In this document: in pieces, positions 1 through 64,000 of the stretch
Numbering within the stretch: position 1 is the stretch's first letter
Layout: every line of letters begins with the position of its first letter
Origin: Deltaproteobacteria bacterium
GTDB lineage: Bacteria; Desulfobacterota; BSN033; UBA1163
Assembly (NCBI GenBank): GCA_016875195.1
Contig: VGRY01000013.1
Span: 1-64,000, forward strand
Length of the DNA: 64,000 nt
Reading direction: 5' to 3'
Notes under the pieces: generated by a model
The model's database searches: none
The model's input: only the letters and a program-made list of their open reading frames with translations
Told to the model about the DNA's origin: nothing
Translations under genes and position numbers: made by a program

Positions 1-162
1 GAGGTATCCGCAGGGATCAAAGTATTTTGTCAACTGGCGGTACAGCAATACGGACATACGGGGGCGAGTGTTGCACGGTTTTTGGGTGTCACGACTTCTT
101 TGGTGAACCGATATGCCGCGTCTGGTTCCAGTGAATCTTTTAGACAAAGAAGCAATCCGTAA
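1..162 (+). CDS. C-terminal fragment of a transposase with DnaA-like helix-turn-helix (cut by window edge)
   Basis: Frame 1 is open from the first base to a TAA at 160-162, giving 53 residues. The visible part (AVQQYGHTGASVARFLGV, then SLVNRYAASG) has the pattern of the DnaA C-terminal-type helix-turn-helix found at the end of IS200-like/REP-associated Y1 transposases. The catalytic part lies outside the window, so family membership rests on this tail only. It could also be another DNA-binding protein with the same fold. It lies 44 bp upstream of the acyltransferase gene. Confidence 0.5.
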   Translation, partial: EVSAGIKVFCQLAVQQYGHTGASVARFLGVTTSLVNRYAASGSSESFRQRSNP

Positions 163-206
163 GTTGCATTTGAACCAACGTCCCCATTAACAGAGAGCTC
201 TTCACA

Positions 207-1484
207 ATGGAGCATCGAGCACACGCATCCTCCAATCGCATAACCTTCTTTGACAACTTGCGTTATTTGATGGTCATGCTGGTTCTTATCTTTCACTCTG
301 GGGCCAGCTATGGATCCTTGGTCGCCTTTTGGCCTTACCATGATCCAAACCCGACTGAGGTCGTTGACATCATCATGCTGCTGCTTGATGTGTTTATGAT
401 GAGCATCCTGTTCTTCATCGCGGGTTATTTCGCCCTCCCGTCCATACAGAAGAAGGGAGGTGGGCGTTTTTGGGCTGGCAAATTGAAGCAACTGGGGATC
501 CCCTGGCTGGTGATCACGACCCTTGTGCTGCCTGTCCTGGACTATGTGCACTACTTTTTCCAAGCTACAGATGGAGAAGTTTCTCAGAAAAGTTATGGTG
601 TGCACTGGTGGTTAAGCATGCAAAAGATCACCGAGTTTTTCCTCGGTCCGATGAGGATGTCAGAATACTTGGATATGACAGAGCATTTCTATCAGCGATA
701 TATGTGGTTTATTTCGTTGCTGCTCCTGTTCTTTGTTGTATTGTGGCTACTCTATTTTGTTAGAAGGAAGTGGATTCAAGCCCGGGGACAATCCCTCCAG
801 GTGGACACGGCATCGAATAGGTCTGTCTACCTTGCTCTGTCATTTGTTGGTTTCCTGAACGTTACTCTCTTTGCTTTGGTCAAGTGTCTTCTCTCTTCTC
901 CTGACAAACCTTTCGACATGGTTTGGTTTTCACTGGGAAATCTGGTTCAATTCGAGACTGCCAAACTGGCTTTCTATGTCCCTTACTTCGGTTTGGGCGT
1001 CTATGCTTATTCCAGGAAGTGGTTCACGAGCGGGAAAGACTTTGGGCGACCCTGGGTGTGGGGGCTGATCTGTTTCTCTTTGATGGTAATCAACATGCTG
1101 GTCGGCAGGAGCATGGTCAGGGCTGCCGAACCTTCGGCAGGACTGCAGTTGGCTTTTGTGGTGCTCTACCCCTTGTGGACGTTGTCGTTTCTCGGCGCAT
1201 TCACGGCGTTTGGATCCAGGCGTTGGAACCACGCCACATTGCTTGACAGGGAGCTTACCACCAATTCGTATAACATGTACTTGGTGCACTATGCGTTTCC
1301 GATGACGCTACCGTTGCTTTTGAACACCTGGGTTGGAAGCCCTACATTAGTCAAGTTTGGAGCTGTGGCTCTATTAACCCTCTTGCTGAGCTATGGATTC
1401 AGCAAATACGTGCTAAGGCGGTTCCCCCGCTTGGTAGTGAGTGGACTCGTTGGTTTGAATGTATTGCTGGCGGTAGTCATCTGA
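207..1484 (+). CDS. membrane acyltransferase, acyltransferase-3 family (OpgC/MdoC-like)
   Basis: The protein has 425 residues and about ten hydrophobic segments. Its N-terminal ITFFDNLRYLMVMLVLIFHS block is typical of the acyltransferase-3 family, where a His in the first membrane helix is essential. Such proteins O-acylate extracytoplasmic glycans or lipids in the inner membrane; the substrate here cannot be read from the sequence. The start ATG has only a weak GAGAG upstream. It sits alone between a transposase tail and a cysteine-synthase-like gene, with no glycan genes beside it, so it may have arrived by transfer (inference). Confidence 0.85.
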   Translation: MEHRAHASSNRITFFDNLRYLMVMLVLIFHSGASYGSLVAFWPYHDPNPTEVVDIIMLLLDVFMMSILFFIAGYFALPSIQKKGGGRFWAGKLKQLGIPWLVITTLVLPVLDYVHYFFQATDGEVSQKSYGVHWWLSMQKITEFFLGPMRMSEYLDMTEHFYQRYMWFISLLLLFFVVLWLLYFVRRKWIQARGQSLQVDTASNRSVYLALSFVGFLNVTLFALVKCLLSSPDKPFDMVWFSLGNLVQFETAKLAFYVPYFGLGVYAYSRKWFTSGKDFGRPWVWGLICFSLMVINMLVGRSMVRAAEPSAGLQLAFVVLYPLWTLSFLGAFTAFGSRRWNHATLLDRELTTNSYNMYLVHYAFPMTLPLLLNTWVGSPTLVKFGAVALLTLLLSYGFSKYVLRRFPRLVVSGLVGLNVLLAVVI

Positions 1485-1731
1485 CAGCGGACTATGAAAT
1501 TAGAAAAAAAGTTTGGCTTTAAGCTTAGCTTGGAAGTGTTATGTATGAAAATACCCTTTTAAGAAATGTTTAGGTATGCTCTGAGCCGACAGTCCCCTTA
1601 TTAGAATGGTCAACCGAAATGGACGGAGAGCGTTGCTGTTGGAAGTAATGGGTTTGTAGAAAAGACAAAGGCGGCTCATGGGATCGAGTCACTTGGTCCG
1701 ACCAGTAGGAGAAGTGAACGGAGGTAGAGGC

Positions 1732-2664
1732 ATGGACGTTCTGGGTGCGATCGGCAATACTCCCCTGGTCGAACTGAAGCGAGTTGTCCCGCCCGGATCA
1801 GCACGTATCATGGCCAAGCTTGAATGGGCGAATCCCACTGGGAGTATGAAGGATCGTATGGCACGTGCCGCCATCGAGAGCGCAGAAGCCGACGGACACC
1901 TGAAACCCGGTGGGACGGTTGTGGAGTACACCGGCGGCACAACCGGGGTTTCCCTCGCTTTCGTCTGTGCCGCGAAGAACTACAGGTTGCGCATCGTGTT
2001 CTCCGACGCGTTCAGTGGTGAGAAAGAGCTGACGATGCGAGCCCTGGGCGCTGAGATCATCATCGTGCCAAGCCACAACAACGGGATCACGGAGAGACTC
2101 ATCAAGGAGATGATCGAGAGGGCACGTATCATGAGTCAAGAACCAGATCACTGGTGGTCTGATCAGTTGAACAATCGCGATGCTATCAAAGGTTACTACG
2201 CGCTTGGGGAGGAGATATGGAAGCAGAGTGGGGGAGCAGTGAATGCTTTTGTACATGCAGTAGGCACAGCACACTCGATACATGGCACAACGGCAGCGTT
2301 GTGGGAACACAAGAGTGACATTCACGTTGTCGCCGTTGAGCCAGCAGAGTCAGCGGTGCTCTCTGGAGGGTCATCGGGGTCGCACAATATCGAGGGAATC
2401 GGCATCGGGTTCATTCCACCTCTTTGGGAACCCGACCGAGTAAACGAAATCCTTGCTGTCTCGACCGATCAGGCTAAGAGCATGGCGCGGCGTCTGGCTC
2501 GGGAGGAAGGGATCTTTGCCGGGACCTCTTCAGGCGCGAATGTTGTGGCTGCCCTACGAGTAGCCGAACGTCTGGGCCCGAAAGCCACAGTGGTCACCAT
2601 CATTGTCGACTCGGGCTTGAGATATCTCAGCACGGATGTCTATCGGTTGACAACAACAGCGTAA
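1732..2664 (+). CDS. PLP-dependent cysteine synthase / cystathionine beta-synthase family protein
   Basis: The 310-residue protein is a fold-type II PLP enzyme. IGNTPLVEL opens the domain. NPTGSMKDR contains the lysine expected to form the Schiff base. EYTGGTTG sits where cysteine synthases usually have a TSGNTG loop. GTSSGAN near the C-terminus fits the phosphate-binding region. The frame is open upstream to an ATG at 1678, but ATG 1732 is preceded by GGAGGTAGAGGC and begins right at the family N-terminus. It likely makes cysteine or a related beta-substituted alanine. The altered substrate loop (GGT instead of GNT) means the exact substrate is uncertain. It appears to be a single-gene unit. 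Confidence 0.85.
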   Translation: MDVLGAIGNTPLVELKRVVPPGSARIMAKLEWANPTGSMKDRMARAAIESAEADGHLKPGGTVVEYTGGTTGVSLAFVCAAKNYRLRIVFSDAFSGEKELTMRALGAEIIIVPSHNNGITERLIKEMIERARIMSQEPDHWWSDQLNNRDAIKGYYALGEEIWKQSGGAVNAFVHAVGTAHSIHGTTAALWEHKSDIHVVAVEPAESAVLSGGSSGSHNIEGIGIGFIPPLWEPDRVNEILAVSTDQAKSMARRLAREEGIFAGTSSGANVVAALRVAERLGPKATVVTIIVDSGLRYLSTDVYRLTTTA

Positions 2665-2825
2665 GCACTTCGAATCCGCGTCTAACAGTCAAGTCCTCAG
2701 AATGAGCATCGTACACAGCCGGCCTAACCGGTGGTTGACACGACCTCACAGACGAGCTTCTCCCGTCTCGCTCGGCGGGTTATTACGAATATTATTCGGA
2801 TAAAATAGAAGGAGGTAACAAATCT

Positions 2826-3269
2826 ATGGCGAGGATCATACGGCAAAAGGTTAAGTTCAAAGGGGTTTTACCTGAGGGGTTATTTGATATTTATATGGAT
2901 TCAAAAAAGCATAGTGCGGCCGTCGATTCATCAGCTTCGATTAGCAAAAAAGTCGGTGGTAATTTTTGGGTTTTTGGAAAGAACGGTCTTCAAGGAAAAA
3001 ACTTAAAGATTGTTCCCAAAAAGATGGTGGTACAATCCTGGCGTGCCGGCGATTGGAAAGCTGGTGTATTAGATTCGATTCTAACAATTATTTTCCAAAA
3101 AACCCGGGACGGAGCGGTGATCGAATTGGTCCATGTGAATATACCCGACGACTTGTACAAGGAGATAAACACTGGGTGGAAAGAGTATTATTGGCAACCT
3201 TGGAAAAAATATCTTAGAGAAAAAAACAATATTGGTGAGAGCGGCCGCCTTATGAAGGCCAGCAAATAG
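2826..3269 (+). CDS. SRPBCC/AHSA1-like domain protein
   Basis: This 147-residue soluble protein fits the AHSA1 (Hsp90 ATPase activator homolog) branch of the SRPBCC fold. It starts RQKVKFKGVLPEGLFDIYMD, then has a core in which GGNFWVFGKN is followed by VVQSWRAGDWKAGVLDSILT, and ends in the family-typical NTGWKEYYWQPWKKYL helix. The start is supported by GAAGGAGGTAAC just upstream. Members bind hydrophobic ligands or partner proteins; no specific role can be read here. The next gene is also a small soluble protein 123 bp downstream. Confidence 0.8.
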   Translation: MARIIRQKVKFKGVLPEGLFDIYMDSKKHSAAVDSSASISKKVGGNFWVFGKNGLQGKNLKIVPKKMVVQSWRAGDWKAGVLDSILTIIFQKTRDGAVIELVHVNIPDDLYKEINTGWKEYYWQPWKKYLREKNNIGESGRLMKASK

Positions 3270-3392
3270 TCGGGAGTCAATTGATGATAAACAACCTGGT
3301 CAATGGTATAAAGTCAAATGTGACTCAACCGTCCGATAGTTTAAATAATGTTTAGGTTATCAAATGATCTATTTCGGGGAGGTTTATATTTA

Positions 3393-3626
3393 ATGGCAGT
3401 TCAAATGAGAAGACGGAAACGAGATATTGAGAGAAATTATCCAGCAAGGCAGTTTGCGAGAAAACTGAGGCGACTTGCGGACTGTATTGAACATGGTAAA
3501 CGGTTTCGGATACAGGTGGCTGGAGAGCGGATCGTTATTCCGCCGGGTGCCCTTATCAGTGTTGAACATGAGCGTAGCGCTTCAGGGGAGGAAGTCGAAT
3601 TTCAAATGAAATGGAAGACGCATTAA
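3393..3626 (+). CDS. small amphi-Trp-domain-like protein
   Basis: The start ATG at 3393 has GGGGAGG upstream. The product is 77 residues: a basic start (MAVQMRRRKRDIERNYPARQ), a helix (FARKLRRLADCIEHGKRF) and beta-strands ending in EEVEFQMKWK. This order of short helix followed by strands with a final F-x-W strand resembles the amphi-Trp domain of uncharacterised small bacterial and archaeal proteins. No function is known for the domain. An in-frame ATG at 3348 exists without a ribosome site. It converges on the DUF4124 gene. Confidence 0.6.
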   Translation: MAVQMRRRKRDIERNYPARQFARKLRRLADCIEHGKRFRIQVAGERIVIPPGALISVEHERSASGEEVEFQMKWKTH

Positions 3627-3632
3627 GTCCTA

Positions 3633-3651
3633 AGTGTCAAGCCTTGACACT
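3633..3651. terminator. short hairpin between convergent genes
   Basis: AGTGTCAA and TTGACACT form a perfect 8-bp stem with a 3-nt loop, just after the amphi-Trp-like gene and before the 3' end of the convergent DUF4124 gene. There is no clear T-tract, so it may be a weak terminator or only a chance palindrome. Confidence 0.35.
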
Positions 3652-3665
3652 GATTATCTCCTGCG

Positions 3666-3992
3666 TCAGGTCCTGCCTGTGGTGGTTGTTGTGGTTGTTC
3701 TGCTACCTCCACCCGAGCCAGAGCTGCCACTTGTAATAATTCTTATTGAATCTCCTGTTTTTTCAACCCTTGAGCCCGGAGTGTTCCCTTTTTCGTCAAG
3801 TTTTTTCAATACCTCCAAGCCATTCTCTTTTGGGGGGTCTTTCTCTTTTTTCACCGATGAGGTCGTTGGGCTGTCTGAAAAGTGGACGACTCCTTTTTCA
3901 TCCACCCATTTGTAAATTTGCTGAGCGGATATATTTTCGGCAGAAATGAAGAGAAGAGAGAGTAAAAATGAAGCCAGAATAGTTATTTTCAT
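3666..3992 (-). CDS. secreted DUF4124-domain protein
   Basis: The 108-residue protein has a signal peptide (MKITILASFLLSLLFISAEN, cleavage probably near SAQ) followed by the DUF4124 core QQIYKWVDEKGVVHFSDSP, a small periplasmic beta module of unknown role common in proteobacteria. The C-terminus is low complexity: Gly/Ser-rich, then seven consecutive threonines encoded by a repetitive GGT/TGT-rich stretch at about 3670-3700. The ATG has a GGAGGGGGG ribosome site. It is transcribed alone. Confidence 0.8.
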   Translation of the reverse strand: MKITILASFLLSLLFISAENISAQQIYKWVDEKGVVHFSDSPTTSSVKKEKDPPKENGLEVLKKLDEKGNTPGSRVEKTGDSIRIITSGSSGSGGGSRTTTTTTTGRT

Positions 3993-4175
3993 TGTCCCCC
4001 CTCCTTATTCAGGATAATAAATATAAAAATGCATTTTCTATACCAAATTTATTTAGTGTGTGTAATTACGTAACCTCCCGATATCAGAAGGATACTTGAT
4101 TGAAGAATCTCAATTCGAGTTAAAAAATATGACATTTTTGGGCCCTAACAGCCTAAATTCGGCATTTACCACGTT

Positions 4176-4272
4176 AGAAAGTCAGCGGGGATGAATTTAT
4201 TACCTTTTTGAGCGAACTCGGAATTTAAAGCCCCATGTGAGCCATCCCGCTGGAAAGTCGAAGACTTTCTAA
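4176..4272. repeat. imperfect inverted repeat in intergenic region
   Basis: The 289-bp space 3993-4281 holds no gene. Inside it AGAAAGTCAGCGGGGATG (4176-4193) faces CATCCCGCTGGAAAGTC and a further GACTTTCT ending at 4272. The arms can fold into an imperfect stem-loop of about 97 nt. It lies downstream of spmB on the minus strand, so it could end that operon's transcripts or be a dispersed palindromic repeat. Confidence 0.5.
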
Positions 4273-4281
4273 AGGAGTTTG

Positions 4282-4809
4282 TTATGAGAAGAGTTTGACG
4301 ATACCGACGGCAATAATGATACCAACCAGATCGGCAATCACACAAACTGGAATCAGATATCTTGTTCTCTTTATTCCCACTGCGCCCAGGTAAACCGCAA
4401 GGACATAAAAGGTCGTTTCCGCACTTCCCATGATGACGGCAGAGATTCTTGTAGCAAGGGAATCGGGACCGCTCGTTTTTACGATATTTGTAAACACGCC
4501 CAGTGAAGCGCTTCCCGAGAGTGGTTTAATAAGAGCAATCGAGACGACATCCATAGGAATCTGTAAGATTTCCAGGACCCCCTGGAGCAATCCCTGGATA
4601 AATTCAAAAGCTCCAGACGATTGAAAGGCTTTGACCGCCACGAAGATGGCCAGCAGGTATGGGAATATTCTGATGACCACACCCACTCCTTCCTTTGCAC
4701 CGGAAACGAAGCAGTCATAGACTCTCACTCTCTTGATGCATCCATACAAAATTGTAAGGAGAATAAAGAGAGGAATGATGAGTTGTGAAATCAAACTGAT
4801 GGTCTTCAT
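4282..4809 (-). CDS. spmB: spore maturation protein B-like membrane protein
   Basis: The 175-residue membrane protein matches SpmB of the nucleoside-recognition/Gate-domain family: ISQLIIPLFILLTILYGCIK at the start, FVSGAKEGVGVVIRIFPYLL, KPLSGSASLGV and a central MGSAETTFYVLAVYLGAVGI. In Bacillus, SpmA/SpmB affect spore core dehydration. In non-sporulating Gram-negatives the pair is common but of unknown role, perhaps transport. It overlaps spmA by 4 bp and the pair is coupled to an LD-carboxypeptidase gene, which points to the cell wall or its breakdown products (inference). Confidence 0.88.
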   Translation of the reverse strand: MKTISLISQLIIPLFILLTILYGCIKRVRVYDCFVSGAKEGVGVVIRIFPYLLAIFVAVKAFQSSGAFEFIQGLLQGVLEILQIPMDVVSIALIKPLSGSASLGVFTNIVKTSGPDSLATRISAVIMGSAETTFYVLAVYLGAVGIKRTRYLIPVCVIADLVGIIIAVGIVKLFS

Positions 4810-5381
4810 TTGAAAAACCTCCTGACCGCAAAGAGGAGGCTGAGGGCAAAAACGGCCGAGAGGAAAGTCGCCAGAAGGGTTGGTAGGACAATGGACGATG
4901 GATCTTTAGATCCGTAATCCGCCAGAATACCGATGACCGTAAAAGGGATCAGTTGAATGCTGGCGGTATTGATCACAATAAAAACCATCATCTCAAAGGT
5001 GATGGTTTCGCCTTCTGGGTTCAGAGTTTTAAGATCCTGCATAGCTTTGATCCCGAGAGGAGTTGCAGCATTCCCAAGCCCGAAGAGGTTGGCCATAAAA
5101 TTGAGTGTGATGGAGGTGATTGCAGGATGCTTCCCAGGGATATTTTTGAAGAGACGCCTCACGAAGTATTGAAAAAAGCCAGAGAGGCGGTGGATCAACC
5201 CTGAATCTTCGATGATTTTGGTGATCCCGAGCCAGAGGGAGACAATACCCAGCAGAAAGAGACTCACCTCGACCGCTGATTTTGCTCCCTCGAAAATGGA
5301 CTTTGTAAATTCGCCCAGCCTGCCGTTGAGGAAGGAAAAGAGGATGCTTATAACGATGAGTAAAACCCAAATCGTATTCAT
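4806..5381 (-). CDS. spmA: spore maturation protein A-like membrane protein
   Basis: The 191-residue protein has a hydrophobic start (IWVLLIVISILFSFLNGRL) and the SpmA hallmark MANLFGLGNAATPLGIKAMQ, followed by the TASIQLIPFTVIGI segment. It has about five membrane segments and a Gate-type fold. It overlaps the upstream carboxypeptidase gene by 4 bp (ATGA-type junction) and spmB by 4 bp, so the three are almost certainly co-transcribed and translationally coupled. Confidence 0.9.
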   Translation of the reverse strand: MNTIWVLLIVISILFSFLNGRLGEFTKSIFEGAKSAVEVSLFLLGIVSLWLGITKIIEDSGLIHRLSGFFQYFVRRLFKNIPGKHPAITSITLNFMANLFGLGNAATPLGIKAMQDLKTLNPEGETITFEMMVFIVINTASIQLIPFTVIGILADYGSKDPSSIVLPTLLATFLSAVFALSLLFAVRRFFK

Positions 5382-6217
5382 AAAAGGGTAAGCGTCTTTT
5401 TGATGGTGTTCAGTTCCACCCGGGCGCCGACAGGCAGAGTGATCTTGTTTTTGACATGTCCGATGTAGGGACAGTTTATCAACGGGAAATCGATCTTCAT
5501 CTGGCTGGATAGAATGTCGTAAACATCTCGATTCTTAATCCCTCTGAAATTGCCAAGGATGAGCCCCTCCACTTTTTTTAGTTTTCCAGCAAGGATCCAC
5601 TGGGTGAGATACCGGTCTACTTCATAAAGTTTTTCGTTCACTTCTTCGAAAAATAAAATTGCCCCATCCGTATTGATTTCCCATTCCGTGCCCAGAAGGG
5701 CAGTGAGGGTGATTAGGTTTCCACCTTTCAGGAGGCCTCGGGTTTTTCCGGACCGATAAACGTCCACAGGCGCCCCTTCGAGGAGGTTTCTGTTAGGGAA
5801 TCCATTCACGGCGTTTAAGAAAGATCGAATTGTAAAAATTTTAGGAGGAGAAAAATTTATAATCATGGGAGAGTGAAGGGTGATCAAACCGGTTCGCTCT
5901 GAGATGACGTTGAGCAAGGTGCTAAGATCGCTGAATCCGGCCAAGATCTTAGGATGGTTACGGATGAGGTTGAAATCGAGGCGGGGGAGAAGTTTCATGG
6001 AGCCATATCCGCCCCGATGGGCAAGGATAATGTCTGCTTCTTTATTCAAAAAGGCGTTATGGAGTTGCGATGTTTTCCGGCGAGTAGAAGGAAGTTTGGT
6101 GACGGGTTTCTTATTCAGGATTTTGAATCCCAGTTTTTCAAGATTTTTTATGCCGTCTGTAAACTCTCTTTTCTTTTTGATCAGGTAACTGGGTGTTATC
6201 GTATAGATGGCCTTCAA
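5378..6217 (-). CDS. LD-carboxypeptidase, peptidase family S66
   Basis: The 279-residue protein matches the LdcA/MccF family of serine peptidases, which trim the tetrapeptide of murein during recycling in the cytoplasm. HRGGYGSMKLLPRLDF precedes the nucleophile motif GFSDLSTLL. The Glu of FFEEVNEKLYEVDRYLTQ and the His of YIGHVKNKITLPVG fit the Ser-His-Glu triad. The start is probably TTG at 6217, which has GGAGG a few bases upstream. Another in-frame TTG lies four codons earlier. It is the first gene of an operon with spmA and spmB. Confidence 0.85.
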   Translation of the reverse strand: MKAIYTITPSYLIKKKREFTDGIKNLEKLGFKILNKKPVTKLPSTRRKTSQLHNAFLNKEADIILAHRGGYGSMKLLPRLDFNLIRNHPKILAGFSDLSTLLNVISERTGLITLHSPMIINFSPPKIFTIRSFLNAVNGFPNRNLLEGAPVDVYRSGKTRGLLKGGNLITLTALLGTEWEINTDGAILFFEEVNEKLYEVDRYLTQWILAGKLKKVEGLILGNFRGIKNRDVYDILSSQMKIDFPLINCPYIGHVKNKITLPVGARVELNTIKKTLTLL

Positions 6218-6309
6218 GCAAACCTCCAAGTCATTTTTTTTCGCATTCGATCAGAAGACGGAATTAATGATGTTTCCAATTTATTATGATTACCGGGTGC
6301 CGTCAATAA

Positions 6310-6352
6310 AAAAAATGGGAAGACGGAATTTATTTTCCGCTTCCCATTTTTT
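6310..6352 (-). terminator. Rho-independent terminator ending the redox gene cluster
   Basis: AAAAAATGGGAAG (6310-6322) pairs perfectly with CTTCCCATTTTTT (6340-6352), and an inner CGGAA/TTCCG pair extends the stem, leaving a 6-nt loop. On the minus strand the stem is followed by a T-run, so it fits as the terminator of the cytochrome gene above. The symmetry could also stop plus-strand transcripts. Confidence 0.85.
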
Positions 6353-6376
6353 ATTGTTCTCATATAACAGGGGATT

Positions 6377-6823
6377 TCACTGGGGGGCAGTGACCTTTTT
6401 GGATTCTTCGGGAGTCAGGTCAGCTTTCCGTTTTAAATTCCACGAGCCCACCCATTCTTTGAACACCTTCAGATTTTTCTGTCTCTCCTCTTCATCTTTC
6501 CCAAGATAGATATACATATTGCCGGGTTTTTTATCATCTTTGCTTTTTCCGTCATCCAGCCGCCTCATAATAGCGCCTGCATCCTTACCTTTCACAAATT
6601 CCAGAAGGAGGGAATAACTGTCCATCCTTGGGCCTTTGTTCTGTTTGACAAACTTATCCTTATCTTTTTTAAATTCATCTACAAGAGGGGTTTGAGGGCC
6701 ATGACAGTTGGAACATTTTGCCTCCATGATAGGTCGAACATCTTTCTGGTAGGTTAGCTGGGCCATGGACAGAGCGGGAACAAGAAGCATGCATAGGGTA
6801 GTGAGTACTAAACACTTTTTCAT
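6377..6823 (-). CDS. periplasmic monoheme cytochrome c-like protein
   Basis: The 148-residue protein has a signal peptide (MKKCLVLTTLCMLLVPALSM) and one CSNCH heme site at about residue 37, in the context QKDVRPIMEAKCSNCHGPQ that is typical of the PSD1/DUF1588-like cytochrome c domain. The rest is lysine-rich and charged (DDGKSKDDKKPGNMYIYLG). It is the last gene of the redox cluster and is followed by a strong terminator. A role as a small electron carrier for the cluster is inference from position. Confidence 0.75.
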   Translation of the reverse strand: MKKCLVLTTLCMLLVPALSMAQLTYQKDVRPIMEAKCSNCHGPQTPLVDEFKKDKDKFVKQNKGPRMDSYSLLLEFVKGKDAGAIMRRLDDGKSKDDKKPGNMYIYLGKDEEERQKNLKVFKEWVGSWNLKRKADLTPEESKKVTAPQ

Positions 6824-6869
6824 TTCGATTATCCTTTCTCCCCCTTATTTAGAAAAAATCTTTCGCTCG

Positions 6870-8210
6870 TTAATTCTTCGTTGAAAAGAACGAATCATAG
6901 GCTTTTACGCCTCTTTCGTATCCTGCCTTATCTTTGCCCCATTCGGTGTGGCATCCGTTGCATGAGTTGGGGACCACATTTTTTGGGTCTTTTTCAAACA
7001 TCTCCAGGCTGACCCGAGGTCTGATGATTCCAAAGTCGTGGTTGTGGATATCACCTGCTTCTGCCGATGCAGCTGTTTTTACCAGGTGGCAAGAGGAACA
7101 CCGGCTGGTTCCCTTGGTCTCTGGCGCATAGTTGTGCTTGGTATGGATCCGAATCGCCCAGGGATTGGCAAATTTTTTGTCTTTGCCATGACAGGAGAGG
7201 CAGAGATTGTTGTTGTGGTCGGCTTTAGTCAACTGAGATCGGCTGGGGCCTCCATGGGGATTATGACAATCGAAACATAGAACCTTTGCATAGAAGTGGC
7301 CGCTTTTCTGGAAATCAATCCATTGCTGGTGATGGGACTTGGAATGAGCCTGGGGGTCTCCCCAGATTCCTGGTTTAAGTTGATAATAGTTGGCCAAGGG
7401 TTCTCCAAGTTTATAGGGTTTGTTGTCCTTGTCATTCCAGGGGTATTCAAATGTTCCATTGGGAACACTGACCCCTCTTGTATGACATTGACCGCATACC
7501 TCCAACCCACGTTCATATTCCAATTTCCTCGGGTTGATGATTTTCCCCTTGGTCTTAGGAGATTTTACATGTTCGGAGCCCGGGCCATGGCATTTTTCGC
7601 ATCCGGTGTTAAGCTCCGTATATTTCGATTCATAACCTGCATCAACCTTTTTAAGTTCAAGGCCGGTATTATGGCAGCCGGCACAGCTCATTTCAAAGGA
7701 TTTCCCTACAGCGGGTTGCTTGAGACTCCCATCCTCGTTGTACCAATTCTGCAGGTTATAAGGGACCCACCGGGAGGTCGCCTGGTTCCACTGGAACGGA
7801 AGAATGTAGTGATGATTTCCAATCTTGACCTGATAGCGCTGTTTCCAACCCCATCCTCCATAGGTCCTCACTACGTTATAAGTGACTTCCTTAGAAGGAT
7901 CTTTTGCATCCACCAGTTTGGCCTGATATACCTGACCGGGGGCTTCCTCCAACTTAACAATGACTTCAGGGATATTCCCGGCTTTCAATTTGATCATTCC
8001 CTTCCAATTGACCACAAGTGAATCATCTGTTCGGCTTAGAATCTGCTGAGATTTATTGTGAAGGGTATCCTTCCACATCTCGTAGATGGAGTTGTGACAG
8101 GACATACATTTTTTCGACCCGACGTACGTAGCTTGGGCCAGGGTCGAGGAAGGGTTAAGGATCAGGGTGGCAACGAAAAGCAAAGAGACGGATATCAATA
8201 AATTCTTCAT
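6870..8210 (-). CDS. periplasmic octaheme cytochrome c
   Basis: The 446-residue protein starts with a signal peptide (MKNLLISVSLLFVATLILNP) and has eight CXXCH sites: CMSCH near residue 35, then CAGCH, CEKCH, CGQCH, CFDCH, CLSCH, CSSCH and CNGCH. Its opening YVGSKKCMSCH and the CEKCHGPGSEHV block resemble the cytochrome c554/multiheme family. I do not see the tyrosine cross-link context needed to call a hydroxylamine dehydrogenase. ATG 8210 follows AAAGGAGGTTTG; an upstream ATG at 8270 lacks one. A hairpin with a T-tract separates it from the pentaheme gene, so its level may differ from the rest of the cluster. Confidence 0.88.
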   Translation of the reverse strand: MKNLLISVSLLFVATLILNPSSTLAQATYVGSKKCMSCHNSIYEMWKDTLHNKSQQILSRTDDSLVVNWKGMIKLKAGNIPEVIVKLEEAPGQVYQAKLVDAKDPSKEVTYNVVRTYGGWGWKQRYQVKIGNHHYILPFQWNQATSRWVPYNLQNWYNEDGSLKQPAVGKSFEMSCAGCHNTGLELKKVDAGYESKYTELNTGCEKCHGPGSEHVKSPKTKGKIINPRKLEYERGLEVCGQCHTRGVSVPNGTFEYPWNDKDNKPYKLGEPLANYYQLKPGIWGDPQAHSKSHHQQWIDFQKSGHFYAKVLCFDCHNPHGGPSRSQLTKADHNNNLCLSCHGKDKKFANPWAIRIHTKHNYAPETKGTSRCSSCHLVKTAASAEAGDIHNHDFGIIRPRVSLEMFEKDPKNVVPNSCNGCHTEWGKDKAGYERGVKAYDSFFSTKN

Positions 8211-8252
8211 CAAGTCAAACCTCCTTTCTCTAAGTTCGTTTAAAAAATAAAA

Positions 8253-8281
8253 GGGGGTAAACCGAAGCAACGGTTTCCCCC
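8253..8281 (-). terminator. Rho-independent terminator or attenuator before the octaheme gene
   Basis: GGGGG plus AAACCG pairs with CGGTTT plus CCCCC around a 6-nt loop, with one bulged T. On the minus strand the stem runs into TTTTATTTTTTAA. It is the second of two tandem hairpins in the 252-bp gap between the pentaheme and octaheme genes and leaves about 40 nt before the octaheme start. Confidence 0.7.
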
Positions 8282-8367
8282 CTGTAGGATGTGTTGCAAT
8301 GTAAAAAATTAAAATCCTCAGATTTGGAGAGTAAAAAGAAATTCTTCTCTAATTTCTATATTCAAAT

Positions 8368-8407
8368 AAAAAGGGGAAACCGGACATAGTAGATTTCCCT
8401 TCTTTTT
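8368..8407 (-). terminator. Rho-independent terminator after the pentaheme cytochrome gene
   Basis: AAAAAGGGGAAA faces TTTCCCTTCTTTTT with a loop of about 14 nt. Read on the minus strand the stem ends in a T-rich tract. It lies 55 bp past the stop of the 8463-9287 gene and is the first of two tandem hairpins. Confidence 0.6.
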
Positions 8408-8462
8408 ATGTAAATAAATTTAACATAGGATCCAGTGAAGAATCAATGAGACATCCCATTTT

Positions 8463-9287
8463 TTACGGATAGGGAATCAATCCCCTTCTTGCCAACGAGA
8501 TGTGTTCCTCTTTTGGAATATGTGCCTTATGGCAACGGGTGCAGGATTTTAAACCATTCTCCCTGGCGATTTTTCCGCCATCCAGAGCATCTTTTCCCAT
8601 CATCATATCCTGGTATTTCTCTCCTGGACCATGGCAAGCCTCACAACCCACATTCTCCTCTTTATAAGTTTTCTTTTCCGGGTCAAATCCAGTAGCATGA
8701 CAGGGTGTGCACTTGGTTATATCCTTCTCGCCACGGATGTGAACAAAGGCATGCTTAGCCATGGAGGATTTTCTCCATGCATCAATATGCTTTTTATCCA
8801 AACCTTCGTGGCAACCGATGCAGGATTCGGAGCCCGTATACGCTGCATCTTCCTGGATGAAAATGGACCGTTCTTTAGGCGCTGGCTCGTCCTTTAATAT
8901 TGGTGCAGTCTTTTCCCAGTTCCGAATAAAGGCAACCAGATTTTTAAGTTGCTCGGGATTGAGGGGGCCTCCCTCCCTTTCTCCAAGAGCAACCATTCCA
9001 CTTCGGGGGATTCCGCGTTCGATGATTTTGATAAGGAGGGTGTCATCCACTGCCTCAAGATAGTTCTTGGAATTGATCGCCTTAACCCTTTTTTGAGGCC
9101 CTCCTGTTTCACCGTGACAATTGGCACAATGGGTTAAGTAAAGGGGTTTGCCCTTTTTGACTGCCTCGAGCCGCATGAGTTCAGCCTCTTTCTGGACACG
9201 ACGGGGTTCCATGAACCAGTAGATGGATAGATAGATAGCGATGGCTATGGTCAAAATAGTTGCCAACAGGATTTTCTTTTCCATCAT
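8463..9287 (-). CDS. membrane-anchored pentaheme cytochrome c (monoheme domain plus tetraheme domain)
   Basis: The 274-residue protein has an uncleaved N-terminal anchor (ILLATILTIAIAIYLSIYWF). Next comes a class I-type cytochrome c domain (CANCHGETGG near residue 54, with a Met-containing stretch further on). The C-terminal region has four more sites (CIGCH, CTPCH, CEACH, CTRCH) in a c554-like order. It starts 5 bp after the Rieske stop (GAGGAG overlaps the junction; ATG 9287 or 9284). Position right after cytochrome b and Rieske genes suggests it replaces cytochrome c1/f as electron acceptor of the bc complex (inference). Confidence 0.85.
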   Translation of the reverse strand: MMEKKILLATILTIAIAIYLSIYWFMEPRRVQKEAELMRLEAVKKGKPLYLTHCANCHGETGGPQKRVKAINSKNYLEAVDDTLLIKIIERGIPRSGMVALGEREGGPLNPEQLKNLVAFIRNWEKTAPILKDEPAPKERSIFIQEDAAYTGSESCIGCHEGLDKKHIDAWRKSSMAKHAFVHIRGEKDITKCTPCHATGFDPEKKTYKEENVGCEACHGPGEKYQDMMMGKDALDGGKIARENGLKSCTRCHKAHIPKEEHISLARRGLIPYP

Positions 9288-9291
9288 CTCC

Positions 9292-9792
9292 TCACCCTTT
9301 AACGATTTGAGAGGGATCGAAGTTTTTTCTCATCACGAGACTTCCTGTATCCACTACCAGTTTTTCATCGACGACCTGGAGCTTATAAAGGTCTAAAGGA
9401 CGCGGGGGAGGACCTTCCAGCACCTCCCCATTGGGGTTAAATTTAGCCCCATGGCAGGGGCATTCGAATGTTTTAAGCACTTCATTCCAATTGACGACAC
9501 AATTCAAATGAGGGCAGACCGCTGAAAAAGCCAGGAATCCCTCTTCCATTTTCTTAATGATGGTCTTCTCCTTTCGAAAATAGACAACCTCACCCACCTT
9601 GAAATCCTTAACCTTTCCAGCGATAAAAATTTTTTCCGATTTTCCCTGTGTCTTTCGTGGCCAGAGAAAGGCAAAGGTGCCTACAATCAGTTCGCCGGCT
9701 ACTACCGCGGCTGCACCCATCCAGGCATAAACAATCAGTCTTCTTCGGGAGAAAGATTTTTTGTCAGAGTCCAATGTTGAATTCATTTCCAT
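9292..9792 (-). CDS. Rieske iron-sulfur subunit of a cytochrome bc complex
   Basis: The 166-residue protein has an N-terminal membrane anchor (LIVYAWMGAAAVVAGELIVG) and both Rieske cluster motifs: CPHLNC (Cys-x-His-x2-Cys) near residue 93 and CPCHGAKF near residue 112, followed by GPPPRPLDLYKL. These ligate a [2Fe-2S] cluster through two Cys and two His on the periplasmic side. The gene lies downstream of subunit IV and cytochrome b, in the order b6, IV, Rieske, cytochrome c. A 132-bp gap with a palindromic repeat separates it from subunit IV. Confidence 0.92.
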   Translation of the reverse strand: MEMNSTLDSDKKSFSRRRLIVYAWMGAAAVVAGELIVGTFAFLWPRKTQGKSEKIFIAGKVKDFKVGEVVYFRKEKTIIKKMEEGFLAFSAVCPHLNCVVNWNEVLKTFECPCHGAKFNPNGEVLEGPPPRPLDLYKLQVVDEKLVVDTGSLVMRKNFDPSQIVKG

Positions 9793-9800
9793 CCCTACCT

Positions 9801-9905
9801 AAGTTGGAATGAGATGCTGAAATAAATTCAGCATGACAAGTTGAATCATAAACATTGTCATCCCGAACTCGGTTTCGAGTCGTACCGACTTGGTTCGGGA
9901 TCTCG
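9801..9905. repeat. double-palindrome intergenic repeat
   Basis: Two hairpins lie in tandem: ATGCTGAA facing TTCAGCAT (near 9813-9832), and ATCCCGAAC facing GTTCGGGAT (near 9862-9903). The same first unit recurs near 55815-55840, which marks it as a dispersed REP-like repeat. It sits inside the bc gene set between subunit IV and Rieske genes. Confidence 0.7.
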
Positions 9906-9924
9906 ATTTTGATCATAATTAAAT

Positions 9925-10494
9925 TCACCTCCAGGGGAGAACAAAATTCCAGTTCTCACCTCGAAATAGTTCTCCAATAGCCGTGAGGACAAGAGCTCCT
10001 ATAACAAAGGCTGTAAAGAGAACAAGGAGTATCTTCCTTTTTTCCCCACCGATAAAGATCCTGTTCAAGAAGGAACCCATTCGGGTTCCGGGTTTTCTGT
10101 CCACATAAGGGATGAGAAAAAGCCAGAGGATAATACACACAGGGATGATAATCCCAGGAATCACCGGCCTGTCCGTATAGTGAATCAACTCCTGAATCCC
10201 CGTAAAATACCACGGGGCCTTGCCCGGATTTGGAGTGACCAGAGGATTGGCCAACTCTTCAAGAGGGGCATCAAAGAGGAGGGAGATAATCAATAGAATA
10301 AAGACGACGGCTAAGGTACAAATTGTGAGAAGAATGATGTAATGGGGAAAGGTCTCCACTGTATCTTCCACCCGTTTCTCAGTCATGGGCGAAGTTCCAT
10401 CCACAATTTCCATCAAGCCGTAGGTTTTATTTGGATCTTTAATGAATACTTTCGGTTGTTCTTTCTCCATTTGATTTTCACTCCATTCACTCAA
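9925..10494 (-). CDS. cytochrome b C-terminal half (subunit IV/PetD-like)
   Basis: The 189-residue membrane protein has three transmembrane segments (IILLTICTLAVVFILLIISL, IIIPVCIILWLFLIP, LFTAFVIGALVLTAIG). NPGKAPWYFTGIQELI holds the quinol-oxidation loop. Where most bc complexes have PEWY, this one has APWY, so the glutamate is absent. I recall this variant in other anaerobes with menaquinone. With the separate cytochrome b6-like protein it makes a split b6f-type cytochrome b. The N-terminal 40 residues are charged and cytoplasmic. Confidence 0.88.
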   Translation of the reverse strand: MSEWSENQMEKEQPKVFIKDPNKTYGLMEIVDGTSPMTEKRVEDTVETFPHYIILLTICTLAVVFILLIISLLFDAPLEELANPLVTPNPGKAPWYFTGIQELIHYTDRPVIPGIIIPVCIILWLFLIPYVDRKPGTRMGSFLNRIFIGGEKRKILLVLFTAFVIGALVLTAIGELFRGENWNFVLPWR

Positions 10495-10495
10495 T

Positions 10496-10553
10496 TGCGG
10501 ATTGTGGAGAGATATCTAATTTTCATTCCGTATTCCGAAATCTAAAATCCGCA
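10496..10553. repeat. imperfect palindrome between cytochrome b halves
   Basis: The 63-bp gap holds TGCGGATT at 10496-10503 facing AATCCGCA at 10546-10553, with ATTCCG/CGAAAT-type words inside. It belongs with the similar AAATCCGAAATTCGAA-type repeats elsewhere in the window. Confidence 0.5.
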
Positions 10554-10557
10554 TTTG

Positions 10558-11277
10558 TTAAAGCGGTCCCGAGATTCCTCCGTCTTTTCTTACCCTCCAA
10601 AAGTGGATGGCCATCAGGAGCCCGGTGACAAAAGGAAGAACCACACAATGGAGGACGTAAAACCTCAACAGGGCTGAGTGGCCCACCTCATCCGCTCCCA
10701 GCATAAAAAAACGAAGATGTTCTCCCAGAAAAGGAGTATAGGTCATGATGGTTGTCCCCACGGTAATTCCCCAGTAAGCCAATTGATCCCAGGGAAGGAG
10801 ATAACCCGTATAGCTCAACGCAAGTGTCAAAATAAGAAGCCCGACGCCGATCACCCAGTTGAATTCCCTTGGAGGCCGGTAGGATCGGGTATAGAACACC
10901 CTGACCATATGAAGGAATACAGTCACGACCATTCCATGAGCAGACCACCGGTGGAGGTTTCTTAGAATCTTCCCGTTAAATAGAAGGGCCAGGGCTTGCA
11001 TGTCAAAATAGGCTCTTTCAATGGAGGGTGTATAGAGAAACATCAGGAGTATTCCCGTAATGGTGAGGATGATAAAGAGAAGACAGGAAATTCCCCCGAG
11101 GCAGAAGGTGTATGAGAACCGGAGGCCATGGCGCTTCATCTTCGCTGGAAAGATATGGAGGAAGAAATTATTAAACATCAGCATCGATCTTTTCAGATCG
11201 GTATCCGGTATTCCGGTCCTGAAGATTGATCGCCAAACCGCCGATTCGGAAATGCGTTGAAGCATCCCTTTCCTCAT
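10558..11277 (-). CDS. cytochrome b N-terminal half (cytochrome b6-like, diheme)
   Basis: The 239-residue protein has four transmembrane helices. The heme-ligand pairs are visible: in helix B the His of NLHRW and the His of VFLHM are 13 residues apart; in helix D the His of YVLHC and of AIHFW are 14 apart, which is the b6-type spacing. [17 protein letters not shown] carries the Qo-site cd region. About 45 soluble residues precede the first helix. Its start overlaps the stop of the GltD-like gene by 4 bp (ATGA), so the two are translationally coupled. Confidence 0.92.
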
Positions 11278-13037
11278 CTTCTCTCCCCCCTATAGAACTG
11301 CGATTCCCGGCGGTACTCTTCCATCGTGATTGCCCCTGTGGGACACCTCTTAACACAGAGACTGCATTGAATACATCGGGATTCATCTTTAATCATGACC
11401 GTTGCAAGGTTCAGTTTCTCTGCCTCTTCAACAGAAGCGCAATAAAGAGATTCGATCAATTTTGAGAATGTCTTATCCCTTTCAAGTTCATTGAGCCTTG
11501 CCATTCTAAAACAAGACTTTGGACAGATATCAACGCAGCCTCCGCAAAGGATACATTTGGTCCGATCGAATATCGTAAAAAGGTGACATTTCAGGCATCG
11601 CATAGCCTCTTTGACTGCCTCAGCCTGAGCAAAGCCTAACTCCACTTCTTTCTCAATGGATTTTCGTTCCTCTATGGGAAGGGTATCCATCTTTTGCCGG
11701 GGAATCTTTTCCAGGTCGGGATCGCTCTCGATTTCCTGAGCAGGGGTGAAATAACCAGGTCTCCTCTCGATCACTTCTCCGCTGAGATACGAATGAATGG
11801 AGAGGGCGGCTTTTCTCCCGTCGGCAATCACCCTGATCACATCCCTGGGCCCGGTGACGAAATCTCCACCGGCGAAGATGCCAGGGACATTGGTCTCGGA
11901 GGTCTCCGGATTGACGGCTAACCGATCCCATTTCGATATTTCAAGACCAATCTCTTCGGGGAGGAAGGAGAGATCTGGAGATTGACTGACAGCCGGTATA
12001 AGAAGGTCGAGGTCAATATCAAACTCAGATCCTTCAATGGGAATGGGCCTTCTCCGGCCATCCTTTCCTATTTCTCCCAATCGGTTTCGAATACATCGGA
12101 CGCCAGAAATGGTTATCCCATCTTTTGAAAGGACTTGAACCGGCTGAGTCAGGTAATGGACCTTGATCCCTTCCTCCTCGACCTGATCCAATTCCCTTGC
12201 ATCGACCGGCATCTCTTCCCTGGTCCTCCGGTAAAGGATGAAGACCTCTTTTGCGCCCAATCGAAAGGATGAGCGGGCCGCATCCATAGCCGTATTTCCA
12301 CCTCCCACCACTGCTACCTTATCACCCGTCCTGAAATGTTCTTCAAGATTGACCATCCGCATAAAGGTCACGCCATGGATGACACCCTGAAAATTCTCTC
12401 CCGGGATTCCTAATTTTTCAGCCTTATGAGCGCCAGCAGCAATATAGACAGCATCAAACTCTTTTCTCAGGGTTTCAAGGTTGAGTTCTTTTCCGACAGG
12501 GGTATCCATGATGAATGATACGCCCAGCCTCTTGACTTCCTCGATCGCATGGGTCACCACCTCGCGTGGGAGGCGGTAGGAAGGTATCCCCACGTTGAGC
12601 ATCCCTCCGGCAATGGGAAAGGATTCAAAAATCGTTACCCCATATCCCATCCTGGCAAGGTCATTGGCTGCGGATAGGCCGGAAGGACCTGCCCCGATGA
12701 CGGCAATTCTTTTCCCCCTTTGGACGAGGGGTTGATCATATTGTGGAGATGAAGTTTTATGATCGGCCGAAGACCGCTTCAAAGAACAGATGGAGATGGG
12801 AGAATCGATGAGGAGTCCTCTACGGCACTTCTCTTCACAGGGATGGACACAAATTCGGCCTAATATAGCTGGAAAGAGATTATCTTCCCGATTCATTTTA
12901 AAGGCGAGGTCATAGTCCTCATGGGTAATGGCTGAGATGTATTGAGGGGCACGGGTGTGGACTGGGCATGCATGTTCACACCTGATATGCTCCTCAAACC
13001 AGCGTTGATCTGGAACTTCAATACGAAATCGGTTCAA
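11274..13037 (-). CDS. GltD-like FAD/NAD(P)H oxidoreductase with N- and C-terminal Fe-S domains
   Basis: The 587-residue cytoplasmic protein has three parts. The N-terminal Cys-rich domain (CEHACPVHT, then [12 protein letters not shown]) is the GltB-facing Fe-S domain of glutamate synthase small subunits. The middle is a two-dinucleotide-fold flavoprotein: [20 protein letters not shown] binds [21 protein letters not shown] binds NAD(P)H, and [22 protein letters not shown] closes the FAD site. The C-terminus has a 2[4Fe-4S] ferredoxin ([22 protein letters not shown]). No glutamate synthase gene is near. Fusion to a ferredoxin and coupling to cytochrome b suggest it passes electrons between NAD(P)H and the quinone/bc system. 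The start is TTG with AAAGGA upstream. Confidence 0.88.
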
Positions 13038-13048
13038 GCCGGTTTCCT

Positions 13049-13522
13049 TTACGGAGTTTTGATATTTGAGATTTTTAAAAGGTTCGAAACTCCTGCCCGC
13101 AAATCATTGAGACGGTTAAAAAAGATTGAAGCCAGCTTTTTCATGATCTCCATCCCTATCTTCGGGTCATCTTCCATCTTCCTCCGAATCAGGTTGGCAT
13201 CAAGCACCAAAACCTCTGAAGGTTTCAGGCAGACCGCTGATACATTAAAACGGAACGGCTCCATTAGAGAAGCTGTTCCGAAGACCGCTCCCTCTTTTTC
13301 AATTTTTGAGGTCATCAAGTCGGTTTTTTCTTGTGTTTTTACCGTTAGCTCGACAGCCCCTTTGATCAATATGTAGAGACCGTTCGCCTCTTCCCCTTGG
13401 CGGAAGATGATTTCCCCTGTAAGACAAGGTTTGACAACAGATTCAGATAGAAGGTTGCCGAGCCGGGTTTCATCCAATCCATCAAAGAGCTCTGTTTTTT
13501 TCAGCCACTCCACCGTAATCAT
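13049..13522 (-). CDS. cyclic-nucleotide-binding domain protein without DNA-binding domain
   Basis: The 157-residue protein is one cNMP-binding domain: LFDGLDETRLGNLLSES, GEIIFRQGEEANGLYILIKG, then FGTASLMEPFRFNVSAVCLK and a C-terminal helix. The CRP-type helix-turn-helix is absent. The phosphate-binding cassette usually reads GE-x-ALL-x-x-x-R-x-A; here it is FGTASLMEPFRFN, so nucleotide binding is uncertain. ATG 13522 has GGAGGG upstream. It lies 11 bp before the GltD-like gene, so it may tune that oxidoreductase by direct contact (inference). Confidence 0.8.
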   Translation of the reverse strand: MITVEWLKKTELFDGLDETRLGNLLSESVVKPCLTGEIIFRQGEEANGLYILIKGAVELTVKTQEKTDLMTSKIEKEGAVFGTASLMEPFRFNVSAVCLKPSEVLVLDANLIRRKMEDDPKIGMEIMKKLASIFFNRLNDLRAGVSNLLKISNIKTP

Positions 13523-13543
13523 GTTTCCCTCCGGGAAGTTCAA

Positions 13544-13683
13544 ATATCAAAGTTCATATTTCAAAGGAAACTCAAACTTCAAATGACAAAGCTTATAAAA
13601 TACTTTTTGGCATTAGGTCATTTATCATTCCTTTGACATTTGGATTTTGAAATTTGTCAATTAGCTCAAATTTCATTTGAGCT
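13544..13683. repeat. AT-rich imperfect repeat of the TTTGACATTTGGATTTTG type
   Basis: The gap between two cluster genes has words such as TTTGACATTTGGATTTTGAA near 13632-13651, and ends in a perfect hairpin, AGCTCAAAT/ATTTGAGCT at 13663-13683, overlapping the stop codon of the next cytochrome gene. The same words recur at 32118-32245 and about 60990-61015. Confidence 0.6.
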
Positions 13684-14839
13684 ATGGGATTCCTCGGTTG
13701 AGATACTCCATTAAATCGACGATTTCTTTCCCGTCGATTTTCTGCCAGGGGACTTTTGCCTTTCTCATCTTTTCCATCATTTCGGGCCCATGGTTCCACA
13801 TCGTCTGTGCCATAAAAATGGGAGAAATCTGGCCCTTCGTGTTAGAGAGATCGGGTTTCTTTCCTTTCGCGTGGCAGAGATTACATTGTTTATTAGAGAA
13901 CACCGCTTTCCCCCTTATGGGATCGCCTGGTTCATCAAAGTATCGCGTGGCAAAGAGATGAGCAACGAGATCGGCCATCTCCTGGGGCATGAGAATAGGG
14001 CGGCCTAACCCCTTTTCTTCAATTCCCTTCCACATCTCACGTGAATGATTCCACATCATCCCTGCCAGTTGTCCAAGCGTCCGAGGAAAATCCTTTTTTC
14101 TTCCGAGATCCATTCCCCCCGAGGGGATGTGGCACCGAATGCAACCCTTTTGGGAATAAAGTTTTTCACCGGAACGGGGGTCGCCAGGAGAGAGGTAAAT
14201 CTTCTCAACGGTTCCACTCAAGGTTCGGATATAAGCGATGAGGTCGACCATTTCATTCTCTTTGAATTCAACCCAAGGCAGACCTTTTTTCTTCATCTCC
14301 TGTTCCATCTGAGGCTCATGGTTCCACATCATCTGTGCCCATAGGATAGGATTGGTATACATACCCCAGCGACCGAGATCTCCCTTCGCTCCTTCCTTCA
14401 CGGGATGGCAATGCCTACACCCTTTGGCCTCCATCAGGGTCTTGCCTTTTTTTGCGTCGCCGGGTTCATCCATATACCGGATAAAGTATAGGAAGGCAAA
14501 AAGATCGGCCATCTCCTTCTTGTTGATCTTCTGGAGGGGTAATTTTTGAGTTGACATCCTCCCCCACATCTCAGGTCCATGATTCCACATCAGAGCGGCG
14601 AGCTGGGCCGGACTGACATAGGATTTCGGAAGGGTGCCGAGGTCAGGACCTCCCTTTCCCCCTTCTCCCCATATGGAGTGACAGGTTCCGCATCTTTTTG
14701 TTGTAAAAATCTTCCATCCTGCTTTGACTTCTCCGGGGAGAAGGTATCCACCTCTATTGTCAGCTGCCGAGGCTTGATCCCATGAAATGAATCCAACCCC
14801 TATTAAAAGAAAAATCACTAACATTGAAAGGTACTTCAT
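13682..14839 (-). CDS. tetraheme cytochrome c made of four tandem monoheme modules (WNH repeat)
   Basis: The 385-residue periplasmic protein has a signal peptide (LVIFLLIGVGFISWDQASA) and four modules of about 90 residues. Each has a CXXCH (CGTCH near residue 50, CRHCH, CIRCH, CNLCH), a WNH block (MWNHGPEMW, MWNHEPQME, MWNHSREMW, MWNHGPEMM) and an end motif like EMADLVAHLFATRYFDEPGD. The Met of each WNHxPxM is a plausible sixth heme ligand. It is paralogous to the next gene upstream (14854-16044), 14 bp away. Together they give eight such modules, probably a periplasmic electron wire or store. Confidence 0.88.
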   Translation of the reverse strand: MKYLSMLVIFLLIGVGFISWDQASAADNRGGYLLPGEVKAGWKIFTTKRCGTCHSIWGEGGKGGPDLGTLPKSYVSPAQLAALMWNHGPEMWGRMSTQKLPLQKINKKEMADLFAFLYFIRYMDEPGDAKKGKTLMEAKGCRHCHPVKEGAKGDLGRWGMYTNPILWAQMMWNHEPQMEQEMKKKGLPWVEFKENEMVDLIAYIRTLSGTVEKIYLSPGDPRSGEKLYSQKGCIRCHIPSGGMDLGRKKDFPRTLGQLAGMMWNHSREMWKGIEEKGLGRPILMPQEMADLVAHLFATRYFDEPGDPIRGKAVFSNKQCNLCHAKGKKPDLSNTKGQISPIFMAQTMWNHGPEMMEKMRKAKVPWQKIDGKEIVDLMEYLNRGIP

Positions 14840-14853
14840 CTTTACATCCCTTT

Positions 14854-16044
14854 CTATTTTTTCTTGGAGGTCCGCACATACTCAAGGAGGTCAGCCATCT
14901 CCCCCTTTTTAAATCGGGGCCACTGCATTCCTTTCTGTTTAATCGCCCGGTGAATTTCCATGCTATGGTTCCAGATACCCGCCGCGATCTCCATGGGATT
15001 GACTGTTTTCTGGTATTTAGAAAGGTCAATGTGCATGATGTCGCCGCGTTTTCCATCGAGGCCATGGCATTTAACACATCCGAGGTCTGAAAATGATTTT
15101 CTTCCATTGACTGCATTGCCCGGTTCATCGATGAAGGTAAGGAAGTAGAGGTAGGAGACGAGGTCGGCCATCTCTTTGGGTGTAAACTTGGGGATGCCGT
15201 TTTTCGTCTGGGACATTTTGGCTAAGACTGTTGGTCCTTTATTCCACATGGTGGAAGTCACGCGGGTGAGACTACGGTAATAGGCTTTCGATTTCTTTGA
15301 AAGGTCGATACCACTACCAGATGCTTTTTCTCCCTGGGCAGGATGGCATTCTATGCATCCCTTAGATTGAAAGACCTTTCTTCCTTCTTTTGGGTTTCCT
15401 GGAGTAATATAGGCAATTTCTTTCGGTCCCTTGGCATTGGCTTTAATATATTCGAGAAGATCAATCATCTCGGTCTCTTTGAACTCGGGCCACTTCATCC
15501 CGAGTTGGACCATGTTGGCTATCATCTCGGGGCCATGATTCCAGATCTCCATGCTTAAGAACACAGGGGAAATGTTTTGAGGAAATCCGTCCAGGCCTGA
15601 TTCTCCCTTCTTTCCTTTTCCCGAGAGGGGATGGCAAGCGATACAGCCCTTTTCATTAAAGATGAATTTACCCTTGGTTACATCTCCAGGCTCATCAAAG
15701 TATTTGAGAAAATAGAGATAGGCGGCAATGGAGCCGAGTTCTTCTCCTGTGAGGTCGGGTTTCAAAATTTTTGCCCTCTCAATACCAGCGGCCATCGAAG
15801 GGATATGATTCCAGAGTTTGGCGACCAGATCCAGCTGGGTATCGCCAAGATCGATCTTCCCAAGGTCCGGACCTGTCTTTCCTCCCTCTCCCTTAAGGGC
15901 ATGGCATTTGACGCATCCTTTGTTCACAAAGAGGCGGGCTCCCCGCGATGGATCGTCCGGAAGAGGCGTCTGAGCAAAGACCGGTGAGAAAGTAAAGCTT
16001 GCAACGAGGATAATTCCAGCAAAAAGTGTTCTTTTCCTCTTCAT
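14854..16044 (-). CDS. tetraheme cytochrome c made of four tandem monoheme modules (WNH repeat, paralog)
   Basis: The 396-residue protein has a signal peptide (LFAGIILVASFTFSPVFAQ) and four heme sites (CVKCH near residue 44, CIACH, CIECH, CVKCH). Each is followed by a WNH-type block: LWNHIPSM, IWNHGPEM, MWNKGPTV, IWNHSMEI. The third and fourth blocks lose the usual His or Met, so those hemes may have other ligands. ATG 16044 has AAGGGAG upstream; the frame extends to 16119 through a repeat without a ribosome site. It follows the qrcD-like gene, which suggests the two WNH cytochromes take electrons from that complex (inference). Confidence 0.87.
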   Translation of the reverse strand: MKRKRTLFAGIILVASFTFSPVFAQTPLPDDPSRGARLFVNKGCVKCHALKGEGGKTGPDLGKIDLGDTQLDLVAKLWNHIPSMAAGIERAKILKPDLTGEELGSIAAYLYFLKYFDEPGDVTKGKFIFNEKGCIACHPLSGKGKKGESGLDGFPQNISPVFLSMEIWNHGPEMIANMVQLGMKWPEFKETEMIDLLEYIKANAKGPKEIAYITPGNPKEGRKVFQSKGCIECHPAQGEKASGSGIDLSKKSKAYYRSLTRVTSTMWNKGPTVLAKMSQTKNGIPKFTPKEMADLVSYLYFLTFIDEPGNAVNGRKSFSDLGCVKCHGLDGKRGDIMHIDLSKYQKTVNPMEIAAGIWNHSMEIHRAIKQKGMQWPRFKKGEMADLLEYVRTSKKK

Positions 16045-16200
16045 CTGAAACGCTCCCTTTTCAAATACCAAGTACCAAATTCCAAGCACCAGATAAGATC
16101 CAATAACCAATGACCGCAACCATTCTTAAAAAGATCTGACGATTGGTGATTGATCATTGGTTATTATTTGGATATTGGAAATTGGTGATTGGTTATTTTC
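16045..16200. repeat. CCAATAACCAATGA-type inverted repeat
   Basis: The gap before the WNH cytochrome gene has AATAACCAATGA (16102-16113) facing TCATTGGTTATT (16154-16165), a perfect 12-bp inverted repeat. It is surrounded by further variants (AAATTGGTGATTGGTTATTT). This makes a nested hairpin of about 150 nt inside the operon. Confidence 0.65.
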
Positions 16201-16207
16201 ATTCCTC

Positions 16208-17545
16208 TTATTCCACCCCAATCCCGGGGAGATAGGTCTTGATTCGCTCCTGAACTTCTGCCATTGATTTTTCTCTTCCTTCTTGAACTTCCCAGATGGA
16301 GACGATGGGAAAAAGTTTGGTAAAGATCATATAGAGGAGAATAAAAAAGGCGACACAGCCGGCGAAGACGGACCATTCCACCCAGGTGGGAAAATAGTGA
16401 ACTGCCTCATTGGGAAGCCTGGGGTTGCTGAGCGTAGGGACGACAATAACATATCGTTCCAGCCACATCCCGATGATCACTGAAATGGATGCGATCAATG
16501 TTCCAAAGGGCGTCCGGGTTTTATTAAGACTGAGGATGGGCAACGGAATGATAAAACAGAAGAGAAACATTCCCCAGAAGTAGGGAGCGAATCTTCCGGT
16601 GAACTTATTCCAGAAGATGGCCATATGGATGGGCTCCCCTCCATAAAAGGTGGTGAGGTATTCCGTAAAGGTGAAATAGAACCAGAGTAGGGTCATAACC
16701 AGAAGGAGGACGCCCAGATTATTAAAATGGACAGGCCGCAGGTAGTCTTCAAGGTGATAAACTTTGCGGATTAGATTCATGGCCACAATCAGGGCGGCGA
16801 TTCCTGAAAAGATGGCCCCAACAACGAAGTAGGGGCCGAAGATAGCCGTATGCCACATCGGTTGAATGGTCATGGCAAAGACGAAGGAGACAACGGTATG
16901 GACCGAGATGGCAACCGGAATAACAAGGATCGCCATAAAGGAAATTCCCTTTTCGAGGAGATGATGCTGTCTTTCGGTCCCTTTCCAGCCCAGCGCTAAA
17001 ATCCGGTAAAACCATTGATATCTGCCTCCGTGGTCCCTGAGAATAGCAATATCAGGGATCAGCGGGAGGTAGAGATAGATTGAACTGGCTGTTAGATAGA
17101 CAGAAATACTCGAAACATCCCAGAGCAGAGGAGACATGAAGTGAGGATATTGAAGAATATTGAGCATACGGTCGGGTCTTCCCAGGTCCATGAGGATGTT
17201 TCCCACGCCGAAGAAAAGGACGAGAACGGTGATGACTTCCGCAGAGCGGGTGATTGACCTTCGCCATTCAGCCTTGGCAAGCCGGAGGATGGCGGAGATC
17301 AGGGTTCCCGCATGGCTGATGCCGATGAAGAAGACAAAGTTGGTAATATAGACGCCCCAGTAGATGGGTCTGGAGAGGCCAGTGACGCCCAAGCCGTCCC
17401 GGTATTGGTAAATATAGGCGCCAGCGGCCCAGAGGATGACAGCGATTAATGCGAAAAGAGTCAGATAGAAGGATTTTCCCGTCCTCTGGATGGGTTGAAG
17501 CAAAATCGCATCATCCCCTAGCTTAAACCCTTTTTCGTCCATCAC
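16208..17545 (-). CDS. qrcD: NrfD/PsrC-family membrane subunit, QrcD-like
   Basis: The 445-residue protein has about ten transmembrane helices, as in QrcD and ActC rather than the eight of PsrC. FIGISHAGTLISAILRLAKA and ILMDLGRPDRMLNI hold the His and Asp near the quinone site in this family. It is the integral-membrane, quinone-reactive part of the complex. Its start overlaps the stop of the Fe-S subunit gene by 4 bp. Gene order (multiheme cytochrome, MopB-type subunit, Fe-S, NrfD) is that of qrcABCD, a membrane complex reducing menaquinone with electrons from periplasmic cytochrome c3 in sulfate reducers. Confidence 0.8.
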   Translation of the reverse strand: MMDEKGFKLGDDAILLQPIQRTGKSFYLTLFALIAVILWAAGAYIYQYRDGLGVTGLSRPIYWGVYITNFVFFIGISHAGTLISAILRLAKAEWRRSITRSAEVITVLVLFFGVGNILMDLGRPDRMLNILQYPHFMSPLLWDVSSISVYLTASSIYLYLPLIPDIAILRDHGGRYQWFYRILALGWKGTERQHHLLEKGISFMAILVIPVAISVHTVVSFVFAMTIQPMWHTAIFGPYFVVGAIFSGIAALIVAMNLIRKVYHLEDYLRPVHFNNLGVLLLVMTLLWFYFTFTEYLTTFYGGEPIHMAIFWNKFTGRFAPYFWGMFLFCFIIPLPILSLNKTRTPFGTLIASISVIIGMWLERYVIVVPTLSNPRLPNEAVHYFPTWVEWSVFAGCVAFFILLYMIFTKLFPIVSIWEVQEGREKSMAEVQERIKTYLPGIGVE

Positions 17546-18234
17546 ATTCCCTCTGAAAGATAGATGACTTTTGGCTCGGTTCCAAGATCTTCGAGCAATT
17601 TAAAGGCCCTTCTTTCCCTGGAGAGTTTCGATACCATACTGAAGGAGTCGTTGAGATCGCCAAAATAGATGGCATTGCCAGGGCAGGCCTGAACGCAGGC
17701 CGGAATATAATCGTCCGGAAGGAGTTCCCGATTTTCGGCTTTGGCTTTTTCCTTGGCCTTGAGCAGACGGTGATGGCAGAAAGAACATTTCTCAACCACT
17801 CCTTTTTTTCGTATCGATACATCGCGATTGAGAGACCCCTTCATCTCCTTCGGCCAACTGGGTTCATACCAGTTGAAACTTCGGACGGTGTATGGACAGG
17901 CCGTGGTGCAATAACGGCAGCCGATACACCTTGAATATACGATGCCTACGATCCCTTCCTCGTTCTGGTATGTTGCCCCGACCGGGCAGACCTTGATGCA
18001 AGCAGGATGCTCACAATGCATGCAGGGCCTTGGAAGGAGCCTTGCTTTAATATGGGGGTATGTCCCTTCGAAATAAGGAAGGAGTTCGATCCAGTGGATG
18101 GTGCGTCCCATGGCCGATTCTTCCGGTCCGATGATGGGAATATTATTCTCTGCGTGGCATGCCACCGTACAGGTTTGGCATCCAGAGCATCGATCCAGAT
18201 CAATCACCATTCCCCACTTATGCATTCTCTTCAC
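17542..18234 (-). CDS. qrcC: four-cluster ferredoxin subunit, QrcC/PsrB-like
   Basis: The 230-residue protein has the four Cys groups of PsrB/DmsB-type subunits: CSGCQTCTVAC, CMHCEHPACIKVC, CIGCRYCTTAC and CSFCHHRLL with a later CVQAC. These bind four [4Fe-4S] clusters that wire the MopB-type subunit to the membrane subunit. It lacks its own signal peptide and would be exported with the Tat-bearing partner. The start is GTG 18234 or ATG 18225 (GAAGAGA precedes the latter). It is followed directly by the NrfD-type gene. Confidence 0.85.
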   Translation of the reverse strand: MKRMHKWGMVIDLDRCSGCQTCTVACHAENNIPIIGPEESAMGRTIHWIELLPYFEGTYPHIKARLLPRPCMHCEHPACIKVCPVGATYQNEEGIVGIVYSRCIGCRYCTTACPYTVRSFNWYEPSWPKEMKGSLNRDVSIRKKGVVEKCSFCHHRLLKAKEKAKAENRELLPDDYIPACVQACPGNAIYFGDLNDSFSMVSKLSRERRAFKLLEDLGTEPKVIYLSEGM

Positions 18235-18300
18235 CGTGTTATGTGTTCGTGTTTCTTATCCGTCTTAATTCCGAACTCCCATCTCCGAACTCCGAACTTC

Positions 18301-20673
18301 TTAGGCTTTATAAACCTTCACCCTTGTCGTTCCATGGATTGGATATCCAGTGACAGGATCGAGATCCTCGCCGATGAGACGGTAAGGGTTTTGACCTATT
18401 CCTTTTGACCAACGTCCTCCGAAGGAGTGGCCCTGGCCAAAGGGAATGTTGATGACGTCAGGCATGGCTCCCTTGTAGAGCCTCGCTTTTACTTTGATCT
18501 TTCCCTTCTGCGATTCGACCCAGACCCAATCTCCATCGGATATAGACATCCGTTTGGCCGTCTCCGGATTGATTTCAACCCATGTCCTCCATCTTTCAAA
18601 CAGATGTTGTCCTGCAATGGCCTGAAGCCAGGGCTGATTCGCATTTCTTCCACCAGTCAGGCTCATGGTTCTAAAAACATGGAGAAGAAAGGGATACTCT
18701 TTTCCGTTGCCCGATACCTTCGGTTCTTCCCAGTGGGGAAGGAAGGATGCATCTTTCAATTCTGAAGATGAGGGTTGGGTTTTTTTCCATCCTTGAGAAA
18801 AGAATTCGAATTTTTTAGATGGTGTCCGGAAGATGCGTTCCCGTTCTCCAAAATCATAGACCGGATCCCACCATCCCCCTCTTTCCAGGATGAGTTTTGA
18901 GAATTCTTCGAAGTTCTTGTAAGAGGGAACCGACCAGCCTCCTCGCTGAAGTAGGCGAGTCCAGGCCTCGTCGAATTGGAGCCCGAAGATATCGCCCCTT
19001 TTGGCCTCAAAGACACCTCTGAGGCTGTACATCATCATCTCTTTAAAGTCATTCCATGGGAAATTCTTTTGAATTTGACCTCCGAGAGATTTGGCCAGGG
19101 CGAGAAGGAAATCACCGGTCGCCTTTGTCTGATAAAGGGGAGAGATAACAGGTTGTCGGATACCGAGGACAGGAAACCCGTTATTAAGAAAGCTCGGATC
19201 ATCCTGCCATCGTTCAAAGGGAGTGTGGTCAGGAAGGATGAGGTCTGCCATCTGGGCGGAATCATCCATATACGGGGAGAAGCTGACAACCAGAGGAGTC
19301 TCCTGAAAGGCCTTTTCGAACAGGCTGGGATTGGGGTTGGAAAAGAGGGGATCGGTGTAGTACAGAAAGAGTACCTTCGGCTTATAAGGTTTGCCCGAAA
19401 GTGTGTTTTTAGCAAAGAGATAAGGCTGGCTCGCTGAAATCCCCTTTCCTTCGTCAATCCTCGTCTGTGAATTTCCGCGTTGAGCAATGGCATCTCCGCT
19501 GAGAGAGGGAAGGGATTGATAAGGGATGGACCTGGGAGTCAGGACTCCTCCAGCAACATCGATGTTTCCCACCAATCCGTTGAGAACGGCAACAGCCATC
19601 TGATGAAAAGGACGGTCCCGGTAGCCGATGGCCAGGGAAGGTTGACTCGATGAAAACTCTCTGGCCACGCGAATGAGCTGGTCAATGGGCACACCGGTCC
19701 TCTTGGATACGACATTGGGTTCGTATTCAGAGAGGACAAACTCTTTGAACCCAGGATGTACCCGGCCATCCGAACCTGTCCAGCTGTCGAAACCGAAAGT
19801 CTGGCCAGAGATGAACTCCTTATGATAGAGACCTTCCTTGATAATCATATGGGCAATCCCAAGGGCCAGGATTCCCTCCGTACCGGGTAGCACGGGAATC
19901 CATTCATCCGCTTTGATGCCGGTGAAGGAAAGGCGTGATTCGACCTGGACAAACCTTCCTCTTACACCCGGTCTCCCTCTCCTGAAATGTCCGTAGCCCC
20001 TCAGCATTTGAACCGGTGACAGGGGGGATTCCAAAAGGCCTGAGCCAAAAGAGAGGATGTATTGCGCATTCTCAATATCGTAGGCAGGAAGCTGATGAAT
20101 CCCCTGGGTCAGAAAAAGGCTTTCCGAAGGCGGGTCTTCCCATCTGAATTGATTGTCGATATAGTTCGGTGAACCGAAGGAATTGAGGAAACGTTCCCAG
20201 AGCGATCGCATCAGTCCACGGTATCTTCCACCCAGGACCACAAGCTGATGAGACTCTCCCTTCTGCCGGAGGTCCCTCAAAGATCCGGAAACTAACTGGA
20301 GAGCCTCTTCCCAAGTGATAGGTTGAAACTGGCCTTCGCCTCGTTTTCCGGTCCTTTTGAGTGGGGAGCGAATCCGATCGGGGTCGTAGAGCCCTTGAAG
20401 TCCGGCAATCCCTTTGGGGCAGAGAGTGCCACGGTTCACCGGGTTCAGTGGATTGCCGGCAATGTTGACTGCCCAGCCGTTGACCACCCTGACGAGTGTT
20501 CCGCAACCTCCTGTGCACTGGCCGCACACCGTCGGAACCCATTTTTCGACGTCAGGTTCATTCGGTTTTTCGACGGGAGGAAACTGGGTCCATTTCCAGA
20601 AACCACCCCCAAGGGCAACGGCGGCACCAGCTCCCGCCCCTGCCTTCAGAAAGTCTCTACGGTTGATTTTCAT
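18301..20673 (-). CDS. qrcB: molybdopterin-oxidoreductase-family subunit, QrcB-like, Tat-exported
   Basis: The 790-residue protein opens with a Tat signal (NRRDFLKAGAGAGAAVALGG). Cys 50, 53, 57 and 85 (CGQCTGGC, GTLCPKG) form the N-terminal [4Fe-4S] site. After FGSPNYIDNQFRWEDPP, where catalytic members have a Cys or SeCys ligand for Mo, I see none. The C-terminal MopB_dinuc domain (EINPETAKRMSISDGDWVWV) is present. Loss of the Mo ligand is the known state of QrcB and ActB, which act as electron relays. It follows the pentaheme gene and precedes the Fe-S gene. Confidence 0.82.
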   Translation of the reverse strand: MKINRRDFLKAGAGAGAAVALGGGFWKWTQFPPVEKPNEPDVEKWVPTVCGQCTGGCGTLVRVVNGWAVNIAGNPLNPVNRGTLCPKGIAGLQGLYDPDRIRSPLKRTGKRGEGQFQPITWEEALQLVSGSLRDLRQKGESHQLVVLGGRYRGLMRSLWERFLNSFGSPNYIDNQFRWEDPPSESLFLTQGIHQLPAYDIENAQYILSFGSGLLESPLSPVQMLRGYGHFRRGRPGVRGRFVQVESRLSFTGIKADEWIPVLPGTEGILALGIAHMIIKEGLYHKEFISGQTFGFDSWTGSDGRVHPGFKEFVLSEYEPNVVSKRTGVPIDQLIRVAREFSSSQPSLAIGYRDRPFHQMAVAVLNGLVGNIDVAGGVLTPRSIPYQSLPSLSGDAIAQRGNSQTRIDEGKGISASQPYLFAKNTLSGKPYKPKVLFLYYTDPLFSNPNPSLFEKAFQETPLVVSFSPYMDDSAQMADLILPDHTPFERWQDDPSFLNNGFPVLGIRQPVISPLYQTKATGDFLLALAKSLGGQIQKNFPWNDFKEMMMYSLRGVFEAKRGDIFGLQFDEAWTRLLQRGGWSVPSYKNFEEFSKLILERGGWWDPVYDFGERERIFRTPSKKFEFFSQGWKKTQPSSSELKDASFLPHWEEPKVSGNGKEYPFLLHVFRTMSLTGGRNANQPWLQAIAGQHLFERWRTWVEINPETAKRMSISDGDWVWVESQKGKIKVKARLYKGAMPDVINIPFGQGHSFGGRWSKGIGQNPYRLIGEDLDPVTGYPIHGTTRVKVYKA

Positions 20674-20689
20674 AGAAAATCTTTAAATC

Positions 20690-20846
20690 CGAAATTCGAA
20701 TGTCGGGCGAAGCGTCCGTTTCGGACGAACTCGAAACAAATCCGAAATCCAAATTTTCAAATTTTTAAAATATTAAGTTATGTTTTTACGTTTTGGTCAT
20801 TTGAATTTGTTTCGGATTTCGTGCTTCGAATTTCGAATTTTCTCCT
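20690..20846. repeat. imperfect palindromic repeat (AATCCGAAATTCGAA type)
   Basis: The gap between the pentaheme and qrcB-like genes is filled by TCCGAAATTCGAATGTCGGG at the left and GTGCTTCGAATTTCGAATTT at the right, with CAAATCCGAAAT and TTGTTTCGGATTTCG inside. The arms are roughly inverted copies. Similar words recur at 60918-61073 and 43441-43475. Confidence 0.6.
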
Positions 20847-21407
20847 CTAGACATGACATACCAGACAGTCGTTGTTTGCCTTTGTCTTGGTATGACAATC
20901 CATACACCACTTCATCGTCATCTTCACCGACGGTTTGGCCGGAGGTTTTTCACTCTGTCCGATGTCACCATGGCAGGCCTTACACTCCATCTTAGCCAGC
21001 ACCACATGGCGGCGATGAGAGAAGAAGACATCGTCAGGCTGTTGGTAAACCCGTCTCCATGGAATTTCCTCTCCCATTTTCTGAAACTGTCTGATCTTTT
21101 CTTCATCAGGATGTTTGGTAATGGAGTCCTTATGACACTCCATGCAGACGGCCACTTTTGGCATACCCGAGAAGGTCTGTTCCTTAAAATGGGAGTGGCA
21201 GGCGGCGCACTCGACGCCTTGTTCTTGATGTTTTTTATGGTTGAAAGAGATGGGTTGTTCAGATCTGAAGCTTGACCCGAAGTTGATGAAGAGGAAAAGG
21301 ACCGCGGTCCCGATAGCCAATCCAATCAGGAAGGGTTTCAACAGTTTATTCCTTCTTTGATTTTTCCCCCTGGTATTCTTTATAACAGCACTTCTTTTTA
21401 AACGCAA
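20847..21407 (-). CDS. qrcA: membrane-anchored pentaheme cytochrome c, QrcA/ActA-like
   Basis: The 186-residue protein has an N-terminal anchor (LLKPFLIGLAIGTAVLFLFI) and five heme sites (CAACH, CMECH, CKACH, CMDCH, CLVCH) plus the class III-type FNHKKH and FFSHRRH ligand motifs. QrcA of Desulfovibrio has six hemes and ActA of alternative complex III has five, so the heme count fits ActA while the gene order fits Qrc. It would exchange electrons with periplasmic cytochromes. It is upstream of the qrcB-like gene and 29 bp after the NrfD gene. Confidence 0.8.
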   Translation of the reverse strand: MRLKRSAVIKNTRGKNQRRNKLLKPFLIGLAIGTAVLFLFINFGSSFRSEQPISFNHKKHQEQGVECAACHSHFKEQTFSGMPKVAVCMECHKDSITKHPDEEKIRQFQKMGEEIPWRRVYQQPDDVFFSHRRHVVLAKMECKACHGDIGQSEKPPAKPSVKMTMKWCMDCHTKTKANNDCLVCHV

Positions 21408-21436
21408 TAAAAATTTTGGCTGTTGATGTCCCTCTT

Positions 21437-22699
21437 TTAATGATGTTTTAAATAGGTTCGCTCTTTTTCGTATTCCGTGTGGCTGAATTCTCCTGTCTCA
21501 ATCGGTATCGCCACCTTCATTAAAAGGGTGAACATGAGAAAGCCTGTTGCCCAGATCCCGAATGAAACCATCAATTCGACGAGATTGGGGACATATTCAT
21601 AAATTTCACCCAGAGGGTCGGGAACGAATCCGGGAATGACAAACCCAGGTCCTTTTTCAATCCAGACGCCGATGATGATGAGAATGCACCCGATATTGAG
21701 GGTGCTTAACCGTTTTCTCGTTGCCGGGATCAGGAAGAGGATAAAGGCGGTAACATTCATGGCCATGGCCGACCAGATCCAGGGGACGAGTGCGTTATGG
21801 TGGTGAAGGCCTTCGAAAAGGTATTTGAAGGATGCCATATGGACGGTACCGGAATAGTACTCCTTAAATATCTCCGCACCGAGAAGGAAGAGATTGAGAA
21901 ACATCGCATAGGCAATCAGCTCCGCAATTTTATAAAGAGCTGTGTCTTCGAGATGGACGGAGGATACCTTCCGGATGATCTGAAAGATGATGATGATGAT
22001 CGCGGGGCCTGAGCAGAAGGCGCTGGCGAGAAACCTGGGCGCGAGAATTGATGCATTCCAGAAGGGACGGGCGGCAAGGCCATTATACAGGAAGGCAGTG
22101 ACCGTATGAATTCCAACGGCCCAGGGGATGGAGAGGAGGATAAAAGGAAGGATGAATTTCCAGTTGGGTTCTTTCCTATAATAGAACTTGACCAGCAGGT
22201 AGATCGGGATAAATAAATTTAGGATCAGATAGCCATTGAGGACAAGGACATCCCATGCCAGGAGCGAAGCCGGAAAGTTCATCGATCCGATGAAGGGAAG
22301 CATGTGCCACACCCGATCAAGTCTTCCAAGGTCAACCATCACGAAGAGAATCGCCATGACGATGGAAGAGGCAGCGAAAAGCTCTCCGAGGACGACGATC
22401 TCTTTGATCGGTTTGAATTGGTAGATATAAGAAGGAATCACCAGAAGAACAGCCGCCGCAGCCATTCCCACGAGGTAGGTAAAGTTGGCAATATAGAGGC
22501 CCCATGAAACCTGGTCGGTCATATTCGTTTCAATCAGGCCCATTTCGTGCTGTTTCAAGTAGAAGATAAGACCTGTGATGATTATGGCAAGCAGAAAGAA
22601 GCACCAGGCATAATAGATTTTGCTCCCCCGGGATACCAGGATCAGAGTTCTTTTATAAAAATGCCAGGTCTCCTTCAACAGTCCTTGGTTAGATTCCAT
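21437..22699 (-). CDS. NrfD-family membrane subunit of a second quinone-linked module
   Basis: The 420-residue protein has about ten membrane helices and the family signatures FTYLVGMAAAAVLLVIPSYI and MVDLGRLDRVWHMLP. It is distinct from the QrcD-like protein at 16208-17545 and pairs with the Fe-S protein 7 bp upstream. The triplet tetraheme cytochrome, Fe-S protein, NrfD resembles membrane menaquinol:cytochrome modules such as the Geobacter Cbc4 type (comparison from memory). A role as quinol oxidase or reductase toward periplasmic cytochromes is inferred. Confidence 0.85.
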   Translation of the reverse strand: MESNQGLLKETWHFYKRTLILVSRGSKIYYAWCFFLLAIIITGLIFYLKQHEMGLIETNMTDQVSWGLYIANFTYLVGMAAAAVLLVIPSYIYQFKPIKEIVVLGELFAASSIVMAILFVMVDLGRLDRVWHMLPFIGSMNFPASLLAWDVLVLNGYLILNLFIPIYLLVKFYYRKEPNWKFILPFILLSIPWAVGIHTVTAFLYNGLAARPFWNASILAPRFLASAFCSGPAIIIIIFQIIRKVSSVHLEDTALYKIAELIAYAMFLNLFLLGAEIFKEYYSGTVHMASFKYLFEGLHHHNALVPWIWSAMAMNVTAFILFLIPATRKRLSTLNIGCILIIIGVWIEKGPGFVIPGFVPDPLGEIYEYVPNLVELMVSFGIWATGFLMFTLLMKVAIPIETGEFSHTEYEKERTYLKHH

Positions 22700-22706
22700 C
22701 GCTTTC

Positions 22707-23612
22707 CTATGATTCGAAGAAGTAGTAAAACTTCGATTCTGTATTTAAATCTTCTCTAAGGCGGAAGACTCTTTTACGTTCAATGATGTAACGGATTTCG
22801 CTTTTGGGATCGAGCAGGTTTCCGAATTTTCTTGATCCGGTTGGACAGGCTTCGACGCAGGCAGGGTACCGGCCTTGTCTTACCCGTTGGATGCAGAACG
22901 TACACTTTTCGACAGCACATTTCATTCTGGGCCGGTTTCCAAGATAATGGACAATGGGATTGACCTCATCCTTGGGAAGATTCGGTTCAGCCCAGTTGAA
23001 GACTCTTCCTTTATAGGGGCAGGCGGCGATACAGTATCTACAACCGATACACCAGTTGTAGTCCACGACAACAATTCCGTCCGGTTCCTGCCAGGTGGCG
23101 TGAATCGGACATGCTTTGACACAGGGTGGGTTTTGACACTGCTGGCACTGAATGGGCAGATAGATAAACCCTTTTTCCGGAACGGTCTCGGGGGTATAGT
23201 AATGTTCTGAATCCTCAAGGTTGATCAAATTTCCCCGTTTAAGTCTTAAGACTCTGATCCAGTGAATCTGACGGGCATAACGCGACGTATTGTTTTCATT
23301 GGCGCAGGCATAAACACATCTTCTGCAACCGATGCATCGTGAAAGTTCGAGGCCATAGCCCCACAAGGTCTCCGGTAGCGCCTCCTTGGTGCTGATCTGA
23401 AATTTTCTCCCGAATTGTTCGAGGTATCTTCGCTCCAACTTGGCGATGACCTGTTTCTTTTCCTCATCTGTCATTTGAAGGAAATGTTTCTGAAGGAAGT
23501 CCTCAACCTCCTCTTTCGAACAGGAGGAGAGAAGGGGAAGTGAGAGTCCCGCCAGAGCGGTGACAGAAAGATTCCGGATGAATTCCCTTCGGGAACAGTT
23601 TTTATTTGACAT
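22707..23612 (-). CDS. Tat-exported four-cluster ferredoxin subunit of the second NrfD module
   Basis: The 301-residue protein begins with a twin-arginine signal (SRREFIRNLSVTALAGLSLP) ending in LLSSC, so it may also be lipid-anchored. A charged helical stretch follows, then four Cys groups: CIGCRRCVYAC, CQQCQNPPCVKAC, CIGCRYCIAAC and CTFCIQRV with CVEAC. This is the PsrB/DmsB/TtrB layout, with the protein exported on its own Tat signal. It overlaps the upstream cytochrome gene by 11 bp and lies 7 bp before its NrfD partner. Confidence 0.87.
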   Translation of the reverse strand: MSNKNCSRREFIRNLSVTALAGLSLPLLSSCSKEEVEDFLQKHFLQMTDEEKKQVIAKLERRYLEQFGRKFQISTKEALPETLWGYGLELSRCIGCRRCVYACANENNTSRYARQIHWIRVLRLKRGNLINLEDSEHYYTPETVPEKGFIYLPIQCQQCQNPPCVKACPIHATWQEPDGIVVVDYNWCIGCRYCIAACPYKGRVFNWAEPNLPKDEVNPIVHYLGNRPRMKCAVEKCTFCIQRVRQGRYPACVEACPTGSRKFGNLLDPKSEIRYIIERKRVFRLREDLNTESKFYYFFES

Positions 23613-24120
23613 TTCGTCTATCCGTTGGTCGGAACGGAGGAGGTTCCGGTATCACCTTTTTGAATTTTGGCTCATGGGGATCATGACAGTGAGCGCAGAG
23701 AAGGTATGTTCTCTTTCCGGTTCCAGCAAAGTCCCCAGTCCTTTTTCCGTGAATTCCTGCTTTCCAATCCCGATAGAGGTTGCCATGGCATTCACCACAG
23801 AGCCGGTGGCTTTCGGTAAAGTTGATGAGTTCTCCGTTATAAAGGCGGAGTTTGTCACGGTTTTTCGCGTCATGGCAATCAAGGCACCAACGCATGGTCT
23901 CCGCATGATGCATGTGGATCTTTGTATGCTCATCCTTCAGTTCCCTTTTTTTCCGGTTTGTTTCCAGGGAAGCATGACAATTGCTACAAGGGAACATTCC
24001 TTCTGTAAAAGGAGGGGGGGGGACAGGGAACTCCTGCCCTGCAGCTCCAACTGAGGCCGTTAATAAAAGACACAATAAAAAAACGGATATGAAGGGGTAA
24101 ACTATTTTCTGAATGCCCAT
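23602..24120 (-). CDS. periplasmic tetraheme cytochrome c, first gene of the redox cluster
   Basis: The 172-residue protein has a signal peptide (YPFISVFLLCLLLTASVGAA) and four heme sites (CSNCH, CLDCH, CGECH, CAHCH) with extra His residues (IHMHHAETMRWC) that can be ligands. The last motif CAHCHDPHEPKF is common in NrfH/NrfB-like and Cbc-type cytochromes. ATG 24120 is chosen over the TTG three bases upstream. No upstream gene is on this strand, so a promoter for the cluster should lie in 24124-24280. Confidence 0.85.
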   Translation of the reverse strand: MGIQKIVYPFISVFLLCLLLTASVGAAGQEFPVPPPPFTEGMFPCSNCHASLETNRKKRELKDEHTKIHMHHAETMRWCLDCHDAKNRDKLRLYNGELINFTESHRLCGECHGNLYRDWKAGIHGKRTGDFAGTGKRTYLLCAHCHDPHEPKFKKVIPEPPPFRPTDRRNVK

Positions 24121-24140
24121 CAATCAACGTCCAATCATAA

Positions 24141-24164
24141 AAAAAGAGGGCTAATGTAGCCCCC
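24141..24164 (-). terminator. leader hairpin with T-tract upstream of the redox cluster (possible attenuator)
   Basis: On the minus strand GGGCTA/TAGCCC forms a 6-bp stem with a CAT loop and is followed by CTTTTTTTATG, the form of a Rho-independent terminator. It lies about 25 bp before the first gene of the cluster and just past the proposed promoter, with no gene upstream to terminate on that strand. It may attenuate the cluster or protect the 5' end of its mRNA. Confidence 0.55.
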
Positions 24165-24172
24165 AGAAATTT

Positions 24173-24201
24173 TATATAACAGAGGAAAATTTGAAATGCA
24201 A
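24173..24201 (-). promoter_or_regulatory. possible sigma-70-type promoter of the redox cluster
   Basis: Read leftward, TTGCAT (24201-24196) and TATATA (24178-24173) are separated by 17 bp. Transcription would start about 24166, right at the leader hairpin. The match to consensus is modest. Confidence 0.35.
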
Positions 24202-24280
24202 GAGTTTTTTATCACTTTCTAAAAACCTCCTTTTTCCTGCCTCGCTTGAAATAGGACATCTGGTATGATAATTTTCTCTC

Positions 24281-25003
24281 ATGCGTATCGACATTCAATT
24301 TCTTCCGGTTCCTCCCGATCCTTTAGCTCTCTCTCGAAAAACAGCGGTTGTCATCGATGTGCTCCGAGCGACTTCGGTGATTGTCCATGCGATCTCCCGG
24401 GGAGCTCTGGAGGTTGTCCCGGTAGAAACGGTGGAGGAGGCGTTTGAGGAGGTAAAGGATTTTCCTCAAGGCAGCACTCTTTTAGGGGGAGAGCGAGGAA
24501 GTAAAAAAATTGAGGGTTTTGATCTGGGAAACTCACCCAGGGAGTATACGGCCGAAAAGGTGAGGGGGAAGAGATTAATCCTCACGACCACCAACGGGAC
24601 CAAGGCATTTCATTCTGTATCTTCTGGGAGAGAAGTCATTGCCGGAAGTTTTTTTAACATTAGCGCAATGACTCAGTTCTGTCTTGATCGGAATCAGAAT
24701 GTTCTCATTTATCCTTCAGGCGATGGCGGGAGGTTTTCTCTTGAAGACACCGTGTGCGGGGGGATGTTGATTGACCGGATGATTAAAACAGAAGGTGATG
24801 CCATTGCTTTAACCGATGCAGCCTACTCCGCTCATATTCTCTACCAAAGATTTGAAGCTAACTTAATTGGGGCATTTTACGCTTCGATCCATGGAAAAGA
24901 CCTGGTGGCTAAGGGATTTGAAGCTGACCTTGTTTACTGTGCTCAAGTTGATATCATTGACATTGTTCCGACATTCCGGGATGGGGTGATTCGATCCCGA
25001 TGA
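24281..25003 (+). CDS. comB: 2-phosphosulfolactate phosphatase-like protein (ComB family)
   Basis: The 240-residue protein fits ComB: KTAVVIDVLRATSVIVHAIS near the start, GFDLGNSPREYT, then LILTTTNGTKAF and SGDGGRFSLEDTVCGGMLID. ComB removes phosphate from 2-phosphosulfolactate in coenzyme M biosynthesis in archaea, but homologs are widespread in bacteria that do not make coenzyme M, so the substrate here is open. No comA or comC is in the window. It diverges from the redox cluster and precedes a PNPOx-like gene by 28 bp. Confidence 0.85.
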   Translation: MRIDIQFLPVPPDPLALSRKTAVVIDVLRATSVIVHAISRGALEVVPVETVEEAFEEVKDFPQGSTLLGGERGSKKIEGFDLGNSPREYTAEKVRGKRLILTTTNGTKAFHSVSSGREVIAGSFFNISAMTQFCLDRNQNVLIYPSGDGGRFSLEDTVCGGMLIDRMIKTEGDAIALTDAAYSAHILYQRFEANLIGAFYASIHGKDLVAKGFEADLVYCAQVDIIDIVPTFRDGVIRSR

Positions 25004-25031
25004 TTGCGAGAAGATCGAGGGAGGAAAGAAG

Positions 25032-25502
25032 ATGCGACGACCGGAAAGAAAGATTGAAGACAAGAAAACAATAGCCGACCTATTGGAACGATCACTGGTT
25101 GGCAGGATGGCTACCATCAACTCGCAGGGTTTTCCCGTGATCAAGCCTGTCAACTTTGTCTATTGGAATGGAAAGATCTATATCCATTCCTCCAAAAAAG
25201 GAGAGAAAATCAGGGATATCAGCCGCGGAAGCCCTGTCTGTTTCGAACTGGACCAACCGATTGCCTATGGTCCTGGAATCGGACCTGCCTGCGCGGCCGG
25301 ATATTACTATCGAAGCGTGATCATAAAAGGAAAGGCTGTTTTAGTAAGAGATGATGATAGGAAATTGAAGGTCCTCGAAAAGCTGATGGAAAAGCATCAG
25401 CCTGAAGGTGGGTACGGGGCCATAGCGCCTGAAATCGTGAAAAAAACAGCTGTAGTCGAAATCTCTATCCAAAAGATGACCGGGAAGCAGAGGCTTGGAT
25501 AG
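25032..25502 (+). CDS. PNPOx-like flavin-binding protein (NimA/pyridoxamine oxidase-like family)
   Basis: The 156-residue protein has the split beta-barrel pattern of this family: GRMATINSQGFPVIKPVNFV, then KIYIHSSKKGEKIRDI, VCFELD, and YYYRSVIIKGKAVLV. Members bind FMN or F420 and act as small reductases or heme-related enzymes. The sequence alone does not decide. It has AGGAAAGAAG upstream and abuts the following DUF362 gene with no spacer, so the two are one operon. Confidence 0.8.
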   Translation: MRRPERKIEDKKTIADLLERSLVGRMATINSQGFPVIKPVNFVYWNGKIYIHSSKKGEKIRDISRGSPVCFELDQPIAYGPGIGPACAAGYYYRSVIIKGKAVLVRDDDRKLKVLEKLMEKHQPEGGYGAIAPEIVKKTAVVEISIQKMTGKQRLG

Positions 25503-26630
25503 ATGGCAGTGCAGGTCTCCATTGTCAAATGTTCTACCTATGACGAAAACGAGGTTCTAAAAGCGCTTCGACGCTCGATCGATTTGATCGGGGGGGTTGA
25601 TTCGTTCGTAAAAAGAGGGAACCGCGTTCTTCTCAAACCCAATCTCCTTTATGGTAAAAGCCCGGAGAAGGCAGTGACAACTCATCCTGCCGTGGTTAAG
25701 GGTGTGATTCAGATTATTCAAGAAGCCGGTGGAATTCCTTTCATTGGAGACAGCCCTGGAATCGAGAGTGCAAAGAGAGTTACCGAAAAGGCCGGAATCA
25801 AAGCGGTAGCTGATTCGCTGGGTTGTCCTATCGTGGAATTTAATCGGCCAGTTTCGCCTCCCGAAAGAAAAGGAAAAGTCTTTAAAAGTTTTGAAATTGA
25901 TCAATCCGTCTTAGAAGCTGATGTCATTATCAATCTTCCGAAATGGAAGACTCATGCCCAGATGCTTCTGACCCTTGGGGTCAAAAACCTTTTCGGATGT
26001 GTCCCAGGAACGCGGAAGGCGCTCTGGCACCTCAAGGGCGGAGAAGATGCCAAGCTCTTTGCTCAAGTATTGGTGGATCTGTATCAGGTGATCCAACCCT
26101 CCCTTACTATTCTGGACGGAATCGTAGGGATGGAAGGAAATGGCCCCGGCAGTGGTGACCCGATTCCTTTGGGATTGATATTGGCAAGCAGAGACCCGCT
26201 TTGTCTGGATCAAATTGTATGTGACCTCCTTGGGATTTCAAGAAACTCACTTATGACAAACCGAGTCGCTCTTGAACAGGGACTAGGAAGAAATGGCGTT
26301 GTTGCGGTGGGCGAAAAACCTGAGGATGTTAAAATAACAGATTTTAAACTTCCCAATTTACAACGGCTTGATTGGTACCTACCTGGGTTTGTCAAAAAAC
26401 CTTTTAAAAATGCACTGAGTTCAAAGCCCGTTATTCAAAAAGAAGTATGTCAACTGTGCCACCAGTGTGTTGAAATCTGTCCGCCGAAGGCGCTCAAAGG
26501 CGATAAGAAAGGTTTGGAGTTTGATTACGGAAAATGCATTCGATGTTTCTGCTGCCAGGAGATTTGTCCAGAAGGAGCAATCACCATCCAACAAGGATGG
26601 GGGCTGAAATTAGTAAGCAGAAAGCCATAG
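25503..26630 (+). CDS. DUF362 protein with C-terminal 2[4Fe-4S] ferredoxin domain
   Basis: The 375-residue protein has a DUF362 domain (VLLKPNLLYGKSPEKAVTTH, FIGDSPG, INLPKWKTHAQMLLTLGVKN) and a C-terminal ferredoxin with CQLCHQCVEIC and CIRCFCCQEIC. The physiological role of DUF362-ferredoxins is unknown. A second, differently ordered DUF362-ferredoxin is at 28468-29601. The start codon follows the stop of the flavoprotein gene directly, so electron transfer between the two is plausible but unproven. Confidence 0.85.
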   Translation: MAVQVSIVKCSTYDENEVLKALRRSIDLIGGVDSFVKRGNRVLLKPNLLYGKSPEKAVTTHPAVVKGVIQIIQEAGGIPFIGDSPGIESAKRVTEKAGIKAVADSLGCPIVEFNRPVSPPERKGKVFKSFEIDQSVLEADVIINLPKWKTHAQMLLTLGVKNLFGCVPGTRKALWHLKGGEDAKLFAQVLVDLYQVIQPSLTILDGIVGMEGNGPGSGDPIPLGLILASRDPLCLDQIVCDLLGISRNSLMTNRVALEQGLGRNGVVAVGEKPEDVKITDFKLPNLQRLDWYLPGFVKKPFKNALSSKPVIQKEVCQLCHQCVEICPPKALKGDKKGLEFDYGKCIRCFCCQEICPEGAITIQQGWGLKLVSRKP

Positions 26631-26635
26631 GCTTA

Positions 26636-26731
26636 GTAATCAGTGATCGGTTACCAGTGATCAGTGGTTAGAAATTACTGGCATGGGACTGATGACTGCT
26701 AACTGGTAACTGATAACTTGGATTTCAGAAG
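26636..26731. repeat. GTTACCAGT/ACTGGTAAC inverted repeat before truA
   Basis: The gap holds GTTACCAGT at 26650-26658 facing ACTGGTAAC at 26702-26710, with further GTGATCAGT-type words around it. This resembles the 16045-16200 repeat in style (phrase-like AACCAATGATCAGT words). Confidence 0.6.
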
Positions 26732-27469
26732 ATGCGTACCATTAAACTTTTTATTGAATACGAAGGGACGAACTACCTCGGGTGGCAGGTACAGGCGAAA
26801 GGTCCCACCATCCAGGGGATGATCGAGGAGAAACTAAAACTTCTAACAGGAGAAAGTGTCCGTTTGACAGGATCCGGAAGGACAGATGCTGGGGTACATG
26901 CCTTTGAACAGGTTTCTCATTTCAAAACAAAAAGCGGAATAGATCTCTCTTCGATGCAGAGGGCTTTGAATAGTCTTCTCCCTCCTGATATATCAATCAA
27001 AGGGATAGAGGAGACGGTAGAGAATTTTCATGCACGGAAACAGGCTAGGAGCAAGGTCTATGAGTACCGGATTTTGAATCGACCTATCCGGTCGGTATTT
27101 TATCGTGGATATGCCTGGCACATATCGCAGAGGCTGGACTGGAGGGAGGTAAAAAAAGCGACTCAGAAATTGGTCGGTGAACATGACTTCTCATCCTTCC
27201 GTTCAACAGGAACCCCAACAAAGACCGCTGTCCGGAAAATATTCTGCGCTGAATGGAAAAAAGACAGAGATGGTTTGATGCGATTTGAGGTTGAGGCGAG
27301 CGGGTTTCTGAAACAGATGGTCAGGGCCATCGTAGGAACCCTGGTCGAAGTGGGGAAAGGTAAGATTGATGCGGATGCATTCGAGAAGATTCTTGAATCA
27401 AAGGACAGAAAAATGGCTGGTCCAACCGCCCCTGCCCATGGATTATTTTTAAAGGAAGTGAAGTATTAA
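26732..27469 (+). CDS. truA: tRNA pseudouridine(38-40) synthase
   Basis: The 245-residue protein is a full-length TruA. GSGRTDAGVHAFEQVSHF holds the catalytic Asp of the pseudouridine synthase fold. YEYRILNR and FLKQMVRAIVGTLVEVGKGK are further family motifs. It converts uridines 38-40 of the tRNA anticodon arm to pseudouridine. Length and motif order are normal. Confidence 0.95.
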   Translation: MRTIKLFIEYEGTNYLGWQVQAKGPTIQGMIEEKLKLLTGESVRLTGSGRTDAGVHAFEQVSHFKTKSGIDLSSMQRALNSLLPPDISIKGIEETVENFHARKQARSKVYEYRILNRPIRSVFYRGYAWHISQRLDWREVKKATQKLVGEHDFSSFRSTGTPTKTAVRKIFCAEWKKDRDGLMRFEVEASGFLKQMVRAIVGTLVEVGKGKIDADAFEKILESKDRKMAGPTAPAHGLFLKEVKY

Positions 27470-27602
27470 TAAAAGAAGACTTTACCTTTAGGCCATTCCA
27501 ATTCCATTAGCTATCATCATCCTTACTCACTGAACAAGAGGACTGTAAGGCAAGTAGATGAGCGCAAAAGTTGGGATCATTCTGGCCTTTATAAAACCAA
27601 AT

Positions 27603-27636
27603 TGCTGCTATAAATGCGATCGCATTTATAGCAGCA
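27603..27636. repeat. perfect 34-bp palindrome downstream of the PaaX/Cas2-like gene
   Basis: Arms TGCTGCTATAAATGCGA and TCGCATTTATAGCAGCA are exact inverse complements with no loop. It lies 38 bp past the 3' end of the 27674-28294 gene and shares CTGCTATAAA and the GCGATCGC core with the second palindrome at 28309-28346. Confidence 0.97.
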
Positions 27637-27673
27637 GCTGTTAATACAGCAGGATTCTATTGAGGCAATAATT

Positions 27674-28294
27674 TTAGGGAAGCTGAAAGATGGATCGAAG
27701 CTGGGCTGTTCCTTCCATCTCCTTTGCTACAATAAAATTGATGTGAGGCGAGATCTCAAATAATTCGGAGAGGTAATCGATTTCTGATTTGCAGTCAAAA
27801 GGGTGGACAAAACAACTTTTTTGCAATTGGAAGAATCCAAGTTGTTTGAGTTTGGATCGGAGCGTTTCTCTCGCCTGCTTCTTACGTTCGGGAATATCGA
27901 ACAGAACCACACGCCAGCAGCCATCCCAGTTTATGGGTCTTTGAATGGCCATCCGGTCTAAATTAAATTGTAGAATCCGTTTTTTACCCTCTTCGGAGAG
28001 GGTGATGGTTGGCTGTCCATCCTTTTCGATGATGGAAACCAATCTTCTCTTATTGAGGTATGAAAGCGATTTGATAAAGTTTTCATTCTTTGCTGAGTGA
28101 CACTTTTTCGAAAATTGACGCACCAACGGGCGTATGGCTTTAGGCAGTACAGGCGTAAGAAGGGACGCCGGCATGATGAGACCCTCATTGATCATCGATA
28201 GAATATTATCAGCCAATTGACCTTTTGAATGGGTCTGAAATCCAGAGTGTTTAGAAGGAACTTCTCTGATTGCTTCTCCCTGATTTCTTTTCAT
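27674..28294 (-). CDS. PaaX-like protein with winged-helix N-terminus and Cas2-like C-terminal domain
   Basis: The 206-residue protein has a PaaX-type N-terminus (LADNILSMINEGLIMPASLL, a winged helix ending ITLSEEGKKRIL) and a C-terminal domain that starts WDGCWRVVLFDIPERKKQAR and continues LRSKLKQLGFFQLQKSCFVH. The second part matches the ferredoxin-like PaaX central domain, which has the same fold as Cas2. PaaX proteins are DNA-binding regulators. No phenylacetate genes and no CRISPR are near. ATG 28294 follows AAGGAGGTCAT. Two near-identical palindromes flank the gene, one overlapping its likely promoter, so it probably binds them. Confidence 0.75.
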   Translation of the reverse strand: MKRNQGEAIREVPSKHSGFQTHSKGQLADNILSMINEGLIMPASLLTPVLPKAIRPLVRQFSKKCHSAKNENFIKSLSYLNKRRLVSIIEKDGQPTITLSEEGKKRILQFNLDRMAIQRPINWDGCWRVVLFDIPERKKQARETLRSKLKQLGFFQLQKSCFVHPFDCKSEIDYLSELFEISPHINFIVAKEMEGTAQLRSIFQLP

Positions 28295-28308
28295 ATGACC
28301 TCCTTGAT

Positions 28309-28346
28309 ACTTCTGCTATAAAAGCGATCGCTTTTATAGCAGAAGT
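28309..28346. repeat. perfect 38-bp palindrome upstream of the PaaX/Cas2-like gene (likely operator)
   Basis: Arms ACTTCTGCTATAAAAGCGA and TCGCTTTTATAGCAGAAGT are exact inverse complements. It lies 15 bp before the start codon of the PaaX/Cas2-like gene and overlaps a good -10 box. With the 27603-27636 copy it shares CTGCTATAAA, GCGATCGC and TTTATAGCAG. Confidence 0.97.
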
Positions 28347-28361
28347 TTATCCGTCTGTGCA
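28333..28361 (-). promoter_or_regulatory. likely promoter of the PaaX/Cas2-like gene, overlapped by the palindrome
   Basis: Read leftward, TGCACA (28361-28356) and TATAAA (28338-28333) have exact 17-bp spacing. The -10 box lies inside the palindrome, so a protein bound there would block transcription. The start point would be near the centre of the palindrome, about 32 nt before the ATG. Confidence 0.45.
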
Positions 28362-28467
28362 GAATACTACGGGTTCTGTCCGAGGGGCTCCGTATTCAGA
28401 GGGTATGGTTGGGAGTTTGTTGGGGAATCGTTTCATTTGAGATTGGTATGAACCTTTGGGAATAGTT

Positions 28468-29601
28468 TTATATCTTAACCAACTCGTAATTTCTTGTGCC
28501 TAGTCCGATTTCTTCTGCGTAGGCGAGTTGAATGTTCCAGTCTACCTCTGGATAAAGGCCTCGGAATTTATCTCCACCTGTTTCCAGGTTCTTTGTAAGT
28601 TTCGAAGATTGATTTCCCTCTTCCTGATTGACTAGATCGACGGAAGCCTGATCAATGGCCACAGGGTCATCAGAGGCAAGCATTCCTATGTCCTTAACAA
28701 TCGGTGTGTCGGAGAATCTGTTGCAATCACAGGCAGGGGTAATCTGGGTGAGGAAGTTAAGATAGAGGGTCTTTCCTTTTTTGTGTTGAATGACCCCAAA
28801 GGCATGTTCCACCATCTTCTTCTGAAAAAGGGGGATCGATTCATTCCACTGAATTTGAATGACTCCAGCAGGGCAGGGAAGAATACACTCACCACAACCT
28901 ATGCATTTTTTTGAGTCGATGAGCGCTACTGGATGTTTGCCCTTAGATTCCAAATCCGGCGGGGCCATTGAAATGGCTTCCGCAGGGCACCAGGAGAGAC
29001 AGATTTCACAACCTGTGCATGCCTTTCCTTTCACTTTAGGAGAGATGTTTGAATGCTGACTCAACTTGCCTTCGCGACTGGCGCATCCCATTCCGAGATT
29101 CTTTAAGGTTCCACCAAACCCTGACAACTCATGCCCCTTAAAGTGGGTCACACCAATCAGAGCATCTGCCATATGAATGGAATGAGCAATAGAGACCGTC
29201 TTGAAGATGGGCTTATCTATTTTCACTTTGATTGCACTGTTTCCCCTCAAACCGTCGGCAATCAGGATCGGAGCGTTGACCGCTGGTTCGGTGAAGCCAT
29301 GTTCATAGGCTATGGTGAGGTGGGAGACTGCCTCGCTTCGGGTTCCGGTGTAGAGTGTATTTGTATCGGTCAGGAAGGGTTTCGATTTATATTCCTTCAC
29401 GCGGTCTACAATTTTTCGTAAGAAGATGGGCCGTACATAAGCGGTATTACCTTTCTCTCCGAAATGGAGTTTGATGGCCACCAGATCCTTCTCCTTGATT
29501 TTTCTTTTCAGGTCTGTCCGATTGAGGAGGAGATCAAGCATCTCCAAAGGCGTTTTTTCCGGTTCCGTCCTCAAGTCAGAGAAGAAGACTTGACTTTTCA
29601 T
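28468..29601 (-). CDS. DUF362 protein with internal 2[4Fe-4S] ferredoxin domain
   Basis: The 377-residue protein has the DUF362 core (VAIKLHFGEKGNTAYVRPIF, FLTDTNTLYTGTRSEAVSH, GVTHFKGHELSGFGGTLKNL) and two ferredoxin motifs inside the chain (CTGCEICLSWC, CIGCGECILPC). It ends in a further DUF362 segment with DDPVAIDQASVDLVNQEEGN. This layout matches the large group annotated only as DUF362 ferredoxin-like proteins. It is transcribed alone. The reaction is unknown. Confidence 0.87.
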   Translation of the reverse strand: MKSQVFFSDLRTEPEKTPLEMLDLLLNRTDLKRKIKEKDLVAIKLHFGEKGNTAYVRPIFLRKIVDRVKEYKSKPFLTDTNTLYTGTRSEAVSHLTIAYEHGFTEPAVNAPILIADGLRGNSAIKVKIDKPIFKTVSIAHSIHMADALIGVTHFKGHELSGFGGTLKNLGMGCASREGKLSQHSNISPKVKGKACTGCEICLSWCPAEAISMAPPDLESKGKHPVALIDSKKCIGCGECILPCPAGVIQIQWNESIPLFQKKMVEHAFGVIQHKKGKTLYLNFLTQITPACDCNRFSDTPIVKDIGMLASDDPVAIDQASVDLVNQEEGNQSSKLTKNLETGGDKFRGLYPEVDWNIQLAYAEEIGLGTRNYELVKI

Positions 29602-29639
29602 AGATGATCCTCCGTGACGAAATTCTAAGAGAATCCCTT

Positions 29640-29890
29640 GGGTGTGTCAACGTCAGGTGGTTATGTAAAAGCGTACCGTCTATTGGTCAAGGTTACGATA
29701 CCCGTATCATTATTAAAAGGCTACGGTTGTCGTTGTCGAAGCTCGTATCGATGCTTGTATATCGGTGCTGGAGACTCGAAATTCGAGTTTCGAGCTTCGT
29801 ACTTCTCCGGCCCGCCATGTCAATAGGCCGGGGCAGGCGATACGAGCATCGTCACCGTGAAACGAGATTAATCTTGACCGAAACTAGTTA
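29640..29890. repeat. cluster of short palindromes in a gene-free stretch
   Basis: The 409-bp stretch 29602-30010 has no gene. It holds CGAAGCTCG (29737-29745) facing CGAGCTTCG (29791-29799), a nested ACTCGAA/TTCGAGT (29774-29788), CCGGCC/GGCCGG (29807-29831), and GATACGAGCATCG-like words. It looks like degenerate repeat elements. No promoter for the downstream EF-G gene could be assigned with confidence. Confidence 0.55.
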
Positions 29891-30010
29891 CATCACCATT
29901 GCCTTAAACCAGTTACCCAGAGTAGGACATGGGTTGATTTTATTTGGGAAATAATGTAGTTAATATCATTGTTTGCATTCACATTTGTAGGAGAGGAGAA
30001 AGGAGAGAAG

Positions 30011-32107
30011 ATGAAACGATTTGAACCGAGCCACATCCGCAATATCGGGACTTTTGGACATGGCGGAGAGGGAAAAACCTCCCTGGTTGAGGCCATCCTC
30101 TTCAATACGGGGGAGAATACCCGCCTGGGAAGGGTGGATGATGGCTCCTCTTTGATGGATTTTGAACCAGAAGAGATCAACCGAAAGATCAGCATCAGTG
30201 CTTCGCTTGCCCATTTCGAATGGGATAAACATCGGTTCTATCTCATCGACACACCCGGGTATGCGAACTTCATCGCTGAAGCAAAGGCTTCGATGAGAGT
30301 GGTGGATGGAGCGGTGATCGTCGTCGGTGGAAATTCAGAGGTAAAGGTACAGACCGAGACCGTTTGGGGATATGCCAATGAGTTTCAGGTTCCCCGGATC
30401 CTCTACGTGAGCAAGATGGATACAGAGCGGGCTGATTTTCTGAAAGTGGTGGAGGATGTGAAGAAACGATTTCCCTCTCAGTCTACTGTTCCGGTTCAGT
30501 GTCCTATCGGTTCTGAAAAGAATTTTAAAGGAGTCATCGATCTGATTGAGAAAAAGGCCTATTTTTACCGTGAGGATGGCAGCGGGCAATTCGAAGTGAA
30601 AGAGGTTCCCTCTGAATTGAAAGAAGAGGTAGATACGCTTCGAGAAAAGATGATCGAAGCGGTTGTCGAGATGGATGATCAACTGATGGAGAAGTATCTT
30701 GAGTCAGGAGAGGTCTCTAATGAAGAAATCCTCAAGTGTCTCAGGAAAGGGACAACGGAAAGAAGGCTGGTCCCGGCGGTCTGTGGCTCCTCCACCAGAA
30801 ATATTGGAACCCAACCCCTTCTCGACCTGATGATAGGCTGTTTTCCTTCCCCTGTTGAGAAAGGGGCGATTCAGGTAAAAAACGTAAAGACGGGGGAGAT
30901 CGCATCGAGGGAGCCGAAGGAAGATGGGCCGCTGGCTGCTTTTATTTTTAAGACGATTGCCGATCCTTTTGCGGGGAAACTGAGTTTGTTCAGGGTCTAT
31001 TCGGGAAGCCTCAATGCGGATTCAACTGTTTACAATGCAAAAAAAGAGGTCAAGGAGAGGATCGGCCAGATTTTCTTATTGGAAGGAAAGAAACAGAAAC
31101 CTGTGGGATTTGCCAGCGTGGGCGATATTGTGGCAGTGGCCAAATTGAAGGAGACGACCACTGGCGATGCCTTCAGCGACGAGAAGAATCCTGTTGTATT
31201 TGAAGAGACCAAATTACCCCTTCCTATGATCTCCTATGCACTCACTCCGAAATCAAAAGGAGACGAAGAGAAGATAGCAGCCTCTCTTGCCAGAATTCAT
31301 GAGGAAGACCCGACGATGATGGTGGGCCGGGATGAACAGACTGGAGAAATTCTTCTTTCCGGAGTAGGACAGACCCATGTGGAAGTGATCGTTGAGAAGC
31401 TGAAGAGGAAATTCGGGGTGGAGGTGAACCTGTCCACTCCAAAAGTTCCCTACAAGGAGACGATCCGCGGATCTAAACAGGGAATCATTTACCGCCACAA
31501 GAAGCAGACGGGCGGGAGGGGACAGTTTGCAGAGGTCCATTTTGATGTTTCTTCTCTTCCAAGAGGAGGAGGTTTTGAATTTGAAAATGCCCTGGTTGGG
31601 ATGAATGTGCCAAGAAACTTTGTCCCTGCTGTGGAAAAGGGAGTTGCCGAGGCCATGCAGAGCGGTGTTCTTGGAGGCTTTCCTGTGGTTGATGTGAAAG
31701 TACGGTTTTACGATGGAAAATCTCACGAGGTTGATTCTTCGGAAATGGCGTTTAAGCTTGCGGCGATCATGTGTTTCAAAAATGGTGTTAAAGAAGCGAA
31801 TCCCGTGTTGCTGGAGCCCATCATGAAGGTCGAGGTCACTGCCCCGGATGAAAACATCGGCGATGTGATCGGCGATCTAAACAGCCGCAGAGGAAGAGTT
31901 TTAAAAGTCGAGGCACGGGGAAATTATCAGGCGATTCAGGCCAATGTCCCCATGTCCGAGATGCTCAAATACGCTCCAGACCTCAACTCCAAGACGGGCG
32001 GGAGAGGAACCTTTACCATGGAGTTTTCCCATTATGAGGAAGTACCCGGACAGTTAGCCGAGAAGGTTATCGCCCAGGCCAAGAAGGATAAAGAGAAAGA
32101 AGACTGA
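30011..32107 (+). CDS. elongation factor G paralog (EF-G2 type)
   Basis: The 698-residue protein has the full EF-G domain order. The P-loop is GHGGEGKTS, not the GHIDAGKTT of standard EF-G. The G3 motif is DTPGYANF: the catalytic His after DTPG is replaced by Tyr, as in EF-G2 paralogs. G4 reads SKMD. Domain IV (RGGGFEFENALVGMNVPRNF) and domain V (EPIMKVEVTAPDENIGDVIG) are intact. ATG 30011 has an AGGAGA-type site; an upstream GTG- or ATG-like extension lacks support. EF-G2 proteins may act in special translocation or ribosome recycling. No ribosomal protein genes are near. Confidence 0.85.
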   Translation: MKRFEPSHIRNIGTFGHGGEGKTSLVEAILFNTGENTRLGRVDDGSSLMDFEPEEINRKISISASLAHFEWDKHRFYLIDTPGYANFIAEAKASMRVVDGAVIVVGGNSEVKVQTETVWGYANEFQVPRILYVSKMDTERADFLKVVEDVKKRFPSQSTVPVQCPIGSEKNFKGVIDLIEKKAYFYREDGSGQFEVKEVPSELKEEVDTLREKMIEAVVEMDDQLMEKYLESGEVSNEEILKCLRKGTTERRLVPAVCGSSTRNIGTQPLLDLMIGCFPSPVEKGAIQVKNVKTGEIASREPKEDGPLAAFIFKTIADPFAGKLSLFRVYSGSLNADSTVYNAKKEVKERIGQIFLLEGKKQKPVGFASVGDIVAVAKLKETTTGDAFSDEKNPVVFEETKLPLPMISYALTPKSKGDEEKIAASLARIHEEDPTMMVGRDEQTGEILLSGVGQTHVEVIVEKLKRKFGVEVNLSTPKVPYKETIRGSKQGIIYRHKKQTGGRGQFAEVHFDVSSLPRGGGFEFENALVGMNVPRNFVPAVEKGVAEAMQSGVLGGFPVVDVKVRFYDGKSHEVDSSEMAFKLAAIMCFKNGVKEANPVLLEPIMKVEVTAPDENIGDVIGDLNSRRGRVLKVEARGNYQAIQANVPMSEMLKYAPDLNSKTGGRGTFTMEFSHYEEVPGQLAEKVIAQAKKDKEKED

Positions 32108-32117
32108 TCACGAAAAG

Positions 32118-32245
32118 ATGAAATTTCAAATGTCAAAATCCAAATACCAAAGGAATGTCAAAATAGTTTAATGTTAAAAAACTTTTTGACATTTGGATTT
32201 TGGGCTTAATTTGAGCTTTGAACTTTGACATTTGGAATTTTGGTG
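32118..32245. repeat. AT-rich repeat of the TTTGACATTTGGATTTTG type
   Basis: The space between the EF-G2 and dtd genes is filled by AATGTCAAAATCC-like words at the left and TTTGACATTTGGATTTTGGG near 32188-32207, then GAACTTTGACATTTGGAATT. The left and right parts are approximate inverse copies. The same words are at 13544-13683. Confidence 0.65.
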
Positions 32246-32249
32246 CATC

Positions 32250-32693
32250 ATGAGGGCTGTCATCCAGAGAGTGAAATCCGCTGAAGTTCTTGTGGATGGC
32301 CGCGTATCCGGCAAGATCGGAAAAGGCCTTCTGGTCTTCGTCGGAGTAGCCAGAGGGGATGACGAGAGCGATCTCTCCTTTCTCACTTCCAAAATCCCAG
32401 ACCTTAGAATTTTCGAAGATCAATCAGAGAAGTTTAACCTCTCCTTAAAAGAAATAGGGGGAGAAATACTCGTCGTTTCCCAGTTCACCCTCTACGGGGA
32501 TTGCAGAAAAGGAAGAAGGCCCTCCTTTACAGAAGCCGAAGACCCTACGCTTGCCAGACCCCTCTATGACCGATTCGTCGCAAAATTGAGAGAACAGAAC
32601 ATCCCTGTCCAGACGGGAGAGTTTCAGGCCAAGATGGAAGTTTACCTCATCAATGACGGGCCGGTCACGCTCATCCTGGAAAGCAGGCGATAA
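32250..32693 (+). CDS. dtd: D-aminoacyl-tRNA deacylase
   Basis: The 147-residue protein is a normal-length Dtd. It starts [20 protein letters not shown] and has [20 protein letters not shown], which contains the SQFTL active-site Ser-Gln pair, and a C-terminal [11 protein letters not shown] with the Gly-Pro motif. It hydrolyses D-amino acids from mischarged tRNAs. The start at 32250 matches the conserved N-terminus. Confidence 0.95.
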
Positions 32694-32705
32694 GGAGAAT
32701 CCATA

Positions 32706-32762
32706 GTAGCGCCCTCATTGACTGGGGGCGAAACAGACGTCGGCAGTAAATGCCGACGCTAC
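32706..32762. repeat. compact multi-hairpin repeat
   Basis: An outer GTAGCG/CGCTAC pair (32706-32711 and 32757-32762) encloses GCCCTC/GGGGGC and GTCGGCA/TGCCGAC stems. This cloverleaf-like arrangement sits directly before the Memo-AMMECR1 fusion gene. It does not have tRNA features. Confidence 0.6.
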
Positions 32763-32778
32763 AGTGTGGAAAAGAAAG

Positions 32779-34293
32779 ATGTATTCGCGAAGATCTTTTT
32801 ATGCCCTTTTCTTAATGACTTTTTTTCTCGCGGGGTCTATTGCAGCAATAGCCCAGCCCCCAAGGGAAGGGGAGGAGGCAAGGATGAAAGAGATCAGGGA
32901 GCCCGCTGTGGCCGGAATGTTCTATCCTGACAAACCGGAGATCCTTTCCAGGGATGTGAAGAAATATCTTGATCATGCAACGAAGGAAAAGATAGATGGA
33001 GAGATTATCGCTCTTGTCGCACCCCATGCAGGATATATGTATTCAGGACAGGTGGCGGCATATGTTTATAAATTGATCGAGGGAAAACATTTCGATTCGG
33101 TCGTGATCGTTGCACCCAGTCACCGGGTTGACTTTAAAGGGGCCTCTCTCTATGACAGAGGGGCGTACCGAACTCCGCTCGGCCTCGTCCCAGTTGATGT
33201 GGAGCTATCGAAGAAGATGATGGAGAGGTGGAACGGAATCCGATATTTTCCGGAAGCCCACAGCCAGGAGCATTCCCTTGAGGTTCAGATTCCATTTTTA
33301 CAGATCGTTTTAAAATCGTTCAAGCTCATCCCCATTGTGATGGAACCCTACTGGAGCCTCGAAACGTGCCAGTTCCTTGCTCAGGCCATTGCAGATGCAA
33401 CAAGAGGAAAAAACGTCTTGCTTGTGGCCAGCACAGACCTATCCCATTTCCATCCCTATGAGAAAGCTGTCCAGTTGGACAAGATCGTCCTGCAACGTCT
33501 TGAACAGTTTGATTCGGAAGGTTTGAGCCGTGATCTGAAAGGAGGCCGATGTGAGGCCTGCGGCGGAGGTCCTGTGATTACGGTCATGTTGGCTGCCAAG
33601 ACCTTGGGGGCCAACAGGGGAAAGGTTCTCAAGTATCAAAATTCAGGCGATGTGACAGGAGACCGGAGCCGTGTGGTAGGGTATGGGGCAGCCGCATTTT
33701 ACAAAGCGGCAGGAGGGCAAACGAAGATGAAGGAAGAGAAAAAAGTCGGTGTTGATCTTGGATTGAATGAGGAAGAGAAGAAGGCACTTCATCAGATTGC
33801 CAAGACGGTGATCGAGAATAAAACGAAAAAAAAGTCGATCCCAGAATTTAAGATCGACTCCCCTGTCTTGAAGGAGAATCGGGGAGCCTTCGTCTCCCTC
33901 CATAAGAAGGGACAACTGAGGGGGTGTATCGGATACATTGAGGGCAGGGGACCCTTACACAAGACGATTGAAGAGATGGCTGAGGCGGCTGCTTTTCGCG
34001 ACCCTCGTTTCACACCTGTCGTGGAAAAAGAGTTGGCCGACCTCGATATTGAGATCTCGGTCCTTACCCCTTTAAGAAAGATCACCGATGTCAACGAGAT
34101 TGAGGTCGGAAAACATGGGATCTATATCAAGAAGGGGTGGAATGCCGGCCTTCTCCTTCCTCAGGTTGCCACAGAATATAAATGGGACCGGAAGACCTTC
34201 CTGGAACATACCTGCCAGAAAGCGGGACTTCCTTCCGATTCCTGGAAGCATAAGGACATAGAGATATATATCTTTTCCGCCGATATTTTTTGA
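32779..34293 (+). CDS. fused Memo (AmmeMemoRadiSam B) and AMMECR1 (system A) protein with signal peptide
   Basis: The 504-residue protein begins with a signal-like SRRSFYALFLMTFFLAGSIA. Residues about 35-315 are a Memo domain (REPAVAGMFYPDKPEILSRD, APHAGYMYSGQVAAYVY, HSQEHSLEVQIPFLQ, STDLSHFHPY) with the metal-binding His residues of this extradiol-dioxygenase-like fold. Residues about 325-504 are an AMMECR1 domain (GAFVSLHKKGQLRGCIGYIE). The radical SAM partner of the AmmeMemoRadiSam set is absent nearby. The reaction is unknown. Export is unusual for these normally cytoplasmic domains. ATG 32779 is preferred over GTG 32764. Confidence 0.85.
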   Translation: MYSRRSFYALFLMTFFLAGSIAAIAQPPREGEEARMKEIREPAVAGMFYPDKPEILSRDVKKYLDHATKEKIDGEIIALVAPHAGYMYSGQVAAYVYKLIEGKHFDSVVIVAPSHRVDFKGASLYDRGAYRTPLGLVPVDVELSKKMMERWNGIRYFPEAHSQEHSLEVQIPFLQIVLKSFKLIPIVMEPYWSLETCQFLAQAIADATRGKNVLLVASTDLSHFHPYEKAVQLDKIVLQRLEQFDSEGLSRDLKGGRCEACGGGPVITVMLAAKTLGANRGKVLKYQNSGDVTGDRSRVVGYGAAAFYKAAGGQTKMKEEKKVGVDLGLNEEEKKALHQIAKTVIENKTKKKSIPEFKIDSPVLKENRGAFVSLHKKGQLRGCIGYIEGRGPLHKTIEEMAEAAAFRDPRFTPVVEKELADLDIEISVLTPLRKITDVNEIEVGKHGIYIKKGWNAGLLLPQVATEYKWDRKTFLEHTCQKAGLPSDSWKHKDIEIYIFSADIF

Positions 34294-34323
34294 ATATCCA
34301 TAGGATATCTCGACTCCAAGAAC

Positions 34324-34352
34324 TTGCAAAAAGTTTTTTGTTTGATTAAAAT
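34324..34352 (+). promoter_or_regulatory. likely promoter of the V-type ATPase operon
   Basis: TTGCAA (34324-34329) and TAAAAT (34347-34352) are separated by 17 bp in an AT-rich stretch between the fusion gene and subunit E. The start point would lie about 110 bp before ATG 34469. Confidence 0.5.
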
Positions 34353-34468
34353 CGCCTTAGTTCAACTCCATGTCACGATGGTCCTGTCAGAAGGGGTTGG
34401 GGGGGAGACAGTCTGTCATGGGGTTTTTTCTGGAAGAAGAATTTAAGGAACAGATGAGAGGCAGACCA

Positions 34469-35089
34469 ATGACAAAGACGTTGGGCGATATCACGAGCGA
34501 ATTGACCGAAAGAATCCTTGCTCCAGCCAAAGCCGAATCAGAGCGACTGCTGCAGGAAGCCAAAGAGGAAGCCAGGAAGATCGTCTTCGAAGCTGAACGG
34601 GAAGCCTTGCGGATGAGGGAGAATGCCCAAAAAGAGGCGGAGGCGGCCATGAAGCAGATGGAGAGCGATATGAACGCCGCCGCCCGAAACTTTATCCTTA
34701 TGGTCCAGGAAAAGCTGGAGCAGACCATTGTTCAGCCGGTTATTGAAGCGGAGCTTCAACCCCTCTTGAACCAGCCCGACTTTCTGGAAAAGGCCCTTGA
34801 AACACTCTTTTCCGAGTTTTGCAGGCTGGAGAGAGAAGAGAGCAACCTCGAAGCTCTTCTTCCGGAGAAGATGAGAGATCAATTGGGGCACTGGTTCATT
34901 GAAAAGTTTCGGCAGAAGGCGATCAGGCCCCTGGCCGTGCATTTTACTGACAAAGTCTCTTTTGGGTTTAAAATCGGTGTGGAAGGAAGAGGAAGTCATT
35001 TCAACTTTGGGGATGGGTTGGTGGAAGCCTTTACCGAATTCTGCTCTCCCCGTTTTCGTAAACACTTTTTTGCAGGGAAAGAAAGTTGA
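34469..35089 (+). CDS. atpE: V-type ATP synthase subunit E
   Basis: The 206-residue protein is a peripheral stalk subunit. Its long charged helix (AESERLLQEAKEEARKIVFE, REALRMRENAQKEAEAAMKQ) and C-terminal alpha/beta domain fit NtpE/AtpE. The start MTKTLGDITSELTERIL at 34469 matches family starts, while the open frame extends to 34370. It is the first gene of the operon E-DUF2764-A-B-D-I-K and is 6 bp ahead of the next gene. Confidence 0.85.
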   Translation: MTKTLGDITSELTERILAPAKAESERLLQEAKEEARKIVFEAEREALRMRENAQKEAEAAMKQMESDMNAAARNFILMVQEKLEQTIVQPVIEAELQPLLNQPDFLEKALETLFSEFCRLEREESNLEALLPEKMRDQLGHWFIEKFRQKAIRPLAVHFTDKVSFGFKIGVEGRGSHFNFGDGLVEAFTEFCSPRFRKHFFAGKES

Positions 35090-35095
35090 TCTTAG

Positions 35096-35815
35096 ATGGG
35101 GAAGTATTACTGTTTGGTGAATCTCATTCCGCCCTTGCCCACCCTCCTTGGAGAGAAGCTGCTTCTTCCTTTTGCGGAGATTTCGAGAATCGTCGGGAGT
35201 CATATCGAGCCGGAGGATAGACCGCTGGTCGAAAGTCAGCTCCTGGCAATCGATGTCGCCAATTTTGAAACCCTCCATCAGGGCCGGCCCTTTTTTATCG
35301 AAGGGGGAATTCTCTCCCCGGAAGCGCTCGAAAGAAAAACAGATCTTCCCCTGTTTATTCAGATTTTTTTAGAGGAAAAAGATCGGGGTGTTCGGCGCCC
35401 TTACCTTTTTGACGCCCTTTGGGAGGAGTATTATAAGTTCAGCTACAGACTCGCCCAGGAAAGGAACTGTCAGTTCCTGGTGAGTTATCTTTCATGGGAA
35501 ATCGGATTGCGCAATCATCTGGCGATGATGAGGGCCAAGGAAAGAGGGATTGAGGGAGAGGATTACCTGATCCTGCCTCATCTCAGCAGCCAGGATCTCT
35601 CGGCCATCGCCGGCCAGGTGAGAAGTCAGAAGAATCCCCTGATGGCTGAGCGGTTGATCGACGAGGAGCGTCTCAAAGCAATTTTCCACTGCGAAGGGAG
35701 CGATCCTTTTTCGGTCGATGCCGTTCTCGCCATCCTCGCAAGGGCCAGCCTGTTTCGTCGCTGGGAGAAGATGGCGATTCCCTATGAGGTTTATGCGATC
35801 TTAGAGAGGAGGTAA
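35096..35815 (+). CDS. DUF2764 family V-type ATPase-associated protein
   Basis: The 239-residue protein (KYYCLVNLIPPLPTLLGEKL at the start) matches DUF2764, found between subunits E and A in V-ATPase operons of Chlamydiae, Bacteroidetes and spirochaetes. In these operons it takes the place of subunit C, the socket between rotor and membrane part, and is thought to do that job. It is mostly helical. The next gene starts 3 bp after its stop. Confidence 0.82.
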   Translation: MGKYYCLVNLIPPLPTLLGEKLLLPFAEISRIVGSHIEPEDRPLVESQLLAIDVANFETLHQGRPFFIEGGILSPEALERKTDLPLFIQIFLEEKDRGVRRPYLFDALWEEYYKFSYRLAQERNCQFLVSYLSWEIGLRNHLAMMRAKERGIEGEDYLILPHLSSQDLSAIAGQVRSQKNPLMAERLIDEERLKAIFHCEGSDPFSVDAVLAILARASLFRRWEKMAIPYEVYAILERR

Positions 35816-35818
35816 GCG

Positions 35819-37591
35819 TTGGGAAGTTCAAAGGACAACCGAATCGTTGCCGTCAATGGTCCTTTGGTGACCGTAGAACTCTACAAGGATCAGGAAGTCA
35901 TGATGAATGAAGTGGGTTATGCGATATGGAACGGCATTCCTCTCAAGTCCGAAATCATTCGAGTCCGGGGGCGTTTCATCGACATGCAAGTGTTTGAGAG
36001 CACTACCGGTCTTCGCGTCGGGGATCGTGTGGATTTTTCAGGAGAGCTTCTCTCGGTTACACTGGGGCCTGGAATGTTGGGGATGATCTATGACGGGTTG
36101 CAAAACCCCCTGCGAGAACTGGAGAACGACCAAGGTTATTTTTTGAAGAGGGGACAGTATCTGGCGGCGCTGAATGAGAAAACAGTCTGGGATTTTACAC
36201 CCCTTGTGGGCCGGGGCGCCCGTGTCAAGGGAGGGCATTATCTCGGTAAGGTTCCAGAAGGAATTTTCGATCATTATATCATGGTTCCCATATCGTTCCA
36301 GGGGGCGTGGGAAGTGGCCGATATCAGCCCTCCCGGGGCCTATACCGTAAACGATCCCATTGCCGTCTTGAGAAAAGAGGGTGGACGTGAAGTGACTCTC
36401 ACGATGAAACAACAATGGCCGGTTAAAATACCCATCCGGACCTATCAAGAGAGACTTCTCCCCAACGTACAGTTTCTCACCCAGTGCCGGTTGATCGACA
36501 TCTTCTTCCCGTTGGCGGAAGGCGGAACGGCGTGTATTCCGGGGCCTTTCGGGGCAGGGAAAACAGTGCTTCAGCAGATCATTTCGCGATACGCTGAAGC
36601 AGATATTGTGATCATTGTGGCTTGCGGGGAGAGAGCCGGAGAGGTTGTCGAGACCATTCGAGAATTCCCTGTGCTCGAAGATCCTAAGACGGGAAAATCC
36701 CTGATGAACCGGACCATCATCATTTGCAACACCTCTTCCATGCCGGTTGCCGCACGTGAAGCATCGATCTATACGGGGGTGACTCTGGGAGAATATTACC
36801 GTCAGATCGGGCTCAAGGTGCTTCTGCTAGCGGACAGCACGTCGAGATGGGCCCAGGCCCTCAGGGAATCCTCGGCCCGGATGGAGGAGATTCCAGGGGA
36901 AGAAGCCTTCCCGGCTTATCTTGAGAGCCGTATCGCAGCCCTTTATGAAAGGGCCGGCCTGGTGCGGCTTTACAACGGGTTGACGGGATCGTTGACCCTG
37001 GTGGGGAATGTCTCTCCTGCGGGAGGCAATTTCGAGGAGCCTGTGACGCAGAACACCCTTAAAGTGGTCGGCGCCTTTTATGGTCTTTCCAGGACAAGAT
37101 CGGATCAGCGACGTTATCCTGCAATCGATCCACTCATCTCCTGGAGCCTCTATCTGAACCAGATGAAGGAATCTTTGAACAGTCGTCATCCCCATTGGGT
37201 TTCCTTGGTCGAAGAAGCTCAGAACCTCCTGTTCCGGGGGAATGAAATCCACCAGATGATGCTCGTCGTCGGTGAGGAAGGGGTGAGCGTGGAGGATCTG
37301 GTGATTTACCTTAAGTCGGAAATCATGGATGCGGTCTGTCTTCAGCAAGATTCGTTCGACCCCGTGGAGCGGGCTACGTCTTTGGAGAGACAGGTGTCCG
37401 ATTTCCTTCTCTTAATGGATGTGGTTCACCATTCTTTTTCCTTCCAGGACAAGGAAGAAGCACGAAAAGAGATGACCCATCTCCAGAACCTCTTCTTCCA
37501 ATTGAAGTATTGTCCGTTCAGAGGGGAACCCTACCAGAGATATCGAGGGGGAATCGAGTCCATCCTCAGAAAAGGAGTGATTTCCGGATGA
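35819..37591 (+). CDS. atpA: V-type ATP synthase catalytic subunit A
   Basis: The 590-residue protein has the Walker A loop [12 protein letters not shown] near residue 242, the A-type insert region, [19 protein letters not shown], and [16 protein letters not shown] with the Walker B Asp. It hydrolyses or makes ATP in the A3B3 head. The start is TTG at 35819 with GAGAGGAGGT upstream. The stop overlaps the subunit B start. Confidence 0.95.
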
Positions 37592-38892
37592 TCATCGAAC
37601 ACTCACAAATATCACGCATCCAGGGAGACATCATCTCCGTTCCAGCCACAGGGGTCCATTACGGTGAGCTCGCCGTCGTAAAGAGCCGGCTCAGGACCTC
37701 CCTGGCGCAGGTCATCCGACTCAGAGGAGATGAAGTGTTTCTCCAGGTTTTTGCCGGTGCACGGGGGGTTGCCACAGGGGATCTTGTCCGTTTCCTCGGC
37801 CACCCCATGCAGGTCGCCTTTGGGGATGCCCTTCTCGGCAGAATTTTCAATGGATCGGGAGAGCCGATTGACGGCGGTCCGGATTTAAAAGCCCTGCCCA
37901 GGCTGGAGATCGGCGGTCCATCGGTCAACCCCGTTTTGAGAGTGATTCCACGAGGATTTATTGAGACACGGGTCCCCATGATCGATGTGTTTAATCCCCT
38001 GGTCGAAAGCCAGAAGTTACCCATCTTCGCGGCGGCCGGGGAGCCTTACAATGAACTTCTCGCCCGGGTCGGGATGAGGGCAAACGCCGATGTTGTGATT
38101 TTAGGGGGGATTGGCCTTAAATTTGACGAATACCTCAAGTTTCGATTCTCCTTTGAAGAGGCTGGGGTGCTGTCGAGGACGGTCATGTTTATTCATACCG
38201 CCTCAGATCCGGTTGTGGAACGACTTCTTGTCCCCGATATGGCCCTGGCCGTTGCCGAGCAGTTCGGGGTGGCCGGGAAACGCGTGCTTGTTTTGCTGAC
38301 GGACATGACGGCTTTTGCGGATGCCATGAAAGAAATCGCTATCTCCATGGATCAGGTTCCATCCAACCTGGGATACCCGGGGTCACTTTATAGCGACCTG
38401 GCTTCCCGGTATGAGAAGGCTGTTGACTTTGAAGGAGCGGGAAGCATCACCATCCTTGCCGTGACCACCATGCCCGGGGATGATGTCACTCACCCCGTTC
38501 CGGACAATACGGGATATATCACCGAGGGTCAGTTCTATCTTCGGAAGGGGGTTATCGAACCCTTTGGCTCCCTCTCTCGCCTGAAACAGCTTGTGATCGG
38601 AAAAGTAACACGTAACGACCATGGGTATATCATGAACAGCATGATTCGGCTCTTCGCCAAAAGCCGCGAAGTAGAACAAAAGCTGGCCATGGGGTTTGAC
38701 AAGACAGCCGATGACGATCGGTATCTCCGTTACGGAGGACTTTTTTACGACCGCTTCATGAATCTGAAGGTGGACATCGGATTAAACGAGGCGCTCGATC
38801 TCGGCTGGAGGACGTTGTCAGAATGTTTTCATCCTGATGAAGTCGGAATCAAACAGGATGTGATCGACCAGTATTGGCCCAAACCATCCTGA
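37588..38892 (+). CDS. atpB: V-type ATP synthase subunit B
   Basis: The 434-residue protein is the non-catalytic head subunit: [20 protein letters not shown] has a P-loop-like but non-Walker sequence ([13 protein letters not shown]), followed by [20 protein letters not shown] and [20 protein letters not shown]. It starts at ATG 37588, overlapping the TGA of subunit A (ATGA), so the two are translationally coupled. An earlier in-frame start at 37510 would lie inside subunit A. Confidence 0.95.
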
Positions 38893-38912
38893 GCGGAGAC
38901 GAGACTCTTTCA

Positions 38913-39533
38913 ATGGCTGAACGAATCAAGCTCAATAAGGTAACGCTCCGGGAACAGAAACAGAAGTTAGCCATGTATGAACGTTTCCTCCCGGCCCTGG
39001 AGGCGAGAAAACAGCAGTTTTTGATGCAGTTGGCGGTTGTTCGAAAGGAGATTCAAGAACAGGAAGCGGTCTTGAATGAAAAGATGAATGCGATTTCCTT
39101 GTGGTCGCCCCTGTATTGGGATATGGAAGGAATGCTTCCCTTCTTTATTCACATTCGGGAGGTCAAAATCATATGGAGGAACGTGGCTGGATTGAAAGTC
39201 CCGGAATTTCAATCCGTTATTTTTGAAGAGCCCCATTACAGTCTGTTCGCCACGCCCTACAGTTTCGACCAGGTGGTTCAAAAAACCCGTGAAGCGATCT
39301 TCATCCGGGAGAAAACTTTGGTTCTCAAGCAAGAAGAGCATATCCTGTCAGAAGGGTTTCGGAAGACGAGCCAACGGATCAACCTCTATGAACAGAGGCT
39401 CATCCCGGGGTGCAGGGAGGCGATTCGTAAGATCGCGGTATACCTCCAGGACCAGCAGGCGGCGGCCGTGGGAGTCGCCAAAGTGGCCAAGGCCCTCAGT
39501 GAGGAGGCGTCTTATTATGGCGTCAGCCGGTAA
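38913..39533 (+). CDS. atpD: V-type ATP synthase subunit D
   Basis: The 206-residue protein is the central rotor coiled coil: IKLNKVTLREQKQKLAMYER near the start is the most conserved stretch of subunit D, and the C-terminal helix reads TSQRINLYEQRLIPGCREAI. ATG 38913 fits the family N-terminus; an alternative TTG at 38874 overlaps the subunit B stop. No separate subunit F gene, usually next to D, is found here. Confidence 0.92.
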   Translation: MAERIKLNKVTLREQKQKLAMYERFLPALEARKQQFLMQLAVVRKEIQEQEAVLNEKMNAISLWSPLYWDMEGMLPFFIHIREVKIIWRNVAGLKVPEFQSVIFEEPHYSLFATPYSFDQVVQKTREAIFIREKTLVLKQEEHILSEGFRKTSQRINLYEQRLIPGCREAIRKIAVYLQDQQAAAVGVAKVAKALSEEASYYGVSR

Positions 39534-39668
39534 CAAGAAACTCAACAAAATTGTCACAGCGGTTCTGGCATCTGTCAACCTAATTCCCAATGGCCACGGG
39601 GTCGTCCGCGAACACTATTTTCTATCTAATGATTGTCCTTTAATGGATGCAAGGAAAAGAGGATTCCT

Positions 39669-41492
39669 TTGGCACTGGCTAAGATGAAGAGGGTGTTTAT
39701 CATCGGCCCCTCCCACCGGAAAGAAACGACGTTAAGGCTCCTGCAGCAAATCGGGGTGATCCATGTCGAACCGGCGACCAAGATGACAGCGGATCTGGAG
39801 AAGAAGAATGCCTCCATCCTTCAGGAGGTGCGAAGGGTGGGACAGACCTATGAGGGAATCCTTAAATTTCGAAGTAGAAAAAAGAAGATTCCGGTTTCTG
39901 TACCGGATTCCGAATTTCTTCTGTTTTGTGAAGAGCGTTTGGCAGCGTTGCAGGAACTTCAGAATCGAAAACAGTCTCTCGTCAAACTAATTTCAGACCT
40001 GGACATTTGGGGAGATTTTGACCCGGAAAAACTCAGAACCCTGGAGCGGGAAGGGGTTTTCGTCCAGCGATTCCGGATGGATGGAAAAACAACGGCTGCC
40101 CTGAAGCCCCCCGAAGACACCTTCGTGGAGATGGTGTCGGAAAAACCAGTCCCTCACTTTTTCACGATCCGGCTTGATCGTCCAGTCGACATTCCACAGG
40201 CCACTCAGCTTCGTCCTGCGGAAAAAGGGCTATCGGAGGCCAGGAAAGAACTCGAGGAGGTCTTTGAAAAAGAAGAGAAGGTGATGGCTGAACTCGCCGG
40301 CGCAGGCGAACGGGTCGAGAGCCTTAAAAGGCAGTATCTGGATACCCTCAATGAGGCCAGTTATACGGAACATCTCGGGACCCTTTACACAGAGGACATT
40401 CTATTCGGCGTCCAGGGGTGGGTGCCGGTAGATCTCGAAGAAGCATTCATGGAACAATTGGAGAGATCAGGTCTTCCCCTGCTGGCGAGGACAAGAGATC
40501 CGCTCCCGGAAGAGGTTCCTCCCACCTTATTAAAAAATAATTGGTTTATCCGCCGTATCGAGCCCCTTCTCAAGCTCTACGGGTTACCCTCGTATCGGAG
40601 CATCGATCCTTCCTACTTTTTTGCTCCTTTTATGATCCTTTTCTTCGGAATTTGTCTGGGAGATGCCGGTTATGGGCTTCTCTTTTTATTGGTCTCGATC
40701 TGGGTTAAGAAAAGATGGGGGCATCTTTCAAGGGAATTGCCTCTCGCCATGAGCCTTTGCCAGGCGTTTTCCATCTCCTCAATTCTCATCGGGGTCCTCA
40801 CCGGGTCAGTTTTCGGCTATCAATTCCAAAACAGGGGATGGGTGCTGGTGGACCTTGATCTGGATGCCGGAAACCCCATGATTCTTTTTTACGGAAGCCT
40901 GGGGCTGGGGTTGCTTCATCTCACCCTTTCCTATCTTTTGGGGGTGTTGCAGGCAAAGGCACGGCATGAGAAGTTTCAGAAATTCGGCCTGGTAGGAGTC
41001 CTCTGGGGAGGATCGCTCCTGGTGAGTCGGAATATCTTTTTCTCCGACCCCGCTTCAGCGGTAAATCTATTTCTCCTGTATGCCGGATGGGGGTTGTTGG
41101 GCCTGGGGCTTTTTCTGACGTTTTGGTTTGCATCCGACAGTAAACAGTGGGCGGTCCGGATCGGACTCGGTTTTTGGAATCTTTATGGATTGACCGGACT
41201 CATGGGAGATCTGCTTTCCTATGCCCGCCTGTTCGGTTTAGGGATTGCGACCACTGCAATCGCAGCGGTCATGAATCGGCTTGCCGGAATGGTCTATGAG
41301 GCGACGGGTCCGATGGTCGGATCAGGAATGGCCGTTCTTCTTTTGATCGTAGGCCATACCTTTAACCTGCTTCTTTCTATCCTGGGCAGCACCATTCACT
41401 CCGCACGCCTCCATTTCGTTGAAGCCTTCAAAAACTTTTTTGAGGGAGGAGGAAACGAATTTAAACCATTTAAAGTGGAAAGGGGTTCTTGA
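39669..41492 (+). CDS. atpI: V-type ATP synthase subunit I (a-type stator)
   Basis: The 607-residue protein has a cytoplasmic N-terminal half (MKRVFIIGPSHRKETTLRLL, coiled-coil ELEEVFEKEEKVMAELAGAG) and a C-terminal half with about seven membrane helices (YFFAPFMILFFGICLGDAGY, GLTGLMGDLLSYARLFGLGI, HTFNLLLSILGSTIHSARLH). The Arg of LLSYARLFGLGI is the ion-channel arginine. The start is probably TTG 39669, with AAGAGG upstream, giving the usual LALAKMKRVFI start. 135 bp of gene-free sequence separate it from subunit D. Confidence 0.92.
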   Translation: MALAKMKRVFIIGPSHRKETTLRLLQQIGVIHVEPATKMTADLEKKNASILQEVRRVGQTYEGILKFRSRKKKIPVSVPDSEFLLFCEERLAALQELQNRKQSLVKLISDLDIWGDFDPEKLRTLEREGVFVQRFRMDGKTTAALKPPEDTFVEMVSEKPVPHFFTIRLDRPVDIPQATQLRPAEKGLSEARKELEEVFEKEEKVMAELAGAGERVESLKRQYLDTLNEASYTEHLGTLYTEDILFGVQGWVPVDLEEAFMEQLERSGLPLLARTRDPLPEEVPPTLLKNNWFIRRIEPLLKLYGLPSYRSIDPSYFFAPFMILFFGICLGDAGYGLLFLLVSIWVKKRWGHLSRELPLAMSLCQAFSISSILIGVLTGSVFGYQFQNRGWVLVDLDLDAGNPMILFYGSLGLGLLHLTLSYLLGVLQAKARHEKFQKFGLVGVLWGGSLLVSRNIFFSDPASAVNLFLLYAGWGLLGLGLFLTFWFASDSKQWAVRIGLGFWNLYGLTGLMGDLLSYARLFGLGIATTAIAAVMNRLAGMVYEATGPMVGSGMAVLLLIVGHTFNLLLSILGSTIHSARLHFVEAFKNFFEGGGNEFKPFKVERGS

Positions 41493-41493
41493 C

Positions 41494-42006
41494 ATGAATA
41501 AGAAAGGAATCATTCTTGCGGGTCTTTTTATGGGGATGTTAGGGCTGGTTTCCGTTTCCAGTGCCTTCGCCCAGACGGCGGCGGAGCAGAAGGATTGGGG
41601 AATCCTTGTGGCTAAAATTGTAATGGGTTTCAGTCTTTCTTTGGGTCTTGCGGGGTCTGCGGTCGGTCTCGCCATTTCCTTCTCGGCTCTTCTGGGCGGC
41701 GGCACCGAGAATTATTTTAAGAACATCGCGGTTGCACTGATGCCCTCCACCCAGGGGATCTATTCCATCGTCGTCCTGTTTGCCAACATGGGCGGTTTTG
41801 ATATTGACCCTTATGCAGTTGCCGGGAAGGCGGCTGCCTTCGGTTTTACAATGTTTTTCAGCGCCTGGTATCAAGGGATTGTCTGTGCCGCCGGAATCCG
41901 GAGCATCCTGGAAGGAAGGAATACCCTGGCCAACGCGATGGTGTCAGGAGCCATGCCTGAAACCTATGCCGTGTTCGCTCTGGTCATGACCTTCATTATC
42001 AAATAG
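41494..42006 (+). CDS. atpK: V-type ATP synthase subunit K (proteolipid, double-hairpin)
   Basis: The 170-residue protein starts with a signal-like segment (GIILAGLFMGMLGLVSVSSA) followed by four membrane helices in two hairpins. The first hairpin has MPSTQGIYSIVVLF and the second MPETYAVFALVMTF, so only the second has the ion-binding Glu, as in Enterococcus NtpK. The Thr, Gln and Tyr of STQGIY and the Gln of AWYQGIVCAAGI align with NtpK Na+ ligands. It follows subunit I by 1 bp. Confidence 0.9.
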   Translation: MNKKGIILAGLFMGMLGLVSVSSAFAQTAAEQKDWGILVAKIVMGFSLSLGLAGSAVGLAISFSALLGGGTENYFKNIAVALMPSTQGIYSIVVLFANMGGFDIDPYAVAGKAAAFGFTMFFSAWYQGIVCAAGIRSILEGRNTLANAMVSGAMPETYAVFALVMTFIIK

Positions 42007-42058
42007 GCCGGCGGGAGATCCCGCAAGGAGATGAGGACTTAGAAGGGTCATTTTGCCG

Positions 42059-43432
42059 ATGAAGAACTATGTCAGGGTTAAAAACTTCATTTCTAGGTAC
42101 CTGTCTCCTCCCAGAATCTTCATCCTCAGTTTTTTGGCTGTGATCCTCACGGGAGCCCTTCTCCTCTGGCTTCCTTTTTCCGCGGCAAAAGGACCCATCC
42201 GGTTTGTCGATGCCTTGTTCACATCCACCTCAGCAGTCTGCGTCACGGGTCTGGTCGTCCTCGATATCGGGAAAGATTATTCTTTCGCAGGGCAGATGGT
42301 CACGATGATCTTAATCCAGATCGGAGGGCTTGGAATCATTACTTTTTCCACCGTCTTTTTTGTCCTGATGGGAAGAAGCCTATCTTTTAAAGGTAGGGAA
42401 ATCGTACAATCCACATTTCTCCATACCCCTCGAAGAGATTTTTTGGTGATTGCAAAAGCGGTCATTCTCTTTACCGTCATTACTGAATCGGCAGGGGCTT
42501 TATTCCTCTTTACCCGCTTTTCACAAGACTTTCCATTCTGGAATGCACTGTTTCAGTCCGTTTATCATTCTGTATCAGCCTTCAATAATGCGGGTTTTTC
42601 ACTATTCACCGGGAATCTGGTCGGATATCAGAGTGACCCCATTGTAAATTTAGCGATTATGGGGCTGATCGTCCAAGGTGGCATTGGCTTCATTGTCCAA
42701 TACGAAATCGTTTCAAAACTGAGAGGAATCCAGAAAAAACTGTCCATACATACCAGAATCGCACTGATTACGACGGCAATTCTTATTCTCTCCGGCGCTA
42801 TTCTTTTCTATGTCTTTGAAAAGAACCACATCCTGAAGGGTGCTCCGGTGTTGACCCAGATTCTGGCCTCCTTTTTCCAGTCAGTCACCCCGAGGACCGC
42901 TGGTTTTAACACGGTTGACATTGGGGTATTGACGAACGAAACAATCCTTTTAATGATCGTTCTCATGTTCATTGGCGCTTCGCCGGGTTCGACGGGCGGT
43001 GGCATAAAGACGACAAGCGCAGCCCTTCTCGGCTTGTTAATCTGGAATCGCCTGAAGGGAAACGAGGACGTCAATGCCTTTAACAGGACGATCCCGAGGG
43101 AGATCATTGGTCGAACCATCGCCATTATCTTTGCTTCGGGCTTTTCAGTAGCCATCGTCTGGTCGATCCTCCTTATTGCAGGAGGGGGCAGGCTGGCTCC
43201 TGTCGAAACCCGCCATTTCTTCGTTGAATATCTATTCGAAACAGTATCCGCCTTTGGCACCGTGGGATTGTCTATGGGGATTACTTCCAAGCTGAATGAT
43301 TTGCAGAAGTATGCTATCGTTTTAATGATGTTTGCAGGAAGGGTCGGTCCATTAACCCTCGCTTTTTCTCTGTTGCGGGGAGGTGGAAAGAAGAACTTGA
43401 TTTATGCAGAAGAAGGGGGGATGGTGGGATAA
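42059..43432 (+). CDS. TrkH/KtrB-family K+ uptake channel subunit
   Basis: The 457-residue membrane protein has the four selectivity-filter repeats of the SKT family: TSTSAVCVTGLVV, VYHSVSAFNNAGFSLF, SVTPRTAGFNTVD and VSAFGTVGLSMGIT. Length and the short N-terminus fit KtrB. It is paired with a KtrA/TrkA-type gene 93 bp downstream, separated by a palindrome. ATG 42059 has AGAAGGG upstream; the TTG at 42053 is less likely. Confidence 0.9.
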   Translation: MKNYVRVKNFISRYLSPPRIFILSFLAVILTGALLLWLPFSAAKGPIRFVDALFTSTSAVCVTGLVVLDIGKDYSFAGQMVTMILIQIGGLGIITFSTVFFVLMGRSLSFKGREIVQSTFLHTPRRDFLVIAKAVILFTVITESAGALFLFTRFSQDFPFWNALFQSVYHSVSAFNNAGFSLFTGNLVGYQSDPIVNLAIMGLIVQGGIGFIVQYEIVSKLRGIQKKLSIHTRIALITTAILILSGAILFYVFEKNHILKGAPVLTQILASFFQSVTPRTAGFNTVDIGVLTNETILLMIVLMFIGASPGSTGGGIKTTSAALLGLLIWNRLKGNEDVNAFNRTIPREIIGRTIAIIFASGFSVAIVWSILLIAGGGRLAPVETRHFFVEYLFETVSAFGTVGLSMGITSKLNDLQKYAIVLMMFAGRVGPLTLAFSLLRGGGKKNLIYAEEGGMVG

Positions 43433-43440
43433 AGCAATTG

Positions 43441-43475
43441 CGGATTTCAGAATTCGGATTGCGGAATGTGGATTT
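43441..43475. repeat. AATCCGAAATTCGG-type repeat fragment
   Basis: CGGATTTCAGAATTCGGATT followed by GCGGAATGTGGATTTC lies between the KtrB-like gene and the 43480 palindrome. It resembles part of the intergenic repeats at 20690-20846 and 60918-61073. Confidence 0.4.
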
Positions 43476-43479
43476 CTGA

Positions 43480-43507
43480 GTAGGGGCAATTCATGAATTG
43501 CCCCTAC
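43480..43507. repeat. perfect 28-bp palindrome in the leader of the KtrA-like gene
   Basis: GTAGGGGCAATTCA and TGAATTGCCCCTAC are exact inverse complements with no spacer. It lies 18 bp before ATG 43526, close to the GGAGGAGG ribosome site. The TAGGGGC...GCCCCTA type is a known dispersed palindrome in many bacteria, so it may be a repeat element rather than an operator. Confidence 0.9.
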
Positions 43508-43525
43508 AGTGGAGGAGGCAATAGA

Positions 43526-44173
43526 ATGAAACGGGTGGTGGTGATTGGGTTGGGGATTTTTGGTTTTAATATTGCAAAAGATTTATATGAAAATGGGTTT
43601 GAAGTGTTGGCCATCGATAAAGACAAAGAGGTCGTCCAGAAGATTAGGGACCACTCCACCAAAGCGATCCTGGCTGACGGGACGGACAAAGAGGTGATGG
43701 AATCGATCGGCATCCAGGAAAATGATGTGGTCATCGTCTCCTTCGGAGAGGATCTGGCAGCTGCTACTCTCCTCACGCTTCACCTCAAGGAGATGAGGGT
43801 GAAACGGATCATAGTCAAAGCCCCTGATGAGGACCACAAACATGTGTTAGAGAAGGTGGGGGCAACGGACGTCATCATCCCTGAGAAAGAGATGGCGGAT
43901 AAAGTAGCCAGAGGCTTGATCTCACCCAATGTCCTCGATTATATTCCCCTCTCAGAGGATTACACGATCTGCGAACTCGTCCCTCCTGCCGATTTTATGG
44001 GAAAGGCGATCGGAGAGCTTCATCTCAGAACCAAGTACCACATCGAGGTGATCGCTGTGCGAGAGGTTCTTCCTGATCGGATCCGGATGGTTCCCCGGGC
44101 CGATTTCATCATCAAGGACAGCGATGTACTGGTCGTCATCGGCAAAGAGGAGGATATTCAGAAAGTCAGATGA
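43526..44173 (+). CDS. KtrA/TrkA-type K+ uptake regulatory protein (single RCK domain)
   Basis: The 215-residue cytoplasmic protein has one RCK module: VVVIGLGIFGFNIAKDLYEN is the dinucleotide-binding loop, followed by DLAAATLLTLHLKEM and a C-terminal TrkA_C domain (YTICELVPPADFMGKAIGEL). Single-RCK proteins form octameric rings that gate KtrB with ATP/ADP or NAD(H). The start at 43526 has GGAGGAGG. Confidence 0.9.
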   Translation: MKRVVVIGLGIFGFNIAKDLYENGFEVLAIDKDKEVVQKIRDHSTKAILADGTDKEVMESIGIQENDVVIVSFGEDLAAATLLTLHLKEMRVKRIIVKAPDEDHKHVLEKVGATDVIIPEKEMADKVARGLISPNVLDYIPLSEDYTICELVPPADFMGKAIGELHLRTKYHIEVIAVREVLPDRIRMVPRADFIIKDSDVLVVIGKEEDIQKVR

Positions 44174-44204
44174 GGAGATAGAGAAAGAGGGAGATGAGGA
44201 ATAG

Positions 44205-45545
44205 ATGAAGATCGTCATCATTGGAGCCGGAGAGGTGGGATTCCACCTGACCCAGAGACTTTCCGTCGAGAAACATGATCTGGTCATCATTGATAGCGAT
44301 CCGGAGAAATGCGCCCATGTCCAGGAAGCCCTCGATGTTTCAGTGGTTCAGGGAAACGCTTCGAGTCAGAATATTCTGAAAGAGGCGGGTCTGGAATCGG
44401 CGGATATGCTCATTGCAGCTTCGGGCGTGGATGAGATTAATCTGATCGCCTGTATGATTGCTTCAAAGATGGGAGTGAAGAGGAAGATCGCTCGGGTGAG
44501 AAATCCGGATTATTACGAAAAATCGTCTATCCTTAAACCGGAAGATCTTGGCGTGGACCTTTTCATCCACCCAGAAGAGGAGGTTATTGAGGAGATCACA
44601 CGGCTCCTCATGCGGGCATCGGCTTCGGAGGTCGTTGAGTTTGAAGGCGGAAAGATCCTGGTGGTGGGGCTGAAACTGGATGCTCAATGCCCGAATTTAA
44701 ACAAGCCGTTGAAAGAAATTGGACACGAGCATGAAAGGAGAAATATCCGGGTGGTGGCCATGCTGAAAGGCGAGAAGACGATCATCCCCACCGGCGAAGA
44801 TTTTTTCAGCAAGAATGACCAGATCTTTGTCGTTGCCAAGAGAGACAGCCTTCCCCATGTCCTTTCCCTTACGGGAAAAGCAGACCAGAAACTCGACAGG
44901 ATCATGATTCTCGGAGGCGGAAAGATTGGTAGGGGGTTGGCCGAGAAATTGGAGAGTCAGGTCGAGGTGACCCTCGTTGAGTCGGATAGGGAGAAATCGG
45001 TTCAGATTGCCTCACGGCTGAAGCGGACCGCTGTTTATCAAGCGGACGGGATGGAGATCGATACACTTGCCAGAGAAGGTCTCCTCAATATGGATGCCTT
45101 CATCGCAGTGACCGGAGATGATGAAAACAATATTTTGTCTTGTTTGCTTGCCAAGCATCTTGGAATCCATAAAACTATTGCTCTGGTCAATAAGCAGACC
45201 TATCTTCCCCTCCTGCCGGTCATCGGAATCGACTCCACCGTAAATGTCCGTCTCTCTACCGCAAGCGCCATCCTAAGATTTATCAGAAGAGGCGCCATCC
45301 TTTCTGCGGCCACCTTTCACGGGATCGATGCGGAAGCCATCGAATTTGAGGTGATGAAGTCGAATAAAGTAACCGGGAAACCGATTAAAGACCTCGGGCT
45401 GCCAAAGGGGTCTCTGATTGCGGGTGTCATTCGAAAAGACGATGTCCTCATTCCCCATGGGAATAGTTACCTGGAGGTCGGGGATAAGGTGATCGTGTTT
45501 GCTCTGCCCAAAGCAATTCCAGCAATCGAAAAAAGGTTTTCATGA
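44205..45545 (+). CDS. trkA: TrkA, double-RCK K+ uptake regulatory protein
   Basis: The 446-residue protein has two RCK modules in tandem: MKIVIIGAGEVGFHLTQRLS at the start and RIMILGGGKIGRGLAEKLES near residue 230, each followed by a TrkA_C domain. This is the full-length TrkA layout. It gates the TrkH channel, encoded 172 bp downstream at 45718-47157. Confidence 0.93.
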   Translation: MKIVIIGAGEVGFHLTQRLSVEKHDLVIIDSDPEKCAHVQEALDVSVVQGNASSQNILKEAGLESADMLIAASGVDEINLIACMIASKMGVKRKIARVRNPDYYEKSSILKPEDLGVDLFIHPEEEVIEEITRLLMRASASEVVEFEGGKILVVGLKLDAQCPNLNKPLKEIGHEHERRNIRVVAMLKGEKTIIPTGEDFFSKNDQIFVVAKRDSLPHVLSLTGKADQKLDRIMILGGGKIGRGLAEKLESQVEVTLVESDREKSVQIASRLKRTAVYQADGMEIDTLAREGLLNMDAFIAVTGDDENNILSCLLAKHLGIHKTIALVNKQTYLPLLPVIGIDSTVNVRLSTASAILRFIRRGAILSAATFHGIDAEAIEFEVMKSNKVTGKPIKDLGLPKGSLIAGVIRKDDVLIPHGNSYLEVGDKVIVFALPKAIPAIEKRFS

Positions 45546-45603
45546 ACAACATATTGATTCATAAGTCCATCGTTGAAAAGACATACTCTTCTGAAGATTT
45601 CCC

Positions 45604-45675
45604 ATAACCCCCTTTCTCCTCCCTCGGTTTCGAGTCGCAACGACTTAACTTAAGGGGGGATTAGAGGGGGGTTAT
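45604..45675. repeat. inverted repeat between trkA and trkH
   Basis: ATAACCCCC (45604-45612) faces GGGGGTTAT (45667-45675). An inner CGAGTCG/CGACTTA hairpin with a GGTTTCGAGTCG word also occurs in the 9801-9905 repeat. It can fold into a single long hairpin in the 172-bp gap. Confidence 0.65.
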
Positions 45676-45717
45676 AAGACGATTTCTCACAAGGCTGTTT
45701 TAAATAAAGAGGGGGAC

Positions 45718-47157
45718 TTGAAGCTTTCTAATATCATTTATACACTGTCCAGCCTGTGGTTACTCCTCAGCGTGTTTTTTATCCTGCCATTAGGGTTTTC
45801 ATTTTATTACCGGGATGGCTTTCATCTCATTTACATTGCCCAAATGATCGGGATGGGTCTTCTAAGTTTGACCCTTCGGTTCCTCATCAAAAGGCCAAGA
45901 GAGCTCAGCATCAGGGAAGCTTTTCTGACCGTCACCCTAAGCTGGATGACCTTCTCCCTCTTTGGCTCTGTTCCCTTCATGGCCTCCGGTCACATCCCAA
46001 ACCTCACAGACGCTTATTTCGAGACGATGTCAGGGTTTACCACAACCGGGGCCAGCATCCTCACCGATATTGAAGCCCTCCCGAAAAGTCTCCTCCTCTG
46101 GCGGAGTACGACGCATTGGCTGGGTGGAATGGGAGTGATCGCTCTGGCCGTGGCCGTGCTTCCTTTTCTGGGCGTCGGGGGATTTCAACTTTTCAAAGCG
46201 GAGACCCCGGGTCCCATCAAAGATAAGATCTCTCCTCGGATCAGCGAAACCGCGAAGATCCTATGGGGCATCTACCTCCTGTTCACCGTCGTGGAGGTTC
46301 TTCTCCTGATGCTGGGTGGACTCACTTTCTTCGATTCTGTCTGTATCACCTTCGGGACATTGGCTACAGGCGGGTTCGCTCCGACCAATGCGAGCATTGC
46401 GGCTTTTCCTTCTCCTTTCATCCATTACGTCATTATCGTCTTTATGTTTATCGCAGGGAGTAATTTTTCTTTGCATTATTGGGCGCTCAAGGGGAGGCTT
46501 CAGTTCTATTTTACCAATCCCGAGTTTCGCTTCTTTCTTTTAATCAATGTCCTGGCCGTGGGATTGATCATGGCCTCTCGTTTGGCCAGGGGAGACACCT
46601 TTTCGGAGGAATTTATCAGGAGTACGCTCTTCCAGACGGTTTCGATCGTGACGACGACGGGTTTTATTACTCATGATTATGAACAGTGGCCTTTTGTAAC
46701 CCAAATCATCCTTCTTGCGTTGATGTTCATCGGAGGTTGCACCAGTTCGACTGGCGGAGGAATGAAGAATGTGAGAATTCTGGTTGCCTTTAAATTTCTG
46801 GGGTCGGAATTAAAAAAGCTCTTTCACCCCCACGGCATCTTTCCGATCCGGATGGGGGACAGGACCGTTCCGGAAGGTTTAGTCTTGAATATTATCGGTT
46901 TTCTTGCTCTGTATATTCTGCTCTTTTTTTTAGGCGTGATGGCCATGAGCGGACTCGGTCTCGATATTGATACTTCGGTCGGCGCAGTGGCCGCTACTCT
47001 TGGGAACGTAGGGCCTGGAATCGGTGCAGTGGGGCCTGTGGAGAATTATTCCCAGATTCCTGCCCTGGGGAAATGGATTCTTTCTTTTTTAATGATGGTT
47101 GGACGTTTAGAGATTTTTACCGTTCTGGTAATCTTTACCCGTCCCTTTTGGCGTTAA
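45718..47157 (+). CDS. trkH: TrkH K+ uptake channel subunit
   Basis: The 479-residue membrane protein has the SKT-family filter repeats: TMSGFTTTGASIL, TFGTLATGGFAP, TVSIVTTTGFITHDY and AATLGNVGPGIGAVGP. Length and order fit TrkH. The start is TTG 45718 with AGAGGGGG upstream. Its last 4 bp overlap the 3' end of the convergent rsmI gene. Confidence 0.92.
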   Translation: MKLSNIIYTLSSLWLLLSVFFILPLGFSFYYRDGFHLIYIAQMIGMGLLSLTLRFLIKRPRELSIREAFLTVTLSWMTFSLFGSVPFMASGHIPNLTDAYFETMSGFTTTGASILTDIEALPKSLLLWRSTTHWLGGMGVIALAVAVLPFLGVGGFQLFKAETPGPIKDKISPRISETAKILWGIYLLFTVVEVLLLMLGGLTFFDSVCITFGTLATGGFAPTNASIAAFPSPFIHYVIIVFMFIAGSNFSLHYWALKGRLQFYFTNPEFRFFLLINVLAVGLIMASRLARGDTFSEEFIRSTLFQTVSIVTTTGFITHDYEQWPFVTQIILLALMFIGGCTSSTGGGMKNVRILVAFKFLGSELKKLFHPHGIFPIRMGDRTVPEGLVLNIIGFLALYILLFFLGVMAMSGLGLDIDTSVGAVAATLGNVGPGIGAVGPVENYSQIPALGKWILSFLMMVGRLEIFTVLVIFTRPFWR

Positions 47158-47879
47158 CCCCCCATTTCCCCAATTTTTTTCCGTGTTTTTCCGGATACAA
47201 CCAGGGTGATTTCGCCCTTCAATTTATTTTCGCCGATCTGATTTCTGATCTCGCTCACCTTTCCCCTACGAACTTCCTCATACATCTTGGTCAATTCCCT
47301 TGTCAGAGCCATCTCCCTGTCTCCGAGAACTTCAAAGATATCTTTCAAGGTTTCATTGAGACGGTGAGGAGATTCATAGAAGATGAGGGTCTCCTTCACT
47401 TCCTCCAATTTTTTCAGAAAATCTCTCCTTTTCTTTGGTTTGTTAGGAAGAAATCCTTTAAAGAAAAATGCATCCGTGGAAAGGCCGGAGACACTGAGAG
47501 CAGTGATCGCTGCGGAAGGGCCTGGAATCGGGATGACCGCTATCTCGTTTTCAATGGCCAATCGGATCAGGCGGTATCCTGGGTCGGAGATACCGGGCGT
47601 CCCTGCATCCGAGACCAGGGCAATTCGCTCGCCCTGATTCAATCGGGAAAGGATGAATTCCCTTTTTTTTAGTTCATTGCCCTCGAAAAAACTGGTCATC
47701 GGGACACGGATATCAAAGTGTCTAAGAAGGAGGAGGGTATGGCGCGTATCCTCTGCTGCAATGAGGTCTACCTCCTTTAATATCTGGAGCGCTCTCAAAG
47801 TGATGTCTTGAAGATTTCCTATGGGAGTGGAGACCACATAGAGGATCCCCTTTTTTCCATTTGTCTTGAAATGATCCAT
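47154..47879 (-). CDS. rsmI: 16S rRNA (cytidine-1402-2'-O)-methyltransferase
   Basis: The 241-residue SAM-dependent tetrapyrrole-methylase-fold protein has the RsmI motifs LYVVSTPIGNLQDITLRAL, AAEDTRHTLLLLRHF, ALVSDAGTPGISDPG and PIPGPSAAITALSVSGL. ATG 47879 has GGAAGGG upstream; the longer frame from 47915 has no ribosome site. It is monocistronic and convergent with trkH. Confidence 0.95.
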   Translation of the reverse strand: MDHFKTNGKKGILYVVSTPIGNLQDITLRALQILKEVDLIAAEDTRHTLLLLRHFDIRVPMTSFFEGNELKKREFILSRLNQGERIALVSDAGTPGISDPGYRLIRLAIENEIAVIPIPGPSAAITALSVSGLSTDAFFFKGFLPNKPKKRRDFLKKLEEVKETLIFYESPHRLNETLKDIFEVLGDREMALTRELTKMYEEVRRGKVSEIRNQIGENKLKGEITLVVSGKTRKKIGEMGG

Positions 47880-48033
47880 ACACCCTTCCATATCACTTAT
47901 CTGAGGATCGATCAAGAGGGGCAGAGATAAAAATGAATTTCTAAAAATATTTTAATTCCAAAATAGCCGTAATCTTTTTAAATCGTTGTAATCAAAGATT
48001 TTTGGTTTTTTAAGAAATCTTTAAAAAAAAGTG

Positions 48034-48062
48034 TTGACAATTGGCGCCAAAAACAATAAATA
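48034..48062 (+). promoter_or_regulatory. likely sigma-70 promoter of the HEAT/HD-GYP operon
   Basis: TTGACA (48034-48039), a 17-bp spacer and TAAATA (48057-48062) lie 35 bp before GTG 48097. The -35 is perfect and the -10 weak. Confidence 0.5.
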
Positions 48063-48096
48063 GAAATAGTATCAGAATGTTGGAGATGGGAAACTC

Positions 48097-49869
48097 GTGC
48101 CAGAAGAATTTTCTCCTGACAGGAAAACGCTTGATCTCACTGAAGAGATGCCTCTTGTCGAAGGGGTGGAGACAGATGAGGAACTCCTCCTGGCGAGGGA
48201 TCTGACCAGTTTTTTCCTCAAGACATTTAAAGCCATTCGTTTTTATCCGCCTGATAATCCAACCATCAAAGGATTCCGAGATCAACTCTTTAAAAAATTA
48301 CAGTTTTTTTTAAATAAATACCCTATTTTTATCTTGCAGATCGGCGAATTCTCACTTTCATTTAAAGATAGAATTCTGTACGAAAACAGGGATGCCAAGT
48401 CAAGCCTTGCATTTTTACTTTACAAAGATGGGTTAAGGGAGCTCCGGTTTGCAAAAGGGTTGGAGGAATGGGAAGTTCATGGATTGATGGATGTCATCAG
48501 GGGGAGCGAGACGATCAATCAATTGGAAGATGACCTCGTCACCATGATTTGGGAGAGGGATTTTGTTCACATCAGCTACCTTGCGACCGACGATTTCCTT
48601 GAAGAGAATCCTATCCTCATTCCTCAAAATGTCGATCAATTCAGAAGCAAAATGATCTTTAAGCCTGTCGCCTATAATGTCCAGGTGGACTTGATGGAAG
48701 AGGACGAACCTGACCTGGACAAACTGATCTCCCAAACGTCTATAGAAGAACCGGTCCGAGACAGAAATGTCTATTTTCTTACCTCTGAAGAATTGGATCG
48801 CTTAAAAACAGAGGTTGAGAATGAGATTGATCCTGCCTTCGTTTTCAGTGCCATCGAGATTCTTTTTGAAATTCTGGGATTGGAAAAGGAAAAGGAGCCT
48901 TACCAGGATACTGCCAATCTCCTTATGAAGATGCTGGATGGTCTTCTCACCCTGGGTGAGTTCAAGAGAGCAAGCGATCTACTGAAGCGCCTCTATATCA
49001 TGATTAAAACCTATGAACTCAAGGATTGGCAGGGTGCAGCTTTACAGAAGTTGATTGAAAACGCCGGCGATGAGGTGAGGATTGAGAGAATCGGTAAAAT
49101 TCTTGAGAGAGACACCGGAATTCGAATGGAGGATGTGAACGATTATCTTGTTTTGCTTCAACAGAGCTCGATCAAACCTCTCATCAAATTGTTAGGAGAA
49201 CTGAAGAATTCGAAAACCCGGAGAGTCCTCTGTGACGCTTTGTCCGAAATCGGAAAAAACGCCGTTGAACTATTTACTCCCTTTATTGATGACCGACGGT
49301 GGTATCTCGTTCGGAATATCACTTATATTCTTGGCCGGATCGGAAAAGAGAAAGCGCTCCCCCATATCCAGAAAGCATACAATCATGAGGAGTTACGGGT
49401 GAGGCGGGAAGCTGTCCAGGCGCTTGGGTTGCTCGGAGGTCCTAAATCTGTTTCACTGCTCATCAAAGCCCTGAACGACAAAGACACGAGAATCAGAGCA
49501 ATGTCCGCCATCAATCTTGGAAGGATGGGGAAGAATGTCGGCCTGGCAGCTCTTCTCGAAACAATCCAATCGAAAGACTTTCAGAAAAAAGAGCCAGCCG
49601 AGATGAAGGCCTTTCTCGATGCTGTTGGAATGGTCGGATCCAATGAAGCCCTTCCGGTGCTTCAACAGATGTTGGAAAGGAAAAGCCTCTTCGGAATGGG
49701 AAAGAAGGACGAAACCCGTGTAGGGGTAGCTAATGCGCTGGCGATGATCGGAACGCCAGAGGCAAGAGATATTCTGGAGAAAGGGAAAAATTCAAAAGAC
49801 GAGTCGATTCGAAGCGTCTGTCAGCAGGCTTTGTCGAGAACTATTTCATCAAAGGAGTCTTCCGTCTGA
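48097..49869 (+). CDS. HEAT-repeat protein with N-terminal domain shared with the next gene
   Basis: The 590-residue protein has an N-terminal region of about 150 residues (FLKTFKAIRFYPPDNPTIKG, QIGEFSLSFKDRILYENRDA) and a C-terminal HEAT/PBS-lyase repeat array (LGRIGKEKALPHIQKAYNHE, VRREAVQALGLLGGPKSVSL, IRAMSAINLGRMGKNVG). The array would be a protein-binding scaffold. The start is GTG 48097. The stop overlaps the next gene by one base (TGATG). The N-terminal region resembles that of the HD-GYP protein, so the pair may act together. Confidence 0.82.
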   Translation: MPEEFSPDRKTLDLTEEMPLVEGVETDEELLLARDLTSFFLKTFKAIRFYPPDNPTIKGFRDQLFKKLQFFLNKYPIFILQIGEFSLSFKDRILYENRDAKSSLAFLLYKDGLRELRFAKGLEEWEVHGLMDVIRGSETINQLEDDLVTMIWERDFVHISYLATDDFLEENPILIPQNVDQFRSKMIFKPVAYNVQVDLMEEDEPDLDKLISQTSIEEPVRDRNVYFLTSEELDRLKTEVENEIDPAFVFSAIEILFEILGLEKEKEPYQDTANLLMKMLDGLLTLGEFKRASDLLKRLYIMIKTYELKDWQGAALQKLIENAGDEVRIERIGKILERDTGIRMEDVNDYLVLLQQSSIKPLIKLLGELKNSKTRRVLCDALSEIGKNAVELFTPFIDDRRWYLVRNITYILGRIGKEKALPHIQKAYNHEELRVRREAVQALGLLGGPKSVSLLIKALNDKDTRIRAMSAINLGRMGKNVGLAALLETIQSKDFQKKEPAEMKAFLDAVGMVGSNEALPVLQQMLERKSLFGMGKKDETRVGVANALAMIGTPEARDILEKGKNSKDESIRSVCQQALSRTISSKESSV

Positions 49870-51314
49870 TGCCTGAAAAACCGCTCTCCTCACAAGACGA
49901 TCTCTCCTCCAAAATGGGGACCGAATTTGTTATCCGGTTTTCGCGTCTCCTCAAGGGCGCAACCATCTACGATAGAAATAATGTCGTGATGGATCAATAC
50001 GCCCAGGAGTGCCTCCAGACCATTAACCATGTGGTGAAATCAGAGGATAGTCTCTTCTTCAAGATTGTTCGTGACAACTGTTTCCTTAATAATGTGAAGA
50101 TCCAGGTGAGGGTGGATAATTATGCCATCTTTAAGGGTTTCGTCAATGAGTTGAAGAAACGGTGGATCGGAGAGATCGAGTTCTCAGAAATGGCGACTAC
50201 AGAACACTTAAAGGATTTTGTCTTCCTTATTTCGGGGCTGGAGGAAAATAATGAGAGCAATTACCTCTATGCGGAGAAACAGCTGGGATACAGGGGGATC
50301 CCTCATATCCATGTGGCGAAGCTGGAGTTTTTCAAAGATGAGGAGATCTATGTTGATTCTGAAGACCAGAAACGACGTTCCAAGGATGTTTATTTTAAGT
50401 CGATCAATCTTGTCAAAGAGGTGATGGACGGGATTAAGAATCAGAGAATGGTCAATATCCGTAAGGCGAAGCGACTGATGCAGAATGCAGTCAACGCCAT
50501 CATTCAGGACGATTCAGCCCTGCTGGGATTGACCAATATAAAAAATTATGACGAATATACTTTTAATCACTCGGTCAATGTAGCCATCTATGCCATTGCT
50601 ATCGGACAGAGGATCGGACTCCCGAAAAAACACCTTTCCCATTTAGGCATGGCCGGCATATTCCATGATATCGGTAAGACATCGGTTCCCAAGGAGATTT
50701 TAAATAAAACAGGTAAATTGAACGCTGAGGAATGGGAAGTGATCCGGTCCCATCCTGTCATAGGGACTGAGATGGTGATGAGAATGAAGGAATGGGGAGA
50801 ACTCTCCACCCGGATGATCACCGGCACCTTTGAACACCATCTCAGGTTTGATTTAAGCGGGTACCCGAAACTAACACGCAAGAAAAGGATTTCCCTCTTT
50901 GGAAGGATTATCACGGTCGCCGACTTTTATGACGCCCTGGGTAGGCCAAGGGTCTATAACCGTTTTCCCTATGTATCAGAGAAGATTCTTGGATTGATGA
51001 TGGAACGAGCCGGAAAGGAGTTCGATCCTGTCCTAACCAAGGTTTTCGTCAATATGATCGGAGTCTTTCCATTGGGCACCCTCATCCTTCTCAATACGAA
51101 TGAAATGGGGATCGTTGTTCAAATCCAGGATGAAACCGAGTTGATCGATCGGCCGAAAGTCAATCTTCTCTTTTACAAAGATGGGCAATACATGAAAGGC
51201 AGGATCATTAACCTGGCGGAAAAAGACGAGACCACCGGTGAATACAAGTGGAGCATTGTGAAGACCCTTGACCCGAACGAATACAACATCAATATCGCCG
51301 AATACCTGATTTAG
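49869..51314 (+). CDS. HD-GYP domain protein (cyclic-di-GMP phosphodiesterase-like)
   Basis: The 481-residue protein has the HD-GYP hallmarks: HSVNVAIYAIAIGQ, MAGIFHDIGKTSVPKEILNK, and EHHLRFDLSGYP with the GYP motif. The rest of the helical bundle continues to DFYDALGRPRVY. The N-terminal 150 residues (FSRLLKGATIYDRNNVVMDQ) align by eye with the start of the HEAT protein. HD-GYP enzymes split c-di-GMP or related dinucleotides. It overlaps the upstream gene by one base. Confidence 0.88.
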   Translation: MPEKPLSSQDDLSSKMGTEFVIRFSRLLKGATIYDRNNVVMDQYAQECLQTINHVVKSEDSLFFKIVRDNCFLNNVKIQVRVDNYAIFKGFVNELKKRWIGEIEFSEMATTEHLKDFVFLISGLEENNESNYLYAEKQLGYRGIPHIHVAKLEFFKDEEIYVDSEDQKRRSKDVYFKSINLVKEVMDGIKNQRMVNIRKAKRLMQNAVNAIIQDDSALLGLTNIKNYDEYTFNHSVNVAIYAIAIGQRIGLPKKHLSHLGMAGIFHDIGKTSVPKEILNKTGKLNAEEWEVIRSHPVIGTEMVMRMKEWGELSTRMITGTFEHHLRFDLSGYPKLTRKKRISLFGRIITVADFYDALGRPRVYNRFPYVSEKILGLMMERAGKEFDPVLTKVFVNMIGVFPLGTLILLNTNEMGIVVQIQDETELIDRPKVNLLFYKDGQYMKGRIINLAEKDETTGEYKWSIVKTLDPNEYNINIAEYLI

Positions 51315-51511
51315 CCCGCCTTTTTCTAAAACCTAAATGTGATTATCATGAAAAGAAAGGAGAATTGACCTTTCAAGGATAAGGCTTACCCATGCCCTAT
51401 CAAAAGGTTTTTCGAAGAAATATTTTACACCTGTGCTTGGTTTGACAATGGGAATCATATCGATTAGATTTTTTTCAATCCCAAAGGCAATGAGAATTGA
51501 GTTTTGAACAT

Positions 51512-51637
51512 TATAGTGAACGACTTAAATAAGTTGACATCCACCATGTGTCATTGCGAACGAAGTGAAGCAATCTCATGGGATTGCCACGTCGCTTCGC
51601 TCATCGCAATGACTACTTTTCAATGTCGTTCACTATA
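51512..51637. mobile_element. MITE-like element with 13-bp terminal inverted repeats
   Basis: TATAGTGAACGAC (51512-51524) and GTCGTTCACTATA (51625-51637) are perfect inverse copies 126 bp apart. The interior has an imperfect palindrome around CATTGCGAACGAAG and CGCTCATCGCAATG. No coding capacity is present. It lies in the 338-bp gene-free stretch 51315-51652, directly before the hemC ribosome site. No target-site duplication is evident. Confidence 0.6.
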
Positions 51638-51652
51638 GTAAAAAGGAGAATT

Positions 51653-52588
51653 ATGAGAAAAATACGCATTGGGACAAGAGGGAGTAAATTGGCGCTCTGG
51701 CAGGCAGAGTGGGTGAAGGAGAGAATCGAGAAACAGACTCCCCAGGTCAAGGTCGAACTTGTCATCATCAAGACCCTTGGGGATAAGATTCTTGATGTCG
51801 CTCTGGCAAAGGTGGGAGGAAAAGGCCTATTCGTGAAAGAGATCGAGGAAGCCTTGCTTGACCAGAGAATCGATATCGCCGTTCACAGCATGAAGGATGT
51901 TCCAACGAAACTGGCTGATACCCTTCATATTGCTGCGATCACCGAACGCGAAGACCCAAGGGATGTCATGATTTCTAATCGCTGGAAACGGTTAGATGAA
52001 TTGCCATTCGAGGCAAAGGTTGGCACAAGCAGTCTCCGCCGTCAGGCACAACTGCTCCATGTGAGGCCTGATTTGAAGATGACAGTATTGAGAGGTAATC
52101 TTGACACACGGTTGAGAAAACTGAGCGAAGAAGGACTTGATGCGATTATTGTTGCCGCAGCAGGCGTCATCCGGCTGGGATTACAACAGAAAATTACCCA
52201 GTACCTGGACTTTGATCTCTGCCTTCCTGCCATGGGGCAGGGGACTTTGGCGCTGGAGTGCAGGCAAGAGGATAACGACATCAATGAGATTCTTAAACCC
52301 CTCAATGCCCCTTATGTTTCCATGACGGTACGGGCCGAGAGGGCTTTTCTCGAAAAACTGGAAGGCGGATGTCAGGTCCCCATCGGGATTTATGGAGAGA
52401 TCCGGAATGGGGCCCTATTATTGAAAGGATTGATAGCCAGCATCGATGGGAAGAAATTAGTAAGCGATGAAATTTCAGGAGATCCCAAAGATCCTGAGTC
52501 TGTCGGTAAAAAGCTCGCAGAAAGGCTTCTTAACTCAGGAGGGAAAGCCATCCTTAAAGAGATCTATGGATCACTTTCCAAAGATTAA
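51653..52588 (+). CDS. hemC: hydroxymethylbilane synthase (porphobilinogen deaminase)
   Basis: The 311-residue protein is full length: IRIGTRGSKLALWQAEWVKE, HSMKDVPTKLAD, KVGTSSLRRQAQLLHVRPDL, RGNLDTRLRKL and LEGGCQVPIGIYG, the last with the cysteine that carries the dipyrromethane cofactor. It polymerises four porphobilinogens in tetrapyrrole synthesis, fitting a heme-rich organism. ATG 51653 has AAAAAGGAG upstream. Confidence 0.96.
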   Translation: MRKIRIGTRGSKLALWQAEWVKERIEKQTPQVKVELVIIKTLGDKILDVALAKVGGKGLFVKEIEEALLDQRIDIAVHSMKDVPTKLADTLHIAAITEREDPRDVMISNRWKRLDELPFEAKVGTSSLRRQAQLLHVRPDLKMTVLRGNLDTRLRKLSEEGLDAIIVAAAGVIRLGLQQKITQYLDFDLCLPAMGQGTLALECRQEDNDINEILKPLNAPYVSMTVRAERAFLEKLEGGCQVPIGIYGEIRNGALLLKGLIASIDGKKLVSDEISGDPKDPESVGKKLAERLLNSGGKAILKEIYGSLSKD

Positions 52589-52592
52589 TGCA

Positions 52593-52622
52593 CCCAGAGG
52601 AAAAGTATAACCTTCCTCCGGG
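52593..52622. terminator. hairpin between hemC and pilY1
   Basis: CCC-A-GAGGAA (52593-52602) pairs with TTCCTC-C-GGG (52613-52622) around a 10-nt loop with one mismatch. No T-tract follows on either strand, so the terminator role for the convergent genes is uncertain. Confidence 0.45.
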
Positions 52623-52656
52623 CGTCTGGTGATCGTCCTGTCCGCTTTTGATGGAG

Positions 52657-53106
52657 TTACCTTATAACCTCCCGCCAGTAAAGGAGCGATTTTCCTTTTT
52701 CAGAAGTAAATGCCTCCTGTGAAAACACCTGGCTGTTTGTCGTCCCGACGATCAGCGATGTTTTCCCGTTCATCTTGGTCGAGAGAACGGGGTTGGAGGG
52801 AACTCCCTGGCCGATCTTTTTGAAACGCTGAGCGGAGGGCGTTCCCTGTAAGTCGGCTAAGTCATCGACGTTTAACGCTCCGCCGCCGGTGTCATATTTC
52901 AAAATATAGAGCCTAGCGTCTCCCTCGATGGAGCAGCCCGTGGCATTGCCTTTATAGGCATAAGTGGTAAAATAGACGAGATTATTAAAAACCACCGGCC
53001 TTGCCAGCACTTTCTCCACCAGTTGGGCCGAATGCTCCAGGATATAATACCACCCCTTTTTAGCCGGGTTGACGACGAAGGTATTGATTGAGCTGATTTC
53101 CTGCAA
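52657..53106 (-). CDS. pilY1: C-terminal part of PilY1-like protein, separated by a frameshift
   Basis: This 149-codon frame continues the beta-propeller end of PilY1: FVVNPAKKGWYYILEHSAQL, SVEGD-like SIEGDARLYILKYD, then GKTSLIVGTTNSQVF near the end. The upstream frame (to 55712) reads this stretch in the wrong frame and ends in junk. One extra T in the AATTG run near 53105 on the minus strand would join both into one protein of about 1018 residues with the reading KNLQEISS. It may be a real mutation, phase variation or an assembly error. Confidence 0.8.
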   Translation of the reverse strand: MQEISSINTFVVNPAKKGWYYILEHSAQLVEKVLARPVVFNNLVYFTTYAYKGNATGCSIEGDARLYILKYDTGGGALNVDDLADLQGTPSAQRFKKIGQGVPSNPVLSTKMNGKTSLIVGTTNSQVFSQEAFTSEKGKSLLYWREVIR

Positions 53107-55712
53107 TTCTTGATTCTCCCTCCGGGGTAGACGCCCACGCCGTCGTCCTTCACGGCATAGAAGTACTCCGCAGGGTTGGTCGTATCCGTGGGATTTTCAC
53201 GGTCTCCTGTCCCGAAGTAAACCCAGGGTTTTCTGTATTCGTCAAAGGCGACAGCGGCCTGATAAAAGACAGGGTGTTTTTCTGAATTGGAAGCTGGAGG
53301 TTCGGTCAACCTTTTTGCACTCCAGAGCGTTTCGCTTACCTTATTGATGGGGTCGAAGACGACGTCGAAGGCCCACATTTGTCCGGCCATGTCGCCGATA
53401 TAGACCCTATCCACATACCCATCCGCGTTCAGATCTGTCATCGTGGGAGGAGCGACCAACGCATAAGTCATGTATTTTCGTTGATCGGTGTTATCATAAG
53501 TGGTCGATGGGTCGCTGGAGTATTCCCAGATGGCGTTTCCGGTCTTAAGGTCGATTACAAAGAAGGCTCTTCCGATCGTGGCTTTGTTCGATTTTGTCTC
53601 GCTGGGGTCGAAGCCTCCTCCGATGAAGGCGACCCACCTTTCGTAAAGCTGATTTCCAGTCCCTGGATTGTGTTCAATTTTTACCTTTCCGATGGCCGGT
53701 TCGGACCAGCTCTGTCCGACTTTCGCAAGGGTGGCCGAATCATTGGAAAGAGGGAATTCCCAGAGGAACACGGGGTTCAACGTATCGGTGATGTCAAGGG
53801 CGAAATACTGCTTTCCTCCCTTTCTCAACCCGCAGACCAGGATGGTCCTCCACTCGCTTTCGCTCTTTGTCGTGTCAGTCATGCTGCTATGGATCCACAC
53901 ATCCGAGACCTTGGGAGACGAATCGACATAGTATGCATGGGGGTTGCCCGGCAGCATCAGCTTCAATGTTTTCAGGACGGACGGCGGGATAAAGGCCCAC
54001 ACCTCGACTCCGGTCGCGGCATTAAAGGCATGAAGCATCCCGTCATTGGATCCGACGATGATGACCTTAGTCCGGTTCTTTTGCGTTTCGTAGAACCCTC
54101 CCGGTCCGCTGTATCCTTCGGCCTCAAAGTACTTGTTGGGAGCCCCAACGACTACCCCGTTGGAATGGAAGATGTCTCCCAGTTTCCAGAGCCTTTCCTC
54201 GTTTCCGGTCCATGTTTCGCTGTTATTGGCGTTGAAAGCATCGATCCCGCGGATGTGTTTGATGAGGTTTGCCCGGTCCGTATCCGATGAAACGTCAAGA
54301 TCGGCGTTTGTGATATTATTGTAGGTAAACTCCGTCAATGAGTTATTCTTATAAGTATAGATTCTTCTTGCGCTTGGAGAAACTTGATTCAATTTTTCGA
54401 TCGCATCCCAGACGAGGTTGGCATTGAGAGGATTGCCATCCGCATCCACGGGAAAGGTCCCGTCCGGGTTGAGGGTGTAGGCTTTCAGGTTACCCCTCCA
54501 GAACCGGGTGTCGTTCGGAATGAAGGAGGAGACATAACCCATCTCCTGGTCCATGATTCGAACGAGTGGAATGGTGGGTGCTGTGAAGGAGTAAGCCTTT
54601 TCCTGGATATATTTAAGGATTGTGGTCAGAGAATTAGCCAGCTCTACGGCATCCTGCGCCAGGAAGGCATATCCGGAAAGGCCGGCTTCACCCGGATCGT
54701 TGGAATTGGCGTAATAATGGAGTCCATCCCCGTCAATATCGTGTTGGAGCTCGTCCGAGTCTTGGCAGCTTGTCACAAGAGATGGATTGTATCCCTGTAG
54801 ATTGCCCGTGTTAGAAATTTTTGGATTGTCAGTACCTCCGAACTTGGCAGCCCAGTTAAGCGTGTTCTTCAGAAAGTGGGGCATGTCCCCGCCAAAACCT
54901 ACCACAAAGACGTTGTATCCGGCATCGGCAAGCGCTTTGGCTTTGGCCACGGTCTCCCGTCTCCTCTTGTAGTCTCCAGGCTGGTTAATGGTCCCGGTCC
55001 CTCCGCAAGCCAGGGTGTCCTCTCCGTCCGTGATCAGGATTACAAATTTTTTCCGGCATGCGGCTGCTGTATCGCCCGATTTAGAATCCTCTATGTATTT
55101 TTTAGCTTCCATTAAAGAATAAGCAAGGGCTGTCCCGCCGCTGTTCGTTTCACCCTGAACTGCCGTATTGATCTGATTGTAGGCAGTGTTGAAGTCTTTG
55201 ATCTTGGTGTTGCAACCGCTGTTGTAATCGGCTCCGGTGTCGCTGCCGCAATTCCAGAACCTCATGTAGCCAAACCTGACGTTTAAAAGTGCTTCATCCT
55301 GAGAATTGATGCTCCCGCTGTTGTTGTGGTCAAGTACATCTCTGATGACCCTTTTGGCAATCGCCAGACGGCTGCAATCCGTCGTGCTTCCCGCCCTGGA
55401 AGTCTTATAGTAGGGGTCGGTGCATGCGGATCCGCTCCATTTCGGCCATCCGGATGACCTCGTGTTGCAATTCTTGCTGCGGCCCGGACCGGGACTTCCG
55501 TAATAGGGCACGTCATTGCCGCAAGTCTCAGCGTCGGCAATATACAGGGTTTCTCCCTGTGGGGGCAGTCCCATGCTGCCGGAAAGGTCGAGTGTAATTA
55601 AAACGTCCGGGGCGACCTGGATCATAAAGAGCTCCGTATCATCGGCGTAGAGGAGCTGGCCCCCCAGGCCTGTCACAGTTACCATCAATAGTGCAAGAAT
55701 CAATCGTTTCAT
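52899..55712 (-). CDS. pilY1: PilY1-like type IV pilus tip-associated protein (frameshifted at 3' end)
   Basis: The protein has a signal peptide (LILALLMVTVTGLGGQLLYA) and a von Willebrand A domain (VLITLDLSGSMG, the MIDAS Asp-x-Ser-x-Ser, later FVILITDGEDTLACGG). The PilY1 C-terminal beta-propeller domain (VIIVGSNDGMLHAFNAATGV) follows, with a Ca2+-binding-like DLNADGYVDRVYIGD. The start has GGAGGAA. The last 70 residues are out of frame after about 53105; the true end is in the 52657-53106 frame. PilY1 promotes pilus extension and adhesion. It ends the minor-pilin operon pilV-pilW-pilX-pilY1. Confidence 0.9.
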   Translation of the reverse strand: MKRLILALLMVTVTGLGGQLLYADDTELFMIQVAPDVLITLDLSGSMGLPPQGETLYIADAETCGNDVPYYGSPGPGRSKNCNTRSSGWPKWSGSACTDPYYKTSRAGSTTDCSRLAIAKRVIRDVLDHNNSGSINSQDEALLNVRFGYMRFWNCGSDTGADYNSGCNTKIKDFNTAYNQINTAVQGETNSGGTALAYSLMEAKKYIEDSKSGDTAAACRKKFVILITDGEDTLACGGTGTINQPGDYKRRRETVAKAKALADAGYNVFVVGFGGDMPHFLKNTLNWAAKFGGTDNPKISNTGNLQGYNPSLVTSCQDSDELQHDIDGDGLHYYANSNDPGEAGLSGYAFLAQDAVELANSLTTILKYIQEKAYSFTAPTIPLVRIMDQEMGYVSSFIPNDTRFWRGNLKAYTLNPDGTFPVDADGNPLNANLVWDAIEKLNQVSPSARRIYTYKNNSLTEFTYNNITNADLDVSSDTDRANLIKHIRGIDAFNANNSETWTGNEERLWKLGDIFHSNGVVVGAPNKYFEAEGYSGPGGFYETQKNRTKVIIVGSNDGMLHAFNAATGVEVWAFIPPSVLKTLKLMLPGNPHAYYVDSSPKVSDVWIHSSMTDTTKSESEWRTILVCGLRKGGKQYFALDITDTLNPVFLWEFPLSNDSATLAKVGQSWSEPAIGKVKIEHNPGTGNQLYERWVAFIGGGFDPSETKSNKATIGRAFFVIDLKTGNAIWEYSSDPSTTYDNTDQRKYMTYALVAPPTMTDLNADGYVDRVYIGDMAGQMWAFDVVFDPINKVSETLWSAKRLTEPPASNSEKHPVFYQAAVAFDEYRKPWVYFGTGDRENPTDTTNPAEYFYAVKDDGVGVYPGGRIKNCRKSAQSIPSSSTRLKRGGIISWSIRPNWWRKCWQGRWFLIISSILPLMPIKAMPRAAPSRETLGSIF

Positions 55713-55764
55713 CTTTTTCCTCCGTTAAAATTAATATTGCAAAAACAAATAATTTATTTCATTG

Positions 55765-55848
55765 CCTAATTCGAGATTCCGAAACAAGTTCGGAATGACA
55801 TACTTTTTCTTGTCATGCTGAAATTCTTTCAGCATCTCATTTGTTGCA
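55765..55848. repeat. double-palindrome intergenic repeat (copy of the 9801-9905 type)
   Basis: ATTCCGAA/TTCGGAAT and ATGCTGAAA/TTTCAGCAT lie in tandem within the gap between pilX and pilY1. Both units occur, in the other order, at 9801-9905. Confidence 0.7.
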
Positions 55849-56292
55849 TTAATTATTGTAGGAGGTTCCGGCGGGGTAGGGCCCAAGTAATATTTGAGCC
55901 TCGACCTCCTTTAGTGCACCGAAGGAGGATCCCGTTGCGGAAACCTGAAATCGTTTGAACTCAAAGCTCGTTTCATAACCCGATTTGAGCGCTAACCCCA
56001 AACTTATTGAAGGTTGAGGAGAAGCATCGGTTATCCTTCCACTCCTATAAGTCGCATCCGGGCCGATATTTCCTGAGTAAACTGTGAGGTCGGGAATTTT
56101 ATTGATTCCGACCTCCAGCCCTCCTGTTGCAGCATAAAATGCCACGCTCCCCCATCTTTCATTTCCCGAAATTTTTGATTCGAAAATGGTTGTGTTGATC
56201 GAACTTATACCAATAAGGGTTAGAACAAGTAATATGACCAGCGCGATCACCAGGGCCATACCTTTTTGGTCTCCCAAATGCAATTTTTCCAT
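55849..56292 (-). CDS. pilX: PilX-like minor pilin
   Basis: The 147-residue protein has a short charged leader, then GMALVIALVILLVLTLIGIS, the hydrophobic helix of PilX-type pilins, in which the usual prepilin cleavage Gly-Phe is Gly-Met. ERWGSVAFYAATGGLEVGIN fits the PilX head start. It follows pilW and precedes pilY1. Confidence 0.85.
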   Translation of the reverse strand: MEKLHLGDQKGMALVIALVILLVLTLIGISSINTTIFESKISGNERWGSVAFYAATGGLEVGINKIPDLTVYSGNIGPDATYRSGRITDASPQPSISLGLALKSGYETSFEFKRFQVSATGSSFGALKEVEAQILLGPYPAGTSYNN

Positions 56293-56307
56293 CGCAATTT
56301 TTCTCCT

Positions 56308-57162
56308 TTAGGGCGAAATACCCATATTCCTTAAATGAATGTTTGAAGCGATTTCTCTCCTCCGGTAACCATCAGTCCCTTTTAATTCAGGGTCTGACAT
56401 TGCTGTTCTTGCCATCAAACTGGCCCGGATGACGCGAATAGCGGGAGGGTTCACCGTTGGATTTCCATCGCCATCGAAGGTTGCAAATTGAAGATTCTCA
56501 ATATGTTCTGCCTGTGGTTGTGGCCCACCTCCAAGATTTTCATCTCTTAATAGAGTGGGGATACCATCGACGACTGCCACTTGGTAACTCAGTGCCTTTA
56601 TAGTAAAAACAGATGTCCCAACGAGATGATTGAAGAGAAGCGTCCCGTTAAGAGTAATGGTTCTGGTGCCGTTATCGATGGAGGTAATGGTGTGACTCTC
56701 CAACCCTCCAATGCAGATATATCGCCGGTTGCCCGTGTCGAACAGGGGGTTGCCATGTGTATCCGTCAGGGTTGAGACCACGACCTGATTTTGCCCGGCC
56801 GTAGTTGCATTCGTCAGGGTGGCGGTTCCTCCGGTTGCATAAACAATAGTAAGCGCTCCAGCAGTCGGGGTATTCACATTGATCGCGTTGTTGAATGTGT
56901 TTCCAGCAATAGTGACAGGCAGTACCATGGAGAGATTACCAAATCCTGCCATTCTGATTTCTGTCATCATTCGATTGATCGCTATTCTCATGTTTTGCTG
57001 CATATCGACGACTTGCTCCTGGACCACATAGGTCTTTTGTTGACCGATGAAAGTTCGATAGATAATGGCAATAAGACCAGCGGTGATCACCAGAGCGACC
57101 AGCAATTCGATGAGAGTAATTCCATTCTGTTTTTTTATTATTTTTTTCATATCACTTCTCAT
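56308..57162 (-). CDS. pilW: PilW-like minor pilin
   Basis: The 284-residue protein has a prepilin leader ending KKQNG followed by ITLIELLVALVITAGLIAII. GQQKTYVVQEQVVDMQQNMR and MTEIRMAGFG are typical PilW stretches. ATG 57162 overlaps the TGA of pilV, so the longer frame to 57213 is unlikely. Confidence 0.87.
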   Translation of the reverse strand: MRSDMKKIIKKQNGITLIELLVALVITAGLIAIIYRTFIGQQKTYVVQEQVVDMQQNMRIAINRMMTEIRMAGFGNLSMVLPVTIAGNTFNNAINVNTPTAGALTIVYATGGTATLTNATTAGQNQVVVSTLTDTHGNPLFDTGNRRYICIGGLESHTITSIDNGTRTITLNGTLLFNHLVGTSVFTIKALSYQVAVVDGIPTLLRDENLGGGPQPQAEHIENLQFATFDGDGNPTVNPPAIRVIRASLMARTAMSDPELKGTDGYRRREIASNIHLRNMGISP

Positions 57163-57521
57163 ATTGCCCTCATTGTAGAAATGGTAATGCTGCGATCTAC
57201 CCCATCGTTCCATCTCACAATGTAGTTGATGAGTCTTCCATCGGCTGTGTTTGCCACCGTATAAGACCGATTGAAAGCTACCCCTGCGTAGGTCTGGGGG
57301 CCTTCATTGTAGTTTCCGACTTGCAGTTCAGTCGCCGTCAGCGGAAGATTGTTCAGAAACTCCATCCGGTCCTGGGCCACATAACTTGCTTCGGTGATAT
57401 TCTTGCTAAAGAAATTCCCACGGACGGAAGTGATCTGCAATCCAGCTATGGCTAAAAGACCAACCGCCAGAATAACAAGGCCTACAAGCACTTCAAGAAG
57501 CGTAAACCCTTTTTTGTTCAT
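57159..57521 (-). CDS. pilV: PilV-like minor pilin
   Basis: The 120-residue protein has the prepilin leader MNKKG followed by FTLLEVLVGLVILAVGLLAI with the conserved Glu5. SKNITEASYVAQDRMEFLNN matches PilV. It is the first gene of the minor-pilin operon pilV-pilW-pilX-pilY1. A fimT/pilE gene is absent from this set. Confidence 0.9.
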   Translation of the reverse strand: MNKKGFTLLEVLVGLVILAVGLLAIAGLQITSVRGNFFSKNITEASYVAQDRMEFLNNLPLTATELQVGNYNEGPQTYAGVAFNRSYTVANTADGRLINYIVRWNDGVDRSITISTMRAI

Positions 57522-57722
57522 ATCTGTCTCCCCAAAATGAATTCATGTATTTGTTTTTAGGTTATATGCATACTCGATGCCAAATGACCAATGTTTGCAT
57601 AACATATTGTAGTTACTTGAAAATATATGTTTTTTAATTATTTAATAAGATGTATACTGAGCAAAAATTGGCATGTCGACTTTGAACTAATTTAATACCA
57701 AATCCCGAAACCCCGGTTTTAC

Positions 57723-57750
57723 AAAAAGTAAATTTCTCCTTTACTTTTTG
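57723..57750. terminator. hairpin at the start of the FrhB-like gene
   Basis: AAAAAGTAAA and TTTACTTTTT form a 10-bp stem with a short loop in the 226-bp gap 57522-57747, overlapping the TTG that opens the longest FrhB-like frame. It may stop transcripts of either strand. No other structure is seen in the rest of this AT-rich gap, which should hold the divergent promoters of pilV and this operon. Confidence 0.45.
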
Positions 57751-58866
57751 AAAGGGTTGTATTATAGCGAGTTTAAGGTCAATTTCGATAGAGACGAATT
57801 CGAGATGAATAAGGGGCTTAAAGGTTTAGAAGAGAGAGTGTTATCGCAAGGTCTCTGCGTTTCATGCGGTGCCTGCCTCTCGCTCTGTCCCTACCTTCGT
57901 TCCTGGCAGGGAAGGGTGGTAAAGCTTCACGATTGCGGCCTTGATGAGGGACGTTGTTTTGCCTATTGCCCGAAAGCGGAGATTGACCTCGAAAGAATCG
58001 ATCATAAAGAGATTAACCAAAAATACAAAAAAATTGAGATGGGACCCGTGAAAAAAGTTTTGATGGTTAGGGCAAAGGGCACTATCTGGGCAAAAAAGGC
58101 TCAGAGTGGAGGAGTGGTTTCAGCGCTTATTGACTTTGCTCTCGGAAAGAAGGCCATTGATGCTGCGATTTTAACGCAGAGGGAGACGGATATCCTACCT
58201 GGAGGTCGAATTGTCAGGAATCGTGAGGACATTTTAACCTGTGCCGGATCGAGTTATATTTCTGGACCAACCCTCGAAGCACTTCATAAAGGTCTCTGGC
58301 AGGGAGAAGAGAAGATCGGAGTGGTGGGTCTTCCCTGTCAGGCACTCGCCCTTACAAGGATGAGGTCTTCTTCACTTGAGAAAAGAACGCCTGTTGATAA
58401 AGTAGAGTTGGTTATCGGTCTTTTCTGCACCTGGGCCCTCGAATATGAACAATTTAGCACTTTTTTAAAGGGAAAATTGGGACAATCACCTATCCATAAA
58501 TTGGAAATTACTCCGCCTCCTGAAAGGCTTCTTAAGGTTTATACCAATGGTCAGTTGCATCCCCTTCCCATTGATGAGATCCGGCCTTTCATCCGGAAGG
58601 GTTGTCATGTGTGTTCAGATATGACGGCTGAGTTCTCGGATATTTCTGCAGGTACAGTTGAAGGGATTGAGGGATGGAATACGGTGATCATCAGGTCCGA
58701 TCGAGGGGAAGCACTTTTTAAAGAGGCTGAAGAGGAAGGTATCATCGAATGTCAATTGTTACCGGAGGATCATTTGGAACATCTTAAGGAAGCATCCCTC
58801 CTCAAGAAAGAGCGGGCGATTAACAATATCAGAGAAAGAGAGCAATCAAGAGGCAAGAGCAGATGA
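57748..58866 (+). CDS. FrhB/FdhB-like F420- or flavin-type oxidoreductase subunit with ferredoxin motifs
   Basis: The protein (372 residues from TTG 57748, or 353 from ATG 57805) has an N-terminal CVSCGACLSLC motif and a second Cys group CGLDEGRCFAYCPK. The FrhB domain follows (KKAQSGGVVSALIDFALGKK, VGLPCQALALTRM, FIRKGCHVCSDMTAEFSDIS). FrhB proteins carry FAD and Fe-S and move electrons from F420 or ferredoxin. The stop overlaps the start of iorA (ATGA), so this is its likely partner. The start is not settled since no clear ribosome site is visible. Confidence 0.82.
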   Translation: MKGLYYSEFKVNFDRDEFEMNKGLKGLEERVLSQGLCVSCGACLSLCPYLRSWQGRVVKLHDCGLDEGRCFAYCPKAEIDLERIDHKEINQKYKKIEMGPVKKVLMVRAKGTIWAKKAQSGGVVSALIDFALGKKAIDAAILTQRETDILPGGRIVRNREDILTCAGSSYISGPTLEALHKGLWQGEEKIGVVGLPCQALALTRMRSSSLEKRTPVDKVELVIGLFCTWALEYEQFSTFLKGKLGQSPIHKLEITPPPERLLKVYTNGQLHPLPIDEIRPFIRKGCHVCSDMTAEFSDISAGTVEGIEGWNTVIIRSDRGEALFKEAEEEGIIECQLLPEDHLEHLKEASLLKKERAINNIREREQSRGKSR

Positions 58867-60863
58867 GTCATATTGCTCAAAATGGACCTGGTAAAAAAGT
58901 CCTCTTGATGGGGAATGAAGCCATCGCACGGGGAGCGCTTGAGGCAGGGGTGAAGGTCTGTGCAGCCTATCCTGGAAACCCCTCCTCTGAAATCATCGGT
59001 TCTCTTGCGAAAGTCGCTGATGAATTTAGGCTCCACGTAGAGTGGTCAATCAATGAAAAGGTTGCTTTGGAGGTGGCAGCGGCGGCCTCTCTGGCGGGGC
59101 TCAGGGGTCTTTGCGCCATGAAGCAGAACGGGCTCAATGTTGCCTCTGATTTTCTGCTCAATCTCAATCTGACCGGATCCCGAGGAGGACTGGTTGTAGT
59201 CGTTGCGGATGACCCTTCAGGAATCTCTTCGAGTAATGAGGAGGATTCACGCCTCTACGCCAAATTAGGGGATCTGCCACTGTTGGAGCCTGCTCATTTC
59301 GAGGAAGCCAAGGAGATGACCAGAGAGGCTTTCAATCTCTCAGAGCGGCTGGGGCTTCCTGTGGTCATTCGGAGCGTGACCAGGGTTTCACACGCCAGAG
59401 GAAATGTCACTCTGGATGAACTCCCTCAGTCCAGCCCAAAACCAGAGTTTGACCTTTCCAGACCATGCTGTGCTGTCCCTGCTGTGGCAAACCATAAGAT
59501 CCTTCATGAAAAGCTAAAAAGAGCAAAGGAGATATTTACAGACTCGTCATTCAACTTTTACAGGGGACCTGAAAAGCCCGAGTTAGTGGTGATCACGAGC
59601 GGAAGCGGATACATGTATTCCCTCGAAGCCGTGAAGAACTTGAAGTCTGAAGAAAGGGTAGGGATCCTCAAAATAGGAACGACCTGGCCTCTGCCAGAAG
59701 ATTTTTTACTGAAACACTTACAGAGAGCGGAAAATTTCTTATTCATTGAGGAAGTGGACCCAGTTCTCGAGAACAATGTAAAAGAAGTTTTTGCCCAGCA
59801 TTGTGTTGATTTAGGAGCGAAACGGTTCTTCGGGAAGGCGAGTCAAGCGATTCCGGATGTAGGTGATCTCAACCCTGAAATTGTCACATCGGCAATCCAG
59901 AAGCTCTTAAATATTCAATATGTTCCGAGGCCTGAAGATTATAGACGCCGTGCCTACGAAGCGATCAGTGACCTGGTGCCGCCCAGGGCGCACATTTTCT
60001 GCGCTGGCTGTCCCCATCGGGCGACTTACTGGGCCATTAAGAATGCATTGGCTCTGGATGGCCGGGACGGCTTTACTTTAGGCGATATCGGCTGTTATTC
60101 GCTGGGAATGGGGCCTGCCGGTTTTTTTCAGATGAAGACACTTCATGCCATGGGCTCTGGAGTCGGATTGGCGTGCGGATTCGGTCAGCTTGAGCGTTTT
60201 GGTATGGATCAGCCGGTAGTGGTGGTTTGCGGAGATTCCACTTTTTATCATGCAGCCATGCCGGCCCTGGCCAATGCCCATTATAACAGTGCGAGCTTTT
60301 TATTACTTCTTCTCGATAACAGCGCCACGGCCATGACAGGTTTTCAGCCTCACCCCGGGACCGGCTCGACGGCAACAGGGGGACCAGCGCCGGTTATTGA
60401 TCTCAAAGCGATCTGTGAAGCGTTAGGAGCATTTGTGGAGGTGGTTGATCCTTTTGACACAGAAATCGCAGTTGAGACGATGCTGAGACTGATTCGAATG
60501 GAAAGAGGGGTTCACCCCGTTAGAAATTCTTCGGATCATTGCGACTCGGAACTGAGTGAATCATCAAACCATAAGGTAGAGAAACGGAAGATTATTTCTA
60601 ACGGGGTCAGAGTCCTCATTCTTAAGAGAGAATGTGCGCTGGTCAGCGGTAAGCGTCAGAAAAAGCTCTTTCAGGTTGAAGTGGATCAGGAGCGATGCCT
60701 GGGAGAAGTATGCGGCTGTAACCGTCTCTGCACACGGATCTTCAAATGCCCTGGTTTGATATGGGATCAAACGGCCGGCAAAGCGCGGATTGACAAGGCA
60801 ATCTGCAATGGATGCGGAGTTTGTTCAGGAATCTGCCCTGCCTCAGCCATTCGTCGTTCATAA
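58863..60863 (+). CDS. iorA: indolepyruvate ferredoxin oxidoreductase alpha subunit
   Basis: The 666-residue protein has an N-terminal pyrimidine-binding domain (AAYPGNPSSEIIGSLAKVAD, EKVALEVAAAASLAGLRG), a TPP-binding domain (HIFCAGCPHRATYWAIKNAL, GDIGCYSLGMGPAGFF, CGDSTFYHAAMPALANAHYN) and a C-terminal ferredoxin (CLGEVCGCNRLC, CNGCGVCSGIC). It oxidises aryl pyruvates, with IorB, to aryl-acetyl-CoA and reduced ferredoxin, or runs in reverse. Between the TPP and ferredoxin domains about 30 residues, beginning VHPVRNSS, come from a palindromic insert (60514-60607) that keeps the frame. Confidence 0.92.
   Translation: MSHIAQNGPGKKVLLMGNEAIARGALEAGVKVCAAYPGNPSSEIIGSLAKVADEFRLHVEWSINEKVALEVAAAASLAGLRGLCAMKQNGLNVASDFLLNLNLTGSRGGLVVVVADDPSGISSSNEEDSRLYAKLGDLPLLEPAHFEEAKEMTREAFNLSERLGLPVVIRSVTRVSHARGNVTLDELPQSSPKPEFDLSRPCCAVPAVANHKILHEKLKRAKEIFTDSSFNFYRGPEKPELVVITSGSGYMYSLEAVKNLKSEERVGILKIGTTWPLPEDFLLKHLQRAENFLFIEEVDPVLENNVKEVFAQHCVDLGAKRFFGKASQAIPDVGDLNPEIVTSAIQKLLNIQYVPRPEDYRRRAYEAISDLVPPRAHIFCAGCPHRATYWAIKNALALDGRDGFTLGDIGCYSLGMGPAGFFQMKTLHAMGSGVGLACGFGQLERFGMDQPVVVVCGDSTFYHAAMPALANAHYNSASFLLLLLDNSATAMTGFQPHPGTGSTATGGPAPVIDLKAICEALGAFVEVVDPFDTEIAVETMLRLIRMERGVHPVRNSSDHCDSELSESSNHKVEKRKIISNGVRVLILKRECALVSGKRQKKLFQVEVDQERCLGEVCGCNRLCTRIFKCPGLIWDQTAGKARIDKAICNGCGVCSGICPASAIRRS
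60514..60607. mobile_element. palindromic repeat inserted in frame inside iorA
   Basis: ACCCCGTTAGAAAT (60514-60527) faces ATTTCTAACGGGGT (60594-60607), a perfect 14-bp inverted repeat with a 66-bp interior. The segment replaces a loop between RMERGV and VRVLILKREC and adds about 30 residues with no stop. It is the kind of small palindromic element known to insert in frame in other bacteria (Rickettsia RPE-like). Confidence 0.75.
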
Positions 60864-60917
60864 TGGAAGGTTATTGTAAAATTGGAGCAACATATTAAGG
60901 TTGATCGTAATCTAAAT

Positions 60918-61073
60918 TCGAAGCACGAAATACGAATTTCGAAACAATCTCAAATACCCAAATCTCAAATGTTCGAAACAAGAAAAGTTTAAGACATTTA
61001 GATTTTGAAAATTTGAATTTGTCCTTCGACAAGCTCAGGATGGTGAGCAAAGTCGAACCATTTCGTGCTTCGA
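60918..61073. repeat. 156-bp intergenic element with 14-bp inverted ends
   Basis: TCGAAGCACGAAAT (60918-60931) is the exact inverse complement of ATTTCGTGCTTCGA (61060-61073). The interior has an own hairpin with TTCGAC/GTCGAA and GCTCA/TGAGC (61025-61056) and TTAGATTTTGAAAATTTGAA words. It fills most of the 286-bp gap between iorA and iorB, which holds no gene. Confidence 0.7.
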
Positions 61074-61149
61074 TATTCGGATTTCGGATTTTTAAAGTCG
61101 CCAAACTGTCTGGCTTAATTGAGTTAGGATAAAAAAAGGAGCTATATTG

Positions 61150-61785
61150 ATGCTTCTTCCTAAAGATCCATTTAATGTCATTATCGGGGGGGTTGGAGGA
61201 CAGGGAAATGTTCTTGCCTCCCAGATTCTTGGGGAGATGCTTATTGCCAAGGGATATATCATTACGATCGGGGAGACTTACGGTGCTTCACAGCGGGGGG
61301 GCTCTGTCATGAGCCATTTGCGGGTTTCGGGGAAAGAGCCATTTTCTCCCCTGATCCCAGAAGGCCAGGCCGATCTTCTCATTGCCCTTGAGCCGGTTGA
61401 AGGACTCAGAATACTCGCCCCTTATGGAAACCCAAAGATCCTGACGTTGCTGAATACAAGGCCGATCTATCCCATTGATGTCATCTCTGGAAATGCCGCT
61501 TATCCTGAGGTGTCAAAGGTAATCGCAACAATACAGGAACTGAGCAGACGGGTCTGGACCCTTAACGCTACGGAGATTGCCCTCGAGATGGGAGACCCCA
61601 TCTTTGCCAATATTGTTATGCTTGGCGCGCTTTCTGCCATCAATGTTCTGCCCATTGATAGGAAAGCTTTCGAGTCGGTAACCATCGATTTGCTTCCCTC
61701 TCGCATGATGAATGAAAATATGACGGCTTTTGACAGGGGGAAGGAGAGGGTCGAAGCGTTGCCACAACCCCAGTCTGGTTATTGA
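61150..61785 (+). CDS. iorB: indolepyruvate ferredoxin oxidoreductase beta subunit
   Basis: The 211-residue protein is the gamma-domain subunit: NVIIGGVGGQGNVLASQILG near the start, then IGETYGASQRGGSVMSHLRV, typical IorB. It pairs with IorA. ATG 61150 has AAAAAAGGAG upstream. The 3' end overlaps the convergent TPR gene by 7 bp. Confidence 0.92.
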   Translation: MLLPKDPFNVIIGGVGGQGNVLASQILGEMLIAKGYIITIGETYGASQRGGSVMSHLRVSGKEPFSPLIPEGQADLLIALEPVEGLRILAPYGNPKILTLLNTRPIYPIDVISGNAAYPEVSKVIATIQELSRRVWTLNATEIALEMGDPIFANIVMLGALSAINVLPIDRKAFESVTIDLLPSRMMNENMTAFDRGKERVEALPQPQSGY

Positions 61786-62243
61786 GACCTTTTTAATTCC
61801 CCGATCTTTTCTAAAGTATCCCTGTAAATATCTGCCTTTAATGGGTTGAGTTCTATGGCTCTCAAGGCATATTCTTCCGCCACATCCAGGTTCTCCTTTT
61901 TGACATAGTAGAGCCAGGCAAGATTGTTATGAGCGTCTCCATTTTTGGGGTCTTTCTTGATCATCTTTTTGTAGAAAGTTTCTGCTTTGTCTAACTCATT
62001 TTTTAAAAAATAGGCGTTGCCGAGATAAAGATAGCCAATCGGAAGTTTTTTGGCAGCCTGTTTATACTCCTTGATGGCAGAATCAAATAGACCCTTTTTC
62101 TCGTAGGCCACCCCGAGATTTAAATGTTCTTCGGGGGTAAGCGAGTCCTTTGGGATGACCACCTTTGGCAGAGAACAACCATTGAGAAGCATCAGAAAAA
62201 ATAAAGAAAGATAAAGGGCAGGGGATATCCTTTTATTTAGCAT
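61779..62243 (-). CDS. TPR-repeat lipoprotein
   Basis: The 154-residue protein begins KRISPALYLSLFFLMLLNGC with a lipobox Cys (LNGC), so it is likely a lipoprotein. Three TPR repeats follow (EEHLNLGVAYEKKGLFDSAI, GYLYLGNAYFLKNELDKAET, DAHNNLAWLYYVKKENLDVA). It follows the cysteine-peptidase gene by 11 bp. In PA2778-type proteins a similar TPR region is fused behind the peptidase domain, so here the two halves seem to be separate genes. Confidence 0.8.
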   Translation of the reverse strand: MLNKRISPALYLSLFFLMLLNGCSLPKVVIPKDSLTPEEHLNLGVAYEKKGLFDSAIKEYKQAAKKLPIGYLYLGNAYFLKNELDKAETFYKKMIKKDPKNGDAHNNLAWLYYVKKENLDVAEEYALRAIELNPLKADIYRDTLEKIGELKRSQ

Positions 62244-62254
62244 AACACAGCTAC

Positions 62255-62821
62255 CTATGATCGAGGGGTGATCCAAAGAGTCCAGAACTTCGTCCTCTTC
62301 CATGATTTAGTAAAACTTTTCATGGAGATTTTCTTCAATTGCTCCCTGTCAGAATTGACGATGATGCGATCGTTGGAATGGCCCACCACCACCATAAAAT
62401 GGTTTTGCTGGATCATCCCGAAACCATAATCAACCATTACAATAAGGGGAAACCCAGAATCAATCTTTTGCTTCAGGTCTTCCACAGACCCTTTATAGAA
62501 ATCAGCCTTCAGGCCCTTTATCTCAGCATACCAGACCATATCAATATTCAGTGTCCCCTTGGCTGACCGGCTGTATATCTCAGAAGCGATCTCTTCGGGG
62601 GTGACCAAGATTCCCCAATAATTCAACACACCGGCCAGAGAGGCTGGGCCGCACTGATATATCTCCTGGGGAAAGAATGGAACATTTTGAATCAGTTGAG
62701 AAGATTGGGAACCGTTTAACTGGGGGGATGCCACGCAAGAGGAGAGACTGAATAAAGTTGCCAAAAGGATAGGGAGGTACCTCCAAATGGAAGCGCCTCC
62801 CCGAAAGAGCGTCCTGGACAA
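62255..62821 (-). CDS. C39-like cysteine peptidase, PA2778 family (lipoprotein)
   Basis: The 188-residue protein has a signal segment (YLPILLATLFSLSSCVAS) with lipobox-like SSC and a C39-type peptidase domain: YQCGPASLAGVLNYWG with the catalytic Cys, and QNHFMVVVGHSND with the His. PA2778-family peptidases go with PA2779 proteins, as here. No clear ATG opens the frame; TTG 62821 is likely, after the PA2779-like gene stop at 62836. The substrate is unknown. Confidence 0.78.
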   Translation of the reverse strand: MSRTLFRGGASIWRYLPILLATLFSLSSCVASPQLNGSQSSQLIQNVPFFPQEIYQCGPASLAGVLNYWGILVTPEEIASEIYSRSAKGTLNIDMVWYAEIKGLKADFYKGSVEDLKQKIDSGFPLIVMVDYGFGMIQQNHFMVVVGHSNDRIIVNSDREQLKKISMKSFTKSWKRTKFWTLWITPRS

Positions 62822-62835
62822 GATCGGTACCCTTG

Positions 62836-63246
62836 CTACTTCTCTTTTTCGAGAACTACCCGGTGCCCGGAAACATAAATAACGACACCAACGATGATGA
62901 CGATTAGCAGGACGACAATGAGTATCACCCAACCGCTACTACCGCCCACCTGGAGTTGATCGATGTTCAGGGCGAGTTGATGGATCTGCTGGTCGCTGAG
63001 TTGACTTAATTTCTTCTCGACCTCTTCAGGAGTGAAGCCCAGTTCCTTTAACTTTTCCCCGACCATTTTCATTTCAAGTACCTTTCGAACCTTCTCAAGA
63101 TCGGAAGCTCTGTCGAAAGATAGCATTGAAATGCCTTCGGAAGGTGAGAATCCTGCATAGACTCTCGGTGTGATCCCAATGATGAACATAGCTATGACCA
63201 GATAAGAAGCAACATACTTTCTCCATGATCGTTTCACCTTCATCAC
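62836..63246 (-). CDS. PA2779-family small membrane protein
   Basis: The 136-residue protein has an N-terminal membrane or signal segment (YVASYLVIAMFIIGITPRVY), a charged helical middle (ELGFTPEEVEKKLSQLSDQQ), and a C-terminal membrane helix (WVILIVVLLIVIIVGVVIYV). This order matches the PA2779 family. The gene order PA2779, peptidase, TPR suggests one exported system of unknown role. Confidence 0.8.
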   Translation of the reverse strand: MMKVKRSWRKYVASYLVIAMFIIGITPRVYAGFSPSEGISMLSFDRASDLEKVRKVLEMKMVGEKLKELGFTPEEVEKKLSQLSDQQIHQLALNIDQLQVGGSSGWVILIVVLLIVIIVGVVIYVSGHRVVLEKEK

Positions 63247-63409
63247 CTCCTTTTATTGTATTTAATTTTCATTCGATATTATAGAAAGATGAATGGAAAG
63301 TCAAGAAAAAAGTTGAAAAAGTTGAAAAAATTTAGGGGAAAGGATTATCTTTGACTAGCAGGATGCTTTGCGTCGTTTAATGTTTAGGCTCTTTGGGACT
63401 TTAAATAGA

Positions 63410-64000
63410 TCAATCTATTTTGGGGCGGCCGAGAGGCGAGGCGAACTGGAACACATTTCTTCTTTCAATAGGCAAGACCATAGAGATGAAATTCATTCCG
63501 TTTTTGGTAGTCATCTTTGTCTTCATCGCTCCTCTATGGTTTTCCACGGTCTTTTTCACCAATTGTAGTATTAAATCCATACTTTCTTCCTGGCTTCCTT
63601 GTGGCATAGAGGTAAGAGCATTTTTAGACTGGCGTAAAGAGTCGACATACTTTGTGAGGATGAGTATCTCGATATATTTCATATCTTTCTGCAGACGGTC
63701 GTTTTCCTCACGGTACCACTTGTTGGATTCAATGGTCCTCGTCAGAATACCCATAGCGCCATTCAGGGGGGCTGAAAAAAGAATATAACCAAATATAGAA
63801 TTGAGAATAAAACTTAATTGTTCATCGGTGAGAGTGGTTTCAGGGAGTTCCGCTTCATACTGTTTTTTAATGATTCTGATGTTTTTCTTTTCAAACTCCG
63901 CCTGTTTTTCTTTTAAAATCTCCTCCAGCATGGTGTTAATGGTATTCGTTTTTCTGATGGGATTGTTGAGGTTGAGATATTCATAAAAACAGTCCAAGAC
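63410..64000 (-). CDS. C-terminal part of a degenerate histidine-kinase-like protein (cut by window edge)
   Basis: The frame is open to the window end (first visible codon GTC at 64000-63998), so it is the 3' part of a longer gene. LTDEQLSFILNSIFGYILFS resembles the N-box of histidine-kinase ATPase domains and the end (ISMVLPIERR) resembles the last strand. The G boxes (DxGxG, GTG) are absent. It is either a pseudo-kinase or a diverged regulator. A PAS/HAMP or receiver region may lie outside the window. Confidence 0.5.
   Translation of the reverse strand, partial: VLDCFYEYLNLNNPIRKTNTINTMLEEILKEKQAEFEKKNIRIIKKQYEAELPETTLTDEQLSFILNSIFGYILFSAPLNGAMGILTRTIESNKWYREENDRLQKDMKYIEILILTKYVDSLRQSKNALTSMPQGSQEESMDLILQLVKKTVENHRGAMKTKMTTKNGMNFISMVLPIERRNVFQFASPLGRPKID

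Follow-up and report, generated by a model that had tools for sequence, protein, structure and literature searches.

The window, by which we mean the whole 64,000-nucleotide stretch of DNA that was analysed, probably contains a single copy of a minimal mobile unit that behaves in a REP/RAYT-like manner and carries a gene for a winged-helix/Cas2-fold protein. Comparisons between genomes support the mobility of the unit, and we infer that its protein cuts DNA. A small mobile unit was one of two readings offered by the first-pass annotation, and it has gained in strength from homology that ends at the palindromes, from sister loci free of the unit and from dispersed solo palindromes.

The unit consists of a single gene between two palindromes (Table 1). 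Both palindromes are perfect, as had been described, and 28 of their 30 central positions are common to both. They are the longest perfect inverted repeats in the 64-kb window (loop up to 8), where only two other inverted repeats have arms of at least 11 under the same loop limit. Folded as single-stranded DNA and compared with shuffles, the downstream site has a z of -6.4 and the upstream site a z of -9.2. On the minus strand, the downstream site scores like a terminator hairpin. The upstream palindrome had been said to cover a -10 box; the hexamer TATAAA does lie inside it, yet a promoter scan returned no sigma-70-like site on that strand. The two neighbouring genes are not evident partners, in agreement with the description of a lone gene, and no repeat array was found within 27000-29000. 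A further perfect palindrome of 28 bp (GTAGGGGCAATTCATGAATTGCCCCTAC) lies at window positions 43480-43507 and is unrelated in sequence to the unit sites.

Table 1. Features of the unit and its surroundings in the window
Feature	Position	Strand	Description
Whole unit, palindrome-gene-palindrome	27603..28346	-	744 bp; layout repeated in G001, G006 and G011
Downstream palindrome	27603..27636	.	34 bp, perfect, arms 17 bp, arm type GCTGC; centre C 27617 and G 27622 around GATC
Upstream palindrome	28309..28346	.	38 bp, perfect, arms 19 bp, arm type TCTGC; centre C 28325 and G 28330 around GATC
Gene, 206 aa	27674..28294	-	Winged-helix N-terminal part and Cas2-like (PaaX_M) domain
PaaX_M/Cas2-like domain, residues 122-197	27704..27931	-	Contains W123, D124, R128, D133, S160 and P165
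AAGGAGG	28299..28305	-	Likely ribosome-binding site 5' of the ATG, read from the sequence
Left neighbour, tRNA pseudouridine synthase (TruA-like)	26732..27469	+	Convergent with the gene; marker of the insertion locus
Right neighbour, DUF362 ferredoxin-type protein	28468..29601	-	Marker of the insertion locus

The encoded protein

The combination of a winged helix and a Cas2-fold domain noted earlier is borne out by a match to PF20803 (PaaX_M, Cas2-like; E 1.9e-22) and by an AlphaFold model, computed with an alignment of 79 sequences at a mean pLDDT of 85, in which a helical, winged N-terminal part is followed by a Cas2-like domain. The sole match at E <=0.001 in a fold search of the PDB is E. 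coli PaaX (8a39); other regulators rank next, followed by a Cas2 (5zyf) at rank 6 with E 0.02. Eight residues are invariant in all 79 homologues (M1, G103, W123, D124, R128, D133, S160 and P165), and W127, F132, R142, Q158, C168 and F203 are nearly so. D133 and the Q-x-S motif align with the Cas2-type Asp and the Q..S of SSO8090 (3exc, E 0.07). Passages of PMC10491678 report the aligned Asp of Cas2/VapD relatives as catalytic and tie the Asp and Q-x-S positions to catalysis in Cas2 relatives. E. coli PaaX retains the WDGKW motif but lacks R128, D133 and Q158.

In profile searches the PaaX equivalog TIGR02277 scores 31.1 against a cut-off of 264.55 and covers model positions 61-160 of 279 only, while NCBIfam cas2 (TIGR01573) is marginally passed at 26.1 against 24.5 and Pfam Cas2 gives 18.7 against 23.8. 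Since NCBIfam cas2 matches 54 of the 79 homologues at E <=0.001, annotation pipelines will probably label such genes Cas2. PADLOC assigned the protein to Cas2 models only and to no other known anti-phage system. Pfam PaaX_M is present in all 79 homologues, and the seven families listed for them include no transposase family. The H-hydrophobic-H pattern of a HUH motif occurs in just 3 of the 79 homologues (best His column 26/79), and a catalytic Tyr is not conserved (best Tyr column 46/79).

Distribution and boundaries of the unit

The gene is single-copy in the window's own genome (G000, a MAG 87 % complete). A protein search of 99 genomes, this one included, gave a match in six. Four of them belong to the 17 genomes of the window's family (G000, G001, G006 and G011), and in G062 and G097 the match is confined to the Cas2-like part. 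The G000 protein is 61 % identical to that of G006 and 59 % to that of G001, with 75 % between G006 and G001, and the gene diverges faster than its neighbours (65 % against 77-93 % identity). A scan of genomic contigs with an alignment of the four proteins confirmed 314 relatives, and the best 80 were analysed, comprising three members of the window's family and 77 other loci. These 77 are nearly all titled Patescibacteria, a few being titled 'bacterium' or 'uncultured bacterium'. The window clade forms one group (support 100/99) among the Patescibacteria loci in a midpoint-rooted tree, for which transfer of the gene from Patescibacteria to the window lineage would be the natural reading. Viral contigs gave 73 pattern matches and no confirmed relative, phages no match to the gene, and plasmids just three partial matches, to PaaX-family regulators. 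Within two neighbours on each side at the 77 loci, the commonest neighbour family occurs at 6 loci only, and we therefore see no general partner gene. Two PaaX relatives from another family of the phylum (L017 and L018) have no palindrome arm of at least 11 in the stretches examined.

Matched near-palindromes flank the gene in 62 of the 77 other loci, or 65 of 80 when the three family loci (3/3) are counted, compared to none in 390 displaced control windows of the same loci; the other 15 of the 80 gave no matched pair. To be scored, a pair needed a near-palindrome no more than 300 bp from each end of the gene; the threshold of 42 was set after seeing a stricter first scoring, and the highest control score was 41. 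That first scoring passed 39 of the 77 loci and none of its controls (395 shuffles and 381 displaced windows). The sequence of the sites varies by locus, the common plan being two arms that flank a central C-NNNN-G. Both sites of 61 of the 65 pairs have the C at -3 and the G at +3, a feature that the search had not required. Self-complementarity of the four bases in the middle is not needed, which fits a tetraloop or a spacer that separates two half-sites. Orientation could be read in 36 informative pairs, 28 of which match better as direct and 8 as inverted copies; with a margin of at least 4, 12 pairs are direct and 3 inverted. At L173 (4570-4740) the downstream palindrome is tandemly duplicated together with its flanks as a 90-bp unit, and BIME-like doublets of sites about 100 bp apart are present at L158, L178 and G126 C67.

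The ends of the unit can be read from two Moraniibacteriota genomes, in which L155 and L188 align over 766 bases; this alignment begins and ends at the two palindromes, to within 2 bases, and the DNA outside the palindromes is unrelated. Flank homology was absent from 134 and present in 13 of the 147 locus pairs with alignable genes, though much of what is missing in the 134 may be plain divergence. At the place of L159, the gene is missing and no perfect palindrome has an arm of at least 10 in 9 of 9 congeneric loci examined (G100, G101, G102, G103, G106, G107, G108, G109 and G111), with one quasi-palindrome of 12/14 pairs in G111. Measured against G099, the genes flanking L159 are clearly closer in G101, G102, G106, G109 and G111 and farther in G103 and G108; a related unit that shares the site core lies elsewhere in G103. 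A different repeat of about 30 bp lies at L159 ~3585-3620, with ten more listed matches in G099 and one in G108.

At the window's own locus, a gap of about 70 bp that contains no unit separates truA from DUF362 in G004, and in G007 the two genes are separated by 2.3 kb of other DNA. The two genes are on separate contigs, or one alone was found, in the remaining gene-less genomes, where the locus is unreadable. Two solo sites were followed in the same way. The C50 site is shared by G001 and is absent from the other 7 of 8 relatives, in which the two genes are still adjacent. The C59 place, a rearranged junction, has no palindrome of at least 12/14 pairs in 8 of 8 relatives; weak inverted repeats (10-11/14 pairs) are found there in G004, G005, G007 and G009, of which the G004 repeat, with GCAATTGC at its centre, may be a degenerate site. 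A DUF2283 gene adjoining the C59 solo site of G000 (L020:7577-7885) is 90-92 % identical to the G007 and G009 copies, while its neighbour is just 75-76 % identical; the DUF2283 gene was perhaps recently transferred.

The first-pass annotation had proposed to look for empty sites in sister genomes and to search for the palindrome core and the protein. Loci free of the unit were found, but a base-precise empty site was not, at C50, at C59 or at the unit-free loci, because the intergenic DNA of the relatives is too diverged or, at C59, rearranged. The second search favours mobility, as the unit recurs in unrelated flanks and solo palindromes are dispersed.

Dispersed palindromes and arm symmetry

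Searches with GCGATCGC and AWWGCGATCGCWWT revealed a family of near-perfect palindromes of 34-44 bp with a shared core and changeable arms, the arm types seen being GTACC, ACCAC, GCCAC, TCTGC, GCTGC, GCCGC and TCTCC. The best 50 of 76 GCGATCGC places in G000 were inspected singly, and the AWWGCGATCGCWWT pattern spanned all contigs. Hand curation resulted in 11 sites in G000 (the two of the unit included), 7 in G001, 5 in G006 and 1 in G011, with 0 sites for the pattern control in G000 and 0-2 sites in each of 13 family genomes without a detected gene. Gene-bearing members of the family have more sites, both by hand-curated counts (p 0.003) and by raw pattern counts (p 0.009). G000 has an extra degenerate site at C48:16570. 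The gene-flanking sites of G001 and G006 are of the dominant type of the respective genome. In G000 the flanks (TCTGC/GCTGC) resemble two solo sites, TCTGC on C73 and GCCGC on C59, and seven other sites are of the GTACC type. Sites are retained without a detected gene in G003, G004, G005, G007 and G009 (MAGs 88-98 % complete).

We could classify 21 of the 23 genus solo sites by crude ORF calls: the genes on either side are co-directional at 17, convergent at 4 and divergent at none. Several have been inherited at the same intergenic place, which is slow for a selfish repeat. Such orthologous sites are found at the 3' end of a nitroreductase gene in five genomes, at TatD/isochorismatase in three, and at the 3' end of hisD in three, with hisB next in two and the contig ending there in G000.

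Outside the family, similarity between proteins goes with similarity between their sites (Mantel r 0.27 over 41 loci, reached by 0/5000 permutations). A joined query of 15 palindromes, chosen as long and clean from 15 of the 41 loci, was compared with their 15 home genomes. Home-genome matches arise by construction. Foreign combinations of type and genome gave 2 site-length matches in 210 (L158-type in G126 and L178-type in G125), and two 22-base off-diagonal matches span a junction of the query. Counted by hand away from the gene cluster, solo cognate copies occupy 26 places in 10 of the 15 genomes (G112 1, G113 4, G114 1, G115 5, G117 1, G119 1, G121 1, G122 2, G123 9 and G124 1, one weak 77 % match in G121 being excluded), and 16 of the 26 were read as sequence. 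An own-type solo copy is absent in 5 of the 15 genomes (G116, G118, G120, G125 and G126). The exact core of the window palindromes is found in none of the genomic or viral contigs, a set that perhaps leaves the window's own genome outside, as would be expected if the types are lineage-specific. G126 (locus L165) has nine L158-type places (L309-L313), which may point to a further gene, of the L158 type, in this genome.

The Moranbacteria genome G099 (1.0 Mb) has two paralogous genes, L155 and L159, each with its own site subtype. Nineteen places in this genome fit the common pattern when up to 3 mismatches are allowed; 5 of them are at the genes and the other 14 lie elsewhere, against 0 for a reversed-pattern control. 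Copies of a site within one genome are near-identical over about 28 bp. A third type of near-palindrome centred on GCAATTGC occurs in G099 at L228:424-463 (GTACCACAGTTTATGCAATTGCATAAACCGTGGTAC), perhaps from a third, unseen gene.

The two arms of a site change together. At positions 13-16, counted from the centre, of 30 genus and family sites, departures from the consensus were on both arms and paired in 49 cases, on one arm in 5, and on both arms but unpaired in 3. Types differ between genomes, and shuffles were therefore also run within genomes. We found 140 of 143 pairs in G000 (shuffle mean 111.5; reached by 0/5000 column and 1/5000 arm shuffles) and 213 of 221 in G099 (mean 185.7; 0/5000 shuffles both ways). 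The effect is small in G001 (89 of 91 pairs, mean 83.9; 15/5000 column and 116/5000 arm shuffles) and missing in G006, which has 5 sites (57 of 65 pairs, mean 58.6; reached by 5000/5000). Thus the symmetry of individual sites is clearly maintained in two of the four genomes tested. Position 15 of 23 sites from G099, G103 and G107 may be G, T, C or A and is still paired in 21. G:T pairs are rare: positions 5-17 of the 30 sites contain them in 2 cells. The symmetry may come from selection on a hairpin or cruciform or from the mode by which sites are copied.

Proposed mechanism, known systems and competing readings

We propose that the two flanking palindromes would be the sequence recognised by the unit's own protein, and that palindromes, alone or with the gene, would be copied to new intergenic places both within a genome and between lineages. 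The protein may work as a Cas2-type dimer whose winged helices would read the palindrome arms, with the Asp pair acting at the central C-NNNN-G, which would be the tip if the site extrudes as a hairpin; it would thereby nick or otherwise remobilise palindrome DNA. Through the upstream site the protein probably represses its own gene as well. The narrower proposal that a Cas2 dimer with an invariant Asp pair is the engine of palindromic mobile elements in Patescibacteria, processing a hairpin or cruciform tipped by C-NNNN-G, is tentative, and we give it somewhat less than an even chance.

IS200/IS605 elements measure about 0.7 kb and have one ferredoxin-fold protein and a hairpin at each end. 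The first-pass annotation had compared the unit to them, and the comparison holds for layout: size (about 0.7 kb), a single ferredoxin-fold protein and terminal hairpins. It fails for the enzyme, as the HUH motif and the catalytic Tyr are not conserved and the unit has no Y1/HUH transposase; the palindromes are also longer and more perfect. Membership in IS200/IS605 or RAYT was ruled out on the same two features, which are not conserved in the 79 homologues.

As described in passages of PMC2817692, REP-RAYT systems have a gene between two palindromes, scattered cognate copies and coevolution of gene and palindrome; compensatory changes preserve palindromicity, the gene outpaces its neighbours and abundance tracks the gene. 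The unit resembles what those passages describe in layout, cognate dispersal, coevolution, kept palindromicity, a fast gene and gene-linked abundance. It differs from RAYT in its winged-helix/Cas2-fold protein with no conserved HUH motif or Tyr, and from REP in lacking both a fixed GT(A/G)G-like head and, among the sites read, any constant base beyond the arms. Its flanking sites, unlike those of REP-RAYT, are not consistently inverted, and its hosts are Patescibacteria and one Thermodesulfobacteriota lineage. The properties given in those passages are largely reproduced by an unrelated protein, and we therefore regard the unit as REP/RAYT-like in behaviour and not as a member.

Likenesses to the two protein families are partial. 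With E. coli PaaX (8a39) the protein shares the winged helix, the PaaX_M domain and the WDGKW motif, but it has 206 instead of 316 aa, carries the Cas2-type Asp, lies outside a paa operon and falls far under the equivalog cut-off. With Cas2/VapD proteins, including BPSL1038 as presented in passages of PMC10491678, it shares the Cas2 fold, an Asp after the first strand and a Q-x-S on the next strand; unlike them it is fused to a winged helix, has no cas neighbours and is flanked by palindromes. Open PMC titles and abstract beginnings among the matches listed, a scope with preprints and most subscription papers outside, do not describe this association of gene and palindrome, and within that scope we judge it novel.

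If the mobile reading is true, the orphan 'Cas2' and 'PaaX' genes of Patescibacteria would form the heart of a widespread mobile-repeat system that resembles REP-RAYT by convergence and is built on a different protein superfamily. One class of palindromic repeats found in reduced genomes would then be explained, and a likely Cas2 misannotation corrected. The narrower proposal, if true, would reveal a CRISPR-free, repeat-handling lineage of Cas2, with a bearing on the origin of Cas2 and of palindromic CRISPR repeats. With one gene of about 0.6 kb and sites of about 36 bp, the unit offers a small test system for the action of a Cas2 fold on palindromic DNA without Cas1, a question linked to the origin of CRISPR adaptation.

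One variant of the mobile model is that only the whole unit moves and that recombination between the flanking repeats deletes the gene, solo palindromes being footprints like solo LTRs. Mobility of the whole unit is the best documented step, the flanking sites are near-identical, and 28 of 36 informative pairs match better in direct orientation; on the other hand, 8 of the pairs match better inverted, and the extra sites beside genes and the doublets about 100 bp apart look like independent copying of sites. We consider this variant unlikely.

The other first-pass reading, an autoregulated PaaX-type repressor, has both palindromes as operators, the scattered copies as regulon or decoys, and the gene and its operators spread by horizontal transfer. 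The winged helix and the best fold match to PaaX suit it, as does an upstream site that stops 14 bases short of the start codon in the window and lies close 5' of the gene in most matched loci, and several solo sites are positionally conserved. Repression alone, however, leaves unexplained the second matched site 3' of the stop codon, the dispersal and the homology that stops at the palindromes in L155 and L188. None of the 21 classifiable genus solo sites lies between divergent genes, near-identity over about 28 bp in one genome is tighter than usual for a regulon, symmetry holds where base identity varies freely, and E. coli PaaX is without Arg128, Asp133 and Gln158. A repressor as the whole explanation therefore seems improbable, although the mobile reading leaves room for autoregulation at the upstream site as well.

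That the palindromes belong to the host, as bidirectional transcription terminators, hairpins that stabilise mRNA or sites that organise the genome, and that the gene merely tracks or binds them is very improbable, for despite the terminator-like score of the downstream site on the minus strand, the sites near gene 3' ends and those persisting in genomes without a detected gene, each gene and genome has site types of its own, the sites flank the gene in most loci against 0/390 displaced windows, G:T pairs are rare where symmetry holds, against the expectation for an RNA hairpin, and no Rfam family matches at 27400-28500.

Some sites are hybrids. Those at L080:1504, L092, L093, L056 and L021 have halves from different inner variants and look as though half-sites had been swapped at the centre. 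Two solo sites of G113 (L323 and L324) have a site-specific palindromic extension of 5-7 bp past the consensus, with arms of up to 26 bp, which hints at insertion into palindromes or fold-back copying.
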